Shown one piece after another: positions 1 through 64,000 of a stretch of 64,000 nucleotides of DNA. The notes under the pieces are model-generated. The model ran no database searches and was not told where the DNA came from. It saw only the letters and a list, made by a program, of their open reading frames with translations. Made by a program: the position numbers and the translations under genes. The stretch is from Occultella gossypii (GTDB lineage: Bacteria > Actinomycetota > Actinomycetes > Actinomycetales > Beutenbergiaceae). The DNA lies in assembly GCF_019947135.1 (NCBI RefSeq), contig NZ_JAGSHT010000014.1, positions 1-64,000 on the forward strand, written 5' to 3'. Within the stretch, counting starts at the first letter, position 1; every line of letters begins with the position of its first letter.

Positions 1-265
<265 letters not shown>

Positions 266-1279
266 CTAGGCGGATCGTGTGGTGGCCTTCTCCTCACGAG
301 CTCGCGGAGAAGGCGGTTGGCCAGTGCGCGATGCGGTGGAGACCCTCGACATCGTCGTGGCGTGCCAGGGCGGGCGGAACGGGACCGCGTTGTCCAACGC
401 GTCCGTGTCGGCGCAGCCATGCGTAAGGACAAGGCCCTTCAGTGCGGACTGGAGTGCTTGCCTGAACGATCGAGCGCTCTGGTACCGGTCGTTCCGGTCC
501 TTGGCGAGTGCTGTGAGGAGCACCGTGTCGAGCGCCGGAGTGACCTCGGTGCGGTGGTCGCTGGCTCGTAGCGGGTCTTGGTGCACGTGCTGGTAAGCGA
601 CGGCGACCGGGTTCTCACCGACGAAGGGCGGTCGTCCGGTCAGCAGTTCGTAGAGCAGGCAGCCCGCGGAGTACAGGTCGCTGCGGGCGTCGGCGATCTC
701 ACCGCGCACTTGTTCGGGAGAGAGGTACTGAGCGGTTCCGAGGAGCGCGTGAGTCTGGGTTGCCGTGGCTGCGGCATCGCTACCGACACGTGCGATCCCG
801 AAGTCCACGACCTTGATCCGGCTGTCGGGGGTGACCATGACGTTGGCGGGCTTGATGTCGCGATGGACAACGCCGGCGCGATGGCTGAACTCCAGCGCCG
901 ACAGCACCCCCACCTGATACTGGATCGACTCCTTCAGCGTGAGCGCGCCCTCACCCAGGCGGGCCCGCAGCGACTGGCCGGCGACGTATTCCATGACGAT
1001 GAACGGAACGCTCGGCTCGTCCGCCCGGCTGTCGTCGACGTGCTCACCGACGTCATAGACCGAGACGATGCCGGGGTGGTCGAGGCGCGCCACTGTCTGC
1101 GCTTCGCGCTGAAACCTGCACCGGAACTGCGGGTCACGGGCCAGCTCTGCGCGGAGCAACTTGACCGCGACCCAGCGCTCGAGACGGATGTCGCGAGCCA
1201 GGTGAACAACGGCCATGCCGCCCCGGCCCAGGACGTCGCGGAGCTCATAGCGTCCGCCAAGCACGCGTGCCGCGCTCAT
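266..1279 (-). CDS. soluble PknB-type serine/threonine protein kinase
   Basis: The 337-residue protein is a complete Hanks-type kinase domain with almost nothing else. It has a glycine loop GRGGMA (about 18-23), the ATP lysine in VAVKLL (K40), the alpha-C glutamate near 59, the catalytic HRDIKPAN (139-146), DFG (159-161) and SPE (187-189). All catalytic residues are present. Unlike PknA/PknB it has no transmembrane segment and no PASTA repeats, so it should be cytoplasmic. The ATG is preceded by TGAGGAAAC. It is divergent from the LAL regulator at 1623, and the two could share a signalling role, but no substrate can be read from the sequence. The tail after residue 290 is low-complexity, rich in Arg, Ser and Thr. 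Confidence 0.93.
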   Translation of the reverse strand: MSAARVLGGRYELRDVLGRGGMAVVHLARDIRLERWVAVKLLRAELARDPQFRCRFQREAQTVARLDHPGIVSVYDVGEHVDDSRADEPSVPFIVMEYVAGQSLRARLGEGALTLKESIQYQVGVLSALEFSHRAGVVHRDIKPANVMVTPDSRIKVVDFGIARVGSDAAATATQTHALLGTAQYLSPEQVRGEIADARSDLYSAGCLLYELLTGRPPFVGENPVAVAYQHVHQDPLRASDHRTEVTPALDTVLLTALAKDRNDRYQSARSFRQALQSALKGLVLTHGCADTDALDNAVPFRPPWHATTMSRVSTASRTGQPPSPRAREEKATTRSA

Positions 1280-1622
1280 GAGGTTTCCTCAGCCTTCTCG
1301 TTGTCGGTACGTAGCGGGGACATGCCCGATGGCGGATGGTTCGCCTGGTCTGCAGGCCCACGCCGGAGCCACGGCCCCTGAGCCCATTCGCCTGGGTGCG
1401 CCAGGGTCCGGATGCCCGGTCGTGGCGACGTCGTCAGCCTCGCACCGGCGGACGAGCCCTCGCATCGGTGACAACCACGTAGGTCTTCACGGCCTGGTGC
1501 CACCGAGAACCTCGGAGCTGGCAGGTGTCGACGCGAAACTGCTCGCGCTCCGCATCAGGGACGACTACGGTGGCAGCTACCTACTCTGAGGCCTTTGACG
1601 GGAGCACACCCTGCTGGATCTG
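1280..1622. promoter_or_regulatory. divergent intergenic region between kinase and LAL regulator
   Basis: This 343-nt stretch has no convincing gene; the ORFs that cross it look like shadows. It must hold the promoters of the kinase (minus) and the LuxR-type regulator (plus). A TACTCT at 1582-1587 is a possible -10 box for the plus-strand gene, but no clear -35 was found. GGGAG at 1600-1604 is the only ribosome-binding-like site near that gene. Confidence 0.4.
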
Positions 1623-4364
1623 GTGGGCCGGCGCTCAGAGCGTGAAGCGGTCGAGAAGTTCCTCTCCCTGGCCCTGTCCGGGCACAGTGGCTCTGTTGTG
1701 GTGCGCGGGGAAGCCGGGATCGGCAAGACTGCGCTGCTCGAGCACTCTCGGCAGGCGGCGCTCGCCTCAGCCTTCCGAGTGGAGTCCTCGGTCGGCGTCG
1801 AGTCCGAGACCCAGTTCGCGTTCGCCGGGCTGCACCAGCTGTGCGCTCCCCTCATGGACCGCACCGGCACACTGCCCGAGCCGCAGCAGGCCGCGCTCGG
1901 TGTAGCGTTCGGGCTCCGCGACGGTGCCGCGCCGGACCGGTTCCTGGTCGGGCTGGCCATCCTCAACCTGCTGGCCGAGGTCGCCGAGGAGGAGCCACTG
2001 CTATGTCTGGTCGACGACGCCCAGTGGCTGGACGAGGCGTCGGCGCAGGTCTTGGCTTTCGTCGCCCGGCGAGTGGGGGCCGAACGGTTAGCCCTGATGT
2101 TCGGGGTGCGCGACTCCGACGACGCCGACAGCCTTGCGTTCGCCGGGTTGCCGGAGCTACGCCTGGAACGCCTCGGCGAGTCCGATGCCCGTGCGCTGCT
2201 CAGCACTGCGGTGCACACTCCGATGGACGAGGGAGTACGCGAACGGATCCTCGCCGAAGCGGGCGGCAACCCGCTGGCGCTGCTGGAGCTGCCCAACAAC
2301 ATGCGGCTGGCACACCTGGCCGGCGGGTTCGAGCTACCCGACGCACTGAGCGTCCCGCACCGCCTGGAGGAGAGCTTCCGTCGCCGGTCGGCCAGCCTGC
2401 CCCCGCCGACGCAGCTGCTGCTGCTGGTCGCCGCGTCCGAACCGACGGGCGACGCCGCGCTGCTGTGGCGCGCCGCCGCCCACCTGGAGCTCGCTCGCGA
2501 GGTCGCGGCGCCCGCAGAGGCCGCCGGGCTGCTCGAGATCGACATCCGGATCCGGTTCCGCCACCCGCTGGTGCGCTCGGCGGTGTACCAGGCAGCTATG
2601 CCGCCGGACCGCCGCCGCGCCCACGGTGCGCTCGCCGAGGCGACCGACCCACTGACCGACCCGGATCGCCGTGCTTGGCACCGCGCGCAAGCGGTGCTCG
2701 GAGCCGACGAAGAAGCCGCCGAAGGTTTAGAACGTTCGGCCGACCGGGCGCGCGCCCGCGGGGGTGTGGCCGCCGCGGCCGCGTTCCTGCAGCGCGCAGC
2801 CGAGCTGTCTCCTGAGCCTGCCGCTCGCGCGAGACGGGCGCTGGAAGGAGCGCACGCCAAGCATGAAGCCGGCGCTACCGAGTCCGCCCTTGAGCTACTG
2901 ATGGTCGCGGCCGCCGGGCCGTTGGACGCCCTGCCGAGCGCCCGCCTCCAACTGCTCCGCGCCCAGATTGCGTTCCACCAGAGTCGAGGTAGCCAGGGGC
3001 CGCAGATGCTGCTGGACGCTGCCAAGACACTCGCCCCGCTGAACGCCTCCCTGGCCCGTGAGACCTACCTGCAAGCGCTCGACGCGGCGATCGTGACCGG
3101 CGACCCCGGCGGCGGCGTGCTGAAGGTGGCCGAGGCCGCCCGGGCCGCACCGGCACCGCCCATGTTGCCGCAGCCGGCCGACCTCCTACTCGATGCCCTC
3201 GTGACGACCTTCACGCAAGGATACGAGGCGGGCGTGCCGGAGCTGCGCCGGGCGTTGATCGCCTTCGCCCGCGAAGAGCCGCACCCTGGGTCCGTGGGTG
3301 ACAGCGACAGCCACCGCTGGCTGTGGTTGGCCAGCAGGACCGCGATGTCCATCTTCGACGACGAGATGGCCCACCTCCTGGCAGACCGCCACGTGCGGCT
3401 TGCTCGGGAGGCCGGCGCTCTAGCCACGCTCCCGGCTGCCCTCCTGGTCCAGTCCGTGATGTTGGTGCTCTCCGGCGAGCTCGCCCGTGCCTCGGGGCTG
3501 GCCGACGAGCAGGCCTCGATCGTGGCCTCGACGACGACGGCAGTGCCGTTGCTCCACGCCCAACTCATCCTCGCCGCTTGGCGCGGCCGCTCCCACGAGA
3601 CTGGCGAGATCCAGGCGACCATCATCCGACTAGCTGCCAGTCGTGGAGACGACTCCGAGGTCTCGCTGGCGCAGTACGCCCTGGCGGTGCTCCACAACGG
3701 TTTCGGAGAGTACCCATTGGCTCAGACCGCCGCGACGCGGGCGTTCCAGTCGGACGAGCTCAGGCACAGCAACCTGGCCCACTCCGAGCTCATCGAGTCA
3801 GCGGCCCGTGCCAGTCAGCCGGAGCGCGCGGTCGAGGCGATGGAGCAGCTCTGCACCCGGGCTCGTGCCAGTGGCACGCCGTGGGCGCTCGGAATGGCGG
3901 CGCGCGCACAGGCGCTCACGAGCACCGGATCGGCAGCCGAGGACCAGTACCGCGAGGCGATCGGGCAGCTCAGCCACAGCCGGATGGGCGGCTACCTGGC
4001 CCGTACCCACCTCGTCTACGGCGAGTGGCTCCGTCGTGAGGGTCGCCGCCGAGATGCGCGGGACCAGCTCCGCACCGCCCACCAACTCCTCACCGACATG
4101 GGTGCGGAAGCGTTCGCCGCCCGCGCCGCCCGCGAGCTGCGTGCGACGGGCGAGCACCCGCGCGCACGAACCGCCCAGCCTACCGACGAGCTCACCACCC
4201 AGGAGCTGCACGTCGCACGGCTGGTGGCCACCGGAGCAACCTCCCGTGAGGTCGGCGCACAGTTGTTCCTCAGCCCCCGGACCATCGAGGCCCACTTGCG
4301 CAACATCTTCCGCAAGCTCGGCATCACCTCACGCCGCGAACTCAAAGCGCTCCAGCTCGCCTAA
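1623..4364 (+). CDS. LuxR-family ATPase regulator (LAL type)
   Basis: This 913-residue protein has the layout of the large ATP-binding LuxR (LAL/MalT-like) activators. An N-terminal ATPase carries Walker A GEAGIGKT (29-36) and Walker B LLCLVDDAQWLD (about 126-137). A long helical TPR-like middle follows, and a C-terminal LuxR helix-turn-helix (about 845-910) contains SREVGAQLFLSPRTIEAHLRN. It probably activates transcription on binding an inducer. The start is uncertain. GTG 1623 begins within the usual LVGRxxE motif and lacks a nearby Shine-Dalgarno site, whereas a CTG at 1611 in the same frame sits 6 nt after GGGAG. Its targets are not evident; the NAD(P)-binding gene downstream is one candidate. 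Confidence 0.92.
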   Translation: MGRRSEREAVEKFLSLALSGHSGSVVVRGEAGIGKTALLEHSRQAALASAFRVESSVGVESETQFAFAGLHQLCAPLMDRTGTLPEPQQAALGVAFGLRDGAAPDRFLVGLAILNLLAEVAEEEPLLCLVDDAQWLDEASAQVLAFVARRVGAERLALMFGVRDSDDADSLAFAGLPELRLERLGESDARALLSTAVHTPMDEGVRERILAEAGGNPLALLELPNNMRLAHLAGGFELPDALSVPHRLEESFRRRSASLPPPTQLLLLVAASEPTGDAALLWRAAAHLELAREVAAPAEAAGLLEIDIRIRFRHPLVRSAVYQAAMPPDRRRAHGALAEATDPLTDPDRRAWHRAQAVLGADEEAAEGLERSADRARARGGVAAAAAFLQRAAELSPEPAARARRALEGAHAKHEAGATESALELLMVAAAGPLDALPSARLQLLRAQIAFHQSRGSQGPQMLLDAAKTLAPLNASLARETYLQALDAAIVTGDPGGGVLKVAEAARAAPAPPMLPQPADLLLDALVTTFTQGYEAGVPELRRALIAFAREEPHPGSVGDSDSHRWLWLASRTAMSIFDDEMAHLLADRHVRLAREAGALATLPAALLVQSVMLVLSGELARASGLADEQASIVASTTTAVPLLHAQLILAAWRGRSHETGEIQATIIRLAASRGDDSEVSLAQYALAVLHNGFGEYPLAQTAATRAFQSDELRHSNLAHSELIESAARASQPERAVEAMEQLCTRARASGTPWALGMAARAQALTSTGSAAEDQYREAIGQLSHSRMGGYLARTHLVYGEWLRREGRRRDARDQLRTAHQLLTDMGAEAFAARAARELRATGEHPRARTAQPTDELTTQELHVARLVATGATSREVGAQLFLSPRTIEAHLRNIFRKLGITSRRELKALQLA

Positions 4365-4390
4365 CCGGACCGGCGCGGCTCCACTGAAGA

Positions 4391-4407
4391 TCGGTAGCTT
4401 CTACCGA
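4391..4407. promoter_or_regulatory. short perfect inverted repeat after the LAL gene
   Basis: TCGGTAG-CTT-CTACCGA is a 7-bp perfect inverted repeat with a 3-nt loop, 26 nt after the LAL stop. It could be a weak terminator hairpin (no T-run follows) or an operator for the gene at 4511. Confidence 0.35.
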
Positions 4408-4510
4408 CGCGAAGGCCAGGCCGCGACGGCCAGCCTGGCACGGTGTACCCGTACCCCCACACTCACCCCTCTCGAACAACTCTGCCGTCGACGACCCCGC
4501 TGGCCGATCG

Positions 4511-5161
4511 ATGAAGGTCTTCATCATTGGCGTCAGTGGGTCCGTCGGTGGGCTGCTGGCGCGGAACCTGATCGACCGGGGCGACGACGTCGCTGGACTG
4601 GTACGTCGTGAGGAGCAGCGAACGGATCTCGCCGCCCGGGGAGTCGCGGCTCACGTGGCTGAGCTCGCGGACCTGACTGCTGACTCGCTGGCACCGATGC
4701 TCACGGGGGCGGACATCGTCGTCTACACCGCCGGGTCGAACGGCGGTACAAGGAAGGTCACGGCCGCCATCGACGGCGAGGGCGTGGTGAAGGCTCTGGA
4801 GGCGGCACGCCTCGCCGGCGTGAGTCGCTTCGCGCTGGTGTCGGTGCTTCCCGAGGCCGGACGCGGGCAGGACCTCGGCGACGATGTGGAGTTCTACTTC
4901 GCGGTGAAGAAGCTGATCGATGTCACGGTCAGCATGAGCGACCAGGACTGGCTGATCCTTCGGCCATCCCTGCTCGTCGACCGCGACGGGACCGGGACGA
5001 TATCGCTCGGTCCGGCGCAGCCCCACGACGAGATCTCACGTCAGGACGTGGCCGCCACGCTGGCGGAGCTGCTCCACGAGCCCCGGATCCGCAGGCAGAT
5101 CCTCGAACTCACACAGGGGCCGACACCGATCGCTTGGGCGGTGCTGGCGAACGTTCCGTGA
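4511..5161 (+). CDS. NAD(P)-binding Rossmann protein (atypical SDR, YhfK/NmrA-like)
   Basis: This 216-residue protein opens with a dinucleotide-binding GxxGxxG motif (MKVFIIGVSGSVGGLL) and has the compact layout of NAD(P)H-binding atypical short-chain dehydrogenases. The mid-section contains VVYTAGSNGG and VSRFALVSVLPE, and the C-terminus has WLILRPSLLVDRDGTG and SRQDVAATLAELL, typical of the YhfK/YwnB-like group. The classical YxxxK pair is replaced by FYFAVKKLID. The function is probably redox or sensing; no substrate is known. A degenerate second copy lies just downstream at 5537. Confidence 0.82.
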   Translation: MKVFIIGVSGSVGGLLARNLIDRGDDVAGLVRREEQRTDLAARGVAAHVAELADLTADSLAPMLTGADIVVYTAGSNGGTRKVTAAIDGEGVVKALEAARLAGVSRFALVSVLPEAGRGQDLGDDVEFYFAVKKLIDVTVSMSDQDWLILRPSLLVDRDGTGTISLGPAQPHDEISRQDVAATLAELLHEPRIRRQILELTQGPTPIAWAVLANVP

Positions 5162-5182
5162 CCGGGCGGCCTCGACCACGGC

Positions 5183-5410
5183 TCAGGACACGCCGACGAC
5201 GAAGGTGAGCGCGGCCCACACCGGTACGGTGCCGATCGTCGTCCGGTTGACGATGGCCGCGGTCTGCCAGAGCAGGAGCCACCGGCGGTGGCGTTCCGCT
5301 GCCCACGAGGATCGCCGACGTGATCTGCGTCGGGATGGCGAGCAGTCGAGGATGCTCGCGCCGGGGACGCCAAAGCGGATGAGCCATCTGTTGAAGCAGG
5401 TAACCTCACG
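5183..5410 (-). pseudogene. remnant of a small membrane-protein gene
   Basis: Read on the minus strand, hydrophobic stretches are split over two frames. One frame gives RLLAIPTQITSAILVGS and another gives WLLLWQTAAIVNRTTIGTVP and WAALTFVVGVS before a stop. This is what a small multi-pass membrane protein looks like after a frameshift. No start site or family could be assigned. It lies between the two copies of the NAD(P)-binding gene, in a region that seems to be decaying. Confidence 0.4.
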
Positions 5411-5536
5411 CCACCACCTCTCAGAGATCCACCTTCCCTGACCGCACCGGGACCGGCGCGGGTGCAGGTGCAGGTGCGCCGACGATGGGTGGCGCCTACG
5501 ACGCGAAGTCCAGGCAAAGCGGGGCAGCCTGACACG

Positions 5537-5953
5537 ATGACGGTCTTCATCATTGGCGTCAGTGGCGCAGTCGGTGCTCTGCTGGCCAAGAAACGGATCG
5601 ACCGCGGCGACGATGCCGCTGGCCTGGTACGTCGTCACGAGCAGCGAACAGGCCTCGCTGTTCAGGAAGTCACGGCGCACCAGTATCAGCTGGCGGACCT
5701 GGGTGCTGAGACGTTGGCCTCCATGCTTACCGGGGCGGACGACCGGCTGACCCTCGGCCGTCCCCTGCTCGTCCTCCGCGCCGGGATCGGGCCGATATCA
5801 CTCGGTCCGGTGCAGCCCATGACGAGATCTTCCGTGAGGAGGTGGCCGCCACCCTGGCGCGGCTGCTCGCCGAGCCCCGGATCTGCAGGCAGATCCTCGA
5901 ACGCACCCAATGCCGAAGCCGATCGCCGCGGCGGTGCTGGCGAACGTCCCTGA
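5537..5953 (+). pseudogene. degenerate tandem copy of the NAD(P)-binding gene
   Basis: The first 70 or so codons (MTVFIIGVSGAVGALLAKK) align closely with the gene at 4511. The copy then jumps from the GAD motif straight to the LGRPLLVLRAGIGPISLGP segment, which is an in-frame loss of about 77 residues. Near 5818 a single missing base (cagcccatgac against cagccccacgac in the intact copy) shifts the frame, so the end reads as junk. In the shifted frame the expected EVAATLARLLAEPRICRQIL is still visible. The 45 nt upstream are also duplicated. It is not expected to make a working enzyme. Confidence 0.75.
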
Positions 5954-6158
5954 GCGTTGCTAGGCGACAGACGCACCTACACCGGAGCTGACTCCTCCGC
6001 CCTCACCCGGAGCGACACGGCGCGCCGATCTCCCCGTCACCACGACCACGATCCAGGGTGCGCCCTGACCACACCTACCGGCCCGGACGCCGTCGACCAA
6101 GGCGCGCGACTGCGCCTGCGACCCCGAGCCGGGCCGGATTGTGGGTGGTGCTAGTGAT

Positions 6159-6188
6159 CGTGAACGTAAACGTAAACGTAAACGTAAA
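6159..6188. repeat. CGTAAA hexamer microsatellite
   Basis: One degenerate unit (CGTGAA) is followed by four perfect CGTAAA units in a row. The flanks, GATCGTGA and CATCGTGA, resemble each other. A short A-rich tandem repeat is unusual in this GC-rich setting. Confidence 0.9.
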
Positions 6189-6596
6189 CATCGTGACCAG
6201 GAGAAAGCTGGCCCCGACCTCCGACAAGCACCTCGGTGAGAACGCTTCGGGCGTCACCCGCACAAGACCCGGACCGCGTCGATCGTGGCTCCCGCTGCGA
6301 GACTCACAGCGCCACGAACGGCGACGGCAGGTCACCGCGATGGTTGATCTTCTGCCCGCTGGGTCAGATGTGGTCGAGCGCGACCTCACGGGCTCCAGGA
6401 CGCGGCATCCGCGACCGGGTCACAGCCAGCACGGACCTCGTCGAGGTCGACCCGGGCTGGGCGACGGCCGGCCGCACCACGGACACCAGGGCCGCTTGGT
6501 TGGTGGTGATGTGCTCGGCGGGTGGGTTCGCCCGCTTCACGGTCTGCGCGCCGGCCCAAGAACTGCACCCGGTTCGACTCCATCCGAGTCCGGATA

Positions 6597-6610
6597 AGTC
6601 CGACCGGACT
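6597..6610. promoter_or_regulatory. inverted repeat, possible repressor operator
   Basis: AGTCCG-AC-CGGACT is a perfect 6-bp inverted repeat, with a further half-site GAGTCCGG just upstream (near 6586) and GGTTAAGTAAGTACC just downstream. It resembles a TetR/MarR-type operator. It lies 265 nt before the ABC exporter, so the link to that operon is only a guess. Confidence 0.35.
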
Positions 6611-6875
6611 GGGTTAAGTAAGTACCACCGATACGGATCGCACACCCAGACCAAGTCGCTCGGTCGCGGGCCAGTGCACGATCCCGACGCAACGTGCCAG
6701 GTCAGACGCCGATCCGGGGCACTGATCGGGCTGACGTCGACCTTGACTCGTTCGGATCACAGCTCGGTGACACCTGGCGAGGCCTTCAGGGATCTCCACC
6801 GACGCGAAGCCGCCGCCCCCGGTGCGAATCTGCCTGCACAGCAACGACCGGAAACGAAGGGTGTGGATTAGCAGC

Positions 6876-7832
6876 ATGGGACCACTCACAGATGGAAGCG
6901 CCGCGGCTCCAGACCGCGGCCTGCTCGATGGGGGCACGTCCTCCAGACCCGTCATCGAAGTTGAGGCACTCAATGTGACCTACGGTGACTTCCGTGCAGT
7001 GAAGGATCTGTCGTTCCAGGTGCGACGCGGGGAACTCTATGCCCTGCTTGGCACGAACGGGGCGGGCAAGACCTCGGCGCTGGAGGTGATCGAAGGTCAC
7101 CGCCGAGCATCGTCGGGCACGGTCCGGGTGTTCGGTAAGAGCCCGACGGACCGGGCTGCAGTGCGTCCTCGGATGGGGATCATGCTCCAGGAGAGCGGGT
7201 TCGCCGCCGATCTGACCGTCGCCGAGTCGGTTCGGCTGATCGGTCGACTGACCGGTCGCTCCGACACGGTCAAGCGGGTCCTCGGCGTCGTCGACCTCAC
7301 CAGTAAGACCAACACCCGGGTGGCGCAGTTGTCCGGCGGCGAGAAGCGGCGCCTCGACTTCGCTACCGCAGTATTCGGACGGCCCGAGCTGATCATCCTG
7401 GACGAGCCCACGACCGGGCTGGACATCCAGTCCCGTGACGCCCTATGGGAGGCCGTCGATCAGCTCCGGGAAGACGGTTCCACCGTCATCCTGACCACCC
7501 ACTACCTGGAAGAGGCCCAGCAGCGGGCGGACCGCATCGGCCTGATGCACCAGGGCACCTTCTGGCACCAGGGCACTGTGGCCGAACTGACCCGCACCCT
7601 GCCCGCGTCGATCCAGTTCACTCTCCCCGTCGGCGCTCCGGCACCGCCGTTGGACACCACCCCGGCGGATGAAGGGGCCCAGATCATCGAAACCTACGAA
7701 CTGCAGCGAGAACTCAAACGGCTGCTCGACTGGGCCGAAGTCAACGGAGTCGAACTGGTCGACCTGTCCGCCGCGCCCACCCGGCTGGACGACGTCTTCC
7801 GTGCCATCGACACCGCCCCGGAACACTCCTGA
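6876..7832 (+). CDS. ABC-2 exporter ATP-binding protein (DrrA-like)
   Basis: This ATPase of about 318 residues powers the membrane protein encoded next. Walker A GTNGAGKT is at 59-66, followed by the signature LSGGEKRR, Walker B LIILDEPTTGLD and the switch histidine in TTHYLEEA. The C-terminal extension (about residues 235-318) is typical of drug and lipid exporter ATPases of the DrrA/CcmA group. ATG 6876 was chosen because the residues before it are not protein-like; GAAGG ends 15 nt upstream, so the ribosome site is weak. The permease start lies 29 nt after the stop. The substrate is unknown; antibiotic or lipid export is usual for this group. Confidence 0.92.
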   Translation: MGPLTDGSAAAPDRGLLDGGTSSRPVIEVEALNVTYGDFRAVKDLSFQVRRGELYALLGTNGAGKTSALEVIEGHRRASSGTVRVFGKSPTDRAAVRPRMGIMLQESGFAADLTVAESVRLIGRLTGRSDTVKRVLGVVDLTSKTNTRVAQLSGGEKRRLDFATAVFGRPELIILDEPTTGLDIQSRDALWEAVDQLREDGSTVILTTHYLEEAQQRADRIGLMHQGTFWHQGTVAELTRTLPASIQFTLPVGAPAPPLDTTPADEGAQIIETYELQRELKRLLDWAEVNGVELVDLSAAPTRLDDVFRAIDTAPEHS

Positions 7833-7861
7833 CCACCGACCCATCTGACAAGGAGCTCGTC

Positions 7862-8581
7862 ATGCTGACCATTGCGCACAGCGAACTGATCCAGATCTTC
7901 CGCGACCGGAGCGCGCTCATCACCAGCCTCATCATGCCGGTGGCCGCCAGCGCGTTCTTCATCTATTACCGCGACGGGTTCGCGAGGATCGGCAGCCTCG
8001 GCTACATCGCGGCTGTCCTCGTCTTCACCATCGCCGCGTTCAGTCTCTATGCCACCGTGGTGACCACCCTGGCGGCCCGCCGGCAGAACCTGTTCCTCAA
8101 GCGACTGCGTTCCACCGCAGCCACTGACCCCGCCATCCTGTCCGGGCTGGTGCTGCCGGTCAGCGTGATCGCCCTGGTCCAGGTCGGTCTCATCCTGGTC
8201 GCCTTCTCCGTCGTCAGCGGCGCGCCGGCCAACATCCCGCTCTTGCTGGTGGCCATCGCGGCCACGTTCGTCATGATGCTCGCCCTGGGGATGGCAACCG
8301 CCGGGCTGACGAATTCCTCCGAGCGCGCCCAGATCACCACCCTTCCGCTCAGCCTGGTGACCATCGCCGTGGCCAATTGGGTCGGCATCACCGGCACCGA
8401 GAGCTTCACCGTGCTGAAGCGGCTGCTGCCCGGAGGGTCGGCGACCGAGCTGGTCATCCACTCCTGGAACGGTGGAGCCCCCATCGGCGACTCGCTCCTG
8501 TTAGTGGCCCCCACCCTCGCCTGGGTCGCTGTCGCCATCGTGCTGGCCGCCCGGCTCTTCCGCTGGGAACCGCGCCGATGA
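7862..8581 (+). CDS. ABC-2 type exporter permease
   Basis: This 239-residue integral membrane protein has about six hydrophobic segments in the ABC-2 layout: an N-terminal amphipathic start, LITSLIMPVAASAFFIYY, a long pair near 55-75, and a final VAPTLAWVAVAIVLAARLF before RWEPRR. AAGGAG sits 7 nt before the ATG. It forms the transporter with the ATPase encoded upstream. Its TGA overlaps the ATG of the next small ORF (ATGA at 8578), suggesting translational coupling down the operon. Confidence 0.9.
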   Translation: MLTIAHSELIQIFRDRSALITSLIMPVAASAFFIYYRDGFARIGSLGYIAAVLVFTIAAFSLYATVVTTLAARRQNLFLKRLRSTAATDPAILSGLVLPVSVIALVQVGLILVAFSVVSGAPANIPLLLVAIAATFVMMLALGMATAGLTNSSERAQITTLPLSLVTIAVANWVGITGTESFTVLKRLLPGGSATELVIHSWNGGAPIGDSLLLVAPTLAWVAVAIVLAARLFRWEPRR

Positions 8582-8682
8582 GCCGGCCCCCGGCACTCGA
8601 AGGGCTCCCTGGGCGAGACGCCACCGACGATGAGCCCCGTGGAGCTCGGCGCGTCACGCAGAAAGACGGGTGGAAGCAATGA
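8578..8682 (+). CDS. 34-residue ORF bridging ABC permease and GPP34 gene
   Basis: A short ORF (MSRPPALEGLPGRDATDDEP...) begins inside the permease stop (ATGA, 8578-8581) and ends on the start of the GPP34 gene (ATGA, 8679-8682). Exact overlaps at both ends suggest that ribosomes are passed along it. The peptide is hydrophilic and charged, with no signal or membrane segment. It may be a real small protein, or simply a coupling device for the downstream gene. No family was recognised. Confidence 0.45.
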   Translation: MSRPPALEGLPGRDATDDEPRGARRVTQKDGWKQ

Positions 8683-9413
8683 CCGACCAACGCCGAGGCG
8701 CACGTCCGGCCTCCACCAGCCGGCCCACCGGGGTACCCGTTCCCGCTGAACGGACGCTGGCCGAGGACCTCCTCCTGCTGCTGTTCCAGCCCGACTCCGG
8801 AACGGTCGCAGGAGAGGGGACGCTCTACTACGTGCTCGCGGGCGCGGTGCTCGCCGACCTCGGGCTCGGTGGCCACGTGCGCACCGGAGCGGGGCGATTG
8901 GGGTCTACGACGGTGGCGGCCGTCGCCGACCATCCACCTGCGGATCTGCTCCTGCGTGCTAGCTGGGAGTACGTCGTCGACAAACCCCGCGGAGTGCAGA
9001 CCGTCCTGCCAGCGATAGGCCCGACCCTGCGTGAATCGGTCCTGGACCGCCTCCTCGAGCGTGGAGACCTCCGCCGGAGCACCCACATGACGCTCGGACT
9101 CTTCAAGTCCTCAGTGATCGAGGCGGGCGACACCGAGCGCCGGTCGTGGCTGCTGGGCGAGGTCCGGGCCGTGCTGGTCGACGGCGTCGAGCCCACCGCG
9201 CGCGTCGCCGCGCTCGCTGCGCTGCTCTATGGCAGCGGCGCACTGCCTCAGTTCGACCCGAACATTCCGTGGACCGCTGCGGTGATCGCCCGCGCCGAAG
9301 CGCTCAAGGAAGGAAGCTGGGGGGCGGGTGCCGCAGCCGAGGCGGTCGCCCGTACCGTCACCGCGACCATCATCAACCACGTCATCGTCGCCGCTGCGCG
9401 GCGGCGCGGATAG
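8679..9413 (+). CDS. GPP34 (Golgi phosphoprotein 3-like) family protein
   Basis: This protein of about 244 residues has the GPP34 fold signature. It shows LAEDLLLLLFQPDSG (28-42), LAGAVLADLGLGGHV, the helix RESVLDRLLERGDLRRS, and the C-terminal ARVAALAALLYGSGALPQF. In eukaryotes GOLPH3 binds phosphatidylinositol-4-phosphate and glycosyltransferases. Bacterial members are common in actinobacteria but poorly understood. ATG 8679 overlaps the stop of the upstream 34-codon ORF; a GTG at 8670 is an alternative. Its place behind an ABC exporter suggests a membrane-associated role with that transporter, which is inference only. Confidence 0.85.
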   Translation: MTDQRRGARPASTSRPTGVPVPAERTLAEDLLLLLFQPDSGTVAGEGTLYYVLAGAVLADLGLGGHVRTGAGRLGSTTVAAVADHPPADLLLRASWEYVVDKPRGVQTVLPAIGPTLRESVLDRLLERGDLRRSTHMTLGLFKSSVIEAGDTERRSWLLGEVRAVLVDGVEPTARVAALAALLYGSGALPQFDPNIPWTAAVIARAEALKEGSWGAGAAAEAVARTVTATIINHVIVAAARRRG

Positions 9414-9681
9414 CGGAGCCGCAACCGTACTCGGGCGCGAAGGACTCAGTCCCGGAGATCGACCGGTCGCGAAGACAGCGACGGTCCCCAGGGACGAGCG
9501 CCCGTCCAGCCCTGCTCCGCAGTCCCAGCGTCAGGCACATCGGCATCTCATCATCGCGGCACGAGATCGCTCGGGAGACGTCCGCCCTCGTGCATCGCAG
9601 GGTCGACGTCGTCGCGAGGCCTGGCCGCGTGAACACAGCTGCATCACCCATATGTCGCTCGAACCAATAAGGAGAGAGATC

Positions 9682-11451
9682 GTGTCTCAGCATGAATCGC
9701 AATCGTCCAGCACATCCAGCCCCCGACGAGGGAGGTTGGTGGCCCTGAGGGTCGCGCTGGCCGCCGTCATCATCGCGCTCGGAGTCGTCGCCATCGTGTC
9801 GTCGAATGGTCGTGATGACGCGGCGCCACCGAGTGGTGACGAGACGCTGACGCCCGACGTCGTCGCGCTGGCGGGATCTCTGGCTGATCAGGAACTGGTC
9901 TGGGAGGCCTGTGAATTCACCGATGACGGCCCTCCTATCCCGGGAGCAGATGTCTCCAACGTCGAGTGCGCGACCATCACGGTGCCCCGGGACTGGCTGA
10001 ACCCCGACCCGGAGCTCACCTGGGACGTGCGGATCTCGCACGCCAGGAACATCGACCCCTCGGATCCGAGGTACCACACCACGGTTATCGCGCATCCCGG
10101 CGGTCCGTACGCATCCGGGCTGTCATACAGCACGGCCGTCCAGCTGTACACGCCGGAGTTGCGCCCGACGACGAACTACGTCAGTTTCGACCAGCGTGGA
10201 CTCGGTCAGTCAAGCCACGCGTCCTGCGACTACGAGTACGACCCGGCCGGCGGGCCATCGGCCGCGGCGCAGGCGATCGGCGATGCCTGCTCGCAGGATC
10301 CCGCTGTCGCGACGATGACGACCGAGCAGGCCGCCTACGACATGGACTTCATCCGCCATCTCCTCGGCCTGGAGACGGTGACCTACATGGGGTACTCCTA
10401 CGGCACGTGGTTGGGAACGTGGTACGGCGCCCTCTTCTCCGACAACATCGAGCGGATGATCCTCGATTCCGCGACGGACTCGACGCAGGAATCGATCCAG
10501 ACCCTGTACAACGCAGCCCACGAGGGCCGTGATCGCCAGTTCCGCCTGCACATGATGAACTGGATCGCGCGCAATGACTCGACCATCGGACTCGGCGCGG
10601 ATCCGGAAGCGATCTGGGAGCGGTACTTCGCCGCGACCGACACCCCCGAGACGTCGCTCGCAGCGCAGTACGCCTGGAACGCGGCAAGTGGCTCGCTCGC
10701 GTTCTCGACCCCCGTGCTCTACCCGGTAGCCGGAAGCCTCGTCGCCAACATCATCGCCGAATCCGAGGCATCGACCGGCGAGGTCGACCCCGTCGCGCTC
10801 GCCACTCGGATCGTCGCCGGGACGGATCTGCCCGACGTGCTGCGCACCACCGCGGAGCAGACTCTCGCGGCGCTGGCAGCACCTCCTGAGACCGCGCCGG
10901 GCGAGCTCATCCAGGGGACCCACGACTATGTCATCGAGTTCACCGCCTGCACGGACGGGCAATGGACGCAGGGACATGAATACTGGGACGACTTCCACGA
11001 GCGCACGGCGCAGATCGCGCCGTTGACTGCGCAGTTCGGTCTGCTCATCACTCCTACGTGTGCATTCTGGCCGACGGACTCGGCGATGCCGCCGCTGGAC
11101 GACAGCTTCCCGGAAACCATCGTGCTGCAGAGCGAGCTCGACTCGATGACGCCGTTCGAGCAGGGCTGGGCCGCAGGCACCGGGCTGCCGAACGCGAGCC
11201 TGATCGCCGTCGACAACGAGAGCATCCACGGTGTCTTTCCCTACGGCACGGAGGAGGTGGACCGACCGGTGATCGACTTCCTTCTCGGTGGCGACCGGCC
11301 CTCTGAAACGATCATTGCGCCAGGCAAGCCCTTGCCCCTGGAGGACACCAGCTACGAATCGTGGACCCCGCTCGACGAGAACGCCGAGCACGACTCGGAC
11401 CCTCAGTTCACCGATCCGACCATTCCGGCGGAGACAGCCAGACTTCGGTAA
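9682..11451 (+). CDS. exported alpha/beta hydrolase, S33 tripeptidyl-aminopeptidase type
   Basis: This 589-residue enzyme probably trims peptides at the cell surface. A short charged N-terminus is followed by one hydrophobic segment (VALRVALAAVIIALGVVAIV), which is a signal anchor. The hydrolase domain shows the oxyanion loop HPGGP, the nucleophile elbow GYSYG with S239, D487 in ELDSMTP and H516 in SIHGV, so the triad is complete. The C-terminal part matches the TAP-like domain of Streptomyces tripeptidyl aminopeptidases. The GTG start is chosen because AAGGAG lies 7 nt upstream; the 118 codons in frame before it are not protein-like. Confidence 0.9.
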   Translation: MSQHESQSSSTSSPRRGRLVALRVALAAVIIALGVVAIVSSNGRDDAAPPSGDETLTPDVVALAGSLADQELVWEACEFTDDGPPIPGADVSNVECATITVPRDWLNPDPELTWDVRISHARNIDPSDPRYHTTVIAHPGGPYASGLSYSTAVQLYTPELRPTTNYVSFDQRGLGQSSHASCDYEYDPAGGPSAAAQAIGDACSQDPAVATMTTEQAAYDMDFIRHLLGLETVTYMGYSYGTWLGTWYGALFSDNIERMILDSATDSTQESIQTLYNAAHEGRDRQFRLHMMNWIARNDSTIGLGADPEAIWERYFAATDTPETSLAAQYAWNAASGSLAFSTPVLYPVAGSLVANIIAESEASTGEVDPVALATRIVAGTDLPDVLRTTAEQTLAALAAPPETAPGELIQGTHDYVIEFTACTDGQWTQGHEYWDDFHERTAQIAPLTAQFGLLITPTCAFWPTDSAMPPLDDSFPETIVLQSELDSMTPFEQGWAAGTGLPNASLIAVDNESIHGVFPYGTEEVDRPVIDFLLGGDRPSETIIAPGKPLPLEDTSYESWTPLDENAEHDSDPQFTDPTIPAETARLR

Positions 11452-11466
11452 CGGCACGTTAACGCC

Positions 11467-11501
11467 GAGCGGCTGGCAGGACCGTGTTCTGTCAGCCGCT
11501 C
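11467..11501 (+). terminator. hairpin terminator after the S33 peptidase
   Basis: Sixteen-nt arms (GAGCGGCTGGCAGGAC and GTTCTGTCAGCCGCTC) pair throughout, counting a few G-U pairs, around a CGT loop, 15 nt after the stop. No T-run follows, as is common in high-GC actinobacteria. Confidence 0.65.
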
Positions 11502-11509
11502 GCAACGAG

Positions 11510-11695
11510 TTACCGCAGGCGCCCTGGTTGGACGGCCGTGCTGCCGAACGTCCCGTGAGCAGGCATGCTGGCTTCGAGGACCACTGCGCCAAACGCCGCT
11601 GATCCCAATGGCTGCAGGACGATCTTGCCGACATGGTGGCGTTGACCCAGCTCTTCCTGTGCTCGGGCCGTGAGGGTGGAAGAGCCGGCCGATGC
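11510..11695 (-). pseudogene. 3' fragment of a zinc-type (MDR) dehydrogenase / quinone oxidoreductase gene
   Basis: The minus strand reads TARAQEELGQRHHVGKIVLQP, very like the C-terminal helix and last strand of MDR-family dehydrogenases (AHxLLExGxxxGKIVL). Upstream on that strand the similarity stops at about 11695, just where the AT-richer plus-strand gene begins. The rest of the enzyme is missing, so this looks like a fragment cut by an insertion or deletion. The assignment rests on one short motif. Confidence 0.45.
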
Positions 11696-12695
11696 GCGGG
11701 TAAATTCGCCGGCCCTTGAAATTCTGGCCAACCTCGATCCTTCCATGCTCGCGCACCTTGGAAGCACGGACGGGCAGGCGCTTAAGAAGTTCCTACCACT
11801 CTTACCGCTGCTCCAGGATGATGAGCTTGTCCAGCGCCTCGAAGCGAGCGGTTACGAGGGGATTGATGAATTCCGTCGACTTGCCGCGGATTTCAAGTCG
11901 AAGACTGACAGTTCGACCGAGCAGATCCGTGCGATTACATCCAAGATGTTCGACGACGCCTGCGGGCCAGAGCTTGAGGCCGCGACCAAGACCAAGATCG
12001 TGCGGTTAAAACCGCTCATGCAAGCCGACGACGACTGGTCGACCGATGTCCTGGTCCGTCGATTTGTCGCCGAGATAACCGCACTCCTCGAAGATGGTGG
12101 GCGACACATGCTGCTGGATTCGCCAACCTCCAAATTTGCGGGTGCTCTGATCGATGAGAAGCGAATGCAGCCGTCGAGTTTGGCGATACCCAATGCTCGC
12201 GAGTCGATCGTCGGTACGGAGATCATCGCTCTTTTGCCAACCGTCGGGGACACACCCGTGGACGAACTTCTTGATCTCCGATGGGACCTGATTGGTCCGC
12301 TTAGCAACTACCGGCGGACTGTCGCATCGCTGGGCGAAAAGATGCGAGTTGGCCCGTTGGATCGTGAGGCAGACGCCGAAGTCGACCACATTTACCGTGT
12401 TGAGGTTGTGCCTGCCATCCAGCAGATGCGAGAGCACCTAACTGAGCACAGTCTGGTTCGAGAGGTCGGTCGTGCGGTCGGCGCCGACCTCAAGTCTGTG
12501 GTTCTTGGCGCGGCGGCGATACCTGCGCTCGTAGTCGGCGCGCAATTTGCGGCTAACTTGGCTACGGCCGCGACGGCGGGACTGGCGGCGTTGCCTGGCG
12601 TGGCGGGCGCCACCTCGGTACTTATGAGGGCGCGCGCGGCGCAAAAGACTAGCCTTATCAAACGTCCGTGGCCGAGACCTCTATTATCTCCATGA
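11670..12695 (+). CDS. unrecognised protein with C-terminal hydrophobic region
   Basis: This ORF of about 341 residues was not assigned to a family with confidence; the stretch DELLDLRWDLIGPLSNYRRTV is faintly reminiscent of DUF6236-type proteins. The first 250 residues are soluble and helical. Residues about 270-320 (VVLGAAAIPALVVGAQFAANL, then Ala/Gly-rich) could insert in a membrane. Base composition is clearly more AT-rich than its neighbours, suggesting transfer. The start is doubtful: GTG 11670 and ATG 11745 both lack a good ribosome site, and the 5' end may have been lost at the junction with the dehydrogenase fragment. Confidence 0.55.
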   Translation: MRVEEPADARVNSPALEILANLDPSMLAHLGSTDGQALKKFLPLLPLLQDDELVQRLEASGYEGIDEFRRLAADFKSKTDSSTEQIRAITSKMFDDACGPELEAATKTKIVRLKPLMQADDDWSTDVLVRRFVAEITALLEDGGRHMLLDSPTSKFAGALIDEKRMQPSSLAIPNARESIVGTEIIALLPTVGDTPVDELLDLRWDLIGPLSNYRRTVASLGEKMRVGPLDREADAEVDHIYRVEVVPAIQQMREHLTEHSLVREVGRAVGADLKSVVLGAAAIPALVVGAQFAANLATAATAGLAALPGVAGATSVLMRARAAQKTSLIKRPWPRPLLSP

Positions 12696-12856
12696 ACCTG
12701 ACCGTCGGTTGACCCGAGTAGTCCACATTCATCCACGCTGCGCACGGAAGCCTTGAGGATTCGAGAGCCCTCCGGGATCCCACAAGACCAGCCGTTGCGC
12801 TTGGCCGGAAATTTGGCCACCTATCGACCCTGACCCGAAGATGCGCTCGAGTCTCG

Positions 12857-13330
12857 CTATTGTGTTCCGTCAGGATCGTCTTTTGAATACCGTTTGCGAG
12901 CGGCCTCCAGATCGAGACTGGGCCACTCATCGATGTAGGAGACGATGAATCGCTCGATGGCCTCGGTAGTGACATGGAGATCAACCGGCTCCTCGGCGGA
13001 GTCGCGGAACGTTAGGACGGACGCTCCCTGCATCGCCGTCCCAACATCCTTGCTGTATGACTCGTACTCGACAGCCAATCGGCGACCCGCGACATCGAGA
13101 TCTTGCCCCATGAGCAACACGTGCTGCTCAAATTCGTAGTGCCACGGCACACCAGCCTGCACCTCTTGCGCGTGTGAACTACAGAGCGCGACGTCAATGG
13201 CGAAATGCTCGGGGCGAGCGAGGTTGATCACCGTCGCCGCTGGGTTCGGGCATCTGAGGACGTGGCACGCTCCATTGCTCACTACTGAGTGTAGGCGCGG
13301 CGCCCTGGCCGTGTGTTGGGATCGAGTCAT
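12857..13330 (-). CDS. unrecognised 157-residue protein with possible Cys/His metal site
   Basis: The family is not known. The N-terminal half has CHVLRC and then CSSH some 25 residues on, a C-x4-C ... C-x2-H arrangement that could bind zinc. The C-terminal half is acidic and helical. The ATG is well placed, with TGAGGAC 5 nt upstream. The gene starts 16 nt after the stop of the 60-residue gene at 13347, so the two probably form an operon. It lies in the AT-richer segment beside ssrA. The longer in-frame reading upstream of this ATG overlaps that gene and is rejected. Confidence 0.6.
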   Translation of the reverse strand: MTRSQHTARAPRLHSVVSNGACHVLRCPNPAATVINLARPEHFAIDVALCSSHAQEVQAGVPWHYEFEQHVLLMGQDLDVAGRRLAVEYESYSKDVGTAMQGASVLTFRDSAEEPVDLHVTTEAIERFIVSYIDEWPSLDLEAARKRYSKDDPDGTQ

Positions 13331-13346
13331 GGCGAGGTCCTCAGGT

Positions 13347-13529
13347 CTATCGGTGGATCGGCGCGACTGTGGGTTGCGATGCCGCTCGCCATCCATCGAC
13401 GAGCTTGCGAACGATCGCGGTCGTCGTCACCGCATCCAGTTCGAATGCCTTAACCTCCGCGAGTACCGCGTGCGCTTGGGCCCATCGGTCGCCACCGAGA
13501 TCATGTGCATCGGCCCAGTGCTCGCGCAT
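13347..13529 (-). CDS. small helical protein upstream of the 157-residue gene
   Basis: Sixty residues (MREHWADAHDLGGDRWAQAH...) with a helical, mixed-charge composition and no recognised domain. The frame stays open for about 36 more codons upstream, back to a TAA near 13637, with no good start codon, so the gene may be the remaining end of a longer one. GAGGA lies 13 nt before the ATG. Its stop is 16 nt from the next start, as in a two-gene operon. A toxin-antitoxin role is conceivable from size and layout only. Confidence 0.45.
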   Translation of the reverse strand: MREHWADAHDLGGDRWAQAHAVLAEVKAFELDAVTTTAIVRKLVDGWRAASQPTVAPIHR

Positions 13530-13898
13530 CGCTGCGAGCCAATCCTCGCGCGAAAGATTGGGTGCCAGGCTAGGGAGCGGGTGGACGGCTTCGCTCAGCC
13601 TCGATCCGCCGTGCGGGTTTGTGAACCGCCCTTGGTTCTGTTCCGTTGTTTATGTGAGCGCCGGGGTGGCGTTCTGTGGTTGATAGTAGCGTCCACGGTG
13701 GACGACGATCCCCCGCGGGAACGGTGCGGTGCGTGCCATATTGGCCTCGAGCCCTCTGTTGGTGTGTCAGCTGTGTCACGTTTCCTGCCACGCTGGGCCT
13801 ATTCGTGCCCTCGGCTGCCCATCAGGGGCATGACCCGGAACCGTTGTGATTGCAACGAAAAGCGCCGTATACCAAGGGTACACGGCGCTCTTTCGGGG
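13530..13898. other. region between the small operon and ssrA
   Basis: Apart from the open but startless minus-strand frame (to about 13637) and the tmRNA terminator at 13861-13889, nothing recognisable is present. No integrase, transposase or second copy of the ssrA 3' end was seen. Confidence 0.5.
13861..13889 (-). terminator. intrinsic terminator of ssrA
   Basis: AGCGCCGTATACC and GGTACACGGCGCT form a 13-bp stem (one mismatch) with an AAG loop. On the minus strand it is followed by TTTTCG, a normal Rho-independent layout, 10 nt after the tmRNA 3' end. Confidence 0.85.
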
Positions 13899-14265
13899 TG
13901 GAGGTGGCGGGAATCGAACCCGCGTCCGACAGTGCGGAACCAGGACTTCTCCGAGTGCAGTCTGCTAGTAGATTTTCTCGGCCCCAGCGATCACGCAGAC
14001 AAGTCGCTGACGGGCCCAGTCACTTAGATGTCCCCGTAGCCCCAGTGACAAAGGCTACGAGCAGTGGCTCTCTAGATGACGCCAGGATCCAGGTCGAGAG
14101 CAAGCCTGGGCTGACGGACCTCTACAGCTCGCTCAGGCGGCGAGTGCGAAGTCGGTGCGCTTGGAATCGGCACCTATTGGTTTGCAAGGAGCGTTTACGA
14201 GATAACCCTGCATCCTCGACTCGCTTCTCCTGGTACGACAACCATCGTCGAAACCGATCACCCCC
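13899..14265 (-). ncRNA. ssrA: tmRNA (transfer-messenger RNA)
   Basis: This 367-nt RNA rescues stalled ribosomes together with SmpB, encoded at 20563. The ends form a tRNA-like acceptor: GGGGGUG at the 5' end pairs with CACCUCC at the 3' end, followed by discriminator A. CCA is only partly encoded (ACCC). GGUUCGAUUCC is the T-loop and UCGGUUUCGACGAUGG is the usual 5' segment. The tag frame lies at 14133-14171 and reads ADSKRTDFALAA then UGA, a typical actinobacterial tag ending ALAA. Pseudoknot-rich sequence fills the rest. A GATAAT -10 box lies just upstream of the 5' end on this strand. Confidence 0.96.
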
Positions 14266-14319
14266 ATGTTGAATTATCAAGCACCGGACCCGATGAAGCG
14301 TGAACCCGATCGGACCAGT

Positions 14320-15453
14320 CTACCTGTCCAACGCCGTCGGGCCCTCATCTATTTCCGCGGCTCGCCCGGCCAGCGCGGCGTCCACCAGCGGCTTGACCAC
14401 AGTGCCGAGCAGTTCGATGGCCCGCAGCGCCTCGCGCTGCGGCACGCCGGTCAGGTCCATCTGGAACACCTGCCGGTCGTGTCCGAGCACCTCGTGCAGT
14501 GCGACGACCCGCTCCGCCACCGACTCCGGTGCGCCGATGAAGTACGCCCCGCCAGGGCTCGCGGTGGCCTCGTACGTGATCTTGTTGGGGATCGGGAAGC
14601 CCCGCTCCGCGGCGATCATCCGCATGGTCTGCAGGTAGTACGGGTAGAAGAAGTCCCGGGCCCCCGCATCGGTCTCGCCGACGAAGCCCATCACGGCGAT
14701 CTCAACGCGTGGCAGGGCGCCGTGCCCGGTGTCGGTGAACGTGTCCCGGTACAGGCCCGCGAGCGGGGCGAAATCGGCTGGGCGACCGCCGATGATCGCG
14801 TAGGTCACCGGCAGCCCCAACTCTCCCGCCCGGGCGGAGGACTCCGGGTTCCCGCCGGTGGCGATACCGATCCGCAGGTGGTCCCCCAAGCCGGGTTTGT
14901 CGACCGGCCGCGGCAGCACCACCGCGTCGGTCAGCGGTGGCCGGAACCTCCCCGACCACGTGATCGGGTGCTGGGAGTCGAGCTCGAGCAGGAGCCGGAC
15001 CTTCTCCTCGAACAGGTCGTCGTAGTCCTCCAGCGCCGCTCCGTACAGCGGGTAGGACTCGATGTAGGAGCCGCGGCCGGCGAGCAGCTCGACCCGCCCG
15101 CCGGAGAACTGGTCCATCGTCGTGAACTGCTGGAAGACCCGCACCGGGTCCTCGGTGCTGAGCACGGTGACGGCGCTGCCCACCCGGATCGTCGACGTCT
15201 GTGCCAGCGCGGCGGCGATCACCGTGCCCGGCGCGGACACCGCGTACTCGGGCCGGTGGTGCTCGCCGATGCCGGCGTAGTCGAGCCCCACCTGCTCGGC
15301 GAGGCGGACCCGCTCGAGTAGGTCCCGGATGCGTTGCCCGGGTGGCGTGCGCTCGCCGGTGTGCGGGTCCGGCATGGTGTCACCGAAGCTGTAGAAGCCC
15401 AGTTCCAGGCCACCGAGGCCCGACGGCGGTGGTGCCGCCGGGCGCATCGTCAC
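14320..15453 (-). CDS. LLM-class flavin/F420-dependent oxidoreductase
   Basis: This luciferase-like monooxygenase of about 377 residues shows ELGFYSFGDT at the start, LAEQVGLDYAGIGEHH (the family's EHH motif), RVGSAVTVLSTEDPVRVFQQF, and GGRVELLAGRGSYIESYPLYG. Members use FMN or F420 to oxidise or reduce diverse substrates. The GTG start overlaps the stop of the upstream DoxX gene (GTGA), and a nearby ATG at 15447 is also possible. Together with the DoxX-like protein it forms a two-gene operon. The substrate is not predictable from sequence. Confidence 0.9.
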   Translation of the reverse strand: MTMRPAAPPPSGLGGLELGFYSFGDTMPDPHTGERTPPGQRIRDLLERVRLAEQVGLDYAGIGEHHRPEYAVSAPGTVIAAALAQTSTIRVGSAVTVLSTEDPVRVFQQFTTMDQFSGGRVELLAGRGSYIESYPLYGAALEDYDDLFEEKVRLLLELDSQHPITWSGRFRPPLTDAVVLPRPVDKPGLGDHLRIGIATGGNPESSARAGELGLPVTYAIIGGRPADFAPLAGLYRDTFTDTGHGALPRVEIAVMGFVGETDAGARDFFYPYYLQTMRMIAAERGFPIPNKITYEATASPGGAYFIGAPESVAERVVALHEVLGHDRQVFQMDLTGVPQREALRAIELLGTVVKPLVDAALAGRAAEIDEGPTALDR

Positions 15454-15869
15454 GCCTTCCGCTTGTTGCCGCCGTCGAGCAGCAGTGCGAGGCCGATCGC
15501 CAGGAGGAACACGTCCTTGGCGAGAGCGACGCCCTGCGGGGTCGGGCGGACCCCGTCGGCCTCGGTCATGCCGGGAGATTTCAGGTACATCGTGACGAGG
15601 CCGGTCGCGAACACGGTCAGGCCCAGGCCGACGAGCCTGCTCGGCAGGAACGGCGCGAGCAGCGCGGTCCCGAGGGCGATCTCCCCCGCCGCGAGGTATT
15701 TGCCGAACTGCTCCGCATCGAGGTCACCCAACTGCGGAATGGCGTTGGTCGCCAGGGACTGCAGCCCCTTCGCCGACTCGGCGTCCAGGTCGAGTTTGCC
15801 GATGCCCGAGTTGAGCAGGAACGCGCCGGAGGCGAGGCGAAGGGGAAGACGACGAAGGGCGAATGCCAC
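15450..15869 (-). CDS. DoxX-like small membrane protein
   Basis: A 139-residue protein with about four hydrophobic segments (LRLASGAFLLNSGIGKLDLD, LAAGEIALGTALLAPFLPS, LVGLGLTVFATGLVTMYL, VFLLAIGLALLLDGG) in the DoxX/SURF4-like pattern. It starts with GTG, supported by AGGAG 7 nt upstream, and overlaps the oxidoreductase start by four bases (GTGA). DoxX-like proteins are often linked to redox enzymes in the membrane, which suits this pairing. The exact role is unknown. Confidence 0.8.
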   Translation of the reverse strand: MAFALRRLPLRLASGAFLLNSGIGKLDLDAESAKGLQSLATNAIPQLGDLDAEQFGKYLAAGEIALGTALLAPFLPSRLVGLGLTVFATGLVTMYLKSPGMTEADGVRPTPQGVALAKDVFLLAIGLALLLDGGNKRKA

Positions 15870-15946
15870 GGGAGGACTCCTGAAGGTGATCGACCGAGGC
15901 CGAGGCGAGGTCCGCCGTCGGCCACTTCCAGGTTAGACGCCGTGAC

Positions 15947-17845
15947 TCACCACCCGCCACCGCCACCGCCACCGATGCCGCCGCCCGAGAAGCCGCCGCC
16001 GGAGGAGAACCCGGAGCCGCCGCTCGATGCGGGTGTCGCCGCGATCGCGGTGGTCGCGATGTCGCTGAACGAGTTGATGCTGCTGGCGAACCCGGATGCC
16101 CAGATCGCGGTCCCGACGCCGTAGTGCGGGCCGATGTACCAGGTCGGCTCGGGCACCGGGGCGCCCTGCGCGGCCAGCTGGCTGAACAGGCCGGCCCACC
16201 GCTCGGCGACCCCGAACGCGATCGCGTACGGCAGGTACCGGGAGAATATGTCCTCGCCCTCCTCGAACCGGATCTGGTCGGCCTCCGCCTTCTCCAGGTA
16301 CTGCTTGAACCCGAGCGCCTGCGCCAGCACGGCGGTCCCTGCGGCGGTCCTGGCGGGTGCGGCCCCACTGAGCGCCATCGCCAGGATGCCGACCAGGATC
16401 AGCGGCACCCCGAGCACCGCCAATCCGGCGAGTAGGCCGAGCCCGACCGTGGCGACCACCCCGACCACGAGGGCGATGATCCCCAGCCCCACCCATCGCT
16501 GCCGGACCCCCTGCGGGGACTCGGCGAACCAGCCCCGGGCCACCACCTCGGCGTACAGCGCCCGCTGGGCACCCGACATCACCTCGTGGAAGGTGGTGCT
16601 CAGCTCCGTCAGAGTGGTCTCCTGGGCGGAACTGTGCGGGAAGAAGCCGCGCAGTAACGTCACCTCGAAGTCGGGCAGGTCGGACCAGTCCCGGTCCATG
16701 GTGCGGATCAGACGCCAGTCCGGCTTGTCCTTGCCCTCCGCCGGGAGCTCCTCGATGGTGAGGTAGCCGCGCACCGCGAGGTCGATGATCGTGGCGGTCA
16801 CGTCATGGGGGTCGGCGACCTCGTCGGTCAGGGTGCCGATCTCGCCCGGCCGCACGCCCGCCGGCGGCGTGAACTGGACCGCGATCGGGCGCTTGCGGCG
16901 CGGCCCGGTGTCGCCGGCGTCGATGGACGTCGGGGCCAGCCCGGGCGTGAGACCGAGGTACTCGCGGTCGCGCCCGCGCCGGCGCGCCCGTACTCCGATC
17001 AGGCCCAGGCCACCGACGGCGGCCACCGCTGCGATGATGCCGGCCGGACCGTCGACGCCGAGGGAGTTCGAGAACGTGCGCCGCGGTGTGAGGATCGGCT
17101 CCACGCCCCCGAACGAGCCCTCCGGGTAAGCCAGGATGACGCTCATCCCCTCCCCTGGCTCGAGCCGGCCCTGCGTGAAGGTGGCGGAACCGCCGTCGAC
17201 GTCGAACGAGTCGCAACGGGTACGCGAGCCCACGTCGCCGACCCGGCAGTCTGCCTCCACGACCGGCGCCGCCGCCATGACGGCCACGGAGATGTTCTCC
17301 AGCGGGATCTCCCACGCGGAGCCGATCACGTTCCAGTAGATCTCGTCCTCGCCGGCCGCGCCGACGCCGGAGTTCGGGACACCCGCGACCGTGTACGAGA
17401 CCACGTAGTCCTGGACGCCGGAGACGTCGTCGATCCGCTCGTCGCCGATCCGGATGGCCAGGCCGTTGTCCTGGCGGTCCGTCTGGACGTCGTCCGGCGC
17501 CCCCGAAGGGCTCATCGCCTGCACGTCCGTGATCTCCAGGACCCGGTAGTGGTCCGGGTCGTCGGCGATCTCCTGCCGGGTGACGAGCGTCAGGTAGGGG
17601 CCGTGCCCGGGGGTATCGGCGAAGTCGAACGAGAAGTCCAGGAGCACGTCCATGGTCCCGTCCGGGTTCGCCGTGGCGGTGACGTCGTAGCGGGTGATGG
17701 CCCGGTCGCCCTGATCGTCGTCGGCGTGGGCCGGTGCCGCTCCCGCGGCCAGAGCGGTGACCGCCAGCACGAGGGCGAGGGTGAGGCCGAGCAGGAGGCC
17801 GACGGCGGACCGGACGTGGTGGGCGATCGTGGAGTTGGCCGGCAT
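15947..17845 (-). CDS. DUF2207 membrane protein with Gly-rich tail
   Basis: This protein of about 632 residues has the DUF2207 layout. A signal peptide (VGLLLGLTLALVLAVTALAAG...AHA) is followed by an extracellular beta-rich domain with the ITRYDVTATANPDGTMDV motif and a membrane segment (GIIAAVAAVGGLGLIGV). A cytoplasmic region with a winged-helix-like VTATIIDLAVRGYLTIEE comes next, then two more membrane segments. The tail is SGGGFSGGGIGGGGGGGW. ATG 17845 is preferred over 17854 because a TACGAT box ends 7 nt before it (leaderless). The function is unknown; the tail is typical of the family. The C-terminus faces the DoxX gene across a short gap. Confidence 0.88.
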   Translation of the reverse strand: MPANSTIAHHVRSAVGLLLGLTLALVLAVTALAAGAAPAHADDDQGDRAITRYDVTATANPDGTMDVLLDFSFDFADTPGHGPYLTLVTRQEIADDPDHYRVLEITDVQAMSPSGAPDDVQTDRQDNGLAIRIGDERIDDVSGVQDYVVSYTVAGVPNSGVGAAGEDEIYWNVIGSAWEIPLENISVAVMAAAPVVEADCRVGDVGSRTRCDSFDVDGGSATFTQGRLEPGEGMSVILAYPEGSFGGVEPILTPRRTFSNSLGVDGPAGIIAAVAAVGGLGLIGVRARRRGRDREYLGLTPGLAPTSIDAGDTGPRRKRPIAVQFTPPAGVRPGEIGTLTDEVADPHDVTATIIDLAVRGYLTIEELPAEGKDKPDWRLIRTMDRDWSDLPDFEVTLLRGFFPHSSAQETTLTELSTTFHEVMSGAQRALYAEVVARGWFAESPQGVRQRWVGLGIIALVVGVVATVGLGLLAGLAVLGVPLILVGILAMALSGAAPARTAAGTAVLAQALGFKQYLEKAEADQIRFEEGEDIFSRYLPYAIAFGVAERWAGLFSQLAAQGAPVPEPTWYIGPHYGVGTAIWASGFASSINSFSDIATTAIAATPASSGGSGFSSGGGFSGGGIGGGGGGGW

Positions 17846-17920
17846 GCCCGCCATCGTAACGAGACGCCTGCGGCGCCGAGGATCACCACGACGGGTAGGA
17901 CTGCCCGGCCGACCGTCCCC

Positions 17921-18637
17921 TCAGAGCGTGCCGCTGGCGAGCGCGTCCTCCTGCCCGGCGAGTCCGATCTCCACGGCCACGATGGCCTCGGTCGGCAGGT
18001 CCGTCGCGGCGCTCAGGCCGCTGGCGCCCCCGCCGGCACTTGTCCACGTCGCGGCGACGGTCCGGGCGCCGTCGGCGTCCACGAGGGTCAGCGTGTATAC
18101 GGCGTCCTCGGGCGGCGCGTACTGGCCGGTCGGATAGCTGCAGTCCCAGCCGAGGCTGGTGCCCCAGGGCCTGGGCGTCAACTGCACGTCCGCGCTCACC
18201 CCGCTGGCATCCACCTGCGTCAGCTCGAGCTCGATGGCGTCGGTGGGCGGGGCGGTGTCCCGTTGGGCGAGCGCGAGGCCACCGACGCCGCCGAGCAGGA
18301 CCAGCGCGATGGCGGCGGCGACCGCGAGGAGCCTCCGACGTAGCGGTGGCCGGGTCCTCGGGCGGAGCGGGGTCACGGGAGCGGGTTCGTCGGCGAGCCG
18401 GGTGCGCGCGGCGTCGGGACTCGCCTCGGAGGGCGGGCCTGGCATCCCGGCGAGCAGGGTGCGGGCGTCCTCGGCGCTCACCTGGGCGAGCAGGCCGGGC
18501 ATCCCGGCCAGGTCGGTCACCGCGGCGCGGCATGCGGGGCACCCGGCCAGGTGCTCCTCGTACTCCCGGCGTTCGGTCGGGCTCAGGGAGCCGAGCACGT
18601 AGGCCCCGTCCCAGTCGGCGTAGCGGTCGGTACTCAT
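17921..18637 (-). CDS. rslA: anti-sigma factor, RslA-like zinc protein
   Basis: This 238-residue transmembrane regulator holds the partner ECF sigma factor inactive. The N-terminal zinc anti-sigma motif is H29-x3-C33-x2-C36 (HLAGCPAC). A single membrane helix (LLAVAAAIALVLLGGVGGLAL) follows after a proline-rich linker, and the remaining 110 residues are extracytoplasmic. In Mycobacterium tuberculosis RslA the zinc site responds to redox stress. Its start overlaps the sigma factor stop (ATGA, 18634-18637), so the two are translationally coupled. Longer in-frame readings upstream overlap sigL and are rejected. Confidence 0.88.
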   Translation of the reverse strand: MSTDRYADWDGAYVLGSLSPTERREYEEHLAGCPACRAAVTDLAGMPGLLAQVSAEDARTLLAGMPGPPSEASPDAARTRLADEPAPVTPLRPRTRPPLRRRLLAVAAAIALVLLGGVGGLALAQRDTAPPTDAIELELTQVDASGVSADVQLTPRPWGTSLGWDCSYPTGQYAPPEDAVYTLTLVDADGARTVAATWTSAGGGASGLSAATDLPTEAIVAVEIGLAGQEDALASGTL

Positions 18638-19140
18638 GGGGTGACCCCTTTCTCCTGCAGCGCAAGCCGCAGAGCTCGCATGGCGTAGTGCATGCGGGAC
18701 TTCACGGTGCCCTCCGGCACCTCCAGCTCGACGGCCAGCTCGGCCACGGATCGGCCCCCGAAGTACGCACCGACGACGACGGCCCGGTGGTCCGGGCTCA
18801 GCCCCAGCAGTGCCTCGGTGATCAGCCACGAGTCCAGGACGGCCATGGTCTCGTCGCCACCGCTGCGCTCGGGCAGGTGCTCGGTCGTCCGCTCCCGGGT
18901 GCTGCGCGCGCTGCGGCGGTCGTCGATGACGAGGTTGCGAGCCACGGTGAACAGCCACGCCCGGCGCGGCCCCTCCGCGCGTTCCATGACCTCCGGGTGG
19001 TGCCAGGCGCGGACCAGGGTCTCCTGGACCACGTCCTGGGCGAACGCCTCGTCGCCGGTCAGCGAGACGACGTACCGGTGCAGCGCCGAGGCGTGCGCCT
19101 CGTGCAGGGCGCGCAGGTTCGCGTCCGCCTCACTGGTCAT
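18634..19140 (-). CDS. sigL: ECF RNA polymerase sigma factor SigL-like
   Basis: This 168-residue ECF sigma factor has region 2 (DVVQETLVRAWHHPEV, then RRAWLFTVARNLVIDDRRSAR) and region 4 (SVAELAVELEVPEGTVKSRMHYAMRALRLALQEKGVT). It is strikingly like M. tuberculosis SigL in both regions and in its C-terminal end. Its start overlaps the yceI stop (ATGA) and its stop overlaps rslA. Two promoters with SigL-type elements flank the operon head (see 19869 and 19906), so it probably autoregulates. SigL in mycobacteria controls envelope and secreted-protein genes, which matches the neighbouring YceI and lipoprotein genes. Confidence 0.9.
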   Translation of the reverse strand: MTSEADANLRALHEAHASALHRYVVSLTGDEAFAQDVVQETLVRAWHHPEVMERAEGPRRAWLFTVARNLVIDDRRSARSTRERTTEHLPERSGGDETMAVLDSWLITEALLGLSPDHRAVVVGAYFGGRSVAELAVELEVPEGTVKSRMHYAMRALRLALQEKGVTP

Positions 19141-19808
19141 GACGTGGCCGGCTCCCAGAGCAGGGAGAACTCGATCTCGCCGTCGGGGTCCACCACCACG
19201 AATCCCAGGTCCGGAGCCGCCACACCGAAGTCGGAGAACGTGACTCCGATCGCCCCGACCACCTGGATCGCGCCGGCGGAGTCGACGGCGACACTGGCGT
19301 CGAACTCGACCGGGAGCGTCACGCCGTGGACCGTCAGGTCACCGGAGAGCGTGACGTCAGTTCCGCCGTCGGGCAGTTCGGCCGGCGCCGTGAGCGTGAA
19401 CGTGGCAGTCGGGAACGTACCGACCTCCATCGCGGTACCCCGGAAGTAGGCGTCGCGGGGCGGTTGGTCCGTCGCGATGCTCTCGACGTCCACGATGACC
19501 TCCGCGGCAGCCACGGCGCCGTCGGCGATCGTGAGCGTGCCGTCCACGGTCTCGGTGCGGCCGACCACGTTCGCGTCGTTGCCCTGGAGCACCTCGTGCA
19601 CCCGGTACCCGGCGTACGAACCTGCCGCCAGGGTCCAGTCGCCGTCCAGCGCGGCCGGATCCAACGACGATTCGCTGCCGCTGGTCAGTTCCGGCGGCGC
19701 GGCCGCGGACCGGTTGGCCAGGTCGGCGTACAGGCGTGGTCCGAACACCACCCCACTGACGATCAGCACCCCAGCAACCACGATGACTCCGATCGTCCGT
19801 GCCCGCAT
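19137..19808 (-). CDS. membrane-anchored YceI-family protein
   Basis: This 223-residue protein has an N-terminal membrane anchor (TIGVIVVAGVLIVSGVVFG, about 5-23) and a YceI lipocalin-like barrel outside the membrane. It shows WTLAAGSYAGYRVHEVL, the paired repeats VDGTLTIADGAVAAAEVIVDV and TFPTATFTLTAP, and ends in EFSLLWEP. YceI proteins bind long isoprenoid lipids. The ATG follows GGAGG at 10 nt; upstream codons in the same frame are discarded. It heads the yceI-sigL-rslA operon, driven by the promoter at 19869-19896. Confidence 0.88.
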   Translation of the reverse strand: MRARTIGVIVVAGVLIVSGVVFGPRLYADLANRSAAAPPELTSGSESSLDPAALDGDWTLAAGSYAGYRVHEVLQGNDANVVGRTETVDGTLTIADGAVAAAEVIVDVESIATDQPPRDAYFRGTAMEVGTFPTATFTLTAPAELPDGGTDVTLSGDLTVHGVTLPVEFDASVAVDSAGAIQVVGAIGVTFSDFGVAAPDLGFVVVDPDGEIEFSLLWEPATS

Positions 19809-19868
19809 GGCCCGTGTCCCTCCATGATCGACCCGATCACCCGACGATTGCGAGCGATCCTCACCCCA

Positions 19869-19896
19869 TAGACGAGCCACCGTGCCGATCGGTTCA
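19869..19896 (-). promoter_or_regulatory. SigL-type promoter for yceI-sigL-rslA
   Basis: On the minus strand TGAACC (19891-19896) is separated by exactly 16 nt from CGTCTA (19869-19874), matching the TGAACC-N16-CGT pattern reported for SigL. It lies 60 nt before the yceI start. Confidence 0.8.
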
Positions 19897-19905
19897 GAGG
19901 ACGGG

Positions 19906-19933
19906 TGAACCTGGGGCGGCCCCGTCCCGTTAT
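19906..19933 (+). promoter_or_regulatory. SigL-type promoter for the lipoprotein gene
   Basis: TGAACC (19906-19911) is separated by exactly 16 nt from CGTTAT (19928-19933), and points away from the minus-strand promoter 9 nt away. It lies 70 nt before the lipoprotein start. Confidence 0.8.
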
Positions 19934-20003
19934 CCGGGTGAAGCGCCGGCCGGAGGCGGCAACCTGCCGCCATTCGGGCCGGCCCGACGAAGGAGTGCGA
20001 ATC

Positions 20004-20537
20004 ATGCGCCGAACCCACCGCATCCTCATCAGCGCGCTGGCCGCTGGTGCGCTGAGCACCGCCCTGGTGGCCTGTTCCTCGCCCGACGGGGAGGACGCCC
20101 CGGAGGCCCCGGACTCGGAGACCACGGAGGAGGCAACGACCGATCCCGCCGAGGAGGAGACCGACGATGCCGGGGCGATGGGCGACGTCGACCTCGCCAC
20201 GGCCGAGACCTCGCTCGGCGAGGTCATCGTCGACGGCGCCGGCCTGACCGCCTACTACTTCAGCAACGACGTCCCCGACTCGGGTACGAGCGCGTGCGAG
20301 GGCGAGTGCCTGGTCAACTGGCCGCCGATCACGACCGAGTCGGAGACGCCGACGGTCGAGGGGGTCACCGCCGAGGTGGGCACGATCACCGCGGCGGACG
20401 GCTCGCTCCAGATCACCGTCGACGGCAGGCCGATCTACCTGTTCGTCGGTGACGCCGCGCCCGGGGACGTGAACGGACAGGCCGTACAGGACGTGTGGTG
20501 GGTGATCGCGCCGGACGGCAGCGAGATCAGCGACTGA
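20004..20537 (+). CDS. secreted lipoprotein of the COG4315 type
   Basis: This 177-residue protein has a signal peptide ending in a lipobox (LSTALVACSS), an acidic Glu/Asp/Thr-rich linker, and a globular domain with the GLTAYYFSNDV motif (Y-x-[FWY]-x-x-D type). A second RPIYLFVGD copy and CEGECLVNWPPI follow. The two repeats define the COG4315 family of predicted lipoproteins, whose function is unknown. AAGGAG lies 8 nt before the ATG. It is divergent from yceI-sigL-rslA and has its own SigL-type promoter, so it is a probable member of the same regulon. Confidence 0.88.
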   Translation: MRRTHRILISALAAGALSTALVACSSPDGEDAPEAPDSETTEEATTDPAEEETDDAGAMGDVDLATAETSLGEVIVDGAGLTAYYFSNDVPDSGTSACEGECLVNWPPITTESETPTVEGVTAEVGTITAADGSLQITVDGRPIYLFVGDAAPGDVNGQAVQDVWWVIAPDGSEISD

Positions 20538-20559
20538 GTCGCGCCGCGACCGTCAGGTG

Positions 20560-20599
20560 GGCTCAGCGGGCCCGGCGCAGACTCATGGCCCGCTGAGCC
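20560..20599. terminator. bidirectional terminator between lipoprotein gene and smpB
   Basis: GGCTCAGCGGGCC and GGCCCGCTGAGCC are perfect 13-nt arms around a 14-nt loop. The hairpin covers the last codons of smpB and lies 22 nt after the lipoprotein stop, so it could end both convergent transcripts. There is no T-run. Confidence 0.65.
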
Positions 20600-21078
20600 T
20601 CGCGGGTGTCCTGCTGCTCGCGGAGCGTCTGCCGCTTGTCCCATTCCTGCTTGCCTCGGGCGAGCGCGATCTCGACCTTCGCGCGGCCGCCGAGGAAGTA
20701 CAGCTCGAGCGGGACGATCGTGTGCCCCTTCTCCCGGGTCTTCGCGGACAGCTTCTCGATCTCAGCGCGGTGCAGCAGCAGCTTGCGCTTGCGGCGGGGC
20801 GTGTGGTTCGTCCAGGTGCCCTCGACGTACTCGGGGATGTGCACGCCCTCGAGCCACGCCTCGCCGCCGTCGATGTGGATCCAGCCGTCCACCAGGGAGG
20901 CACGGCCGGCCCGCAGGGACTTCACCTCGGTGCCGGTCAGGGACATGCCCGCCTCGTAGGTGGCATCGATGTGATAGTCGTGCCGGGCCTTCTTGTTCCG
21001 GGCGACCACGACCTTGGTGGTCTTGGGGTCGTTCGCGGCCGAGGCCTTCTTCTTCGCGCCCTTGGCTGCGTTACTCAT
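20563..21078 (-). CDS. smpB: SsrA-binding protein SmpB
   Basis: This 171-residue protein is the tmRNA partner in trans-translation. It shows [33 protein letters not shown], then [26 protein letters not shown], the [11 protein letters not shown] strand and the basic tail [15 protein letters not shown]. The N-terminal 20 residues are Lys/Ala-rich. ATG 21078 is used; GAAGGAG lies upstream at a longish 11 nt. ssrA itself is about 6.3 kb away, on the same strand, with the sigL and DUF2207 region between them. Confidence 0.97.
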
Positions 21079-21162
21079 GATGTTGCGATCTCCTTCGGGT
21101 GCCACCGATCACCGGTGTGCATCTGTCAGGGTAGAACACCGCAGGCCATGCGTTCGAGGCGA

Positions 21163-22554
21163 TTAGAAGTAGTTCATCGGGTCGACGGTGGAACCGTTGC
21201 GCCAGATCTCGAAGTGGACGTGGCAACCAGTGACGTTCCCGGTCGCGCCGGTGTAGCCGATCACCTGCCCCTGGCTGACCCGGTCACCGACGCTCGTGTT
21301 GAACCGGGACAGGTGGTTGTAGACGGTCACGTAGGACCGCGCGCCGATCACACCGTGGTCGATCATCACCTGGTTGCCGTGGGTGCCGTTGCCGGCCGCG
21401 CCGCGCACGGCGATCACCCGGCCGGCCGCGGAGGCCATCTGGGCCTCCCCGCAGCTCGAGCGCAGGTCGACGCCGTTGTGCATGAACCAGCCGCCGGTGA
21501 TCGGGTACACACGGTAGCCGTACGAGGAGGTGACGTGCAGCGAGCGGGAGATCGGCGGGATGAAGATCGATCCCGACGGAGGCGCGGGCACACCGCCACC
21601 GCCACCGCCGCCGCCACCGCTGCCGCCACCGCCACCGCCGCTGTTCTGCTGTGCGGCGAGGGCGGCCTCCTGGCGAGCACGTTCGGCCGCCTGCTCGGCG
21701 GCGAGGGCGCTGATCTCGGAGGCGATCTGCTGGTTCTCGGCCTCGAGTTCTGCCTGACGGTCCGCCTGCTCGGCCTTGAGGGTCTCGAGCGAGGCCGCCT
21801 GGGCCTCCTGATCGGCCTTCAGCTGGGCGATCTCGGTGACCAGGTCCGCAGCGGTCTGGCGGGCCACCTCCGCGGCCGCCACGGCGGCCTCGGCCTCGTC
21901 CCTGAGCTCGCTGATGCGGACCTCGACGGCGTCGAGGCGCACCTGGCGGTTGCGGTTGATCGCGGTCAGGTTCTCCAGGTCGGTCAGGGTCTGGTTCTGG
22001 GTCCGCAGAGCCGAGTTCATGACCGAGTACTGGCTGGCGAAGTCCTCGGTGCTGGTGGCGTCGAGGACCACGGCCAGCGCGCTCACCGACCCGTTGCCAC
22101 GGTAGGCCGACCGGGCCACTTCCCCCATGGCGCCTTCGGTCTCGACGATCTCAGCCTCGCCGTCGGCGATCTCGGCGAGCAGGTCCGCCTGTTGGCCCTG
22201 CGCGATCTCGAGGCGCGACTGCACCGAGTCACGGTGCCGTTCGGCGGCGGCCAGCTCCGCGTTCGCGGTGACCAGTTCCGCCTCGGCGATCGGCAGCCGG
22301 TAGTTCGTGTCCGCGAGGGCGAGATAGGTGGCCGCGAGCTCGGCGTCGGTGCCCTCCAGCGCCGAGGCGAGCTGCTCCCGTTCGGCGGCGTTCTGATCCT
22401 GCTGGTCCTGCAGATCGTCCATCTCGTCGGCGGCAGCCGGGCCGGTGACGACCACGAAGCCGACGAGGACCGTCAGTGCCGCCGACATCGCGACGCGCCA
22501 CGCGGTGCGGGCAGACCGTCGCACACGGTGGTTGGGGCTGGCGGAGCTCAGCAT
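21163..22554 (-). CDS. M23 peptidoglycan hydrolase with coiled coil (FtsEX-linked)
   Basis: This 463-residue exported enzyme has a signal peptide (SAALTVLVGFVVVTGPAAA) and then about 250 residues of Ala/Glu/Gln-rich coiled coil. A Gly/Ser linker (about 325-345) leads to a LytM/M23 domain with the HNGVDLR motif (HxxxD) and HVHFE (HxH), so the zinc ligands are intact. The layout matches EnvC/RipC-type hydrolases that FtsEX switches on during division, and the gene follows ftsX by 6 nt. The final residues are GSTVDPMNYF. It should cleave peptidoglycan cross-bridges at the septum. Confidence 0.92.
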   Translation of the reverse strand: MLSSASPNHRVRRSARTAWRVAMSAALTVLVGFVVVTGPAAADEMDDLQDQQDQNAAEREQLASALEGTDAELAATYLALADTNYRLPIAEAELVTANAELAAAERHRDSVQSRLEIAQGQQADLLAEIADGEAEIVETEGAMGEVARSAYRGNGSVSALAVVLDATSTEDFASQYSVMNSALRTQNQTLTDLENLTAINRNRQVRLDAVEVRISELRDEAEAAVAAAEVARQTAADLVTEIAQLKADQEAQAASLETLKAEQADRQAELEAENQQIASEISALAAEQAAERARQEAALAAQQNSGGGGGGSGGGGGGGGGVPAPPSGSIFIPPISRSLHVTSSYGYRVYPITGGWFMHNGVDLRSSCGEAQMASAAGRVIAVRGAAGNGTHGNQVMIDHGVIGARSYVTVYNHLSRFNTSVGDRVSQGQVIGYTGATGNVTGCHVHFEIWRNGSTVDPMNYF

Positions 22555-22560
22555 GGGACC

Positions 22561-23475
22561 TCAGACCTTCGTGTATCGGCTCAGAGTAACGAGTGAACTG
22601 ATGGCTGCGAGGGCGATCCCGATCCCGATCAGGATCGGGGCGATCAGCCAGACGTCCGACGTCGAGACGAAGTTGACCCACTGGACGGTGCCGGCCAGCC
22701 AGTCCTCGACGATGTAGCGGACCCCCAGCCACAGGCCCCCGATGGCGAGCAGGGCTCCGAGCAGGGCCGCTATCGCGCCCTCCAGCATGAACGGAAGCTG
22801 GATGAACAGGTTGGATGCGCCGACCAGACGCATGATGGAGGTCTCCCGTTGACGGCTCATCGCGGACAGCCGGATCGTGGTCGTGATCAACAGGATCGCC
22901 GTGATGATCATGAGCGCGGCCAGCCCCGCCGCCATCACGGTGGTGCGGTTCAGGATCAGGAACAGCGGCTCGAGGATGCTCCGCTGGTCGACGACCTCCT
23001 CGACGCCGTCACGCCCGGCCACCTCGTCGGCGACCACCTGGTACAGCTCGGGGTCGACGAGTTTCACCCGCAGCGAGATCTGCATCTGGTCCACGGTGAT
23101 GCGCTGGGCCCAGTCCTGGTCCCCGAACTGCTCCTGGAAGGCGACGAACGCCTCCTCCTGGGTCTCGACGTAGACCTCCTCGACGTAGTCGCTGAGCGCC
23201 TCCGACGCGAGGACCCCCTGGATCTCCTCCACCTGCTGCTCGGTGACCTCACCACCCGCGCAGGTCGCGGCGAAGGAGTCCCCGGGGCACAGGAAGATCG
23301 AGACCTCGACCTTGTCGTACCAGTCGTCCTTCATGTTCGCGACCTGCATCTGCAGCAGGATCGCGGCCCCGACGAAGGTGAGCGAGATGAAGGTCACGAG
23401 CACCACGGAGGTGGCCATGGCCATGTTGCGTCGCAGACCGTTCCCGATCTGCGAGAGCACGAAACGTACGCGCAT
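22561..23475 (-). CDS. ftsX: cell-division ABC transporter-like permease FtsX
   Basis: This 304-residue membrane protein has the FtsX plan: one N-terminal membrane segment (NMAMATSVVLVTFISLTFVGAAIL), an extracellular domain of about 120 residues, then three more segments with PFMLEGAIAALLGALLAIGGL. The external loop carries two cysteines (LCPGDSFAATC), as in mycobacterial FtsX. It pairs with FtsE and probably activates the M23 enzyme encoded just downstream. The gene begins 9 nt after the ftsE stop. Confidence 0.95.
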   Translation of the reverse strand: MRVRFVLSQIGNGLRRNMAMATSVVLVTFISLTFVGAAILLQMQVANMKDDWYDKVEVSIFLCPGDSFAATCAGGEVTEQQVEEIQGVLASEALSDYVEEVYVETQEEAFVAFQEQFGDQDWAQRITVDQMQISLRVKLVDPELYQVVADEVAGRDGVEEVVDQRSILEPLFLILNRTTVMAAGLAALMIITAILLITTTIRLSAMSRQRETSIMRLVGASNLFIQLPFMLEGAIAALLGALLAIGGLWLGVRYIVEDWLAGTVQWVNFVSTSDVWLIAPILIGIGIALAAISSLVTLSRYTKV

Positions 23476-23484
23476 CCGCCGGCC

Positions 23485-24174
23485 CTACCGTTCCGCGCCG
23501 TAGACGCCGCGGGCCTGGTCGCGGACCATCTGCCCGTCCACGAGTTCGACCACCCGCTTGCGCATCTGGTCGACGATCTCGTCGTCGTGGGTGGCCATCA
23601 CGATGGTGGTGCCGGTCCGGTTGATGCGGTCGAGCAGGCGCATGATCCCCACGGAGGTGGTCGGGTCGAGGTTCCCGGTCGGCTCGTCCGCCAGCAGGAT
23701 CGCGGGCCGGTTCACGAACGCGCGGGCGATCGCCACCCGCTGCTGCTCCCCACCGGAGAGCTCGTGCGGGAGCCGCTTCTCCTTGCCGCCCAGGCCGACC
23801 ATCTCGAGGGTCTCGGGCACGGTGGTCATCACGTGATGGCGGGGCTTGCCGATCACCTGCAGGGCGATCGCGACGTTGTCGAACACCGACTTGTTGTTCA
23901 GCAGCCGGAAGTCCTGGAACACGGTCCCGATCTGACGGCGCAGGTGCGGCACCTTCCACTGGGAGATCCGGGACAGGTCCCGGCCCGCCACGAACACGGC
24001 TCCCGAGGTGGGCCGCTCCTCGCGCAGGACGAGCCGCAGGAACGTCGATTTGCCGGAGCCGGAGGCGCCGACGAGGAAGACGAACTCGCCGCGCTCGACC
24101 TCCATGGAGATCCGGTCGAGGGCAGGGCGAGCCCCACGCGCGTAGACCTTGGAAACTTTCTCTAACCGAATCAC
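23485..24174 (-). CDS. ftsE: cell-division ATP-binding protein FtsE
   Basis: This 229-residue ATPase is the normal FtsE length. It has Walker A GASGSGKS (36-43), the FtsE-typical [18 protein letters not shown], the signature LSGGEQQR, Walker [14 protein letters not shown] and the switch histidine in MATHDDEIV. It works with FtsX to couple ATP hydrolysis to septal peptidoglycan cleavage. The GTG start gives the family's [11 protein letters not shown] beginning; the longer frame upstream does not. No strong ribosome site is present. Confidence 0.95.
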
Positions 24175-24501
24175 GTATTGACCATCGGCCAGTCTCGGGG
24201 AAGGGTAAGGGCAAATCCTGGCCACTCGCACCATAAACAGCGGAACTTGTCCGCCCGGCGTGACACGCCGGGGCCGCCGGAAGGCATCCTGGTGGTCCCG
24301 ATCACGATCCACCCGCTCCGACCCTCGATCTGCCGCCGATTGAGCACCCGCGACGCAGCAACCCCCGCGGCTCGAGACGGTCCGCCTACCCCGGGCCGGA
24401 GGTGCTGCGCGACGGACGCAGGGTCGATCCGACGCCGTCAGGTCCTGCGGCGCTCGACGGGATGAGACCCGCCGAAGGAGTCGGGCCGGTCCTGCGCGGG
24501 G
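24175..24501. other. intergenic region between prfB and ftsE
   Basis: This 327-nt gap has no protein-like ORF. It should carry the ftsE promoter (minus strand); weak candidates such as TATGGT near 24230 and TACCCT near 24205 are visible without convincing -35 boxes. No terminator hairpin for prfB was identified. Confidence 0.35.
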
Positions 24502-25611
24502 TCAGGCCCCGAGCTCGGTCTGCTTGCGCCAACGGATGCCGGCGTTGATGAACCCGTCGATATCGCCGTCGAACACCGCGCTGGGGTTCCCGGACTCGTA
24601 CTCGGTCCGGAGGTCCTTGACCATCTGGTACGGCTGCAGCACGTACGAACGCATCTGGTCGCCCCAGGAGGCCTTCACGTCGCCCGCGAGCGCCTTCTTC
24701 GCCGCGCTCTCCTCCGCCTGGCGCTGCAGCAGCAGCCGCGACTGGAGCACCCGCAGGGCGGCGGCACGGTTCTGGATCTGCGACTTCTCGTTCTGCATCG
24801 ACACGACGATGCCGGTGGGGATGTGGGTCATCCGCACGGCCGAGTCGGTCGTGTTGACGCTCTGACCACCCGGGCCCGAGGAGCGGAACACGTCCACCTT
24901 GATCTCGCTCTCGGGGATTTCGACGTGGTCGGTCTGCTCGATGAGCGGGATCACCTCGACGGCCGCGAACGATGTCTGCCGGCGACCCTGGTTGTCGAAC
25001 GGTGAGATCCGCACGAGCCGGTGGGTGCCTGCCTCGACGGACAACGTGCCGAACGCATACGGCGCCTTGATCTCGAACGTGGCGGACTTCAGACCCGCCT
25101 CCTCCGCGTAGGAGGTGTCCAGCACGGCCGCCGGGTAGCCCTTCTGCTCGGCCCAGCGCAGGTACATCCGCATGAGCATCTCGGCGAAGTCGGCGGCGTC
25201 GACGCCACCGGCCCCGGCGCGGACGGTGATCACGGCCTCACGCTGGTCGTACTCGCCGGAGAGCAGGGTGCGGATCTCCAGGTCGCTGAGAGCGTCGTGG
25301 ATCTTGGTCAGTTCCGCTTCGGCCTCGGCGAGGGTGTCGGCGTCGTCCTCCTCCTCGGCGAGCTCGACGAGGGCACCGAGGTCCTCGATGCGCTCACCCA
25401 GCTTGTCGAGGCGCTCCAGATCCGTCTGCGCGTGGGACAACTGGCTGGTCACCCGCTGGGCGGCGTCCGCGTCGTCCCACAGATCCGGTGCCGCGGCCTC
25501 CTCCGAGAGTTGCGCGATCCGCGCCCTCAGTCCCTCGGGATCGGACACAGCCTTGATCGAGTCGAGGATCTTGGTCAGACCCTGGATCTCCGTCGGGAAG
25601 TCGGTAGCCAC
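24502..25611 (-). CDS. prfB: peptide chain release factor 2
   Basis: This 369-residue release factor recognises UGA and UAA stops. The codon-recognition motif SPF is at 203-205 ([10 protein letters not shown]) and the catalytic GGQ at 248-250 (SGPGGQSVN). The UGA frameshift used to autoregulate prfB in many bacteria is absent, as is usual in actinobacteria. The GTG start is chosen because TAACCT lies 8 nt upstream, a leaderless arrangement, and because the resulting protein starts in the expected place. It heads the conserved prfB-ftsE-ftsX block. Confidence 0.96.
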
Positions 25612-25622
25612 AATCCGCAAGG

Positions 25623-26120
25623 TTACGCGATGTCCACCCAGCCCTCGCCGGAGTCCGCTGGAGCCGGCCCGAGCAGGTGTTGGTACCGGTCCCGGCCCGG
25701 GCGAAGCCAGGGCCACCGACCGTCATGGTCGGCCCAGACGAGTTGCAGCGCGGGAACCACCCGCCGGTCCGGACCCCCGTAGATCTCCTGCGCCCAGATC
25801 AGGCGGCGCGGACTCCAGACCTCGATCAGCTGGTAGGGATGCGGCCGGCCTGCACCGATGACCTCACCAGCCGAGAGCCTGCGCCCGTCCCGGATCTCGA
25901 CACCGAGATCGTTCAGGACCGGGGTGGCGTCGCGGACGGCCAGTCCGCTGATCACGAGTTCCGGATGCCCGTGGTAGCGGGTCAACCCGATCGTGTACGC
26001 CATCGGCGGGCTCGCCGGGCCGGCTCCGACTGTGCAGATGGCCCACCCGTGTTCCTTGATCAGTCCCACCCAGTGCGCCCGGATCTCTGCGTCCGTCATC
26101 CCTTGGCACTTCAGGCACAT
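25623..26120 (-). CDS. DUF4262 family protein
   Basis: This 165-residue protein has the DUF4262 pattern: an MCLKCQGM start, [37 protein letters not shown], and a C-terminal [21 protein letters not shown]. The function of the family is unknown. The ATG has a perfect AGGAGG site 4 nt upstream. It ends 11 nt before the prfB start and may be transcribed into it, although prfB has its own leaderless promoter. The two N-terminal cysteines could bind a metal. Confidence 0.85.
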
Positions 26121-26316
26121 GTTGCCTCCTCGGCTCGCTATCCCTGCACGGTAGAAGTCGGTCAGGCGCCCGCCGAAGTGCGGCCCGAACCCTGTGGACG
26201 ACGGTGCAACCTGGGCCGGGTGTGGACGCCCGAACCTGGATCCAGGGCAGGCCGACGGCCCTCGCCGATGGCATGCTTGGCCGCGAACGCAACCGGCCCG
26301 ACACGGGAGACTCAGC

Positions 26317-26691
26317 ATGATCTTCGGATTCGGCAAGAAGAAGGCGGCGGCAGCACCCAGCCTGGACCTGCGTCGCGATGGCGTCGGGTTCGCCGACGTC
26401 ACCACCGAGGACGAGGTCGACGCGGCGGTGGCCGCGGGGCGGCTGGAGTGGTTCTGGCTCACGGCACCGCAGTTCGGCGGCCCGGAGCTGCCGATGAACC
26501 GGCTCGCCGGGCCACCGGGCGTCGCCGCCGCGAGGGAGTGGATCGACGACCAGATCAGCCTCGCTCTGCAGCGCGGCGAGCAGGTCAGTGGCGGTGGCGA
26601 CATGACCTACGACGACGGCGGCAGCCGGGTGCCGCGGGTCGTCACCTACGACTTCGGCGCCGTCGGGAGATTCGTCCTCAACTTCTGGTGA
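26317..26691 (+). CDS. hypothetical protein, 124 residues
   Basis: A small soluble protein (MIFGFGKKKAAAAPSLDLRR...) with no family recognised. The body is acidic and contains LEWFWLTAPQFGGPELPMNRL and a C-terminal TYDFGAVGRFVLNFW, which suggest a compact domain. GGGAGA lies 6 nt before the ATG. It is divergent from the DUF4262 gene and is followed by an alpha/beta hydrolase with its own leaderless promoter. Confidence 0.65.
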   Translation: MIFGFGKKKAAAAPSLDLRRDGVGFADVTTEDEVDAAVAAGRLEWFWLTAPQFGGPELPMNRLAGPPGVAAAREWIDDQISLALQRGEQVSGGGDMTYDDGGSRVPRVVTYDFGAVGRFVLNFW

Positions 26692-26759
26692 CCGAGGTCC
26701 CTCGCCTGTTCTCCGGCCAAAAGACCCGACGCGTCGTCCGGGCGACCTACGCTGCCGAC

Positions 26760-27599
26760 ATGCAGACCTTCGACGGCCGTGACGGCACCCGGCTCGCCTA
26801 CCATCGCGCCGGTGCGGGTGAGCCGCTGATCTGCCTGCCCGGTGGCCCGATGCAGGCCTCGGCCTACCTCGGCGACCTCGGCGGGCTGTCCGACCATCGT
26901 GCGCTGGTGCTGCTGGACCTGCGTGGCACCGGAGCGTCCGAGGTGCCGCGGGATGCGGCCACCTACCGGTGCGATCGACAGGTCGAGGACGTCGAGGCGC
27001 TGCGCGTGGACCTGGCGCTCGATCGGATCGACCTGCTCGCGCACTCGGCCGGCGCGAGCCTGGCCCTGTTGTACGCCGCCCGGCACCCGGAGCGGATCAG
27101 GCACCTCGTCCTGGTCAACCCCAGCCCACGCGCGCTCGCCGTTGACGTCAGCGACGCCGACCGGCGCGAACGGGCCGAGCTGCGTCGAAGCGAACCCTGG
27201 TTCCCCGGGGCGTGGGCAGCCTTCGAGCGGATCTGGTCCGGCGAACCCACGGCCGCCGACTGGACGGCGATCACACCGTTCACCTACGGCCGCTGGGACC
27301 ACGACGCTCGGGCGCATGCGGCGCTCGCGGACCGGCAGCGCAATGATGAGGCCGCCGCGATCTACTACGGCGCCGGTGCGATCGACCCGATCGCGCTCCG
27401 GACCGAGCTCGCGGAGGTGCCGTTCCCCACGCTGGTCGTGGCCGGTGAGTTCGACGTCGCCCTGCCGCCACGCTGCGCCGCCGAGTTTGCCACGGTGTTC
27501 CCCGATGCCGAGCTGCTCGTCCAACCGCGCGCCGGACACTTCCCCTGGCTCGACGACCCCGGCTTGTTCGTCGACCATCTCGTGGGCCATCTGTCCTGA
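26760..27599 (+). CDS. alpha/beta hydrolase (proline iminopeptidase-like)
   Basis: This 279-residue hydrolase shows the oxyanion loop LPGGPMQ, LLDLRGTGASEVP, the nucleophile elbow AHSAGASLA, an Asp in VAGEFDVALPP and the His in RAGHFPW, so the triad is complete. The HGGPG-like loop and the DLRGTG motif recall prolyl aminopeptidases of family S33. The start codon follows a TACGCT box by 6 nt with no ribosome site, the sign of a leaderless transcript. The substrate is unknown. Confidence 0.88.
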   Translation: MQTFDGRDGTRLAYHRAGAGEPLICLPGGPMQASAYLGDLGGLSDHRALVLLDLRGTGASEVPRDAATYRCDRQVEDVEALRVDLALDRIDLLAHSAGASLALLYAARHPERIRHLVLVNPSPRALAVDVSDADRRERAELRRSEPWFPGAWAAFERIWSGEPTAADWTAITPFTYGRWDHDARAHAALADRQRNDEAAAIYYGAGAIDPIALRTELAEVPFPTLVVAGEFDVALPPRCAAEFATVFPDAELLVQPRAGHFPWLDDPGLFVDHLVGHLS

Positions 27600-27684
27600 C
27601 CCCTCAGGACCTCACCGCAGCTGCTCGACTGCCACGATGAACACGAAACGCACCGCGTCAGGTCCCGGCGTAGGCTGACCGCTC

Positions 27685-28977
27685 GTGCCCCGCCTGCTCG
27701 CCGACACCGCCCCGCTGCGGGTCCCGGCGTTCCGGCGGCTGTGGTGGGGCCTGGGCATCTCCAACCTCGGCACCCAGCTGACCGCGGTCGCCGTCGGGCT
27801 CGAGGTCTACTCCCTGACCGGGTCCACCCTCGCCGTCGGCATCCTCGGCATCTGCGCGCTCGTGCCACTCGTGGTGCTGGGCCTGTACGGCGGGGCGCTC
27901 GTGGACCACTTCGACCGCCGCAAGGTGGCGCTGCTCGCCTCCACGGCGCTGCTGGTGGTTACGGCCCTGCTGGCCGCCCAGGCCTGGGCCGGCGTGGAGA
28001 GCGTCGGGGTGCTCTACGCGCTGGTGGCGATGCAGTCCGCGGCGAGCGCGGTGAACAACCCGGCCCGATCCGCGATCATCCCGCGGCTGGTGCCGCCGAC
28101 CCAGCTCGCGGCGGCGAACGCGCTGCAGACCCTGGCCTGGAACGTCGCGTTGACCGGCGGCCCGCTGCTCGGCGCCGCACTCGTGGCGTGGCGGGGCTAC
28201 GAGGTCGCCTACACCCTGGACATGGTGCTGTTCGTGGCGTCGCTGTACGCGCTCTGGCGCCTGCCCGACCTACCGCCGGAGACGCCCGACGGCGCAGCGC
28301 CCGTCGGGCGCAGGGGCGTCGGTCTGTCGTCGGTCCTGGACGGTCTGCGCTACCTCGGCACCCGGCCCAACCTGCGCATGACGTTCCTGCTCGACCTGAG
28401 CGCCATGGTGCTGGCCATGCCCCGGGTGCTGTTCCCCGCCGTCGGGGTGTTGTGGATCGGCGGCGGCGAGGCGACCACCGGCGCACTGACCGCCGCGATC
28501 GCGGTCGGCGCGGTGCTGGCGAGCGCGCTCTCCGGCGGTCTGTCCGCCGTGCGCGCCCAGGGCAAGGTGATCGTCGGCGCGATCTCGGCGTTCGCCGTCG
28601 CCGTCATCGGGTTCGGCGTGGTGTTGCTGCTGGCCGGTGAGACCGATCCGGACACCGTGGTGGTGTGGGCGCTGGTCGCGGCCATCGTGGTGCTCGCGGT
28701 GGCGGGCGCGGCGGACTCGGTGTCCTCGATCTTCCGGCAGACGATCCTGCAGGCCGCGACGCCGGACGCGATGCGCGGCCGGTTGCAGGGCGTGTTCGTG
28801 GTGGTCGTGGCCGGCGGGCCACGCCTGGGCGATGTGGTGGTCGGCGCGCAGGCGTCCTGGTTCGGTGAGGGCGCCGCCGCGGTGATCGGCGGGTGCCTGT
28901 GCCTGCTCGCCGTGGCGGCGCTGGCCGTGACACAGCGCCGGTTCCTCGCCTACGACGGTGCGAACCCGACGGCGTAG
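27685..28977 (+). CDS. MFS exporter, EntS-like
   Basis: This 430-residue major facilitator has twelve hydrophobic segments in the EntS/MFS_3 pattern, beginning LRVPAFRRLWWGLGISNLGTQ. Between segments 2 and 3 it has GALVDHFDRRKV, and in mid-protein AVNNPARSAIIPRLVPPTQL, a family hallmark. Members export siderophores or drugs. The GTG start has no ribosome site but is preceded by TAGGCT at 8 nt, so the mRNA is probably leaderless. The methyltransferase gene downstream has its own promoter. Confidence 0.9.
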   Translation: MPRLLADTAPLRVPAFRRLWWGLGISNLGTQLTAVAVGLEVYSLTGSTLAVGILGICALVPLVVLGLYGGALVDHFDRRKVALLASTALLVVTALLAAQAWAGVESVGVLYALVAMQSAASAVNNPARSAIIPRLVPPTQLAAANALQTLAWNVALTGGPLLGAALVAWRGYEVAYTLDMVLFVASLYALWRLPDLPPETPDGAAPVGRRGVGLSSVLDGLRYLGTRPNLRMTFLLDLSAMVLAMPRVLFPAVGVLWIGGGEATTGALTAAIAVGAVLASALSGGLSAVRAQGKVIVGAISAFAVAVIGFGVVLLLAGETDPDTVVVWALVAAIVVLAVAGAADSVSSIFRQTILQAATPDAMRGRLQGVFVVVVAGGPRLGDVVVGAQASWFGEGAAAVIGGCLCLLAVAALAVTQRRFLAYDGANPTA

Positions 28978-28986
28978 CCTCGAACC

Positions 28987-29601
28987 ATGACGCGCGACGC
29001 CGCCACCACGGACTGGACCGCCTACTACGAGCGCGGCCAGGGACGCACCGCACGCGACCTGGTGCGTCACGGCGCCGAGGCACGGAGCACGCCGGGGCAT
29101 GCGGTGGACCTGGGCTGCGGCGACGGCGCCGAGGCCGCGTGGCTGCTCACCAACGGGTGGCGGGTCACGGCCATCGACCGGACACCGGAGGCGATGCCCC
29201 TGGTCCACCGGAACGCGACGACCGCGCTCGGGCGGGAGCCCGGTCCCCTGCTCACCACCGTGGTGGCCGACCTGGCCGACGCCCCGATCCCGACGGCGGA
29301 CCTGATCCTGGCCAGCGCCAGCCTCCCGTTCGTGCCGGAGCACGCGTTCGAGGGGATGTGGCAGCGGATCCGGGCCGCCCTGGCGGACGGTGGCGTGCTG
29401 GCTGTCAACCTGTTCGGGGTGAACGACTCGTGGGCCCACCCCGAGACCGGCATCGCGAACATGACGTTCCACGACCGGCCCGGCGCGGAGGCACTCTTCG
29501 ACGGGCTCGAGCTGGTCGAACTCACCGAGGTCGAGTACGACGGGCCGTCCGGGGTCGGCCCCAAGCACTGGCACCGGTTCGACGTGATCGCGCGCGGCTG
29601 A
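28987..29601 (+). CDS. class I SAM-dependent methyltransferase
   Basis: This 204-residue enzyme has the SAM-binding motif I VDLGCGDGAEAAWLL (about 39-53), an acidic motif II end (VTAIDRTPEAM) and DLILASASLPFVPE as motif IV. It resembles small tellurite-resistance TehB-like methyltransferases. The ATG follows TAGCCT by 6 nt (leaderless). It converges on the VOC gene with a 15-nt gap. The methyl acceptor is unknown. Confidence 0.88.
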   Translation: MTRDAATTDWTAYYERGQGRTARDLVRHGAEARSTPGHAVDLGCGDGAEAAWLLTNGWRVTAIDRTPEAMPLVHRNATTALGREPGPLLTTVVADLADAPIPTADLILASASLPFVPEHAFEGMWQRIRAALADGGVLAVNLFGVNDSWAHPETGIANMTFHDRPGAEALFDGLELVELTEVEYDGPSGVGPKHWHRFDVIARG

Positions 29602-29616
29602 GCAGCGCCGGCCGGT

Positions 29617-30042
29617 TCAGGTCCGCGCCGGCTGGTAGGACTCGTACCGCTGCAGCCAGGCCGCGCGCACCTGCGGCGAGTGGGCGTCCTGGACGCAGAA
29701 CTCGTTCCCTTCCGGATCCGCCATCACGACCCACGGCCGGTCCTCGCCATGGCCGACGTCCACCCGGGTGGCCCCCAGCCCTTCCAGGCGCGCCACCTCG
29801 GCGTCCCGGTCCTCGGGTCGCAGGTCCAGATGCAGCCGGTTCTTGCTCGTCTTGGGCTCCGGGACCTTGATGAACAGCAGGTCGGCCACGACGCAGTCCT
29901 CCCGACTCCCCTCCGACGGCTCGACCACCCACTCGGGATCGGTGTCCCGGCTGATCACCCAGTCGAGGGCCTCCGCCCAGAACCGGGCCAGCGGCCCGGG
30001 GTCGTGACAGTCGACGACGAGTGCACCGATGCGCAGTCCCAT
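29617..30042 (-). CDS. VOC-family (glyoxalase-like) protein
   Basis: This 141-residue protein has two beta-alpha-beta-beta-beta halves typical of vicinal oxygen chelate enzymes. It begins IGALVVDCHDPGPLARFWAEAL, has NRLHLDLRPEDRDAEVARLEGLGA in the middle, and VMADPEGNEFCV near the end. The H and E positions used as metal ligands are present. Related proteins are often annotated as glyoxalase-like domain proteins without a known reaction. TACGGT lies 6 nt before the ATG, another leaderless start. Confidence 0.85.
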   Translation of the reverse strand: MGLRIGALVVDCHDPGPLARFWAEALDWVISRDTDPEWVVEPSEGSREDCVVADLLFIKVPEPKTSKNRLHLDLRPEDRDAEVARLEGLGATRVDVGHGEDRPWVVMADPEGNEFCVQDAHSPQVRAAWLQRYESYQPART

Positions 30043-30115
30043 GGGGCCACCGTAGGCGCGACCTGCGCGGACGGTCGAGGAGTTTTCGGGTGGCGGTCGC
30101 TCGGCCGCGATGACC

Positions 30116-30946
30116 TCAGCGAAGTGCCGAACTCAGCGCCTCGCGCTCCTCAAGCAGCCACGCATGGGTGACGAGGATCGTCTCCCCCACACCCTCGTCC
30201 CACATCCGCGCCCAACCGCCGCCCTTGGTCCGGGCGGCGTGCTCCATGGCGAGGTAGGACCGGGCGAACCGGCGGTCGAGGACCTCCACCAGGTGCAGCC
30301 GCTCGGAGCGGTCCAGGCCGTAGGCCTCGGCGAAGATCCGCATCCGGCGCCCGGTGTCGACGTCGGCCAGGGCCGGGTCGCGCCGCTCGGGCGGCCGCAC
30401 CGGGGCCCAGTACAGTAGCGTGGTGGCGACGTCGAGGAGGCGGGTGGACGGCCCGGCCATGTCGAAGTCGATCAGCGCCACCGGCCGGCCCTCGGAGAAG
30501 ATGACATTCTCGATCGTGACGTCGTTGTGCCCGATCACGTCGGGAGCATCGAAGACGCGTGGGACGCCGTCGAACTCGATGCGCTCGGGCCAGCTCACGC
30601 CGTCGGGCAGTGGCACGTCCGCCGAGACGTCATGGAGACGGCGCTGCAGGACGGCCAGGTCGACCAGGACGTCCTCGGTCACGGCCCAGCGGTGCACGGG
30701 CCGCCCGCCCATCTCACCGTCGACGAACGTGACCACCTCGCGACCGGCCGCGTCGATGCCGAGGAACCGGGGCGCGCCGTCGAAACCCGTCGCCTCCAGA
30801 TGTGCCAGGTAGGCCTCGACGGCGGGGCTGTGGCCCCCGCGGGGTCGGCGCACCGTGGCGCCCTTGCGGACCAGCCCGTCGCTGACGTCGCCGCCGAGCA
30901 GCGGCACCTCCGGCTGCCCGGCGGCACCGAAGTCGGTCGAGCTCAC
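30116..30946 (-). CDS. aminoglycoside/choline phosphotransferase-like kinase
   Basis: This 276-residue protein belongs to the APH/choline kinase fold. It shows the catalytic VIGHNDVTIENVIF (HxD-like; the aspartate is in HND) and the metal-binding VALIDFDMAGPSTRLLDVA (DFD). The N-lobe is short, with VRKGATVRRPRGGHS. The family phosphorylates aminoglycosides, choline or other small molecules. Its GTG start overlaps the stop of the aldehyde dehydrogenase gene (GTGA, 30943-30946), so the two are likely co-expressed, although the biochemical link is not clear. Confidence 0.82.
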   Translation of the reverse strand: MSSTDFGAAGQPEVPLLGGDVSDGLVRKGATVRRPRGGHSPAVEAYLAHLEATGFDGAPRFLGIDAAGREVVTFVDGEMGGRPVHRWAVTEDVLVDLAVLQRRLHDVSADVPLPDGVSWPERIEFDGVPRVFDAPDVIGHNDVTIENVIFSEGRPVALIDFDMAGPSTRLLDVATTLLYWAPVRPPERRDPALADVDTGRRMRIFAEAYGLDRSERLHLVEVLDRRFARSYLAMEHAARTKGGGWARMWDEGVGETILVTHAWLLEEREALSSALR

Positions 30947-32439
30947 CGGCGTCGGCGGCGCTCGAGCACCTTGGCGTACCCGGAGATGCCCCGGCGCACG
31001 GCCCTGAGCAGGCGGGTGTCCGACGTCGGCGTCACCAGCGTCGCGAGCGAGACCGGCAGCTCCGATCCGACCACGGCACGCAGGTGGGAGAACGTGTCGA
31101 ACCCGGCCTTGCCGTGGTAGGCGCCCATCCCGGAGCGGCCGACCCCCCCGAACGGGATCCCCGGCAAGGACTGGGAGACCGCGAAGTCGTTGCGGGACAC
31201 GCTGCCCGAGCGGGTCCGCGCGACGAACGCGGCGAACTCCGGGTCGTGCGGGCCGTACCAGGTGGCCACGAGCGGGGCCGGCTTCTCGGCGAGGAGATCG
31301 ATGACGTCATCGACGTCGTCGTAGGTGTGCACGGCCAGGACGGGGCCGAACACCTCCTCGTGGGCGATCTCCATCTCGTCCGTGACCCCGAGGATCACCG
31401 TGGGCGGCAGGATCCGAGCCGCGCGCAGCGCTTCCTCGCCGTCGTCGTCGGAGCGCATCGACCCGATCACCTGCGCGCCCTTGGCGGCGGCGTCCTCGAT
31501 GAGGTTGACCACGCGGTCGTAGGCGGCGTCGTTGATGAGGGTAGTGACCTCGTTCTCCTCGAACATGTCCGGGACCACCCGGCCCCAGGCGTTGAACACC
31601 TCCTGGACGAACGAGCGGGTGGCCAGCTCCGGCACGTACACGTCGTCCGGGGACACGCAGGTCTGGCCGGCGTTGGCGATCCGGGACAGGGCCACCCGTT
31701 CGGCGGCACGGCGCATGGCGGAACGATCCGCGGCGGTCTTCTCGCTGATCACCGCGGGGTTCTTGCCACCGAGCTCGAGCGTGACCGGGGTCAGGTTCTT
31801 CGCGGCGGCGGCCATGATCGCCGAGCCGGTGCGCGCGGACCCGGTGAAGAACAGGTGGTCCAGGTCCAACGAGGCGAACTCGCTCGAGACGGTCACGTCG
31901 CCGGTGAGCACGGCCAGCTCCTCGACGTCGAACGCGTCATGCATCGCGTTCGCGAACACCTCGGAGGTGTTCGGGATGAGCTCGGACATCTTCATCATCA
32001 CCCGGTTGCCGGCCGCGAGGGCGGACAGCGCCGGGATCGCGGTGAGGTTGATCGGGTAGTTCCAGATGCCCATCACGCCGACCACGCCGAGCGGTGACGG
32101 CTGCACCTCGGTGCGCATCCCAGCCAGGCGGCCCGCCGCTCCCCCGACCCGGCCCCACGGATGACGCGGGCGCATCCATGCGCCCACCCTGGCCCGGGTG
32201 AGTTCGGCCTCGATGGCGAGGGTGGTCACGTCGGAGACCAGTGTGGTGATCTCCGGGCGGTGACCGAAGTCCGCCGAGATCGAGGCCACCAGATCGTCCG
32301 CATGGGAGACGACGGCGTGCGCGAACCGGTCGATCCGGTCCCGGCGCAGCGCGGCGGAGGGGGGTCCGTCGCGGTGGAAGGCGGAGCGCTGCAGTTGCAG
32401 CACCTCCGACATCGGGGTAGCGGTGGTGGTCGCGCTCAT
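30943..32439 (-). CDS. aldehyde dehydrogenase (coniferyl/aliphatic type)
   Basis: This 498-residue NAD(P)-dependent dehydrogenase has GVMGIWNYPINLTAIPALSALAAG, FFTGSARTGSAI, the active-site glutamate in LELGGKNP, the catalytic cysteine in NAGQTCVSPD, and EEVFGPVLAV. The short C-terminus and the absence of a long N-terminal extension match the coniferyl aldehyde dehydrogenase group (about 480 residues). ATG 32439 is preceded by GTGGAG at 2-3 nt; the longer frame upstream is unlikely. It shares an intergenic region with the symporter at 32865, in which a large palindrome lies. Confidence 0.92.
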   Translation of the reverse strand: MSATTTATPMSEVLQLQRSAFHRDGPPSAALRRDRIDRFAHAVVSHADDLVASISADFGHRPEITTLVSDVTTLAIEAELTRARVGAWMRPRHPWGRVGGAAGRLAGMRTEVQPSPLGVVGVMGIWNYPINLTAIPALSALAAGNRVMMKMSELIPNTSEVFANAMHDAFDVEELAVLTGDVTVSSEFASLDLDHLFFTGSARTGSAIMAAAAKNLTPVTLELGGKNPAVISEKTAADRSAMRRAAERVALSRIANAGQTCVSPDDVYVPELATRSFVQEVFNAWGRVVPDMFEENEVTTLINDAAYDRVVNLIEDAAAKGAQVIGSMRSDDDGEEALRAARILPPTVILGVTDEMEIAHEEVFGPVLAVHTYDDVDDVIDLLAEKPAPLVATWYGPHDPEFAAFVARTRSGSVSRNDFAVSQSLPGIPFGGVGRSGMGAYHGKAGFDTFSHLRAVVGSELPVSLATLVTPTSDTRLLRAVRRGISGYAKVLERRRRR

Positions 32440-32864
32440 TGCTCCACTGTGCCCCTTTCGGGCGCGAATCGCTAGCGAGCGCGGCCGGAGGCCCTCGACA
32501 CACGTCCCGACTGGAACGTTCACAACTTCTGCTAGGGTCCAGAGCGCCGAAGTTGACGAGTCAACTTCGGGCATTGCTGGTTCGGAACCGACCGGAGCTG
32601 ACCGCCCGCTCGCCACGGCAATGCCGCCCCGCGTCGCCCATATCGGCGCGCAATCGACCCGCGCGCCCCTCCGCCGGCGCGTCGAAGTCCGACCGACCGA
32701 ACGGATGTGATTCTCCGCACCAGCTGACCCGTGTGCGCCCACGGGCGCCCCGGCCCGAGACCTTCGGCCGGTGGCCGCGCACCCGAGTTCGCGCGAGTTC
32801 ACATTCTGTGCTGCCACGCGCCATCGCCCGTTCGATGAATCCCTACTGACGAAGGAGGTGACGC
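32440..32864. promoter_or_regulatory. divergent control region between ALDH and sodium symporter genes
   Basis: This 425-nt region carries no credible gene. It contains the palindrome at 32547-32570, a possible plus-strand -10 box TAGGGT (32533-32538), and a GAAGTTG half-site upstream of the palindrome (32522-32530). Nothing else was recognised up to the strong ribosome site before 32865. Confidence 0.5.
32547..32570. promoter_or_regulatory. 11-bp perfect palindrome (operator candidate)
   Basis: CCGAAGTTGAC-GA-GTCAACTTCGG has 11-bp perfect arms and a 2-nt centre. It starts 8 nt after a possible -10 box, where a repressor would block transcription, and it includes TTGAC in both directions. 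No regulator gene lies next to it. Confidence 0.6.
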
Positions 32865-34532
32865 GTGAACGTCCCTGAAGAGGTGCAGTTCGGCGTCCTG
32901 ACAGTTGTCGTGATCCTGGTGCTGTTCTACGGCATCACGTTTCTCATCTCGACCCGCATCGGCAAGAAGGAGGAGAACGCCGACGGCTACATGACGGCGG
33001 GCAACAACATCGGGTTCGGCATCTCGGCCGCCAGCATGACCGCGACCTGGATCTGGGCGTCCTCGATGTACGCATCCGCGACGTCCGGCTACACATACGG
33101 GATCTCGGGCCCGATCCACTACGGCCTGTGGGGCGCCCTGATGATCCTGTTCATCTACCCGTTCGGGCGCCGGATCCGCACGGTGGCGCCGAAGGCACAC
33201 ACCCTCGCCGAGGTGATGTTCGCCCGGCACGGCCGCTCCAGCCAGGTGATGCTGGCAGGCTCGAACGTGGTCGGCTCGGTGATCAGCCTGATGTCGAACT
33301 TCATCGCCGGTGGCGCGCTGATCAGCCTGCTGTCCCCGTTCTCGTTCTTCCAGGGCGTGATCGCCGTGGCCGGCGGTGTGCTGCTCTACACCCTGTGGTC
33401 CGGCTTCCGGGCGTCGGTGCTGACCGACTTCGTGCAGGTGGTCGCGATGCTCGGCGCCGTGGTGATCATCGTGCCGGCCATCTTCATCGCGGCGGACTTC
33501 CCCGCGGCGTTCGAGACCGGCGCGGCCAACCTGACGCCCCAGCAGGGCAGCTTCTTCTCCAGCGACGCGTTCCTGAACCAGGGCGCCCCGTACATCGCGG
33601 CGGTGCTCGCCTACGCGATCGGCAACCAGACCATCGCGCAGCGGCTGTTCGCCGTCCGTGAGGACCTGATCAAGCGCACGTTCGTCACCGCCACCTTCGG
33701 GTACGGCGCCATGGTGATCGGCGTCGGAATGCTCGGCGTCCTGGCCCTGTACCTGGGCATCGAGCCCGCCGGCGGAGACGTCAACAACCTGGTGCCGCAG
33801 ATGGCGGCGACGTATCTGACGCCGGCGCTGCTGGTGCTGTTCTTCGTGATGATCATCGGGGCGCTCTCCTCCACCGCCGACTCCGACCTGGCAGCACTGT
33901 CCTCGATCGTGATGACGGACGGCTACGGTCAGACGGTCGGCAAGGAGAACGCGAACCCGAAGACCATGCTGCTGATCGGCCGGATCACGATGATCGTGGC
34001 CACCGCCGCAGCCGTCGCATTCGCGAGCCTGCAGCTGAGCATCCTGGACCTGCTCGTGTTCGTCGGCGCCCTCTGGGGTGCGCTGGTGTTCCCCGTGATC
34101 GCCAGCTTCTACTGGGACCGGGTCACCAACAAGGCGTTCACCATCTCGGTGATCGCCGCGCTGGCCGTGTTCCTGCCGGTCCGGTTCGCGCTGGTGCCGC
34201 TCGACGGCGCCGTGGGCATCGTCGTGGACGTGCTGGCCGTGATCGGCGTGGGAGTGGTGATCGGGCTGATGGCCTTCGGGTTCTTCGGAGCCCGGGTCGG
34301 CAGGATCGCCGGGGCCGTGGCCGCGCTCGCGACGGCACCGTTCGCCATCGGGACGCTGCACGAGTACACGACCCTGACCGCCTCACTCGTCGCATATTCG
34401 GTCTCGACGATCGTCTGCACGGCCATCACCATGCGCAACCGGGAACGTTTCGACTTCGCGCTGATCAAGCAACGGGTCGGCGACTTCGACGACACCCCCG
34501 ACGACGAACCCGTCGCCGCCAGCGCTCACTGA
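32865..34532 (+). CDS. sodium:solute symporter (SSS family)
   Basis: This 555-residue membrane protein has about 13-14 hydrophobic segments in the SSS/LeuT-fold pattern. It shows FYGITFLISTRIGKKEENADGYMTAGN at the start, WIWASSMYASATSGYTYGISGPIHYG, and SSTADSDLAALSSIVMTDGY, which is the Na2-site region. It is closest in look to urea and carboxylate symporters of the DUR3/PutP side, but the substrate cannot be told. The GTG has a near-perfect AAGGAGGTGA site. A small-subunit gene follows at 34558, and the palindrome at 32547 may control it. Confidence 0.9.
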   Translation: MNVPEEVQFGVLTVVVILVLFYGITFLISTRIGKKEENADGYMTAGNNIGFGISAASMTATWIWASSMYASATSGYTYGISGPIHYGLWGALMILFIYPFGRRIRTVAPKAHTLAEVMFARHGRSSQVMLAGSNVVGSVISLMSNFIAGGALISLLSPFSFFQGVIAVAGGVLLYTLWSGFRASVLTDFVQVVAMLGAVVIIVPAIFIAADFPAAFETGAANLTPQQGSFFSSDAFLNQGAPYIAAVLAYAIGNQTIAQRLFAVREDLIKRTFVTATFGYGAMVIGVGMLGVLALYLGIEPAGGDVNNLVPQMAATYLTPALLVLFFVMIIGALSSTADSDLAALSSIVMTDGYGQTVGKENANPKTMLLIGRITMIVATAAAVAFASLQLSILDLLVFVGALWGALVFPVIASFYWDRVTNKAFTISVIAALAVFLPVRFALVPLDGAVGIVVDVLAVIGVGVVIGLMAFGFFGARVGRIAGAVAALATAPFAIGTLHEYTTLTASLVAYSVSTIVCTAITMRNRERFDFALIKQRVGDFDDTPDDEPVAASAH

Positions 34533-34557
34533 ACCACCGGATCGAGAGGAGAGTCAG

Positions 34558-34650
34558 ATGTCCATTTCCACCATCGCCCTGACGGCTTACGTCCTGATTT
34601 GGCCCGTGATCGTCGCCGTCGTCCATGCGTGTGTTTCTCGGCCCTTCGGC
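34558..34650 (+). pseudogene. 3'-disrupted small subunit of the symporter
   Basis: After GAGAGGAGA the ORF begins MSISTIALTAYVLIWPVIVA, matching the one-helix 'putative transporter small subunit' peptides (about 40-50 residues) found beside SSS symporters. After about 22 residues the similarity ends. The frame then runs on without a stop through the antisense strand of the Bcr/CflA gene to 35151. The family's charged tail after the helix (FxxDxxxAxxxG) is missing in all three frames. The gene seems to have lost its 3' end in a rearrangement just before 34651; whether a fused peptide is made is unknown. Confidence 0.6.
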
Positions 34651-36018
34651 TCAGGCGGTCCAGCCGCCCCGGCGGTACGCCGGGGTCCCGAACGCGAGCA
34701 CGGCGAGCGAAGCGAGCATGGCGGCCACGATCACGATGCTCATCGCGGCGGCGGTGCCACCGAGCATGCCCACCAGCGGGGCCACCAGGCCGGCCACACC
34801 GGACTGGGCGCAGCCGATCATGGCCGCGGCTGCGCCGGCCCGCTCGCCGTGCCGCGTCAGCGCCAGCGCGGACGCGTTCGGTGGGATCAGCGAGTTCACC
34901 GCGAGCATCAGCCAGAGCGGGATCAGCAGGCCGACGAGTCCGCCGATGCCGGTCACGCCCACGACGAGGAGCACCACGGCGAAGAACGTCGCGACCGGCA
35001 GCGCCAGGCGCATGATCCGGATCGGCGCGAACCTACGCACGAGCGCGGCGTTGACCTGCGCGCCGAGCACGAGGCCGATGCCGTTGATGGCGAAGAGGAG
35101 GGAGAACTGGTGCTCGCTGAGCCCGTACCCCTCGCGGATCACGAACGGTGAGCCGGAGACGTAGGCGAACAGGGCCGCCATGCCCAGGCCTGGCAGCAGG
35201 GCGAGGGCGACGAACTGCCGGTCCCGCAGCAGCACGCCGTAGGACCCCATGACCGCCCGGGTACTGGTGGAGCGCTTCTCCTTCGGCAGCGACTCCGGCA
35301 GGAACCGCGCGACGATGAAGAACAGGATGACGCCGTACAGGGCGAGTGCGGCGAACACCATCTTCCAGTCCCAGATCGAGGCGATGATGCCGCCGATGGT
35401 CGGAGCCAGCAGCGGGGCGACCCCGATCACCAGCATCAGCCGGGACAGCACTGCGGAGGCCTCCGCGCCCGAGAGCCGGTCCCGGATCACGGCAACGGCC
35501 ACCACGCCGGCGGCCGCGTTGCCCATGCCCTGGATCGTCCGCAGCACGATCAGCGGCGCCACGTCCGCGACCAGGAGGCACAGCAGCGAGGCGACCACGT
35601 GCACCACCAGGCCGACCAGCACCGGCAGCCGGCGCCCGTACCGGTCCGAGAGCGGGCCGATCAGCAGCTGCCCGAGCGCGCCACCGATCAGGGTCGCGGT
35701 GATCGTGAACTGCACCGACGCCGTGCCCGCGGCGAGGTCCGTGACCACCTCGGGCAGCGACGGCAGGTACATGTCCGTGGTGAGTGCTCCGAGTGCGGAC
35801 ATCGACCCGAGCAGCAGGATCAGCTTCACCGGGGCACGACGCCTCGCCGTGGCCGCTACCGGGGTACCGGGGTCGGCCGGGACCGGGGGCAGCGGGGGGA
35901 CGGTGGCGACGGCGGGGGCGAGCTGGACGGCGGTCGCGGCCGCGTCGAACAGATCGTCGGAGGAGGAGACGCGGGGCGCCGGCGCGTGGACGCGCGAGGG
36001 TGAGGTGTCAGCAGTCAA
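34651..36018 (-). CDS. Bcr/CflA-type multidrug MFS exporter
   Basis: This 455-residue major facilitator has twelve membrane segments and Bcr/CflA features. These are LGALTTDMYLPSLPEV at the end of segment 1, GQLLIGPLSDRYGRRLPVLVG (motif A) and RTIQGMGNAAAGVVAVAVIRD. It has an unusually long Pro/Ala-rich N-terminal tail of about 85 residues. A TTG start at 36018 is proposed, as no ATG or GTG precedes the first segment closely. A -10-like GACAAT (36082-36087) with TTCGAC 18 nt upstream fits as its promoter. It may export bicyclomycin-like drugs or sulfonamides. Confidence 0.87.
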   Translation of the reverse strand: MTADTSPSRVHAPAPRVSSSDDLFDAAATAVQLAPAVATVPPLPPVPADPGTPVAATARRRAPVKLILLLGSMSALGALTTDMYLPSLPEVVTDLAAGTASVQFTITATLIGGALGQLLIGPLSDRYGRRLPVLVGLVVHVVASLLCLLVADVAPLIVLRTIQGMGNAAAGVVAVAVIRDRLSGAEASAVLSRLMLVIGVAPLLAPTIGGIIASIWDWKMVFAALALYGVILFFIVARFLPESLPKEKRSTSTRAVMGSYGVLLRDRQFVALALLPGLGMAALFAYVSGSPFVIREGYGLSEHQFSLLFAINGIGLVLGAQVNAALVRRFAPIRIMRLALPVATFFAVVLLVVGVTGIGGLVGLLIPLWLMLAVNSLIPPNASALALTRHGERAGAAAAMIGCAQSGVAGLVAPLVGMLGGTAAAMSIVIVAAMLASLAVLAFGTPAYRRGGWTA

Positions 36019-36338
36019 TCGAGGATTCCCGTGGGGCAGAGGGGTGATCGGGCGGCCGGGAACAGACCCTCGGCACCATCCATTGTCCGGCCTCCGGGAT
36101 CCGAAGTCGAATCGTTTCGTGCACGGATTCCTGTGATGCTGGCGACAGTTCCGTGGCGGGATTCGCCCCGGCCGGACCGGGGCAACCGGTGGTCCGCGAA
36201 CGGGCATGGAACGGCCCGTGAACAGCAGGCCCGGCGCCGGTGGCGGCGGTGCCCCCCAGTGCGCTCGGAGGCGGGCCCGGACGTGGCCGTGGAGCGTGCC
36301 GGGGCGGTCCGCTGGTCCGGCCGCCGGACCTTTCGGTC
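36019..36338. other. intergenic region upstream of the Bcr/CflA exporter
   Basis: This 320-nt region lacks a convincing ORF. It holds a possible minus-strand promoter (TTCGAC at 36106-36111, GACAAT at 36082-36087, 18-nt spacer). The long frame that crosses it is antisense to the HhH gene and looks like a shadow. Confidence 0.4.
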
Positions 36339-36914
36339 TCAGCCCTTGGCGGCCTTCGCCGCCGCCTTCGCGGCGCGCTTGGTCTCGCGGACCTTGAGCA
36401 GCGACTCGGGGTCCACGACGTCGGCGATCGAGCGGAACGACCCGGCCTCGCCGTAGGCGCCGGCCGACTCCCGCCAGCCCGCTGCCGTCAGGCCCGCCTG
36501 CTTGCCGAGCAGGGCGAGGAAGATCTTCGCCTTCTGCTCGCCAAATCCGGGCAACGACTTCAGACGGCGCAGCACCTCGGCGCCGTCCGGCTCGCCGGCC
36601 GTCCAGATCCGGGCCGCATCGCCGTCGTAGTCGGTCACGATCGCGCCACACAGGGCCTGGATCCGCCCAGCCATCGAGCCGGGGAACCGGTGCACCGCGG
36701 GGGGTGTGGCACACAGCGCCGAGAACTCCTCCGGGTCCATGCCGGCGATCGTGGCCGCGTCGATACCGCCCACTCGCTCGGCGATCTTGCGCGGTCCGAT
36801 GAACGCGGTCTCCATCGCCACCTGCTGGTCCAGAAGCATGCCGATCAGAAGTGCGAGGGGATCGGAGGAGAGCAGGGTGTCGGCGTCCGGGTCGCCGGTC
36901 AGGTGGAGGTCCAT
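36339..36914 (-). CDS. HhH-GPD family DNA-repair-like protein
   Basis: This 191-residue protein has the helix-hairpin-helix LKSLPGFGEQKAKIFLALLG (about 131-150) of the HhH-GPD glycosylase superfamily, and an N-terminal LLIGMLLDQQVAMETAFIGPRKIAERVG typical of a group often labelled HesB-like. A catalytic Asp as in MutY or EndoIII is not obvious, and no Fe-S cysteines follow, so enzyme activity is uncertain. The C-terminal tail is Lys/Ala-rich. CAGGAT lies 6 nt before the ATG, which is compatible with a leaderless start. Confidence 0.8.
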   Translation of the reverse strand: MDLHLTGDPDADTLLSSDPLALLIGMLLDQQVAMETAFIGPRKIAERVGGIDAATIAGMDPEEFSALCATPPAVHRFPGSMAGRIQALCGAIVTDYDGDAARIWTAGEPDGAEVLRRLKSLPGFGEQKAKIFLALLGKQAGLTAAGWRESAGAYGEAGSFRSIADVVDPESLLKVRETKRAAKAAAKAAKG

Positions 36915-37291
36915 GTGCCGATCCTGCCACCGGTCACCGGCTCTGACCACCGCCAGCCAGCCCATGTTTTGGCAAAGGTTTACCCTATGGACGGTTTGAG
37001 AAATGTGGAGGTTGTCTCAACAGAGTAACAATGAACGGCATCGAATCCGGCCGGGATCCGGCCCTGATCGACCGTGGTGCGGTTTGCTCTCAGGCGCATG
37101 AGCCTGCGGCTGAGAGCGAATCGTCGTCGGACCGTTCGAGGGCCGAAAAATGGCCGAATTCTGCGTTTGTAGCCCTTCGGAGACGCGCCTACGGTGGATC
37201 GACACCATGACCGTCGGGGTGACCCGTCCGGTGCCGCGCGCCCCAGTGGTCGTGCCGCCGGGAGGCTATGCCTCGTCCAACCGAAGGGACC
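36915..37291. promoter_or_regulatory. control region upstream of the ehu operon
   Basis: The region holds a good promoter (TTGTAG 37167-37172, 17-nt spacer, TACGGT 37190-37195) about 100 nt before ehuB. It also has a nested inverted repeat: GCTCTCAG (37086-37093) pairs with CTGAGAGC (37110-37117), and CAGGC/GCCTG pair inside. This could be an operator or a leader hairpin. A 13-codon ORF at 36987-37028 has no support. Confidence 0.5.
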
Positions 37292-38218
37292 ATGATGACA
37301 ATCACTTCGCGCCGCAAGGCCGCGATGTTCGCGACGGCGGGAGCCGTCGCACTCGGGCTTGCCGCCTGCGGGGGTGGCGGCGACGCCGAAGGAGGAGGAA
37401 CCGACGGTGGCGACACCGGCGGCAGCAGCGGCGAGGCGCTGACCCTCGAGCAGTTGCAGGAAGAGGGCACGATCACCGTCGGGTTCGCCGGCGAGGCCCC
37501 GTACAGCTTCGAGGAGGGCGGCGAGCTCACCGGCGCCACCGTCGCGTTGCACGAGCGGATCTGGAACGAACTCGGCATCGAGAACGTCGAGGGCGTCCAG
37601 GCCGAGTTCGGCCAGCTGATCCAGGGTCTGAACGCGGGCCGGTTCGACGTTATCGCCGCCGGGATGTCGATCCTGCCCGAGCGCTGCGAGCAGGCCATCT
37701 TCTCCGACCCGGAATTCATGTACACGACCGCGCTGATGGTCCCCGAGGGCAACCCGGAGGGCTTGACCGACATGCAGTCGATCGTCGACTCCGGCGTCCA
37801 GATGGCCGCCCTGACCGGTGCCATCGAGGCCACCTACGCCACCGACCTGGGCATCTCCGCGATGGAGGTCGGCAACCCGCAGGACGGCTTGGACGCCGTG
37901 GTCAACGGCCGCGCCGACGTCTTCGCCCTCACGGGCATCTCGCTGAACTGGATGGCCGACAACAACCCGGACGCCCCGATCGAGGTCACCGAGTCCTTCG
38001 TCGCGAACATCGACGGCGTTGACCAGGTGGGTGCCGGTGGCACGGTGTTCCGCCCGTCCGACACCGACCTACGGGACGCCTACAACGAGCAGCTCGCGGG
38101 CATCGTCGGGGACGAGGCCTCCTACCTCGAAGTCGTCGGTGACTTCGGTTTCACCGCCGAGGAGCGCCCCACGGGTGAGATCACGACCGAGCAGTTCTGC
38201 GCGGGCGACATCGGCTGA
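37292..38218 (+). CDS. ehuB: ectoine/hydroxyectoine ABC transporter substrate-binding lipoprotein
   Basis: This protein of about 308 residues captures compatible solutes outside the cell. It has a signal peptide with lipobox LGLAACGG. The mature domain resembles EhuB: ITVGFAGEAPYSFEEGGELTGATV, VQAEFGQLIQGLNAGRFDVIAAGM and ERCEQAIFSDPEF. Ectoine as substrate is inferred from this similarity and from the ehuB-C-D-A gene order. Start 37292 (or 37295, next codon) follows GAAGGGA; ATG 37268 lies too close to its GGAGG. Osmotic induction would be expected but cannot be seen. Confidence 0.82.
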   Translation: MMTITSRRKAAMFATAGAVALGLAACGGGGDAEGGGTDGGDTGGSSGEALTLEQLQEEGTITVGFAGEAPYSFEEGGELTGATVALHERIWNELGIENVEGVQAEFGQLIQGLNAGRFDVIAAGMSILPERCEQAIFSDPEFMYTTALMVPEGNPEGLTDMQSIVDSGVQMAALTGAIEATYATDLGISAMEVGNPQDGLDAVVNGRADVFALTGISLNWMADNNPDAPIEVTESFVANIDGVDQVGAGGTVFRPSDTDLRDAYNEQLAGIVGDEASYLEVVGDFGFTAEERPTGEITTEQFCAGDIG

Positions 38219-38230
38219 TTCCGCCAGCCT

Positions 38231-38995
38231 ATGAATGACAACATCGATGCGCTGATCGCGGCGCTCCCCGACCTGCGCAGCGGCGTGTTCATCACGCTGC
38301 AGCTCACGGTCGGGGGCGTCGTGCTCGCGTTCGTCATCGCCATCGTCCTCGGCCTGGCGGCACGTAGTCCGCGCTGGCCGGCGCGGGTACCCGCCCGGGT
38401 CCTCATCGAGTTCTTCCGCGGCACCTCGCTACTGGTGCAGCTGTTCTGGTTCTTCTACGTCATGCCGCTCTTCGGCATCCAGTTGGACGCGCTGCTCTGT
38501 GGTGTGCTGGCGCTCGGCCTGAACTACGGCGCCTACGCCGCAGAGGTGGTCCGCGGCTCGATCAACTCCGTGCCCAAGGGCCAGTGGGAAGCCGCGACCG
38601 CGCTCTCGCTGAGCCCAGCGCGCAAGCTCCGCAAGATCATCTGGCCGCAGGCCTGGGCGATCATGATCCCCTCGCTCGCGAACCTGGCCGTGATGCTCCT
38701 CAAGGGCACCGCCGTCGCCTACATCATCCTCATGCACGACCTCACCTGGGAGACCGACCAACTGCGCCAGGACACCGGCAACACGTTCTTCGCCTACGGC
38801 GTCGGCATGATCATCTACTTCCTCATCTCCTACGCCATGGTGCTCGGCGCGAACGCGCTCGAGCGCCACGCGAAGCGCCGGCTCGGCCAGGGTCCGCCGA
38901 AGGGCGGCCTGTTCAGCGTGCGCATCACCGACAAGGCGACGACAGACCCGAAGCCGGCTGCGAACGCAGGCAGCGGCGGAGCGGGGGTCGCCTGA
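38231..38995 (+). CDS. ehuC: ectoine ABC transporter permease EhuC
   Basis: This 254-residue permease is of the polar amino acid type (HisM/GlnP family). It starts with a membrane segment containing the FITLQLTVGGVVLAFVIAIVLG motif. The EAA loop that contacts the ATPase is GQWEAATALSLSPARKLRKIIWPQA (about 117-141). Its position after ehuB and its TGA overlapping the ehuD ATG by one base make it part of one operon. The C-terminus has an Ala/Gly-rich cytoplasmic tail. Confidence 0.87.
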   Translation: MNDNIDALIAALPDLRSGVFITLQLTVGGVVLAFVIAIVLGLAARSPRWPARVPARVLIEFFRGTSLLVQLFWFFYVMPLFGIQLDALLCGVLALGLNYGAYAAEVVRGSINSVPKGQWEAATALSLSPARKLRKIIWPQAWAIMIPSLANLAVMLLKGTAVAYIILMHDLTWETDQLRQDTGNTFFAYGVGMIIYFLISYAMVLGANALERHAKRRLGQGPPKGGLFSVRITDKATTDPKPAANAGSGGAGVA

Positions 38996-39642
38996 TGGAC
39001 TGGTGGAGTTGGGATCGCGCCATCGAGGTGCTCCCCGAACTGCTCGTGGCCTTCGTCAAGGTCACGCTCGTCGCGACCGTGATCGGCTCGGCGATCGCCG
39101 CCGTGCTCGGCCTGATCATCGCGATCGTGCGCCGCACCGCGCCGGCGTTCATCGCGGCGCCGGTGCACGCGATCATGGAGTTCATCCGGATGACGCCCAT
39201 CGTCATCCAACTGCTGTTCGTCTTCTACACGTTCACCTCGGTCGACGGCATGACGCTCGGTGTGATCGTGCTGGGCGTGCACTACGCCAGCTACATGGCC
39301 GAGGTCTACCGATCCGGGATCGACGCGGTGCCGAAGGGGCAGTGGGAAGCCGCGAAGGCCCTGTCCATGTCCCCCGCGCGCACCTGGCGCAAGGTGGTCA
39401 TCCCCCAGGCCCTCCGGACCACGTTGCCGGCCCTGGGTACCTGGGTGATCTCGATGCTCAAGGACACGCCCTACCTCACGGTCATCTTCGTCGTGGACAT
39501 GGTGCGGCAGGCCGAGAACTATGGATCGCGAACCTTTGTCTACACCGAGTCGATCACGATGGCCGGCCTGATCTTCCTGGCCGCCAGCTACCCGATCTCG
39601 GTCCTGCTGCGCAGAATGGAGAAGCGCCTTGCCACCTACTGA
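38995..39642 (+). CDS. ehuD: ectoine ABC transporter permease EhuD
   Basis: This 215-residue permease pairs with EhuC. It shows ELLVAFVKVTLVATVIGSAIAAVLG near the start and the EAA loop GQWEAAKALSMSPARTWRKVVIPQA (about 116-140). The ATG overlaps the ehuC stop by one base, and its 3' end overlaps ehuA by 14 nt, so the three genes are translated as a unit. Confidence 0.87.
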   Translation: MDWWSWDRAIEVLPELLVAFVKVTLVATVIGSAIAAVLGLIIAIVRRTAPAFIAAPVHAIMEFIRMTPIVIQLLFVFYTFTSVDGMTLGVIVLGVHYASYMAEVYRSGIDAVPKGQWEAAKALSMSPARTWRKVVIPQALRTTLPALGTWVISMLKDTPYLTVIFVVDMVRQAENYGSRTFVYTESITMAGLIFLAASYPISVLLRRMEKRLATY

Positions 39643-40423
39643 TTCCACCGCGGTCGCCGGACAACCGGCGATCCGCTTCGAGAACGTGGTCAAGAAGTTC
39701 GGCGACCACGTCGTGCTGGACGACCTGAACTTCGACGTCCAGCGCGGCGAGCGGGTCACCCTGATCGGGCCGTCCGGCTCGGGCAAGACCACGATCCTGC
39801 GCCTGGTGATGACGCTCGAGCACCTCACCGGCGGGTACGTCTTCGTCGACGGCGAGCCGCTCACCCACATGGAGGTGAACGGTCGCCGGGTGGAACGCCG
39901 TCCGAAGGACGTCGCCCGGACCACCCAGAAGATCGGGATGGTGTTCCAACAGTTCAACCTGTTCCCGAACATGTCCGTGCTGGAGAACATCACCGAGGCC
40001 CCGGTGCACGTGCTCGGCAGGTCCCAGGACCAGGCCCGCACCCGCGGCCTGGAACTACTGGACCAGGTCGGGCTCGCGGACAAGGCCGACGAGCACCCGA
40101 CGCGTCTCTCGGGTGGTCAGCAGCAGCGGGTGGCGATCGCCCGCGCCCTGGCCATGGACCCCGAGATCCTGCTCCTGGACGAGGTCACCTCGGCCCTGGA
40201 CCCGGAACTGGTCGGCGAGGTCCTCGGGGTGCTGCGTGACGTCGCCAAGAGCACCGACATCACGATGCTGATCGTCACCCACGAGATGCAGTTCGCCCAG
40301 GACGTCTCGCACCGCGTGCTGATGTTCGACGGCGGCAGCATCGTCGAGGAGGCCTCCCCCGACGTCATGTTCACCGCTCCGGAACACGAGCGCACCCGGG
40401 CGTTCCTCCAGGCCGTGCTGTAG
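39629..40423 (+). CDS. ehuA: ectoine ABC transporter ATP-binding protein EhuA
   Basis: This 264-residue ATPase energises EhuBCD. Walker A is GPSGSGKT, the Q-loop region reads GMVFQQFNLFPNMSVLEN, the signature is LSGGQQQR, Walker B is ILLLDEVTSALDP and the switch histidine is in VTHEM. The start is a TTG within the ehuD reading frame, supported by GGAGAAG upstream and by the 14-nt overlap; no other start gives the family's length. A strong terminator hairpin follows 35 nt after the stop. Confidence 0.92.
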   Translation: MPPTDSTAVAGQPAIRFENVVKKFGDHVVLDDLNFDVQRGERVTLIGPSGSGKTTILRLVMTLEHLTGGYVFVDGEPLTHMEVNGRRVERRPKDVARTTQKIGMVFQQFNLFPNMSVLENITEAPVHVLGRSQDQARTRGLELLDQVGLADKADEHPTRLSGGQQQRVAIARALAMDPEILLLDEVTSALDPELVGEVLGVLRDVAKSTDITMLIVTHEMQFAQDVSHRVLMFDGGSIVEEASPDVMFTAPEHERTRAFLQAVL

Positions 40424-40457
40424 CCGGCCCGGCGGTGCACGGACCCGCCTGGCTGTC

Positions 40458-40497
40458 GACGAAGCCTGCCGCACCCCCGGGTGCGGCTGGCTTCGTC
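40458..40497 (+). terminator. terminator after the ehu operon
   Basis: GACGAAGCC-T-GCCGCACCC and GGGTGCGGC-T-GGCTTCGTC form an 18-bp stem with a T-T mismatch and a 2-nt loop. No T-run is present, as often in actinobacteria. Confidence 0.75.
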
Positions 40498-40571
40498 CGG
40501 TGCTGGGCAACGACACGGTGGGTACCACGATCGGCGAGTTCAAGGGTCCGATCCCCTCTAGGGTTCGGAGC

Positions 40572-42011
40572 ATGGCCTCGCCCTCACGCGCCCTGGGACG
40601 CGGCACCGTCGTCCGCTATGCGATCGGCTCCGTCGGGACCGGGGGCTTCGGTACCCTGCCCGGCCTGGTGTTGCTCATCTACATGACCAACACGCTGGGC
40701 GTGAACCCCGCCTTCGCCGGTGCCGCGTTCACGGTGTCGAAGATCTGGGACGTGATCATCGACCCCTGGATCGGTGCGCGCAGCGATCGCAGCCTCGCCC
40801 GCACCGGCGCGCGTCGCTCCTTCATGGTGCTCGGCGCCATCGGCCTGCCGGTGTTCTTCGTGCTCACCTTCGCGGTGCCGCCCGGTCTGTCGGAACTGGC
40901 CTCGGCCGCATGGGTGCTGATCGGATTCCTGCTCGCTGCCACGGCCTTCAGCTTCTTCCAGGTGCCCTACATCGCCCTCCCGGCCGAACTCGTCGACGGC
41001 TACGACGACCGCACGCGCCTGATCTCGGCGCGCGTCATCGTGCTCGCCCTCGCGATCCTCGCCTTCGGTGGTGGTGCCACCGAGATCGTCGCGCTGGTCA
41101 CCGCGGGCGGCGGAACCGAATACCTCGGCTACCTCGTGATGGCGGGCGTCGCGGGACTCATCTTCCTCATCGCGTTCCTCATCGCCTCGACGGTGGAACG
41201 CAGCGCGCGCGGCACCTCGAAGCCGATGGTGCCCGTACCCGCGCCGGAAGACGGAACCGCCGCCCCGAAGGTGGGCCTGGGTATGCACTACCGGCGCGGC
41301 TGGTCGGCGGTGCGCAGCAGTCAGCCCTACCGGGCGCTGCTCGTCACGTTCGTCGTCCAGGCGCTCGCGATCGGGCTCATGCTCGCGGGCGTCGCGTATG
41401 TGGCCGCCGAGATCCTCGGTACCGGCGTGCTCCTGCTGTTCCTGTCGCTCATCGCCCCAGCGCTCCTCGTCACGCCCGTGTGGTCGGCGCTCTCCCGCCG
41501 CATCGGCAAGGAACGGGCGCTGCGGATCGCGACCGTCATGTTCGCCGTCGCGGCGCTGTCGCTCGTCCTGCTCATCTGGTTCCCGGGGCCGTGGCTCTAC
41601 GCCCCGGTCGCGCTCGCCGGCGCCGCGTACGCGGGCCTGCAGTCGCTCCCCCTGGCGATGCTCCCCGACACGGTCGCCCACGACGCGGTGCGGAACGGAC
41701 CCGGCCGGGCCGGCACGTTCAGTGGCGTCTGGACCGCCGGTGAGACCGCCGGGCTCGCGTTCGGCGGCACAATCCTGTCGATCGTGCTCGCCGTCACCGG
41801 GTTCATCCCGACCGTCGCCGAACAGACCGCGACCCAGCCCGAGAGTGCGATCGTCGGCATCATCGTGAGTTTCAGCGCCATTCCGGCGGCGCTGATGTTC
41901 GGCAGCCTCCTCTCGCTCGCGCGCTACCCGCTGCGCAGATCCGACATCGACCGGAACACGCGCCGCGTGGATGCCGAGCCCGCCGCTGGGAACGGAGCCC
42001 CCACCGCATGA
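40572..42011 (+). CDS. MFS transporter, GPH (sugar:cation symporter)-like
   Basis: This 479-residue membrane protein has about twelve segments and GPH-type features: GAAFTVSKIWDVIIDPWIGARSDRS near segment 2, FFQVPYIALPAELVDGYDDRTRL, and LPDTVAHDAV late in the chain. GPH members import sugars or related solutes. The ATG follows TAGGGT by 7 nt (leaderless), which is better than the more upstream GTG. Its TGA overlaps the ATG of the PLP enzyme gene (ATGA at 42008), so transport and decarboxylation or lyase activity on the same solute is plausible. Confidence 0.85.
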   Translation: MASPSRALGRGTVVRYAIGSVGTGGFGTLPGLVLLIYMTNTLGVNPAFAGAAFTVSKIWDVIIDPWIGARSDRSLARTGARRSFMVLGAIGLPVFFVLTFAVPPGLSELASAAWVLIGFLLAATAFSFFQVPYIALPAELVDGYDDRTRLISARVIVLALAILAFGGGATEIVALVTAGGGTEYLGYLVMAGVAGLIFLIAFLIASTVERSARGTSKPMVPVPAPEDGTAAPKVGLGMHYRRGWSAVRSSQPYRALLVTFVVQALAIGLMLAGVAYVAAEILGTGVLLLFLSLIAPALLVTPVWSALSRRIGKERALRIATVMFAVAALSLVLLIWFPGPWLYAPVALAGAAYAGLQSLPLAMLPDTVAHDAVRNGPGRAGTFSGVWTAGETAGLAFGGTILSIVLAVTGFIPTVAEQTATQPESAIVGIIVSFSAIPAALMFGSLLSLARYPLRRSDIDRNTRRVDAEPAAGNGAPTA

Positions 42012-43453
42012 GCACCTTCGCCGAAGAACCGGTAACCATCCTCGATGAGTTGCGCGCCCTGCGCGAGCACGACGCCCCCACGCACGGCGGACGCGTGCTG
42101 TCCTACGTCTACGACCCCGGGGTTGCCGAGCTCGACGAGCTCGCCGCCGACGCCGCGCGTCTCATGCAGCCCGTGAACGGACTCGACCCCACCACGTTCG
42201 GCTCGGTGGCGGCGCTCGAACGGGACGTCATCGCGTTCGTGCGGGACCTGCTGCACGGCGATTCCGACGTCGTGGGCACCGTCACGACGGGCGGCACCGA
42301 GTCGTGTCTGCTTGCCGTCAAGACCGCCCGGGACGCCTGGGTCGCCGCCGGCGGGACCGGCACACCGCGGCTGGTGATGCCCGCAACCGCGCACGCCGCG
42401 TTCCATAAGGCGGCCCACTACTTCGGGCTGGACCTCGACCTGGTCCCGGTGTCCAGCGAAGGTGTGGTGGCGGTCGACGACATCGAGGCGCGGCTCGGGG
42501 CGGATGTGGCCATGGTCGTCGTCTCGGCGCCCTCGTACCCGGTCGCGGCCCTCGACCCGGTGGCAGCGGTCGCCGAGCTCGCGGCCGCCCGTGGCATCGA
42601 CGTGCACGTCGACGCCTGCATCGGCGGACTCGTGCTGCCGTTCTGGCCGGACCTGCCGGACTGGGACTTCGCCGTCCCCGGCGTCACCAGCGTGAGCGCG
42701 GACCTGCACAAGTACGGCTACGCACCGAAGGGCGCATCGGTGCTGCTGCAGCGTGGCCGCGACCGGCAGCGCCTGCAGTACTTCGCCACCACCCGCTGGC
42801 CGGGCTACCCGGTGGTCAACCCGACGATCCTCGGCTCCAAGTCGGCCGGGCCACTCGCTGCCGCCTGGGCGATCACGCGCGCGCTCGGGGTGTCCGGATT
42901 CCAGGGGCTCGTCGACTCGACCCGACGCTCGACCGACGCCATCCTCGCGGCGATCGCGGCGATCGAGGGGTTGCGGGTACTCGGAGATCCGGTCGGGCCG
43001 CTCCTCGCGGTCGCCGCCGACCCAGCGGTGTCCGCCGCCGCCCGCGTCGACCCGCACCACTGGGCGGACGCCGTCCGCGGCCTCGGCTTCACTCTGCAAC
43101 TGCAGCCGGCGAACGGCGCCATCGGATCGACCACGCACCTCACCATCACACCGGTCACCGAGCGGGTGCTACCGGACCTGCTCGCGGCGCTCACGGCAGG
43201 GGCCGACGCCGTGCGCGGGGTCTCGCACGTCGATGCCACCCCGCTGATCGGTCAGCTCCCGCCGCTCACCGGTCCCCTCGACTCCGACGCCGCCGCCGCG
43301 ATCCTGGCCGGCTTCGGCATCGGCACCGAAGGAGCACTCCCGGACGCGCTGGCCCCACTGTTGGCGATCATCGAGATCACCCCGCCCGCGCTCGCCGAGC
43401 GACTGCTCACTGAACTGCTGGCGAGACTCGTCGAACCTGCCCCAGCGGGTTAG
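42008..43453 (+). CDS. PLP-dependent decarboxylase / sphingosine-phosphate lyase-like enzyme
   Basis: This 481-residue fold-type I PLP enzyme shows VGTVTTGGTESCLLAVKTARD (cofactor phosphate site), the aspartate in VDACIGGLVLPF, and the PLP lysine in SADLHKYGYAPKGASV. The pattern fits the group of dihydrosphingosine-1-phosphate lyases and group II amino acid decarboxylases. The exact substrate cannot be settled. It is translationally coupled to the MFS gene upstream. A bidirectional terminator follows at 43515. Confidence 0.88.
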   Translation: MSTFAEEPVTILDELRALREHDAPTHGGRVLSYVYDPGVAELDELAADAARLMQPVNGLDPTTFGSVAALERDVIAFVRDLLHGDSDVVGTVTTGGTESCLLAVKTARDAWVAAGGTGTPRLVMPATAHAAFHKAAHYFGLDLDLVPVSSEGVVAVDDIEARLGADVAMVVVSAPSYPVAALDPVAAVAELAAARGIDVHVDACIGGLVLPFWPDLPDWDFAVPGVTSVSADLHKYGYAPKGASVLLQRGRDRQRLQYFATTRWPGYPVVNPTILGSKSAGPLAAAWAITRALGVSGFQGLVDSTRRSTDAILAAIAAIEGLRVLGDPVGPLLAVAADPAVSAAARVDPHHWADAVRGLGFTLQLQPANGAIGSTTHLTITPVTERVLPDLLAALTAGADAVRGVSHVDATPLIGQLPPLTGPLDSDAAAAILAGFGIGTEGALPDALAPLLAIIEITPPALAERLLTELLARLVEPAPAG

Positions 43454-43514
43454 GAGCGCGTGAGCGGTCGCGCACCGTGGCCGGGCGGCGCAGACCCGCA
43501 CCCCGGAACGGACG

Positions 43515-43548
43515 AAGCCCCGCCGCACCCTCAGGTGCGTCGGGGCTT
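43515..43548. terminator. bidirectional terminator hairpin
   Basis: AAGCCCCGCCGCACC and GGTGCGTCGGGGCTT form a stem with one mismatch around a CTCA loop. It lies between the convergent PLP enzyme gene and the 31-residue ORF, and could end both. Confidence 0.75.
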
Positions 43549-43565
43549 GCGATGACCGGTTTTGC

Positions 43566-43661
43566 TCAGAACTGCTTGAAGAACAGTGGCAATCGGTCGA
43601 CGTGTTCGGATCGTTCGTCGGCGTTCATGATCGCGTCGACGACCCAGTTCAAGTAGCGCAT
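43566..43661 (-). CDS. 31-residue ORF of unknown function
   Basis: The peptide begins MRYLNWVVDAIMNADERSEH and ends LPLFFKQF, with a hydrophobic start, an acidic middle and an aromatic tail. A GGAG site lies 6 nt before the ATG and a hairpin terminator lies just past the stop on the same strand. The upstream 100 nt hold an imperfect TTCAAGCGT/ACGCTTCAA repeat and a possible promoter. The compact gene shape makes translation likely. No family was recognised. The TetR gene lies upstream on the same strand, about 200 nt away. Confidence 0.55.
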   Translation of the reverse strand: MRYLNWVVDAIMNADERSEHVDRLPLFFKQF

Positions 43662-43864
43662 GGTTGCTCCGTCTCAGTGGTGAATCTTCAGAGCACGCCC
43701 TCGGGCACCTGCAGCGGGACGAATGTCCCACGTATTCAAGCGTAGGCGTTTGACGCTTCAAGTGCGCGTGAGCGAAGCGTTTAGTGAGCAAGGTCTCCGC
43801 CCGCGACCGCCCGCCGGGACCGTCATCCTCGATGGCGTCAAGAACTCTCCGCCGTCGCGTCAAA

Positions 43865-44422
43865 TCAAGGGCGATCGAGGCCCAAGCGCCGAACAACCTG
43901 CCGGGCCCGTACGGTCGGATCCTCCGGGTACGGCAGCGCCGCGCTGAGCCAGAGGCCGACCAGGCCGTGGACGATCGCGAACGCGGCGTGGGCGTCCATC
44001 TCGATCTCCTGACTGCCACGATCGGCGGGAGCCCCCTCGGCCACGGTCGTGGAGAGCAGGGTCCAGGCCTGCTCACGTGCGAGCACCAGGTCCTCACTCG
44101 AACCGCTGAGCAGCCGCGGCTGCCACATCACCGCATAGTGCCCGGGATGTTCGAGCGCCCAGGTCACGTAGGCCACGCCCATCTCATGGATGTCGTCCTG
44201 CTGCGTCGACAGGGCGTCGTTCAGCGCCTGGAAGCCCTCGACGGCCAACGCGGTGAGCAGGCCCTGCCTGGTGCCGAAGTGATGCACCGGCGCCGAGTGC
44301 GACACCCCGGAACGACGCGCGAGCTCCCGTAGCGTGATGGCTTCCGGACCCAGCTCGGCCGCCATCTCGGCGGCGTCCGCCAGCAACTGTCGGGGCAGGT
44401 CGCCGTGGTGATATCCGGTCAT
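43865..44422 (-). CDS. TetR-family transcriptional regulator
   Basis: This 185-residue repressor has an N-terminal helix-turn-helix (LGPEAITLRELARRSGVSHSAPVHHFGTRQGLLTAL, about 26-61) and a C-terminal ligand domain with YVTWALEHPGHYAVMWQP of the TetR_C_33-like type. The ATG follows TATGGT by 6 nt, so its mRNA may be leaderless. Its control targets are unknown; the small ORF downstream on the same strand and the Tad genes upstream are candidates by position only. Confidence 0.88.
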   Translation of the reverse strand: MTGYHHGDLPRQLLADAAEMAAELGPEAITLRELARRSGVSHSAPVHHFGTRQGLLTALAVEGFQALNDALSTQQDDIHEMGVAYVTWALEHPGHYAVMWQPRLLSGSSEDLVLAREQAWTLLSTTVAEGAPADRGSQEIEMDAHAAFAIVHGLVGLWLSAALPYPEDPTVRARQVVRRLGLDRP

Positions 44423-44459
44423 GGCCCCACCATATCTAGACGTTGACCAGATCGTGGGC

Positions 44460-44933
44460 TCAGCCGGCCTCGGCGTGTGCGGTGACCTCAATGACGATGC
44501 CGTCAGACCATGGGATCAGCACCCAGGGCACCAGTGGTGGCCGGCTCACGGCGCCGAGGCTGACCTCAGCGACATCGCCGTCGGGACTCCCGGTCGGCTC
44601 GACGACGGCGAAGTCCTCGAACTCGTCCGTGACGCCCGCTGGCGCAGCCCTCAGGTACTCCTCGACGGCGGCCCGCACGGACTCGTCCGAGAGCGGCAGG
44701 TCCACCACCGAGCCCCGGTCGCCGGTGTAGAACTGCGCCGCGTCCACGGAGTCGGCGGCGTCCGCAGCGAGTGCGTCGGCCAGGGACAGCAGCCGTTTGC
44801 GCTCCAAGTAGACCGAGGCGACCGAGGCGACGACCATCACCAGCGCCAAAGTGACCAGCCCGTACACCAGGGACAGCAGCAGGATCTGACCGTCCTCGCG
44901 GCGTTCGCGCAGGCGGGCGCCGGTGCTGGTCAC
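44460..44933 (-). CDS. Tad pilus-associated protein, TadG-like N-terminus
   Basis: This 157-residue protein begins with charged residues then ILLLSLVYGLVTLALVMVVASVAS, the hydrophobic pseudopilin-like helix of TadE/TadG proteins; the DGQ(I)xLL motif is seen. The rest is extracytoplasmic and acidic. Its GTG start overlaps the stop of the preceding TadE gene (GTGA). It is the last gene of the operon. It is a probable minor pilin or pilus assembly factor. Confidence 0.75.
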   Translation of the reverse strand: MTSTGARLRERREDGQILLLSLVYGLVTLALVMVVASVASVYLERKRLLSLADALAADAADSVDAAQFYTGDRGSVVDLPLSDESVRAAVEEYLRAAPAGVTDEFEDFAVVEPTGSPDGDVAEVSLGAVSRPPLVPWVLIPWSDGIVIEVTAHAEAG

Positions 44934-45403
44934 GGCTGCTCCCGGTAGGTGTCCACGGCGGTCATGGCCTCCGCCTCGATCGCGACCTCCATCGGTAGCG
45001 CGTCGGCCATGAAACTCGGCGCACCCGGCAGCCCGACGGTGGTGTCGACCCGTAGGTGGATGTAGGCACCCGGGCTCAGGCAGGGATCCTCGGCGCAGGT
45101 CACGGTCAAAGCTTCGCCGCCGTCGACGCTGATCCCCTGGTCCGCGAACGCCAGCTCGACGGCGAGCACCGCCAGCGCGAGGCCCTCCTCCATGGTCTCG
45201 GCATCCGCGATCAGCCGGCCGGCGTCGCGTGCCGCACCCTCGGCTGCAAAGCTGGCCGCTTCGATCCGGCCGAGGGTGATGATCAGGTAGACGATCGGCA
45301 CCAGCACCAGCAGGGAGACGCCTAGGAACTCCACGACCGCGCTGCCGCGCTCGGCCGCGCCGGCCCGATCGAGCCGAACCCGGAGCCATGCTGCGAGCCT
45401 CAC
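44930..45403 (-). CDS. TadE-family pseudopilin (second copy)
   Basis: This 157-residue protein has the TadE signature AERGSAVVEFLGVSLLVLVPIVYLIITLGR: a charged ERGSA, then Glu at position 5 of the hydrophobic helix, as in pilins. The outer domain has two cysteines (VTCAEDPCL). The GTG start overlaps the stop of the first TadE gene. TadE-type proteins are minor pilins needed for Tad pili. Confidence 0.82.
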   Translation of the reverse strand: MRLAAWLRVRLDRAGAAERGSAVVEFLGVSLLVLVPIVYLIITLGRIEAASFAAEGAARDAGRLIADAETMEEGLALAVLAVELAFADQGISVDGGEALTVTCAEDPCLSPGAYIHLRVDTTVGLPGAPSFMADALPMEVAIEAEAMTAVDTYREQP

Positions 45404-45768
45404 TCCTGGACCGCCCTTCCGGTCACGTGCACCACGCCCGACGGCCCGAGCAGGCCGAGGACCGGGATCGGCGCGCTCACTCGTACCTCCACGAGCGTCG
45501 CGCCAGCATGGGTGACGTACCCGGCGGCGAGGTTCTCCGCATAGGCGGCCGGCAGCGTGGACGTGATCAGGTCCGCGGTCCGTTGCTGCCCGGCCGCGAG
45601 CGAACTCCCGTCCAGCGCCGCGTACCGGGCTCCCTCCGAGGCGCTGTCGATCAGGACGTTGCGTACGTGCAGGGTGAGTGCCAGCTGCACGAGACCCAGG
45701 ACCAGCACCGTCACCAGCAGGGAGACCAGCAGGAAGTCCACCACCGCGGAGCCCCGCTCGGACCTCAT
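45400..45768 (-). CDS. TadE-family pseudopilin (first copy)
   Basis: This 122-residue protein begins MRSERGSAVVDFLLVSLLVTVLVLGLVQLAL, the TadE/TadF motif with an acidic residue (Asp) in place of the usual Glu. The outer part is short. ATG 45768 overlaps the stop of the Flp-like gene (ATGA); the long in-frame extension upstream is discarded because it covers that gene. Confidence 0.8.
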   Translation of the reverse strand: MRSERGSAVVDFLLVSLLVTVLVLGLVQLALTLHVRNVLIDSASEGARYAALDGSSLAAGQQRTADLITSTLPAAYAENLAAGYVTHAGATLVEVRVSAPIPVLGLLGPSGVVHVTGRAVQE

Positions 45769-45950
45769 GCGCCGAGCACGCGCTCCATGGCCGTGTTGAA
45801 CACCTGGGTGAGCGCCTCGCCCGCCAGTGCCCAGATCAGGACCACCAGTCCTGCCGTCATCAATGTCACCAGGACCCACCCCGGCACGTCGCCCCGGTCC
45901 CCGTCGGTCCGCAGGCGTCGTCGCAGTTCGTTCGACCAACTTCTCATCAT
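45765..45950 (-). CDS. small Flp-pilin-like membrane protein
   Basis: This 61-residue protein has a basic N-terminus (MMRSWSNELRRRLRTDGDRG) and one hydrophobic helix (VLVTLMTAGLVVLIWALAG), then a short outer tail. It sits where the flp pilin lies in actinobacterial Tad operons. The classical Flp cleavage motif (G/XXXXEY) is not evident; DGDRGDVPGW takes its place, so it is an atypical pilin candidate. It starts 11 nt after the TadC gene. Confidence 0.7.
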   Translation of the reverse strand: MMRSWSNELRRRLRTDGDRGDVPGWVLVTLMTAGLVVLIWALAGEALTQVFNTAMERVLGA

Positions 45951-45961
45951 TCACCCTTCGT

Positions 45962-46903
45962 CTACAGGCCCACCCGCAGGACGGATATCCCCGGGAAGAC
46001 TGCGAACAGAACACTCGTTGGCAACAGCACGAAGACGACCGGGATCATCATGAGGATCTCGCGTTTGCCGCCCTCCTCCATCAGTGCCCGTTGGCCCACC
46101 TCTCGGGCGTCCTGGGCCTGGGCGCGCAGCACGTCCGCGAGCGGTGTGCCCCGCTCGACTGCGGTGGCGACCCCCTCGGTGAACCGGGAGATGCTCGGCA
46201 GGGCGATACGCGCCGACATCCGGTCCAACGCCTGCGTGAGTGGGATGCCCGACCTCACCTCGGCCAGGGTGCGCCCGATCTCTCCGGAGAGCTCGCCGGT
46301 GGTGGTGCGCGACACGCGGTCGAGCGCTGCCACCGGTGCCTCCCCCGCGCCCACCGCGAGCGCGAGCAATTCCGCCACGGTCGGGAACTCCGCGACCATC
46401 CGGCGCTCGCGCGCACTCACCTGCTGGCTCAGCCACTGGTCGCGCGCCAGTGCCCCGCCGATCCCACAGAGCAGGACCAGCACGGTCAGCGGCACGATCC
46501 CGGCCCCGCGGGCCACCCCAAGCACGAGCGCCGCGACCAGCCCGGCGGCGAGGCCCAGCGCGGCCCAGACGACCTGCTCGGTGCGGAACTGCTCCACCGT
46601 GGCGGACGACCCGGCGCGGACGAGCCGGCCACGGATCCCGACCGAGGAACTCCCGAGCCGCTCGAAGAGCCGGGCGGCATCGGCCACGACGGGGCGCAGG
46701 AGCCGCTCCAGGGTCGGGAACGGCGTGATCGGTTGCTGCGTCACGAGCAGGCGGGACGTCGTCGGGCGGTCACGCAGGTACGGCGAGACGCGGTCGATCA
46801 GGCGGACCCGACGCGCGGACACGCGCCACAGGACCAGGCAGAGCCCGACGCCGAACATCAGTCCCAGTGCGGCTCCCGTCAACGCGGGATTCTCGAGGCT
46901 CAT
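45962..46903 (-). CDS. tadC: Tad secretion system inner-membrane protein TadC-like (T2SSF)
   Basis: This 313-residue protein has a T2SSF domain with EFPTVAELLALAVGAGEAPVAALDRV and GIPLTQALDRM, plus hydrophobic segments near the N-terminus, in the middle (AALGLAAGLVAALVLGVARG, then VPLTVLVLLCGIGGAL) and at the end (ILMMIPVVFVLLPTSVLFAVFPG). It forms the membrane platform with TadB. The ATG overlaps the tadB stop (ATGA, 46900-46903). Confidence 0.87.
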   Translation of the reverse strand: MSLENPALTGAALGLMFGVGLCLVLWRVSARRVRLIDRVSPYLRDRPTTSRLLVTQQPITPFPTLERLLRPVVADAARLFERLGSSSVGIRGRLVRAGSSATVEQFRTEQVVWAALGLAAGLVAALVLGVARGAGIVPLTVLVLLCGIGGALARDQWLSQQVSARERRMVAEFPTVAELLALAVGAGEAPVAALDRVSRTTTGELSGEIGRTLAEVRSGIPLTQALDRMSARIALPSISRFTEGVATAVERGTPLADVLRAQAQDAREVGQRALMEEGGKREILMMIPVVFVLLPTSVLFAVFPGISVLRVGL

Positions 46904-47757
46904 CGGAGCACCCGTACGTCCTCGGGCAGTCGCCCGATCCGGACCATCAGCAGGTAGGCCGCCGCGGACGCGGCAGCGCCGACCAGAAGCACCGCGGCGC
47001 CGACGGCCGTGTTGAACGCAGCGGCCGTCTCCGGGCGAGTGCTGAGCAGGGCGAGCACCAGCCAAGGCGCACCTGCCGCGAGCCGTGCTCCATTCACGGT
47101 CCAGGACTGTCGCGCCTCGAGCTCACCGCGGGCGCGCAGGTCGTCCCGCAGGAACGCCGAGAGCGTTCGCAACAGCCGACCGAGATCGGTGCCACCGACA
47201 TCCCTGGTCAGCCGTAACGCCTCGATCAGACGATCCGCGACCGGGTCGGCGAGACGCGCCTTGAGGCGGTCGAGCGCGTCCGAGAACCTGCCGGTGGCCC
47301 GATAGTCGTCCGCGAACGCCCGAAACTCGGCCCGCATCGGTTCCGGACCCCGCTCCGACAGACTGATCAGCGCCTCGGGCAGAGACATGCCGGCACGGAT
47401 CCCCGAGTTCAGGTCATCGACCACCTCGGGCCAGAGCTCTCGCAGCTCGGTACGTCGCCGTCGGGCGCGGGCGCGCACATAGGGTCCCGGGGCGAGCGCG
47501 GCCAGCACCGCGAAGCTTGCCGCGATCGTCGGCGAACCGGTCACGGCGGCCGCGACCACGAACGTGACCAGGCCGATCGCGATGCTGGTGCCGTAGAAGG
47601 CGGCCGGCCGCACCCCCGGCATGCCCGCCTGGACCAACAGGTCCTGGGTGCGCTCACCACGCCGACTCGATCGCTGTGGACGCGGCTGCCGGGGCCAGAA
47701 CGACCACCAGATACACAGCAGGCCCACCCCGAGCAGCAGACCCGCGACCGTGCCCAT
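46900..47757 (-). CDS. tadB: Tad secretion system inner-membrane protein TadB-like (T2SSF)
   Basis: This 285-residue protein has a T2SSF domain (WPEVVDDLNSGIRAGMSLPEALISLS) with membrane segments at both sides: VAGLLLGVGLLCIWWSFWP at the start and VGAAVLLVGAAASAAAYLLMV at the end. Its stop overlaps the tadC start, and it begins 4 nt after the tadA stop. With TadC it makes the platform of the pilus machine. Confidence 0.87.
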   Translation of the reverse strand: MGTVAGLLLGVGLLCIWWSFWPRQPRPQRSSRRGERTQDLLVQAGMPGVRPAAFYGTSIAIGLVTFVVAAAVTGSPTIAASFAVLAALAPGPYVRARARRRRTELRELWPEVVDDLNSGIRAGMSLPEALISLSERGPEPMRAEFRAFADDYRATGRFSDALDRLKARLADPVADRLIEALRLTRDVGGTDLGRLLRTLSAFLRDDLRARGELEARQSWTVNGARLAAGAPWLVLALLSTRPETAAAFNTAVGAAVLLVGAAASAAAYLLMVRIGRLPEDVRVLR

Positions 47758-47761
47758 TCCC

Positions 47762-49000
47762 TCAGCCCGCCGCCAGGAGTTCCCGCAGCCGGAATCCGGC
47801 CCGAGTGAATCGCTCCTCATGGGGCGGAAAGCCACCGGCCCTGGTGAGGTGGGTCTCGCGTCGCTCGAACAGCGGAGCGATCTCGATGACACCGTCCTCC
47901 GCCCGGCCGGACAGGCCGACGACCTCCTGAACCCGACGGTGTCCCTGGGAGTCGAGGTCGAGGTGCACGACCAGGTCGACAGCGGCAGCCACGGTGGGCA
48001 CCACGAAGCGGTCGGATACGTTCTCCCCGGCCAGCAACGGCAGGGTCGTCATCTTGACGACCGCCTCCCGCGCCGAGTTCGCGTGGATCGTGCACATTCC
48101 CGGGATCCCGGCGTTGAGTGCGATGAGCAGGTCGAGAGCCTCCGCCTCGCGCACCTCGCCGATGATCAGCCGGTCGGGACGCATCCGGAGCGCCTCCTTC
48201 ACCAGGCGTCGCAGCGGGATCTCCCCCGTGCCCTCGAGGTTCGCCTGGCGGCACTGCATGGCGACCACGTCCCTGGCCGCGAGCTGGAGTTCGAAAACCT
48301 CTTCGCAGGTGATGACGTGCTCGTTCGAGGGGATCGCACCGGCGAGCGCGTTCACCATGGTCGTCTTGCCCGCCTGCGTGGCCCCGGACACCAGGATGTT
48401 CAGGCCTGACACCACGGCGGCCTCCAGGAAGGCCGCCGCCTCCGCGGTGAGCGAGCCGAGCGCCACGAGGTCTGCGACCCGCTTGGCCCGCACCACGTAC
48501 TTGCGGATATTGATCGCCCAGTGCCGACGGGTGACATCAGGGATCACTGCGTGCAGTCGCTCCCCGCCGGGCAGCGATGCGTCCACGAAGGGATTGCTCA
48601 GATCCAGGCGGCGCCCCGAGGACCTCAGCATCCGCTCCACGAGGTCCCGGATCGCGATCTCCGTGAGGATCGTGTTGGTCAGTTCCGCGCGACCACTCCG
48701 GGCGACGAAGACCTTGCCCGGCTCGTTGATCCAGACCTCTTCGATCTCCGGGTCCTCGAGGTACTGCTGCAACGGGCCCAGACCGCTGATGACGTCGTGC
48801 AGGCTCTTGGTGGTCAGATCGAGATCGTCGAGGCGCGGCACCAGGCCGAGCAGCGAGCGCTCCTCATAGTCCGCGACGGCCGCCGCGATCAGTCCCCGCA
48901 CACCCGCGTCGTCACGCTCGGGGTCCAGACCCCGACGGCGGATGAGTTCGCGCACCTCCTCCTCGAGGAGTGCCACCCCTTCGCCCATCGGGTCCCCCAT
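47762..49000 (-). CDS. tadA: Tad pilus assembly ATPase (TadA/CpaF)
   Basis: This secretion ATPase of about 412 residues has Walker A GATQAGKT, the Asp box (HVITCEEVFELQL), Walker B LRMRPDRLIIGEVREAEALDLL, and the His box MCTIHANSA. It powers pilus assembly. The start is uncertain: ATG 49000 is used; GTG 49012 and ATG 48988 are in the same frame and no strong ribosome site is visible. It heads the seven-gene operon. TadZ/CpaE and a prepilin peptidase are not in the window. Confidence 0.92.
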   Translation of the reverse strand: MGDPMGEGVALLEEEVRELIRRRGLDPERDDAGVRGLIAAAVADYEERSLLGLVPRLDDLDLTTKSLHDVISGLGPLQQYLEDPEIEEVWINEPGKVFVARSGRAELTNTILTEIAIRDLVERMLRSSGRRLDLSNPFVDASLPGGERLHAVIPDVTRRHWAINIRKYVVRAKRVADLVALGSLTAEAAAFLEAAVVSGLNILVSGATQAGKTTMVNALAGAIPSNEHVITCEEVFELQLAARDVVAMQCRQANLEGTGEIPLRRLVKEALRMRPDRLIIGEVREAEALDLLIALNAGIPGMCTIHANSAREAVVKMTTLPLLAGENVSDRFVVPTVAAAVDLVVHLDLDSQGHRRVQEVVGLSGRAEDGVIEIAPLFERRETHLTRAGGFPPHEERFTRAGFRLRELLAAG

Positions 49001-49093
49001 TGCCCCCGGCACCGCGCCATCGCCACACAGTGAAGTGCGTCACAACCTAGCCGAAGCGCCACGCCCTGAGAAGGCCTGTGGATAACAGCCGCG

Positions 49094-49423
49094 CTATGAG
49101 ACCACCAGGGATGAGATGTGGTCGTCGCGCAGGGTGAAGGTCATCGTGCCGGTGCCGTTGAACCCGTTCCCGGAGACCTGGACCGTTCCGACGTAACTGT
49201 CGGTTCCGGAACCCGCCGTCAGGGTGACGAGCTCGATGTGGCTCTGGACGCCGGTGTTGTCCGTCCGGTCCCAGTCGCGGACCCCATCGTGACCGTGGAA
49301 GCTACGCCCCCAGTCCTCGAGGTATGCGTCCTGCGTGAAGGCTGCGACGAAGGCATCGGAGTCACCTCTGGCGGTGGCGTCAAGGAACATCTCGATCGGC
49401 CGTGGTGTGTCGATGCTGGTCAT
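49094..49423 (-). CDS. SnoaL/NTF2-like small protein
   Basis: This 109-residue protein has the NTF2-like alpha+beta pattern: IEMFLDATARGDSDAFVAAFTQDAYLEDWGRSFHGHDGVRDW, then SHIELVTLTAG and TMTFTLRDDHISSL. The family includes ketosteroid isomerase-like and SnoaL-like enzymes, as well as binding proteins; no reaction can be inferred. AAGGAGG lies 5 nt before the ATG. It diverges from the sugar transporter operon at 49633, with the palindrome at 49587 between them. Confidence 0.85.
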   Translation of the reverse strand: MTSIDTPRPIEMFLDATARGDSDAFVAAFTQDAYLEDWGRSFHGHDGVRDWDRTDNTGVQSHIELVTLTAGSGTDSYVGTVQVSGNGFNGTGTMTFTLRDDHISSLVVS

Positions 49424-49586
49424 GGTTGACCTCCTTGCGCATGAGTATGCCGAGCCGTCACCGCATCCGGGAAGAGGTTCTGGAGCGCCGTGGGCCCCGG
49501 TCGTGTGGTGGTTCGACCCTGGTCGCGGAACGAACACGCCAGCCGTCGGGTCACCTCTTGACGGCGACCCCGGTTGGGGTGCAGTC

Positions 49587-49620
49587 TACCTGTCACGTGT
49601 TAGGTGACACGTGACAGGTA
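49587..49620. promoter_or_regulatory. 14-bp perfect palindrome, probable operator of the fructoside operon
   Basis: Arms TACCTGTCACGTGT and ACACGTGACAGGTA surround TAGGTG. Each arm contains a CACGTG core, so two overlapping LacI-type sites (centres 14 bp apart) are possible. It ends 12 nt before the substrate-binding protein start. A 19-nt sequence at 56809-56827 beside the LacI gene start matches the left part at 16 positions. A -35-like TTGACG lies at 49558-49563. Confidence 0.75.
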
Positions 49621-49632
49621 AAGGAAGTAGCA

Positions 49633-51030
49633 ATGATGCACAGACAACCTGAGATCACTCGGCGCGTGGCGCTCGGCGCCCTCGGCGTGGCCGGCGCCGC
49701 CACCGTGGGGCTGTCCTGGCCCCGCCTGACCGCAAGCGACATCCCCGGGCGCGGCGAGGACGTGCTGACCGTCGCGATCCTTGGCACGTCCCAGGACGCC
49801 GCGGCCCGGCAGAGCCTGGTGGACGCGTTCACCGAGGCCCACCCGGACATCCGGGTGCGGATCCAGGCCATCCAGGGCAACGACTGGGGTGACTTCTTCT
49901 CGAAGATCCTCACGATGATCGCGGCCGGGACTCCCCCGGACGTGGTGAACGTGGCCACCGAGGGCACCCAGCTGTTCGCCTCCCGGATGGCCGAGCCGCT
50001 GGACTCCTACGTCCTGCGCGACGCCGCCGACCTGCAGGAGTACTTCGACGACGTCCACCCCACCCTGCTCGAGGCGTTCATGTACGAGGGCAGCCTGTTC
50101 CAGCTGCCCACCGACTTCAACGCCGCGAACATGTACCTCAACACCGACGCGCTGAACTCCGCCGGCCTGGAACGACCACCGGACGACTGGACCAAGGACG
50201 ACTTCACCGACCTCCTACGCGCGATGCGCACCACGAACGCCGACGACTTCGTGCCCTACTTCTGGACGAACCGGCTGTTCGGCGGCCTCGTCCCCTGGCT
50301 CTACGTCAACGACACCAGCTTCCTCACCGAGACGAAGGCCCCGGGCGGCAACTGGTTCTGGGACCGCTTCTACCCCGGCGAGCAACGCAGCGGCGGCTAC
50401 CGGTGGCTGGAGTCCAACGCGGAGGACCCGCTCGTGGCCGAATCGGTCGAGTACCTGCGTGAACTCGTTGCGGAGGGCCTCGGCACCCGCCCGGAGGAGG
50501 GCGGTGGCGGCGCCCTGGTCGGGCTGTTCGCATCGGGGCGTATCGGCACCACGCCCGCCGGTGGGTACTGGGCGCAGGGCCTGCACGAGGCCGGCATGGA
50601 CGCCGACGGCTTCGACGTCCAGTTCTTCCCGCGCTGGCGCACCCAGCGCCACCAGTTCGGTGCGGCCGGGTACGCGATCATGGCCACCTCCGAGCGCAAG
50701 GACGCCGCGTGGGAGTGGGTCAAGTTCTCCGCCACGAAGCCCGCCATGGAACTCGCCTACCCGCGCCCGACGACGACGCCCACCCGCCGCTCCATGGTGA
50801 ACGAGGCGTTCTACGCCGACACCGGCCCGCGGAGCTGGCAGGTCTTCTACGACACGCTCGACACCTTCCCGACCACCGGCCCGATCCCGGCGCCACCGCA
50901 GCAGGCAGCCGTCGAGACGGCGCTCATCAAGAACGTGTCGGCTGCCGTCAGCGGCAGCGCGGCCGGCGTGCCGGGCGCACTGGCAGCCCTGGACCGCGAT
51001 CTCACCCAGGCCCTGAGGAGGGTGTCATGA
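49633..51030 (+). CDS. sugar ABC transporter substrate-binding protein
   Basis: This 465-residue family 1 solute-binding protein has an Arg-Arg N-terminus (TRRVALGALGVAGAATVG), which looks like a Tat signal; no lipobox cysteine is seen. The body has the usual VDAFTEAHPDIRVRIQAIQG, IAAGTPPDVVNV and IMATSERKDAAWEWVKF. The ATG follows AAAGGAAG. It heads the operon with two permeases and a GH32 enzyme, which suggests fructosides such as sucrose or short fructans as substrate. Confidence 0.88.
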   Translation: MMHRQPEITRRVALGALGVAGAATVGLSWPRLTASDIPGRGEDVLTVAILGTSQDAAARQSLVDAFTEAHPDIRVRIQAIQGNDWGDFFSKILTMIAAGTPPDVVNVATEGTQLFASRMAEPLDSYVLRDAADLQEYFDDVHPTLLEAFMYEGSLFQLPTDFNAANMYLNTDALNSAGLERPPDDWTKDDFTDLLRAMRTTNADDFVPYFWTNRLFGGLVPWLYVNDTSFLTETKAPGGNWFWDRFYPGEQRSGGYRWLESNAEDPLVAESVEYLRELVAEGLGTRPEEGGGGALVGLFASGRIGTTPAGGYWAQGLHEAGMDADGFDVQFFPRWRTQRHQFGAAGYAIMATSERKDAAWEWVKFSATKPAMELAYPRPTTTPTRRSMVNEAFYADTGPRSWQVFYDTLDTFPTTGPIPAPPQQAAVETALIKNVSAAVSGSAAGVPGALAALDRDLTQALRRVS

Positions 51031-51971
51031 CCGCCGCCGCCCTACCCACCGCACGCGCCGCCGTCGACCGGGGTTCCGGCCCCCGCAGCCAGGGTCCGGC
51101 CTGGCGCCGCCGCGTCGTGGTGCTGACGTTCCTGGCCCCCACCATCATCGGAATCGGGATCTTCACGCTCGGCCCGATCGTGGCCTCGATCCTCCTCGCG
51201 TTCTTCCGCTGGGACATCATCACCGACCCCGAGTTCGTGGGGCTGACGAACTTCGTCGACGTCGTCGCCGACCCGACCGTGCGGGTCTCCTTCATCAACA
51301 CGCTCGTATTCGTGGTGGTCGCCGTGACGCTGCAGATCGCCGTGTCCCTGGCCCTGGCCGTCCTCATCTCACAGCGGATGCCCACCTGGGCGCGCACGTT
51401 CTTCCGCTCGGTGTTCTTCTTCCCGCTGATCCTGTCCGCGGCGAGCGTCTCGATCATCATGAGGTACCTGTTCAACGAGGAGTTCGGCGTCGTGAACTGG
51501 CTGCTCTCGCTCGTCGGGATCGGCGGCGTTCCATGGCTCACGTCCCCGACGGCGTCCGCGGTCGTGATCGTGCTCGTGTACGTCTGGCAGCAGTTCGGCT
51601 TCACGTTCCTGCTGTTCGTGGGCGGCCTCGCGTCGATCCCCACCGAGGTCTACGAGGCCAGTTCCATCGACGGCGCAACCGGCTGGCGGCAGCTGCGCTC
51701 GATCACGCTGCCGCTGCTGTCCCCCACGATGCTGGTGGCCTGCGTGATGGCCGTGATCTCCGCGCTGCAGATCTTCGACCAGCCCTACGTGCTCACCCGC
51801 GGCGGCCCCGGGGACGCCACCCGTACCGCGGTGATGGTCATCTACGAGTCCGCGTTCCGTCAGCTCGAGTTCGGCCGCGCCAGCGCGATCGGCGTCGTCC
51901 TGATGCTCCTGATCATGGGCGTCACCGCGCTCCAGTTCCGCCTGTCCCGCCGCTTCGTCTTCTACCAGTGA
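51027..51971 (+). CDS. sugar ABC transporter permease (MalF type)
   Basis: This 314-residue permease has six hydrophobic segments and the EAA loop EVYEASSIDGATGWRQLRSITLP, which contacts an ATPase. Its ATG overlaps the stop of the binding protein (ATGA, 51027-51030). No ATP-binding gene is in this operon, so a shared MsiK-like ATPase encoded elsewhere probably drives it, as in Streptomyces. Confidence 0.88.
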   Translation: MTAAALPTARAAVDRGSGPRSQGPAWRRRVVVLTFLAPTIIGIGIFTLGPIVASILLAFFRWDIITDPEFVGLTNFVDVVADPTVRVSFINTLVFVVVAVTLQIAVSLALAVLISQRMPTWARTFFRSVFFFPLILSAASVSIIMRYLFNEEFGVVNWLLSLVGIGGVPWLTSPTASAVVIVLVYVWQQFGFTFLLFVGGLASIPTEVYEASSIDGATGWRQLRSITLPLLSPTMLVACVMAVISALQIFDQPYVLTRGGPGDATRTAVMVIYESAFRQLEFGRASAIGVVLMLLIMGVTALQFRLSRRFVFYQ

Positions 51972-51981
51972 GGCCTCGACG

Positions 51982-52872
51982 ATGACCACCGCAACCGTCA
52001 CCCCGCCCGCGCCAACCACCCGCGCAGCCCCGCCGCGGCGAAGCAGCAGAGCCGTACCCACGCCGTCGACCGTGGCCCGGACCGCGTTCCTCGTGGTCGC
52101 CGCAGCGCTCACGCTCGGCCCGGTGATCTGGACCGTCTCGACGTCGCTGCGCAGCCCTGCCGAGTCCTTCACCCTGCCGCCCCAGCTCATCCCGACCGAC
52201 CCGGACCTGACCCCCTACATCCAGGTGTTCGCCCAGATCAACATGGGCCTGCTGACCCTGAACTCCGCGCTGGTCACCGGCTTCATCGCGGTTGGGCAGA
52301 TGCTCACCGCGGCCCTGGCCGGGTACGCGTTCGCCCGCCTGGAGTTCCGTGGCCGGAGCCTGTGGTTCTCGCTCGTGCTGGCCACGATGATGGTCCCGGT
52401 CCAGGTCACGATCGTGCCGGTGTTCATGATCATCCGCGGCATGGGACTGTCCGACACGCTCCTCGCGCTGATCCTGCCGGCCATCCCGACGGCGTTCGGC
52501 ACGTTCCTGATGCGCCAGTACTTCCTCGGCCTGCCGGTCGAACTCGGCGAGGCGGCCTCGATCGACGGCGCCGGGCCGTGGCGCACGTTCGCCTCGATCT
52601 ACGCGCCGCTCGCCCTGCCAGGTCTGGCCATCATCGGCATCCTCGCGTTCAACTTCCACTGGAACGAGTTCTTCCGCCCCCTCATCCTCACCATCAGCGA
52701 GCAGAACTTCACGCTGCCCCTGGGGCTCGTGTCCCTGCAGGGCAACATGGGCACCGGGTCCATCTCGGTGGTGCTCGCCGGCGTGGTGCTGTCCATGATC
52801 CCCGCCCTCGTCGTATTCCTGTTCGGGCAGCGCCCGTTACGCGAGGGCCTGACCGCCGGAGTATCCAAGTGA
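51982..52872 (+). CDS. sugar ABC transporter permease (MalG type)
   Basis: This 296-residue permease begins with a basic, Pro/Ala-rich tail, then VARTAFLVVAAALTLGPVIWTVSTSL and further segments. The EAA loop is ELGEAASIDGAGPWRTFASIYAPLA. It starts 10 nt after the MalF-type gene and ends overlapping the GH32 start (GTGA, 52869-52872). It forms the channel with the previous gene's product. Confidence 0.88.
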   Translation: MTTATVTPPAPTTRAAPPRRSSRAVPTPSTVARTAFLVVAAALTLGPVIWTVSTSLRSPAESFTLPPQLIPTDPDLTPYIQVFAQINMGLLTLNSALVTGFIAVGQMLTAALAGYAFARLEFRGRSLWFSLVLATMMVPVQVTIVPVFMIIRGMGLSDTLLALILPAIPTAFGTFLMRQYFLGLPVELGEAASIDGAGPWRTFASIYAPLALPGLAIIGILAFNFHWNEFFRPLILTISEQNFTLPLGLVSLQGNMGTGSISVVLAGVVLSMIPALVVFLFGQRPLREGLTAGVSK

Positions 52873-54164
52873 CCGACACCTCCACCACGCTCGACCCGTT
52901 CCCGCACCTGCACATCCGCCCGCCGCAGGGCTGGGTGAACGACCCGAACGGGATCGGCCACTGGGACGGACGCTGGCACGTCTTCTACCAGCACAACCCG
53001 GACGCCCCGGTGCACGCGGACATCCACTGGGGCCACTCGTCCTCGGCGGACCTGCTCACCTGGCGCGACGAGCCGGTGGCGCTCGCCCCCCGGCCGGGCT
53101 CCATCGACGCGGCCGGCGTGTGGAGCGGTGTCGCCGCGATGGACGACGGCGAACCGGTCCTCGTGTACACGGCGGTGCCCGATGTCGCGGCGAACGCCGG
53201 CGTCGCCCTGGCGCGGCGGGACGCGGACGGCGCCTGGGTGCCGGGCACGGAGATGGCCGCGCCGGCACCGGGCGGGGACCTGCGGGAGATCCGCGACCCG
53301 TTCGTGTTCACCGCCGGCGGTGCCCGGTACGGCCTCATGGGTGGCGGGCGCGCCGACGGCACCCCCGCGGTGCTGGTGTACGCGGCGGACGACCTGGACC
53401 GCTGGGAACTGCTCGGGGACCTGCTCGACTCCTCCGACGACATCGCTGCCGCAGTGGCGCCAGGCAAGATCTGGGAGTGCCCACAGCTGGTGCGACTGCC
53501 CGACGGCGCAGGCCGGCTCCGGTGGGTCCTGATCGTTTCGCTCTGGGACGACTCGGGCGAGCGTCACCTGCAGGGCGTGGCAGCCCTCGTGGGCGACCTC
53601 GACCTCAGCGGGTCGCACCCGGTGTTCCACCCGGAGGCCGGGCAGCGCCTGGACACCGGCCCCGACTTCTACGCGCCGCAAGCGGTGGCCTGCCCGGACC
53701 GGGTGCTGCTGTGGGGGTGGACCTGGGAATCGCACACACGGTCGGCCGAGCAGGTCGCCGGCGCCGGGTGGGCCGGAGCCCTGACATTCCCGCGCGAGCT
53801 CACCCTCGACGGCGACCGGGTCATCTCCGGGACCGCCCGCGAACTGACCGGCCTGCGCCGGGCGGAGGTGCCGGTGAGCGGAGCCGGCGCGGGCCGCGCA
53901 GGCGCAGTTGAGGTGTCGGTGCCGGCCTGGGAGGCCGCGACCGGCGGCCGCCTCGTGGTCGGGTTGCGTGGTCCGGACGGCGAGCGTGAAGTCTGGCGCA
54001 CACCCGCCGGCGCGGCGGACAGTCGCGTGCTCGTGGACGGTTCGGTCGTCGAGGCCTTCGCCGGCGGGTTGGCGCACACCGTTCGGGTCTACCCGGGTCC
54101 GAGCGAGCACTGGGTGCTGCGCGCAGATCTCGGGCTGAGCGTGTGGGAACTGGGCCGGCCGTAG
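52869..54164 (+). CDS. glycoside hydrolase family 32 (beta-fructofuranosidase)
   Basis: This 431-residue enzyme cleaves fructosides such as sucrose or fructan oligomers. The nucleophile motif WVNDPNG gives D25, the stabiliser motif RDP is at 142-144, and the acid/base EC is at 203-204; all three are intact. The C-terminal part is the short beta-sandwich of the family. No signal peptide is visible, so it should work in the cytoplasm on the sugar imported by the upstream ABC proteins. The GTG start overlaps the permease stop (GTGA). It converges with the next gene at a 2-nt gap. Confidence 0.92.
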   Translation: MTDTSTTLDPFPHLHIRPPQGWVNDPNGIGHWDGRWHVFYQHNPDAPVHADIHWGHSSSADLLTWRDEPVALAPRPGSIDAAGVWSGVAAMDDGEPVLVYTAVPDVAANAGVALARRDADGAWVPGTEMAAPAPGGDLREIRDPFVFTAGGARYGLMGGGRADGTPAVLVYAADDLDRWELLGDLLDSSDDIAAAVAPGKIWECPQLVRLPDGAGRLRWVLIVSLWDDSGERHLQGVAALVGDLDLSGSHPVFHPEAGQRLDTGPDFYAPQAVACPDRVLLWGWTWESHTRSAEQVAGAGWAGALTFPRELTLDGDRVISGTARELTGLRRAEVPVSGAGAGRAGAVEVSVPAWEAATGGRLVVGLRGPDGEREVWRTPAGAADSRVLVDGSVVEAFAGGLAHTVRVYPGPSEHWVLRADLGLSVWELGRP

Positions 54165-54166
54165 CC

Positions 54167-54970
54167 TCAGTCGTTGTAGAAGTCAGTCAGGATCGGGCCG
54201 AGCAGCGCCGGCTCGGCAACATGACCCGCCACTGTGACGGTGGCTCGCCGGCCGCTGGGCAACAAGGCGGCAGCCGCGTCGGCCGCCCGACCGAAGAAGT
54301 CGAACGGGAGTCCGGCGGAATGCGGATCGATCGTGGCTCCGGTGCTCAACAGGACGGGCTGCTGCACCGCGGCCAGGAGCTCCGGGGGTGGCGGGCCGGC
54401 ACCGATGCAGGCTGCGTCGTATCGCAAGGTCGGCGCGAGCGCGGTCAGACCCGGCCACACGGGTGCGGCCTCTGCGGCTGCGATGTCATCCTCCGACGAA
54501 CCTGCCAGCCGCATGAACAGCCGCAACGCTTCCGGCCGGTCGCCGGCATCGAGGGCCGCGTCCAGGTCCCTGGTGTAGGCCTGCCAGGCCGCGATCATGT
54601 CCTCGCCCAGCACGTATGGCACCTCGTGCGTGGCGATCCGGTCGATGGGTAGACCGGCGGCGGCTGCCCGCAGTGCCAGTGCTCCGCCGGATGACGCGCC
54701 GAACAGATGGGCACGACCACCGGTCTCGTCGATGACTGCCGCGAGATCGTCGACCTCTCGCTGCACCGAGTACGGCTGGGTATCACCGCTGTCAGCCCGG
54801 CCGCGCCTTCGGTAGGTCACCACCCTGAATGCGCCGGCCAACCACCGGCCGATCGGGAGGTTCTCGGATCCGTCGTCGAGCCCGCCGCTGATCAGCACCA
54901 CCGTGGGCCCGTTGTCGCTGAGCACGTCGAAGCCGATCGACGTGCCATCGGTAGCAGTGACGCGTGACAT
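54167..54970 (-). CDS. alpha/beta hydrolase
   Basis: This 267-residue protein has VVLISGGLDD as the oxyanion loop, VVTYRRRGRADSGD, the nucleophile elbow FGASSGGALAL and a C-terminal GHVAEPALLG with the probable His. The acid residue is likely in ATIDPHSAG. The ATG follows GGGAGG. It is divergent from the HxlR regulator gene, and a GTCCTAG-A-CTAGGAC palindrome lies between them, so it is probably that regulator's target. Confidence 0.85.
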   Translation of the reverse strand: MSRVTATDGTSIGFDVLSDNGPTVVLISGGLDDGSENLPIGRWLAGAFRVVTYRRRGRADSGDTQPYSVQREVDDLAAVIDETGGRAHLFGASSGGALALRAAAAGLPIDRIATHEVPYVLGEDMIAAWQAYTRDLDAALDAGDRPEALRLFMRLAGSSEDDIAAAEAAPVWPGLTALAPTLRYDAACIGAGPPPPELLAAVQQPVLLSTGATIDPHSAGLPFDFFGRAADAAAALLPSGRRATVTVAGHVAEPALLGPILTDFYND

Positions 54971-54996
54971 GGCTGCCTCCCGCATTGGAGCGTTTG

Positions 54997-55011
54997 GTCC
55001 TAGACTAGGAC
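54997..55011. promoter_or_regulatory. perfect palindrome between hydrolase and HxlR genes
   Basis: GTCCTAG-A-CTAGGAC has 7-bp perfect arms. It sits in the 73-nt divergent gap, the expected place for an HxlR operator that controls both genes. Confidence 0.6.
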
Positions 55012-55043
55012 TGAAACTCCTTCAAAGGAAGTGTTGGGACCAC

Positions 55044-55691
55044 ATGCGTAGTTACCAGGACCTCTGCGGCATCGCCCGCGCGCTGGACGTCGTCGGCGAG
55101 CGTTGGGCCCTCCTCGTGGTCCGGGAACTGCTGTTCGGGCCGAAGCGGTTCGCCGATCTACACCGCGGCCTGCCCGGCATGAGCCCGAACGTCCTCACCC
55201 AGCGCCTGCGCCAGCTCGAACAGTCCGGCATCCTGACCCGACGACGCGCGCTCCAGTCTGCCACCGGGCTGGTCTATGAGCTGACCGACCGGGGCCGAGC
55301 ACTCGAGCCGGCCCTGCTCGCGCTCGGGCGCTGGGGAAGTTCACTGGCCCCCGGCCCCGGCTCGGCCACAGTGCTCAGCCCCGACGCGCTGATGGTCGCG
55401 TTGCGGACCACGTTCGAACCGGCGCTTGCCGCGGACCTGCAGGGCATCGTTCAGGTCAGGCTGCCGGCCGACGCCTTCGTGCTCACCGTGCGCGGCGGGC
55501 TCCTCGACGTGGTCCGAGGCGAGGCCGCCGCCGGCGCCGTCCTCACCTGTTCCGTTCGAACGGTCCAGGACCTGGCGTTCGACGGACATGCCGTCGAGGC
55601 CGCCGTTCGAACCGGCGAGGCCGTCGTCGACGGCGACCGGGTCCTTCTCGAACACCTCTTCCGCGCGTTCGACGACCACCGGGTCCGCTAG
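55044..55691 (+). CDS. HxlR-family transcriptional regulator
   Basis: This 215-residue regulator begins with the HxlR winged helix (DLCGIARALDVVGERWALLVVRELLFGPKRFADLHRGLPGMSPNVLTQRLRQLE), with the family's early cysteine (C7) that often senses reactive electrophiles. The C-terminal 100 residues resemble an SCP2-like domain, which could bind a lipid or another ligand. It is divergent from the hydrolase gene, whose promoter region carries the palindrome above. Confidence 0.88.
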   Translation: MRSYQDLCGIARALDVVGERWALLVVRELLFGPKRFADLHRGLPGMSPNVLTQRLRQLEQSGILTRRRALQSATGLVYELTDRGRALEPALLALGRWGSSLAPGPGSATVLSPDALMVALRTTFEPALAADLQGIVQVRLPADAFVLTVRGGLLDVVRGEAAAGAVLTCSVRTVQDLAFDGHAVEAAVRTGEAVVDGDRVLLEHLFRAFDDHRVR

Positions 55692-55769
55692 GGGCGGGGC
55701 CCGATCTCATCCCCCGTGGACAGTCCCCTGCCGGTGATCGCCTGGCGATCCGGGCGGTGGTCGTCGAAC

Positions 55770-56801
55770 TCAGCGTCCGGGAGCCAGGTCGACCGAACCT
55801 CTGACCACCAACTCACACGCCACCAGGACGTCCTGCTCGGGCAGGGGTTCGCCGTCGAGCACCGCGTTCAGCAGGATCTCCATGGCGAGTTCCCCGATCC
55901 GCCGGTGCGGCAGGTCGATCGTGGTCAGCGGGGGGGACATCTGCGCGGCCACGTCGGACTCGTCGTCGTAGCCGATCACGGAAACGTCCCGCGGCACCTG
56001 CAGCCCGAGCCGCGCGGCGGCGAGCACCACGCCGACCGCCACCCGGTCGCGGGCGCACACGAACGCCGTCGGGCGCTGCGCGGCGGGGACGTCCAGCAGC
56101 GCCGCCGCGTGCCGGGCGCCGGTCTCGATGCTCCACCCGGCATCGATCACTCGGGCCTCGGCACCAACCTCCCGGGCCGCCCGTTCGAAGCCGCGACGGC
56201 GACGCTCGGTCGCCGGGATGTAGTCGCGCTCACCCTCATCCCGTCCGGCGAGCATGACCACCCGCCGGTGGCCCTGGTCGAAGACCGCTCGTGCGGCGCG
56301 GTAACCACCCTCGAGTTCGTCGGCGATCACCCCGGCCGGACCACCCGCCGCGAAGCAGTTGGCCAGTACCGTGGGAAGTTCGACCATCGACGGGTCGGGC
56401 ACGACCTCCCGCATGGACATCGCAGCGTGCACGAACGCATCGACCTGGCGCCCGCGCAGGGCCTGCACCATCTGATGTTCGCGCGCCTCGTCGAGGCCGT
56501 AGTCGGCCACGATGGTCAGGTAGCCGCGAGCGAACGCCGCCTCGCGGGCCCCCTGCAACAGTTGGCCGGCGAACGGGCTGGTGGTGATCTCGTCGGTGAC
56601 GATCCCGATCGTGGACGTCGACCGGCGCCTCAGGTTCACCGCGGAGGCGTTCGGCCGGTATCCGAGCTCGGCCGCGGCCGCATGGATCCTGGCCTGGTTC
56701 GCCGCGGAGATACTGCCCTCGCCGCGCCCGTTGAGCACCAGGGAGACGGCGGTCCTGGAGACCCCCGCCCGCCGTGCCACGTCCGCACTGGTGACCGTCA
56801 A
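55770..56801 (-). CDS. LacI-family regulator, probable repressor of the fructoside operon
   Basis: This 343-residue protein has the LacI headpiece TSADVARRAGVSRTAVSLVLNG (about 3-24), the hinge NASAVNLRRRSTSTIGIV, and a periplasmic-binding-like sensor with AFVCARDRVAVGVVLAAARLGL and VIGYDDESDV. The TTG start is chosen because AGGAG lies 7 nt upstream and it puts the headpiece at the normal place. A site matching the fructoside operator overlaps this ribosome site (56809-56827), so it probably represses itself too. It sits between two sugar ABC operons and could serve both. Confidence 0.85.
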   Translation of the reverse strand: MTVTSADVARRAGVSRTAVSLVLNGRGEGSISAANQARIHAAAAELGYRPNASAVNLRRRSTSTIGIVTDEITTSPFAGQLLQGAREAAFARGYLTIVADYGLDEAREHQMVQALRGRQVDAFVHAAMSMREVVPDPSMVELPTVLANCFAAGGPAGVIADELEGGYRAARAVFDQGHRRVVMLAGRDEGERDYIPATERRRRGFERAAREVGAEARVIDAGWSIETGARHAAALLDVPAAQRPTAFVCARDRVAVGVVLAAARLGLQVPRDVSVIGYDDESDVAAQMSPPLTTIDLPHRRIGELAMEILLNAVLDGEPLPEQDVLVACELVVRGSVDLAPGR

Positions 56802-56808
56802 CGCCGCG

Positions 56809-56827
56809 CTCCTAACTCGTGTCAGGT
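56809..56827. promoter_or_regulatory. operator-like site overlapping the LacI gene start
   Basis: On the minus strand ACCTGACACGAGTTAGGAG matches ACCTGTCACGTGTTAGGTG in the 49588-49606 operator at 16 of 19 positions; the three differences are all A/T swaps. Confidence 0.7.
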
Positions 56828-56861
56828 CACCATGGTAGCCAGGACACTGCGGTGACACGCC

Positions 56862-57797
56862 TCAGGACGTGCTGACGTGCACGTGGTCGTAATGGTTGGC
56901 CGTGGCGCTGCCGCGGTCTGCCATGTACGTCCAGGCCCCGGCGGCGTCGCCGGCCATCCACATCTGCTGCTCGAAGATCAGGTAGGTGATGCCGAGCTCG
57001 CCCGCGTGCGCCTGCAGGTACCGCGCGATCTCCCACCCGGACGCGCCGGTGACCATGATGTCGAGGGCGTGCCCGGAGCCGTGGTCGCCACCGTCGCCGG
57101 CGCGGTAGCCGCCGTAGGCGGAGGCGACGCCCGGGAACACGGCACACACGGCCCGATAGGCCGCCGCAGCGTTCGCAGCCAGCGAGGACTCGATCTCCGC
57201 GCTGGTGGCGCATGCCGCGCTGGAGACACCCTGGTCCTCGGGCTCCGTCGCGATCGGTTCCTCGGCGGCGAGGTAGCTCGAGTTCACCCAGGCCACGCGC
57301 TCGTCCCAGATCACCTGCGTCCACCCGTCGGCACTCTCGCCGGTCACGTCGACCTGGTCCGCCCACGCGAGCGTGGTCAGCCTCTCGTCGTCCGCGGACG
57401 GTCCCGAGCGCACGTTGACGGCGGAGGTCACCCACAGCTGGCCCGTCACCGCGGGCACGGGTTCGGGTTCGGGCGCGCTCGGTGCGGCGGCCGCGGTCGG
57501 CGTGGGCGTGTCGACCGGCTCCCGTGCCTCGGACCGCTGGGCGACCTCCTCGGCGCGCTCGTCGAGAGCTGCGGCAGCGGCATCGGTGGCCTCGAACGGG
57601 ACGGGAAGCTCCGCCGTCGATCTGGTCGCGGGGTTCGGGCCGACCGGAACCGCGGCCGCCAGGCTCGCGAGCGCGAGCGCGCCCACAGTGGCGGCGCCGA
57701 GTATCCGGGACAACGGCGTGCGCCGGGTCTCGGCGGCACGGTGACGGCCTACTGGCACGAAGTTCCTCACGATCGATCGGTAACGGAGCCGAGCCAT
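56862..57797 (-). CDS. exported SH3-domain protein with M15/ARB-type C-terminal domain
   Basis: This protein of about 311 residues has a hydrophobic export segment (ILGAATVGALALASLAAAVPV), a low-complexity stretch and a bacterial SH3 domain (WVTSAVNVRSGPSADDERLTTLAW). The C-terminal domain has GSGHALDIMVTG and HYDHVHVSTS, similar to the ARB_07466-like domain that resembles D-Ala-D-Ala peptidases of the M15 type. It probably acts on the cell wall. ATG 57797 is used. A GATAAC-N6-GTTAC pair just upstream could be a regulator site. Confidence 0.8.
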   Translation of the reverse strand: MARLRYRSIVRNFVPVGRHRAAETRRTPLSRILGAATVGALALASLAAAVPVGPNPATRSTAELPVPFEATDAAAAALDERAEEVAQRSEAREPVDTPTPTAAAAPSAPEPEPVPAVTGQLWVTSAVNVRSGPSADDERLTTLAWADQVDVTGESADGWTQVIWDERVAWVNSSYLAAEEPIATEPEDQGVSSAACATSAEIESSLAANAAAAYRAVCAVFPGVASAYGGYRAGDGGDHGSGHALDIMVTGASGWEIARYLQAHAGELGITYLIFEQQMWMAGDAAGAWTYMADRGSATANHYDHVHVSTS

Positions 57798-57825
57798 CGT
57801 AACCAAATCGTTATCAGATGTCAGA

Positions 57826-57996
57826 TCACGTGAGGTGGGTCACGAGCCCCCGGCACCTGAGCGCTCGATGGCCAGGGTCCGCTCCAATCCTCGCACCAGC
57901 AGAGCGTCCCCCGCCGTCGAACGTGAGGTTGTTGGCTCCGAACTCACCGGAGACGCCAACGATGTCGCGTTCGGCGACGACGATCAGGCGGGCCAT
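57826..57996 (-). CDS. possible small ORF or gene remnant
   Basis: A 56-codon frame (MARLIVVAERDIVGVSGEFG...) lies just downstream of the MalG-type permease on the same strand. The start has no clear ribosome site and the second half is low-complexity. It may be the end of a lost enzyme gene of the sugar operon. No family was recognised. Confidence 0.25.
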   Translation of the reverse strand: MARLIVVAERDIVGVSGEFGANNLTFDGGGRSAGARIGADPGHRALRCRGLVTHLT

Positions 57997-58019
57997 CGGG
58001 GCGCACCCCGCGGCAGTCC

Positions 58020-58910
58020 CTAGCCCTTCACCGACCCGGACATCAAGCCACCCACGAAGTACTTCCCGAGGATGATGTAGACCAGCAGCGTCGGCAGCGA
58101 CGCGAACAACGCCCCGGCCATGGACACCCCGTAGTTCTGCAGCTGGGCGCCGTTGGCGAGGTTGTTCAGCGCCACCGTGACCGGGCCGGTGTTCGGGGTG
58201 GAGAAGAACACCGCGAACAGGAAGTCGTTCCAGGCCGACGTGAACTGCCAGATCAGCACCACCACGAAGCTCGGGATGGAGATCGGCAGCACCACCCACG
58301 CGTAGGTGCGCAGCATGCCGGCGCCGTCCATCCGGGCCGCCTCGATCAGCTCGTGCGGCACGGACTCGTAGTAGTTGCGGAAGATCAGGGTCGTGATCGG
58401 GATGCCGTAGATCACGTGCAGCAGGATCAGAGTCGGCACGCCGTTCGGCAGTCCGATGTCCAGCACGATCTGGTTCAGCGGGATCATCACCGCCTGGTAC
58501 GGGATGAACATCCCGAACAGGATCAGGGTGAACACCACGTTCGCCCCGCGGAAGGACCAGCGGGACAGCACGAACCCGTTCATCGAGCCCAGGAACGCCG
58601 AGATGATCGACGCCGGGATCACCATCTGCAGGGTGCGCCCGATCGCCGGAGCGAGGGTGTCCCAGGCGGTGATCCAGTTGTCGGCGATCCACAGCTGGGG
58701 CAACGCCCAGGCCCTCGTCGGCGTCGCGTCTCCGGGGCCCTTGAAGCTCGTCACGAGCAGCACGTAGACCGGGATCAGCACGATCACGAGCGAGAACAGC
58801 AGAATCGCGTAGCGGACGGTGCGAGCGGCCGAGAACCGGCCCTTGGGCCTCCGGGGCGCCGGAGCGAGCTCGCCGACGCCGGGGGCGGCGGGCGTGGTGG
58901 TCGCGGTCAT
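58020..58910 (-). CDS. sugar ABC transporter permease (MalG type), second system
   Basis: This 296-residue permease has six hydrophobic segments and the EAA loop ELIEAARMDGAGMLRTYAWVVLP. It starts at an ATG that overlaps the stop of the MalF-type gene (ATGA, 58907-58910). With the other permease and the binding protein it imports an unidentified sugar; no ATPase is encoded nearby. Confidence 0.88.
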   Translation of the reverse strand: MTATTTPAAPGVGELAPAPRRPKGRFSAARTVRYAILLFSLVIVLIPVYVLLVTSFKGPGDATPTRAWALPQLWIADNWITAWDTLAPAIGRTLQMVIPASIISAFLGSMNGFVLSRWSFRGANVVFTLILFGMFIPYQAVMIPLNQIVLDIGLPNGVPTLILLHVIYGIPITTLIFRNYYESVPHELIEAARMDGAGMLRTYAWVVLPISIPSFVVVLIWQFTSAWNDFLFAVFFSTPNTGPVTVALNNLANGAQLQNYGVSMAGALFASLPTLLVYIILGKYFVGGLMSGSVKG

Positions 58911-59812
58911 CGTCCGCTCACCTCCTTCCGGTTGGTGTAGATCAGGTACGGGATCACGAGCACCGCCACGATGATGAGCAGGATCGCGCCGACCGCCGCG
59001 GAGTTCGCGTAGTCGAAGCTCGACTTGAACACGTACATGTCCACCGCGGGCACCTTGGTCTGGTAGTTCGACGGCTTCGAGATGGACATGATCAGGTCGA
59101 ACGCCTTCAGCGACATGTGGCCGATGATGATCAGGGCGGACAGGGCCACCGGCGAGAGCTGCGGAAAGATCACGTGCCGGTACACCTGCCACTCGCTGGC
59201 GCCGTCCATCCGCCCGGCCTCACGCAGTTCCACCGGCACGCCCCGGAACCCGGCCAGGAACAGGGCCATGACGTAGCCGGACAGCTGCCAGATCGCCGGC
59301 AGCGCGATCGCCGCGATGCCCCAGGTGATGTTGTTCCACCAGGGGTTCTGCAGGAAGTCCAGGCCGACCATCTGGAACAGCCGGTTCAGCCCGAGCGCCT
59401 GCTCCCCCTCGTTGGAGTTCAGCAGCCACCGCCACACCACGCCGGAGGCGATGAAGGACACCGCCATCGGGAACAGGTACACCGACCGGAAGATCCCCTC
59501 GCCGCGCATCGGCCGCTCCAGCAGCCACGCCCACATGAACCCGATGACCATGGTGCCCACCAGGAACACGACGGTGTACAGGAGCAGGTTCTTCAGGGAG
59601 TGCTGGAACGCGTCCGACGCGAGCAGGTCGAGGTAGTTGCCGATGCCGACGAACACCGTCGGCTGGACGCCGGTCGCCTGAGCGGCGGTGTGGTTGTCGG
59701 TGGCCGAGGTCGCGAAGTTCGCGACGATCAGGCCGTAGACGAACACGGCCATGAGGATCATGGACGGGGTCAGCAGCAGGACCGGCGGTCCCCACCGTTT
59801 GATGGTCTTCAC
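58907..59812 (-). CDS. sugar ABC transporter permease (MalF type), second system
   Basis: This 301-residue permease starts with WGPPVLLLTPSMILMAVFVYGLIV and has the EAA loop ELREAGRMDGASEWQVYRHVIFPQL. It lies about 90 nt after the binding-protein gene, with a large hairpin in the gap (59860-59901), and its stop overlaps the MalG-type start. Confidence 0.88.
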   Translation of the reverse strand: MKTIKRWGPPVLLLTPSMILMAVFVYGLIVANFATSATDNHTAAQATGVQPTVFVGIGNYLDLLASDAFQHSLKNLLLYTVVFLVGTMVIGFMWAWLLERPMRGEGIFRSVYLFPMAVSFIASGVVWRWLLNSNEGEQALGLNRLFQMVGLDFLQNPWWNNITWGIAAIALPAIWQLSGYVMALFLAGFRGVPVELREAGRMDGASEWQVYRHVIFPQLSPVALSALIIIGHMSLKAFDLIMSISKPSNYQTKVPAVDMYVFKSSFDYANSAAVGAILLIIVAVLVIPYLIYTNRKEVSGR

Positions 59813-59859
59813 GGATCTCCCCTTCGACGGCAGTCATGGGCGCGCACATGGCGTGGGCG

Positions 59860-59901
59860 TGGGTGCGTGCCCGGGCACCTGGGCGCCCGGGCACGCACCC
59901 A
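59860..59901 (-). terminator. strong stem-loop between the binding-protein and permease genes
   Basis: Sixteen-nt perfect arms (TGGGTGCGTGCCCGGG and CCCGGGCACGCACCCA) flank a 10-nt loop, 5 nt after the binding-protein stop. There is no T-run. Such hairpins often let the binding protein be made in excess, through partial termination or mRNA protection. Confidence 0.75.
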
Positions 59902-59905
59902 GGCA

Positions 59906-61180
59906 TCAGCCGACGGCGGCCGCCAGCTCCTGCTGGTAGGTCGCCAGGTCCGAGCCACCGGTGGTGAACTTGCTGGTGGCGTCCGAAACGGCGTTCAGTA
60001 CTGCGATCGGGGACGCGGCCCCGTGGGCCAGCGAGGGCACGATCGCGTCGTTCGCGTAGGACTCGATCGCGGACTGCTGGTACTCGGAGAAGTCCGCCGG
60101 GTCCGCGTCGGTCCGGGCCGGGATGGAGCCCTTCGCCTGGTTGAACGCGACCTGGCCCTCGAGCGAGCCGACCGTCTCCAGCCACGCCGTCGCGCCGTCG
60201 GGGTTCGGCGCCCCGACCGGGAGGGTGAAGGAGTCGGCGAGGAAGCCGAACTGCCCGTCGCTGCCCGGGACCGGGAAGTCCACGAAGCCGGCGCCTCGCT
60301 CGACGCCCTGCTCCTCGAAGGCGGCGACCGCCCAGTCGCCCATGACGTTGTACGCGGCGGTTCCGTCGATCACCATCTGGGTGGCCTCCGGCCAGTCGAG
60401 GCCGTCCCGGTCGGTGTTCGTGAAGCTCATCAGCGTCTCGAAGTGCTCGAGCGCACCGGTGACCTCCGCACCCGTCCAGTCCGTCTCGCCGTTCCACAGG
60501 CCGATATAGGCCTCCGCGCCGAGGTCAGCCATGAGGACCGTCTCGAGCAGGTGCACCTGGGTCCACGTGGTCGCCACCGAGAGCGCCGTGACGCCGGTGG
60601 CCTGCACTGTCTCGAGGTCGGCGATCCAGGCGTCGATGTCCGCGGGCACCGCCGCCGGGTCGATCCCGGCGGACTCGAGCACGGTGGGGTTCGCCCAGAC
60701 CACGTTCGAGCGGTGGATGTTGGAGGGCACCGAGTAGATGTTCCCGTCCACCGTGAGCAGATCGATCAGATCCTGCGGGAAGGCGTCGGTGAGGCCGAAC
60801 TCGGTGTACAGGTCGGAGACGTCCTCGAGCTGTCCGGCGGCGATGTAGTCGGTCAGTTCCGCGCCGGCGTGCGCCTGGAACGTGTCCGGCGGGTCGCCCG
60901 CCTGCAGGCGGGTCTGGAGCAGGTCCTTCGCGGCCGAACCGGCACCACCGGCAACCGCACCGTTGACGAACGTGAAGTCCGGGTGCTGCTCGGCGAAGAC
61001 CGCCTCGAGCGCCTCCAGCCCGGTCAGCTCCGAGCCGGCGGCCCACCAGGTGAACACCTCGACGTCGGTGCCGCCGCCACCACCTTCGTCCCCGTCCCCG
61101 CCGCCGTCGCCACCGCCGCTGCAGGCGGTCAGGGCGAGGCCAATCGCGGCGGCCGTGGCCACCACACCGATGCGTCGCAT
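59906..61180 (-). CDS. sugar ABC transporter substrate-binding lipoprotein, second system
   Basis: This 424-residue family 1 binding protein has a signal peptide with lipobox LALTACSG, then a Gly/Asp-rich spacer and VEVFTWWAAGSELTGLEALEAVFAEQHPDFTF. It has LQTRLQAGDPPDTFQAHAG and YNVMGDWAVAAFEEQG, typical of glucose/mannose or disaccharide binders. AAGGAG lies 6 nt before the ATG. A GGTGACACGT about 33 nt upstream (61213-61222) matches part of the fructoside operator. Confidence 0.9.
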   Translation of the reverse strand: MRRIGVVATAAAIGLALTACSGGGDGGGDGDEGGGGGTDVEVFTWWAAGSELTGLEALEAVFAEQHPDFTFVNGAVAGGAGSAAKDLLQTRLQAGDPPDTFQAHAGAELTDYIAAGQLEDVSDLYTEFGLTDAFPQDLIDLLTVDGNIYSVPSNIHRSNVVWANPTVLESAGIDPAAVPADIDAWIADLETVQATGVTALSVATTWTQVHLLETVLMADLGAEAYIGLWNGETDWTGAEVTGALEHFETLMSFTNTDRDGLDWPEATQMVIDGTAAYNVMGDWAVAAFEEQGVERGAGFVDFPVPGSDGQFGFLADSFTLPVGAPNPDGATAWLETVGSLEGQVAFNQAKGSIPARTDADPADFSEYQQSAIESYANDAIVPSLAHGAASPIAVLNAVSDATSKFTTGGSDLATYQQELAAAVG

Positions 61181-61360
61181 ACGTCACTCCTTCGTGGTTG
61201 GTCCGATTCCGGACGTGTCACCCGCCGCGTGGCGGGGACGTTCCTCATTCTGTTCCCGGCGTGCGTCCGGGGCCTCCAGGGGCACCAAACCGACGCCAAG
61301 TTGTGACCTGTTCGTTCGGCGGAATACCGCCACTCAGAGCGCTCTCACGGGGCCGCCGGA

Positions 61361-61837
61361 TCAGGGGCCATCACTATGGACCCGGGCCAGGGCAGAACGC
61401 AAACCGCGCTGGCCCGCGGCCATCACGGCGGCGTGCGCGCGAGCGAACGACCGCCCGGCGAGCGGTGACACCAGACGCATCCACCGCCGTCGGGCCCGTA
61501 CCTGCCACACGATCACCATCACCACCCCCTCGCCGTCGGCTGACAGCGACCAGGCGCCGGCCCCGTCCAGGTCCCCCACCACCCGGGCGCGCGCGAAGGC
61601 ACCGGGCGAGACGTCGGTGAGCTCCACCCCGAACCGGAGGCGGTAGCCGGTCGGTGCGCGCACGGTCAGCACCGTCCGCTGGCCGAGGCCATCGGCGTCG
61701 CCGGGGCGCACGACGGTCGCGGCGACCACGTCCGGCCACCACTGCGGCCACGTCGCGGCGTCCGAGAGCACCCGCCAGACCTGCGCGGGTGTCGCGTCCG
61801 CGTGCCACGTGGACGTGAAGGTGAAGACGCCGACCAC
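61361..61837 (-). CDS. SRPBCC-family (polyketide cyclase-like) protein
   Basis: This protein of about 158 residues has the START-like/SRPBCC pattern: FTFTSTWHADATPAQVWRVLSDAATWPQWWPDVVAATVV, then LTVRAPTGYRLRFGVELTDVSPG. Such proteins bind hydrophobic ligands or act as cyclases or dehydratases. The GTG start at 61837 follows GGGGAGGG by 7 nt; GTG 61840 is possible too. No role can be named from the context. Confidence 0.8.
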   Translation of the reverse strand: MVGVFTFTSTWHADATPAQVWRVLSDAATWPQWWPDVVAATVVRPGDADGLGQRTVLTVRAPTGYRLRFGVELTDVSPGAFARARVVGDLDGAGAWSLSADGEGVVMVIVWQVRARRRWMRLVSPLAGRSFARAHAAVMAAGQRGLRSALARVHSDGP

Positions 61838-61936
61838 CACCGCACCCTCCCCACGCCGTCGTGCTGTGCCGGGCCCGTGCCCGATCCGGGACCAGACTGC
61901 CGGGCGCGGAGCGTCCCCGCCAACTATCGTGTGGGG

Positions 61937-62224
61937 ATGGCCGATGTCGTCCAGGTGCGCCGCGCGCACCCCTTCGAGACCGTCGTCGCGTCGCTCGGGC
62001 TCCTGCTCATGGTCGCGCAGCTCCCGTTCTACGTCGCAGCGGGTGTGGTGGCGCCGACGTGGGGCGCGCTCGTTCTGAGTGTCGCGTGGGTGACGCTGTT
62101 CACCCTGGGCCTGCGCTGGTACCGCGACCACCCGTCCTGGGTGCTGCTGGTCCCGGTGCTCGCCGCCGCCGTCTGGATCACGTCGGTGACGGTGGTCGAG
62201 CCGTACCTCGGCTGGGGTCCGTGA
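61937..62224 (+). CDS. small membrane protein of unknown function
   Basis: This 95-residue protein has three hydrophobic segments (VVASLGLLLMVAQLPFYVAAG, WGALVLSVAWVTLFTLGL, VLLVPVLAAAVWITSV). The ATG follows TATCGT by 6 nt, so it is leaderless. It has no recognised domain and stands alone between an SRPBCC gene and an SRAP gene. Confidence 0.7.
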   Translation: MADVVQVRRAHPFETVVASLGLLLMVAQLPFYVAAGVVAPTWGALVLSVAWVTLFTLGLRWYRDHPSWVLLVPVLAAAVWITSVTVVEPYLGWGP

Positions 62225-62346
62225 GCCCGCGCCCGCCCCACGGGTGACCTCGCACCCGGCTCGCTGACCTCGCCGTCGTCGCGTTCGAGGTCGCCGTCGC
62301 GGGTGCGCGGTCGGCGGGCGTCGGTGGCCGGTGCCAGAGTAGGGGC

Positions 62347-63114
62347 ATGTGCGGACGCTATGCCTCGTTCCGGGAGGCCCAGGACCTCGCCGATGCCTTC
62401 GACGTGGAGGACGTCACCGACGCCGCCGCCGAGGTCGCGGCGAACTACAACGTGGCCCCGACCGATCCGATCCGGATCGTCCTCGATCGCGCCCCGAAGG
62501 CGGCGACGGCGGACGTCGAGCAGAGCGCGCCCGGCACCGACGCCGAGTCCTCGGTACGCAGGCAGATGCACCTCGCCCGGTGGGGACTGGTTCCGGCGTG
62601 GGCGAAGGACCTGTCGGTCGGAGCACGGATGTTCAATGCGCGCAGCGAGTCGCTCGCCGAGTCCAGCGCCTTCCGCAAGCCGCTGGTGTCCAAGCGGTGC
62701 GTGGTGGTGGCGGACGGCTACTACGAGTGGCACAAGACCCCGGTCCCGGGCACGAAGAAGGTGGACCGCACCCCGTTCTACATCCACCCGACCGACGGCT
62801 CCCCGGTCGCTTTCGCGGGCCTGTACGCCTGGTGGCCGGACCCGTCCAAGGCGGCCGACGATCCGGACCGGTGGGTCCTGAGCGCCACCATCGTCACCGC
62901 CGACGCGCGTGACGGACTCGAGCAGATCCACGACCGTGAGCCCGCGATGCTGACGCCCGAGGGCGTGGCCACCTGGCTCGACCCGAGCGTGACCGATCCC
63001 GGCGAGGCGCTCGCCGTTCTCGCCGCCCCCGCGCCGGCGGTGTCCTGGCACGAGGTCGGTGCGCAGGTGGGTTCGGTGCGCAACAACTCCCCCGAACTGA
63101 TCCAGCCGGTCTGA
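62347..63114 (+). CDS. SRAP-domain DNA-protein crosslink protein (YedK/HMCES type)
   Basis: This 255-residue protein should form a covalent crosslink with abasic sites in single-stranded DNA. The essential C2 follows Met1 (MCGRYA). NYNVAPTD, RWGLVPAWAKD, NARSESLAE, the ADGYYEW glutamate and the histidine of IHDREPAML are all present. The usual methionine after HDR is replaced by glutamate. It gives protection during SOS-type DNA damage. The start is fixed by C2, which must be the N-terminal residue after Met removal. Confidence 0.93.
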   Translation: MCGRYASFREAQDLADAFDVEDVTDAAAEVAANYNVAPTDPIRIVLDRAPKAATADVEQSAPGTDAESSVRRQMHLARWGLVPAWAKDLSVGARMFNARSESLAESSAFRKPLVSKRCVVVADGYYEWHKTPVPGTKKVDRTPFYIHPTDGSPVAFAGLYAWWPDPSKAADDPDRWVLSATIVTADARDGLEQIHDREPAMLTPEGVATWLDPSVTDPGEALAVLAAPAPAVSWHEVGAQVGSVRNNSPELIQPV

Positions 63115-63156
63115 AACGCGGCACGTCGCGCCGGTGCGGCGGGTACCGTTCGGCAG

Positions 63157-64000
63157 GTGAATATCGCCGTGACCGGTTCCATCGCCATGGACCACCTGAT
63201 GACCTTCCCGGGCCGCTTCGCCGACTCCCTGCTCGCGGAGCAACTCGACCGGGTCTCGTTGTCCTTCCTGGTCGAGGAACTCGAGATCAAGCGCGGCGGG
63301 GTCGCCCCGAACATCTGCTTCGGGCTGGCCGCTCTCGGCCTGACGCCGTTGCTGGTGGGCTCGGTGGGCGCCGACTTCGACGACTACCGGGCCTGGCTGG
63401 ACCGGCACGGCGTGGCCACCTGGCCGGTGCGGGTCTCCGAGACCGCCCATACCGCCCGATTCGTGTGCACCACGGATGCCGACAACGCCCAGATCGGGTC
63501 CTTCTACACCGGAGCGATGGCCGAGGCCCGGCAGATCGAGCTGAGGCCGATCGAGGCACGTGCGGGCCGGATCGACCTGGTCCTGGTCGGCCCGAACGAC
63601 CCGGAAGCGATGGTTCGGCACACCGAGGAGTGCCGCACCCGTGGCTACCCGTTCCTGGCGGATCCCTCGCAACAGGTGGCCTGGATGGACGGGCCGACGA
63701 TCCGCAGTCTGATCGACGGCGCCACGTACCTGTTCTCCAACGACTACGAGGACTCGGTGATCCAGCAGAAGACCGGCTGGACCCACGAGGAGATCCTCAG
63801 CCGGGTGCAGCACCGGGTGATCACCCGCGGCAAGGACGGCTCGAGCATCTACTCCGGGGGCGAGCGGACCGACGTGCCGATCGCCCGCGAGGAGGTCACC
63901 CTGGACCCGACCGGCATGGGGGACGCGTTCCGGGCCGGCTTCGTGGCTGGACTGTCCTGGGGCGTGAGCCTGGAACGCTGCGCCCAGATCGGCTCGCTCC
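63157..64000 (+). CDS. adoK: adenosine kinase (PfkB family), cut by window edge
   Basis: The first 281 codons are present. The protein starts MNIAVTGSIAMDHLMTFPGRF and has RGGVAPNICFGLAALGLTP, SETAHTARFVCTTD and the PfkB motif DPTGMGDAFRAGF with the catalytic Asp. It strongly resembles mycobacterial adenosine kinase (Rv2202c), which turns adenosine into AMP. The GTG follows TACCGT by 7 nt (leaderless). The C-terminal end lies beyond the window. Confidence 0.88.
   Translation, partial: MNIAVTGSIAMDHLMTFPGRFADSLLAEQLDRVSLSFLVEELEIKRGGVAPNICFGLAALGLTPLLVGSVGADFDDYRAWLDRHGVATWPVRVSETAHTARFVCTTDADNAQIGSFYTGAMAEARQIELRPIEARAGRIDLVLVGPNDPEAMVRHTEECRTRGYPFLADPSQQVAWMDGPTIRSLIDGATYLFSNDYEDSVIQQKTGWTHEEILSRVQHRVITRGKDGSSIYSGGERTDVPIAREEVTLDPTGMGDAFRAGFVAGLSWGVSLERCAQIGSL

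Follow-up and report, generated by a model that had tools for sequence, protein, structure and literature searches.

Divergent SigL-type promoters probably serve a yceI-sigL-rslA operon and a Lipoprotein_15 gene in Occultella gossypii

The stretch of DNA analysed here (64,000 nucleotides of contig NZ_JAGSHT010000014.1 of Occultella gossypii, in the following the window) carries an operon of three genes on the minus strand and, facing away from it, a lipoprotein gene on the plus strand. The first gene of the operon, yceI (19137..19808, minus), matched Pfam YceI with 84.3 bits (cut-off 23.7), and its ATG at 19808 is preceded by GGAGGG (19823-19818). It is followed by the gene of an ECF sigma factor (18634..19140, minus; NCBIfam NF007227, 220.4 bits, cut-off 202) and by that of a zinc-finger anti-sigma factor (17921..18637, minus; Pfam zf-HC2), the stop of yceI overlapping the start of the sigma gene, and the stop of the latter the start of the anti-sigma gene, by 4 nt each. 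The divergent gene (20004..20537, plus) matched Pfam Lipoprotein_15 in two stretches (94.2 bits) and is presumably of the COG4315 type; AAGGAG (19990-19995) stands before its ATG (20004), and the lipobox LVAC is present in the Occultella homologues of the encoded protein.

The best relative of the sigma factor among proteins of solved structure was SigL of M. tuberculosis (176 bits, compared with 48 for SigK and 47 for SigE), and a search with the anti-sigma factor at E up to 0.1 gave a single protein of solved structure, RslA (3hug_B, 69 bits). Taken together with the NF007227 score above cut-off, these matches justify naming the two proteins as SigL- and RslA-type, and they support the initial annotation, which had read the operon as encoding a SigL/RslA pair. 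Among the loci found, the nearest named relative was that of Occultella aeris, whose sigma protein is 98% identical. In M. tuberculosis RslA, a redox-sensitive protein, the zinc ligands are His25, His50, Cys54 and Cys57 (PMC2877774). The RslA of the window keeps the HxxxCxxC residues and has, as most of its relatives do, Asp in place of the fourth ligand, His25. The DUF2207, DoxX-like and luciferase-like genes located downstream of rslA had matches in Occultella loci only (89 loci, flank up to 4 kb) and were for that reason left out of the conserved unit. A tmRNA gene (13897-14265, minus; tag ADSKRTDFALAA) and smpB (20563-21105, minus; named from its translation) lie about 6 kb apart, and the sigL operon and the DUF2207, DoxX-like, luciferase-like and lipoprotein genes are situated between them.

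Direct reading of positions 19869-19933, between yceI and the lipoprotein gene, revealed two TGAACC-N16-CGT elements facing away from each other. On the operon side the -35 element TGAACC occupies 19896-19891 and the -10 element CGTCTA 19874-19869 (both minus), whereas on the lipoprotein side TGAACC is found at 19906-19911 and CGTTAT at 19928-19933 (both plus). The two TGAACC sequences are separated by 9 nt (19897-19905), so that the position between the two genes, the inverted orientation and the exact 16-nt spacing described in the initial annotation were all confirmed. CGTCTA was also present on the operon side of four other Occultella loci (L032, L033, L034, L040), in which the lipoprotein-side -10 element was CGTTAT (L032, L033, L040) or CGTTGT (L034). 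Neither a sigma-70 promoter nor an intrinsic terminator was found at 14000-21300.

Taken by itself, the window is only mildly unusual in its content of such motifs: TGAACCN15-17CGT occurs four times against 1.31 expected, and four matches were reached in 2 of 100 shuffles. The pair was rated above chance because it is located between two start codons and is conserved. To assess the conservation, the 350 bp preceding the first operon gene were scanned in 86 loci, the set left from 89 once the copy from the window itself (L031) and the near-duplicates L033 and L119 had been removed. TGAACC-N16-CGT was found on the operon strand in 51 of these, on the divergent strand in 19 and as a back-to-back pair in 16, compared with means of 0.11, 0.11 and 0 in 200 shuffled sets, none of which contained a pair; the loci are related to one another and are thus not 86 independent witnesses. 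Each of the other spacings from 8 to 24 was represented by 0-6 of the 86 loci. The strict operon-side element was absent from 35 loci, some of which had TGAACT, an N17 spacing or a more distant element.

The genome-wide search for TGAACC-N16-CGT that the initial annotation had proposed located the element before a second, unlinked Lipoprotein_15 gene. This gene lies on another contig, where TGAACC-N16-CGTCGT precedes its start by roughly 40 nt; the genome contains only these two Lipoprotein_15 genes, hence both carry the element. In the 5.84-Mb genome the more restrictive pattern TGAACC-N15-Y-CGT-H matched 34 times. Of the 30 matches fetched as loci, about 22 lay within coding frames, as judged by frame composition, and one lay in a tRNA-Ser gene; the T-loop sequence of tRNAs, GGTTCA, is complementary to TGAACC. 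The tRNA match (L130, G000:C10:74911), identical in all four Occultella genomes, was dropped as a regulon candidate, as was L125, located within the end of an MFS-like transporter frame (named by eye). No convincing target gene was seen for L129, L132 and L147, which were absent from the match lists of the three other Occultella genomes, or for L136, which was shared with only one of them (G010), and these were also dropped. The loci of the two other yceI genes of the genome contained no TGAAC[C/T]-N16-CGT.

The association of the element with Lipoprotein_15 was followed in 149 sampled genomes of the order, in which SigL was counted at E up to 1e-40. Lipoprotein_15 was present in 22 genomes, SigL in 26 and both in 14 (Fisher p 9e-8, uncorrected for kinship). 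In these 14 genomes TGAAC[C/T]-N16-CGT was found upstream of all 16 Lipoprotein_15 genes (13 with TGAACC, three with TGAACT), whereas in genomes without a close SigL it preceded two of ten genes (a count leaving out one fragment in G036), both situated beside a SigL-like sigma factor of 40-44% identity. Unlinked lipoprotein genes with the element occur in G000, G010, G038, G136 (as TGAACT) and G154. In three SigL genomes of the family outside the sample (G001, G013, G021) an unlinked Lipoprotein_15 gene was without the element; a fourth such genome, G008, has a Lipoprotein_15 gene with it. Over all searched SigL genomes (the sample plus G001, G008, G013 and G021) the element was thus present at 17 of 20 Lipoprotein_15 genes. 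It was also present in 8 of the 12 named SigL loci that contain a Lipoprotein_15 gene, as TGAACC in L042, L050, L074, L076, L094 and L097 and as TGAACT in L041 and L086, and absent from L054, L072, L073 and L109; this count omits L040, a near-duplicate of G008, and L082, where the gene runs to the end of the locus. TGAACT accounted for 5 of the 25 element-bearing genes in the two sets (17 from the genomes and eight from the named loci). Judged from these counts, the association of Lipoprotein_15 with a SigL-type element is strong but not universal. Three of the ten Lipoprotein_15 genes from genomes without a close SigL (L234, L235 and L236, in G018, G016 and G019, respectively) lie beside a distant ECF sigma factor (32-34% identical) and have no TGAACC-N16-CGT, which suggests that the pairing with ECF sigma factors may extend beyond SigL.

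The elements with their spacing and conservation, the identities of the genes and the association with SigL across genomes are, with high probability, best explained if the 65-bp stretch contains two divergent SigL-type ECF promoters, both read by RNA polymerase carrying the SigL encoded at the locus. From this comparative evidence we infer that SigL uses these promoters in the cell, and we infer a signal and co-induction, as follows. The leftward transcript would comprise yceI-sigL-rslA and would provide positive autoregulation together with the brake, RslA, and the rightward transcript would encode the Lipoprotein_15 lipoprotein. RslA would release SigL, perhaps in response to an oxidative or zinc-related signal as for the M. 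tuberculosis protein, upon which both transcripts would rise together instead of excluding each other. The second, unlinked Lipoprotein_15 gene would belong to the same regulon. That the sigma factor probably transcribes its own operon, as had been suggested, is supported by the sequence before that operon and by its conservation (51 of 86 loci against a shuffle mean of 0.11); the corresponding suggestion for the divergent lipoprotein gene draws support from the contrast between the genes of SigL genomes and SigL loci (17/20 and 8/12) and those of genomes without a close SigL (2/10).

The layout of the pair invites two other readings. In the window the two halves of GGTTCA-N9-TGAACC repeat each other perfectly in inverted orientation at a distance of 9 bp, as would be expected if a dimeric regulator bound the whole as one operator and the hexamers were not -35 elements. 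Alternatively, the term perfect divergent switch used in the initial annotation could be taken to mean that polymerase on one promoter blocks the other, so that expression of operon and lipoprotein would alternate; with 9 bp between the -35 elements, two polymerases would make overlapping contacts upstream. Both readings are confronted with the variable distance between the two TGAACC sequences. The window's genome, G008 and G010 have 9 bp between them; the congener G009, with both elements intact, has 34 bp, and the 16 paired loci span a range from 7 to 82 bp. A distance so poorly conserved is evidence against one palindromic operator and also against an arrangement meant for mutual exclusion. 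Since, in addition, a CGT at N16 accompanies either half over this whole range, and a divergent partner is missing from 35 of the 51 loci that have an operon-side element, we regard the operator as very improbable. The switch is not borne out and appears unlikely, exclusion not being a kept feature, although it may arise as a side effect where the gap is 9 bp. Two co-induced outputs of one sigma factor would be the simpler reading.

It could also be argued that the promoters are real but that one or both are mainly used by another ECF sigma factor. A loose first look at the genome yielded 46 ECF-like candidates, promoters of the AAC/CGT type are common to ECF sigma factors (PMC8103513), many of which favour CG immediately before the -10 element (PMC6372665), and in M. 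tuberculosis the sites of SigL, SigE and SigH overlap (PMC4821874). With AAC/CGT promoters so general and the CG preference so widespread, the identity of the sigma factor cannot be read from the element alone. However, in relatives from many genera the element precedes sigL itself, and the Lipoprotein_15 genes beside the distant ECF sigma factor lack it; major use by another sigma factor therefore seems improbable to us.

The closest known system is SigL-RslA of M. tuberculosis, whose sigma and anti-sigma factors look orthologous to those of the window. In vitro, the M. tuberculosis sigma factor directs transcription of sigL from P-sigL (PMC6372665), which resembles the autoregulation proposed here. 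In eight mycobacterial loci whose sigma factor has Asp60, TGAACC-N16-CGT stands before sigL as in the window; unlike the window, these loci contain no match to yceI or Lipoprotein_15. Lipoprotein co-regulation is reminiscent of Streptomyces SigU, an ECF sigma factor with the secreted SCO0930 in its regulon (PMC6295645). Among NCBIfam families the window's lipoprotein matched SCO0930_lipo alone, scoring 115.9 bits, below the cut-off of 275; SigU is a different ECF sigma factor from the SigL of the window, and the likeness noted concerns regulon content. Autoregulation and lipoprotein co-regulation, both of which very probably operate at this locus, are known principles, to which a recurrent divergent layout and a probable second regulon member would be added. 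No description of the divergent arrangement, or of YceI together with Lipoprotein_15 under SigL, was found in the titles and abstract openings searched, a scope that does not include Hahn 2005 and Dainese 2006. A pattern noticed by eye is turned into a testable regulon, with a SigL-type promoter before both Lipoprotein_15 genes and conservation in many actinobacteria, and a regulatory and contextual clue is gained to a family described as a secreted repeat of unknown function.

The initial annotation had also stated that the two promoters match the pattern of M. tuberculosis SigL. Following that annotation, we take TGAACC to be the -35 element of that sigma factor. The hexamer was not found in the main text of PMC6372665. 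With respect to the -10 element the statement holds for CGT: both promoters have T at '-12', and the sigma factor of the window keeps His54, the SigL residue that goes with this base, as well as Trp68. It does not hold for the base after CGT ('-11'), where M. tuberculosis SigL is most selective and where G is read by Asp60 (PMC6372665). At the window locus Arg replaces Asp60, and the operon-side and lipoprotein promoters have C and T, respectively, at '-11'. The sigma factor is thus, as judged by its sequence, a SigL relative that may not share the M. tuberculosis reading of the -10 element, and a shift in this reading is probable at the locus.

To see how far residue 60 and the '-11' base go together, 110 SigL relatives were compared, 77 of which had an operon-side TGAAC[C/T]-N16-CGT within 350 bp. 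G was the '-11' base for 10 of 11 sigma factors with Asp60; with Gln60 (n = 29) the bases were G 19, T 8, A 1 and C 1, and with Arg60 (n = 27) C 18, A 5, T 3 and G 1, the remaining 10 of the 77 having other residues at this position. Because the Arg60 sequences belong mostly to one clade and a quick tree gave only two independent contrasts on well-supported branches, the covariation is a lead and not a demonstration. Against it stand Arg60 sigma factors with G (L046) or T (L053, L100, L199), a lipoprotein promoter with CGTG beside an Arg60 sigma factor (G076) and the divergent CGTT of the window itself. One genome (G110) has two SigL paralogues, of which L213 combines Arg60 with CGTC and L220 Asp60 with CGTG, each at its own TGAACT-N16-CGT element. 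The role of loop L3 in setting the '-11' base is known in principle for ECF sigma factors, with examples for C, T, A and G, and holds for E. coli sigma-E and others with a modular L3 loop (PMC6372665). That comparison spans distant ECF groups, whereas in the case of SigL the change seemingly took place inside one family; such a natural change would be new, and the Asp60, Gln60 and Arg60 sigma factors would form a natural series for studying how ECF sigma factors change their promoter reading.

The gene behind the divergent element varied among the 19 loci: it was Lipoprotein_15 in seven (L032, L034, L040, L042, L050, L076, L097), a Rieske protein in eight (L054, L055, L059, L060, L062, L063, L066, L081), an FMN-binding-type protein in two (L057, which missed the Pfam cut-off by 0.3 bits, and L056, which shares 69% identity with L057) and a gene without family assignment in two (L039, L074). 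Seven of these assignments were made by Pfam and one by the sub-cut-off match, the others by tblastn to a member. A lipobox was present in 13 of the 14 divergent-slot proteins whose N-terminus was checked. Since lipoproteins of the Lipoprotein_15, Rieske and FMN-binding types fill this slot and M. tuberculosis RslA is redox-sensitive, extracytoplasmic redox would be, by the company the genes keep, a better guess for the regulon than general envelope stress; the initial annotation had placed YceI and the lipoprotein in an envelope-stress regulon. Going further, it is conceivable, though we would lean slightly against it, that in the SigL family one loop residue changes the '-11' reading (Asp or Gln with G, Arg with C) and could thereby insulate paralogues in one cell, while the divergent promoter serves as an exchangeable slot for secreted redox lipoproteins. 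If the latter were true, the uncharacterised Lipoprotein_15 family would become an extracytoplasmic redox partner under a redox-sensing sigma/anti-sigma pair.

In seven loci of the Microbacteriaceae type (L055, L056, L057, L059, L062, L074, L081) DUF2231-like and ApbE-like genes, named by eye, lie behind or near the divergent element beside the Rieske or FMN-binding-type lipoproteins, as if these were whole secreted redox modules. TGAACC-N16-CGT was also seen before a DoxX gene in Kribbella and before thiamine-diphosphate enzymes in mycobacteria, Rhodococcus and Nocardia (in Nocardia by translation only). In eight loci (L087, L090, L091, L098, L106, L108, L110, L112; Pfam on L108) such an enzyme is encoded downstream of rslA with its own element, and it is likely to be a SigL target in mycobacteria, Rhodococcus and relatives.
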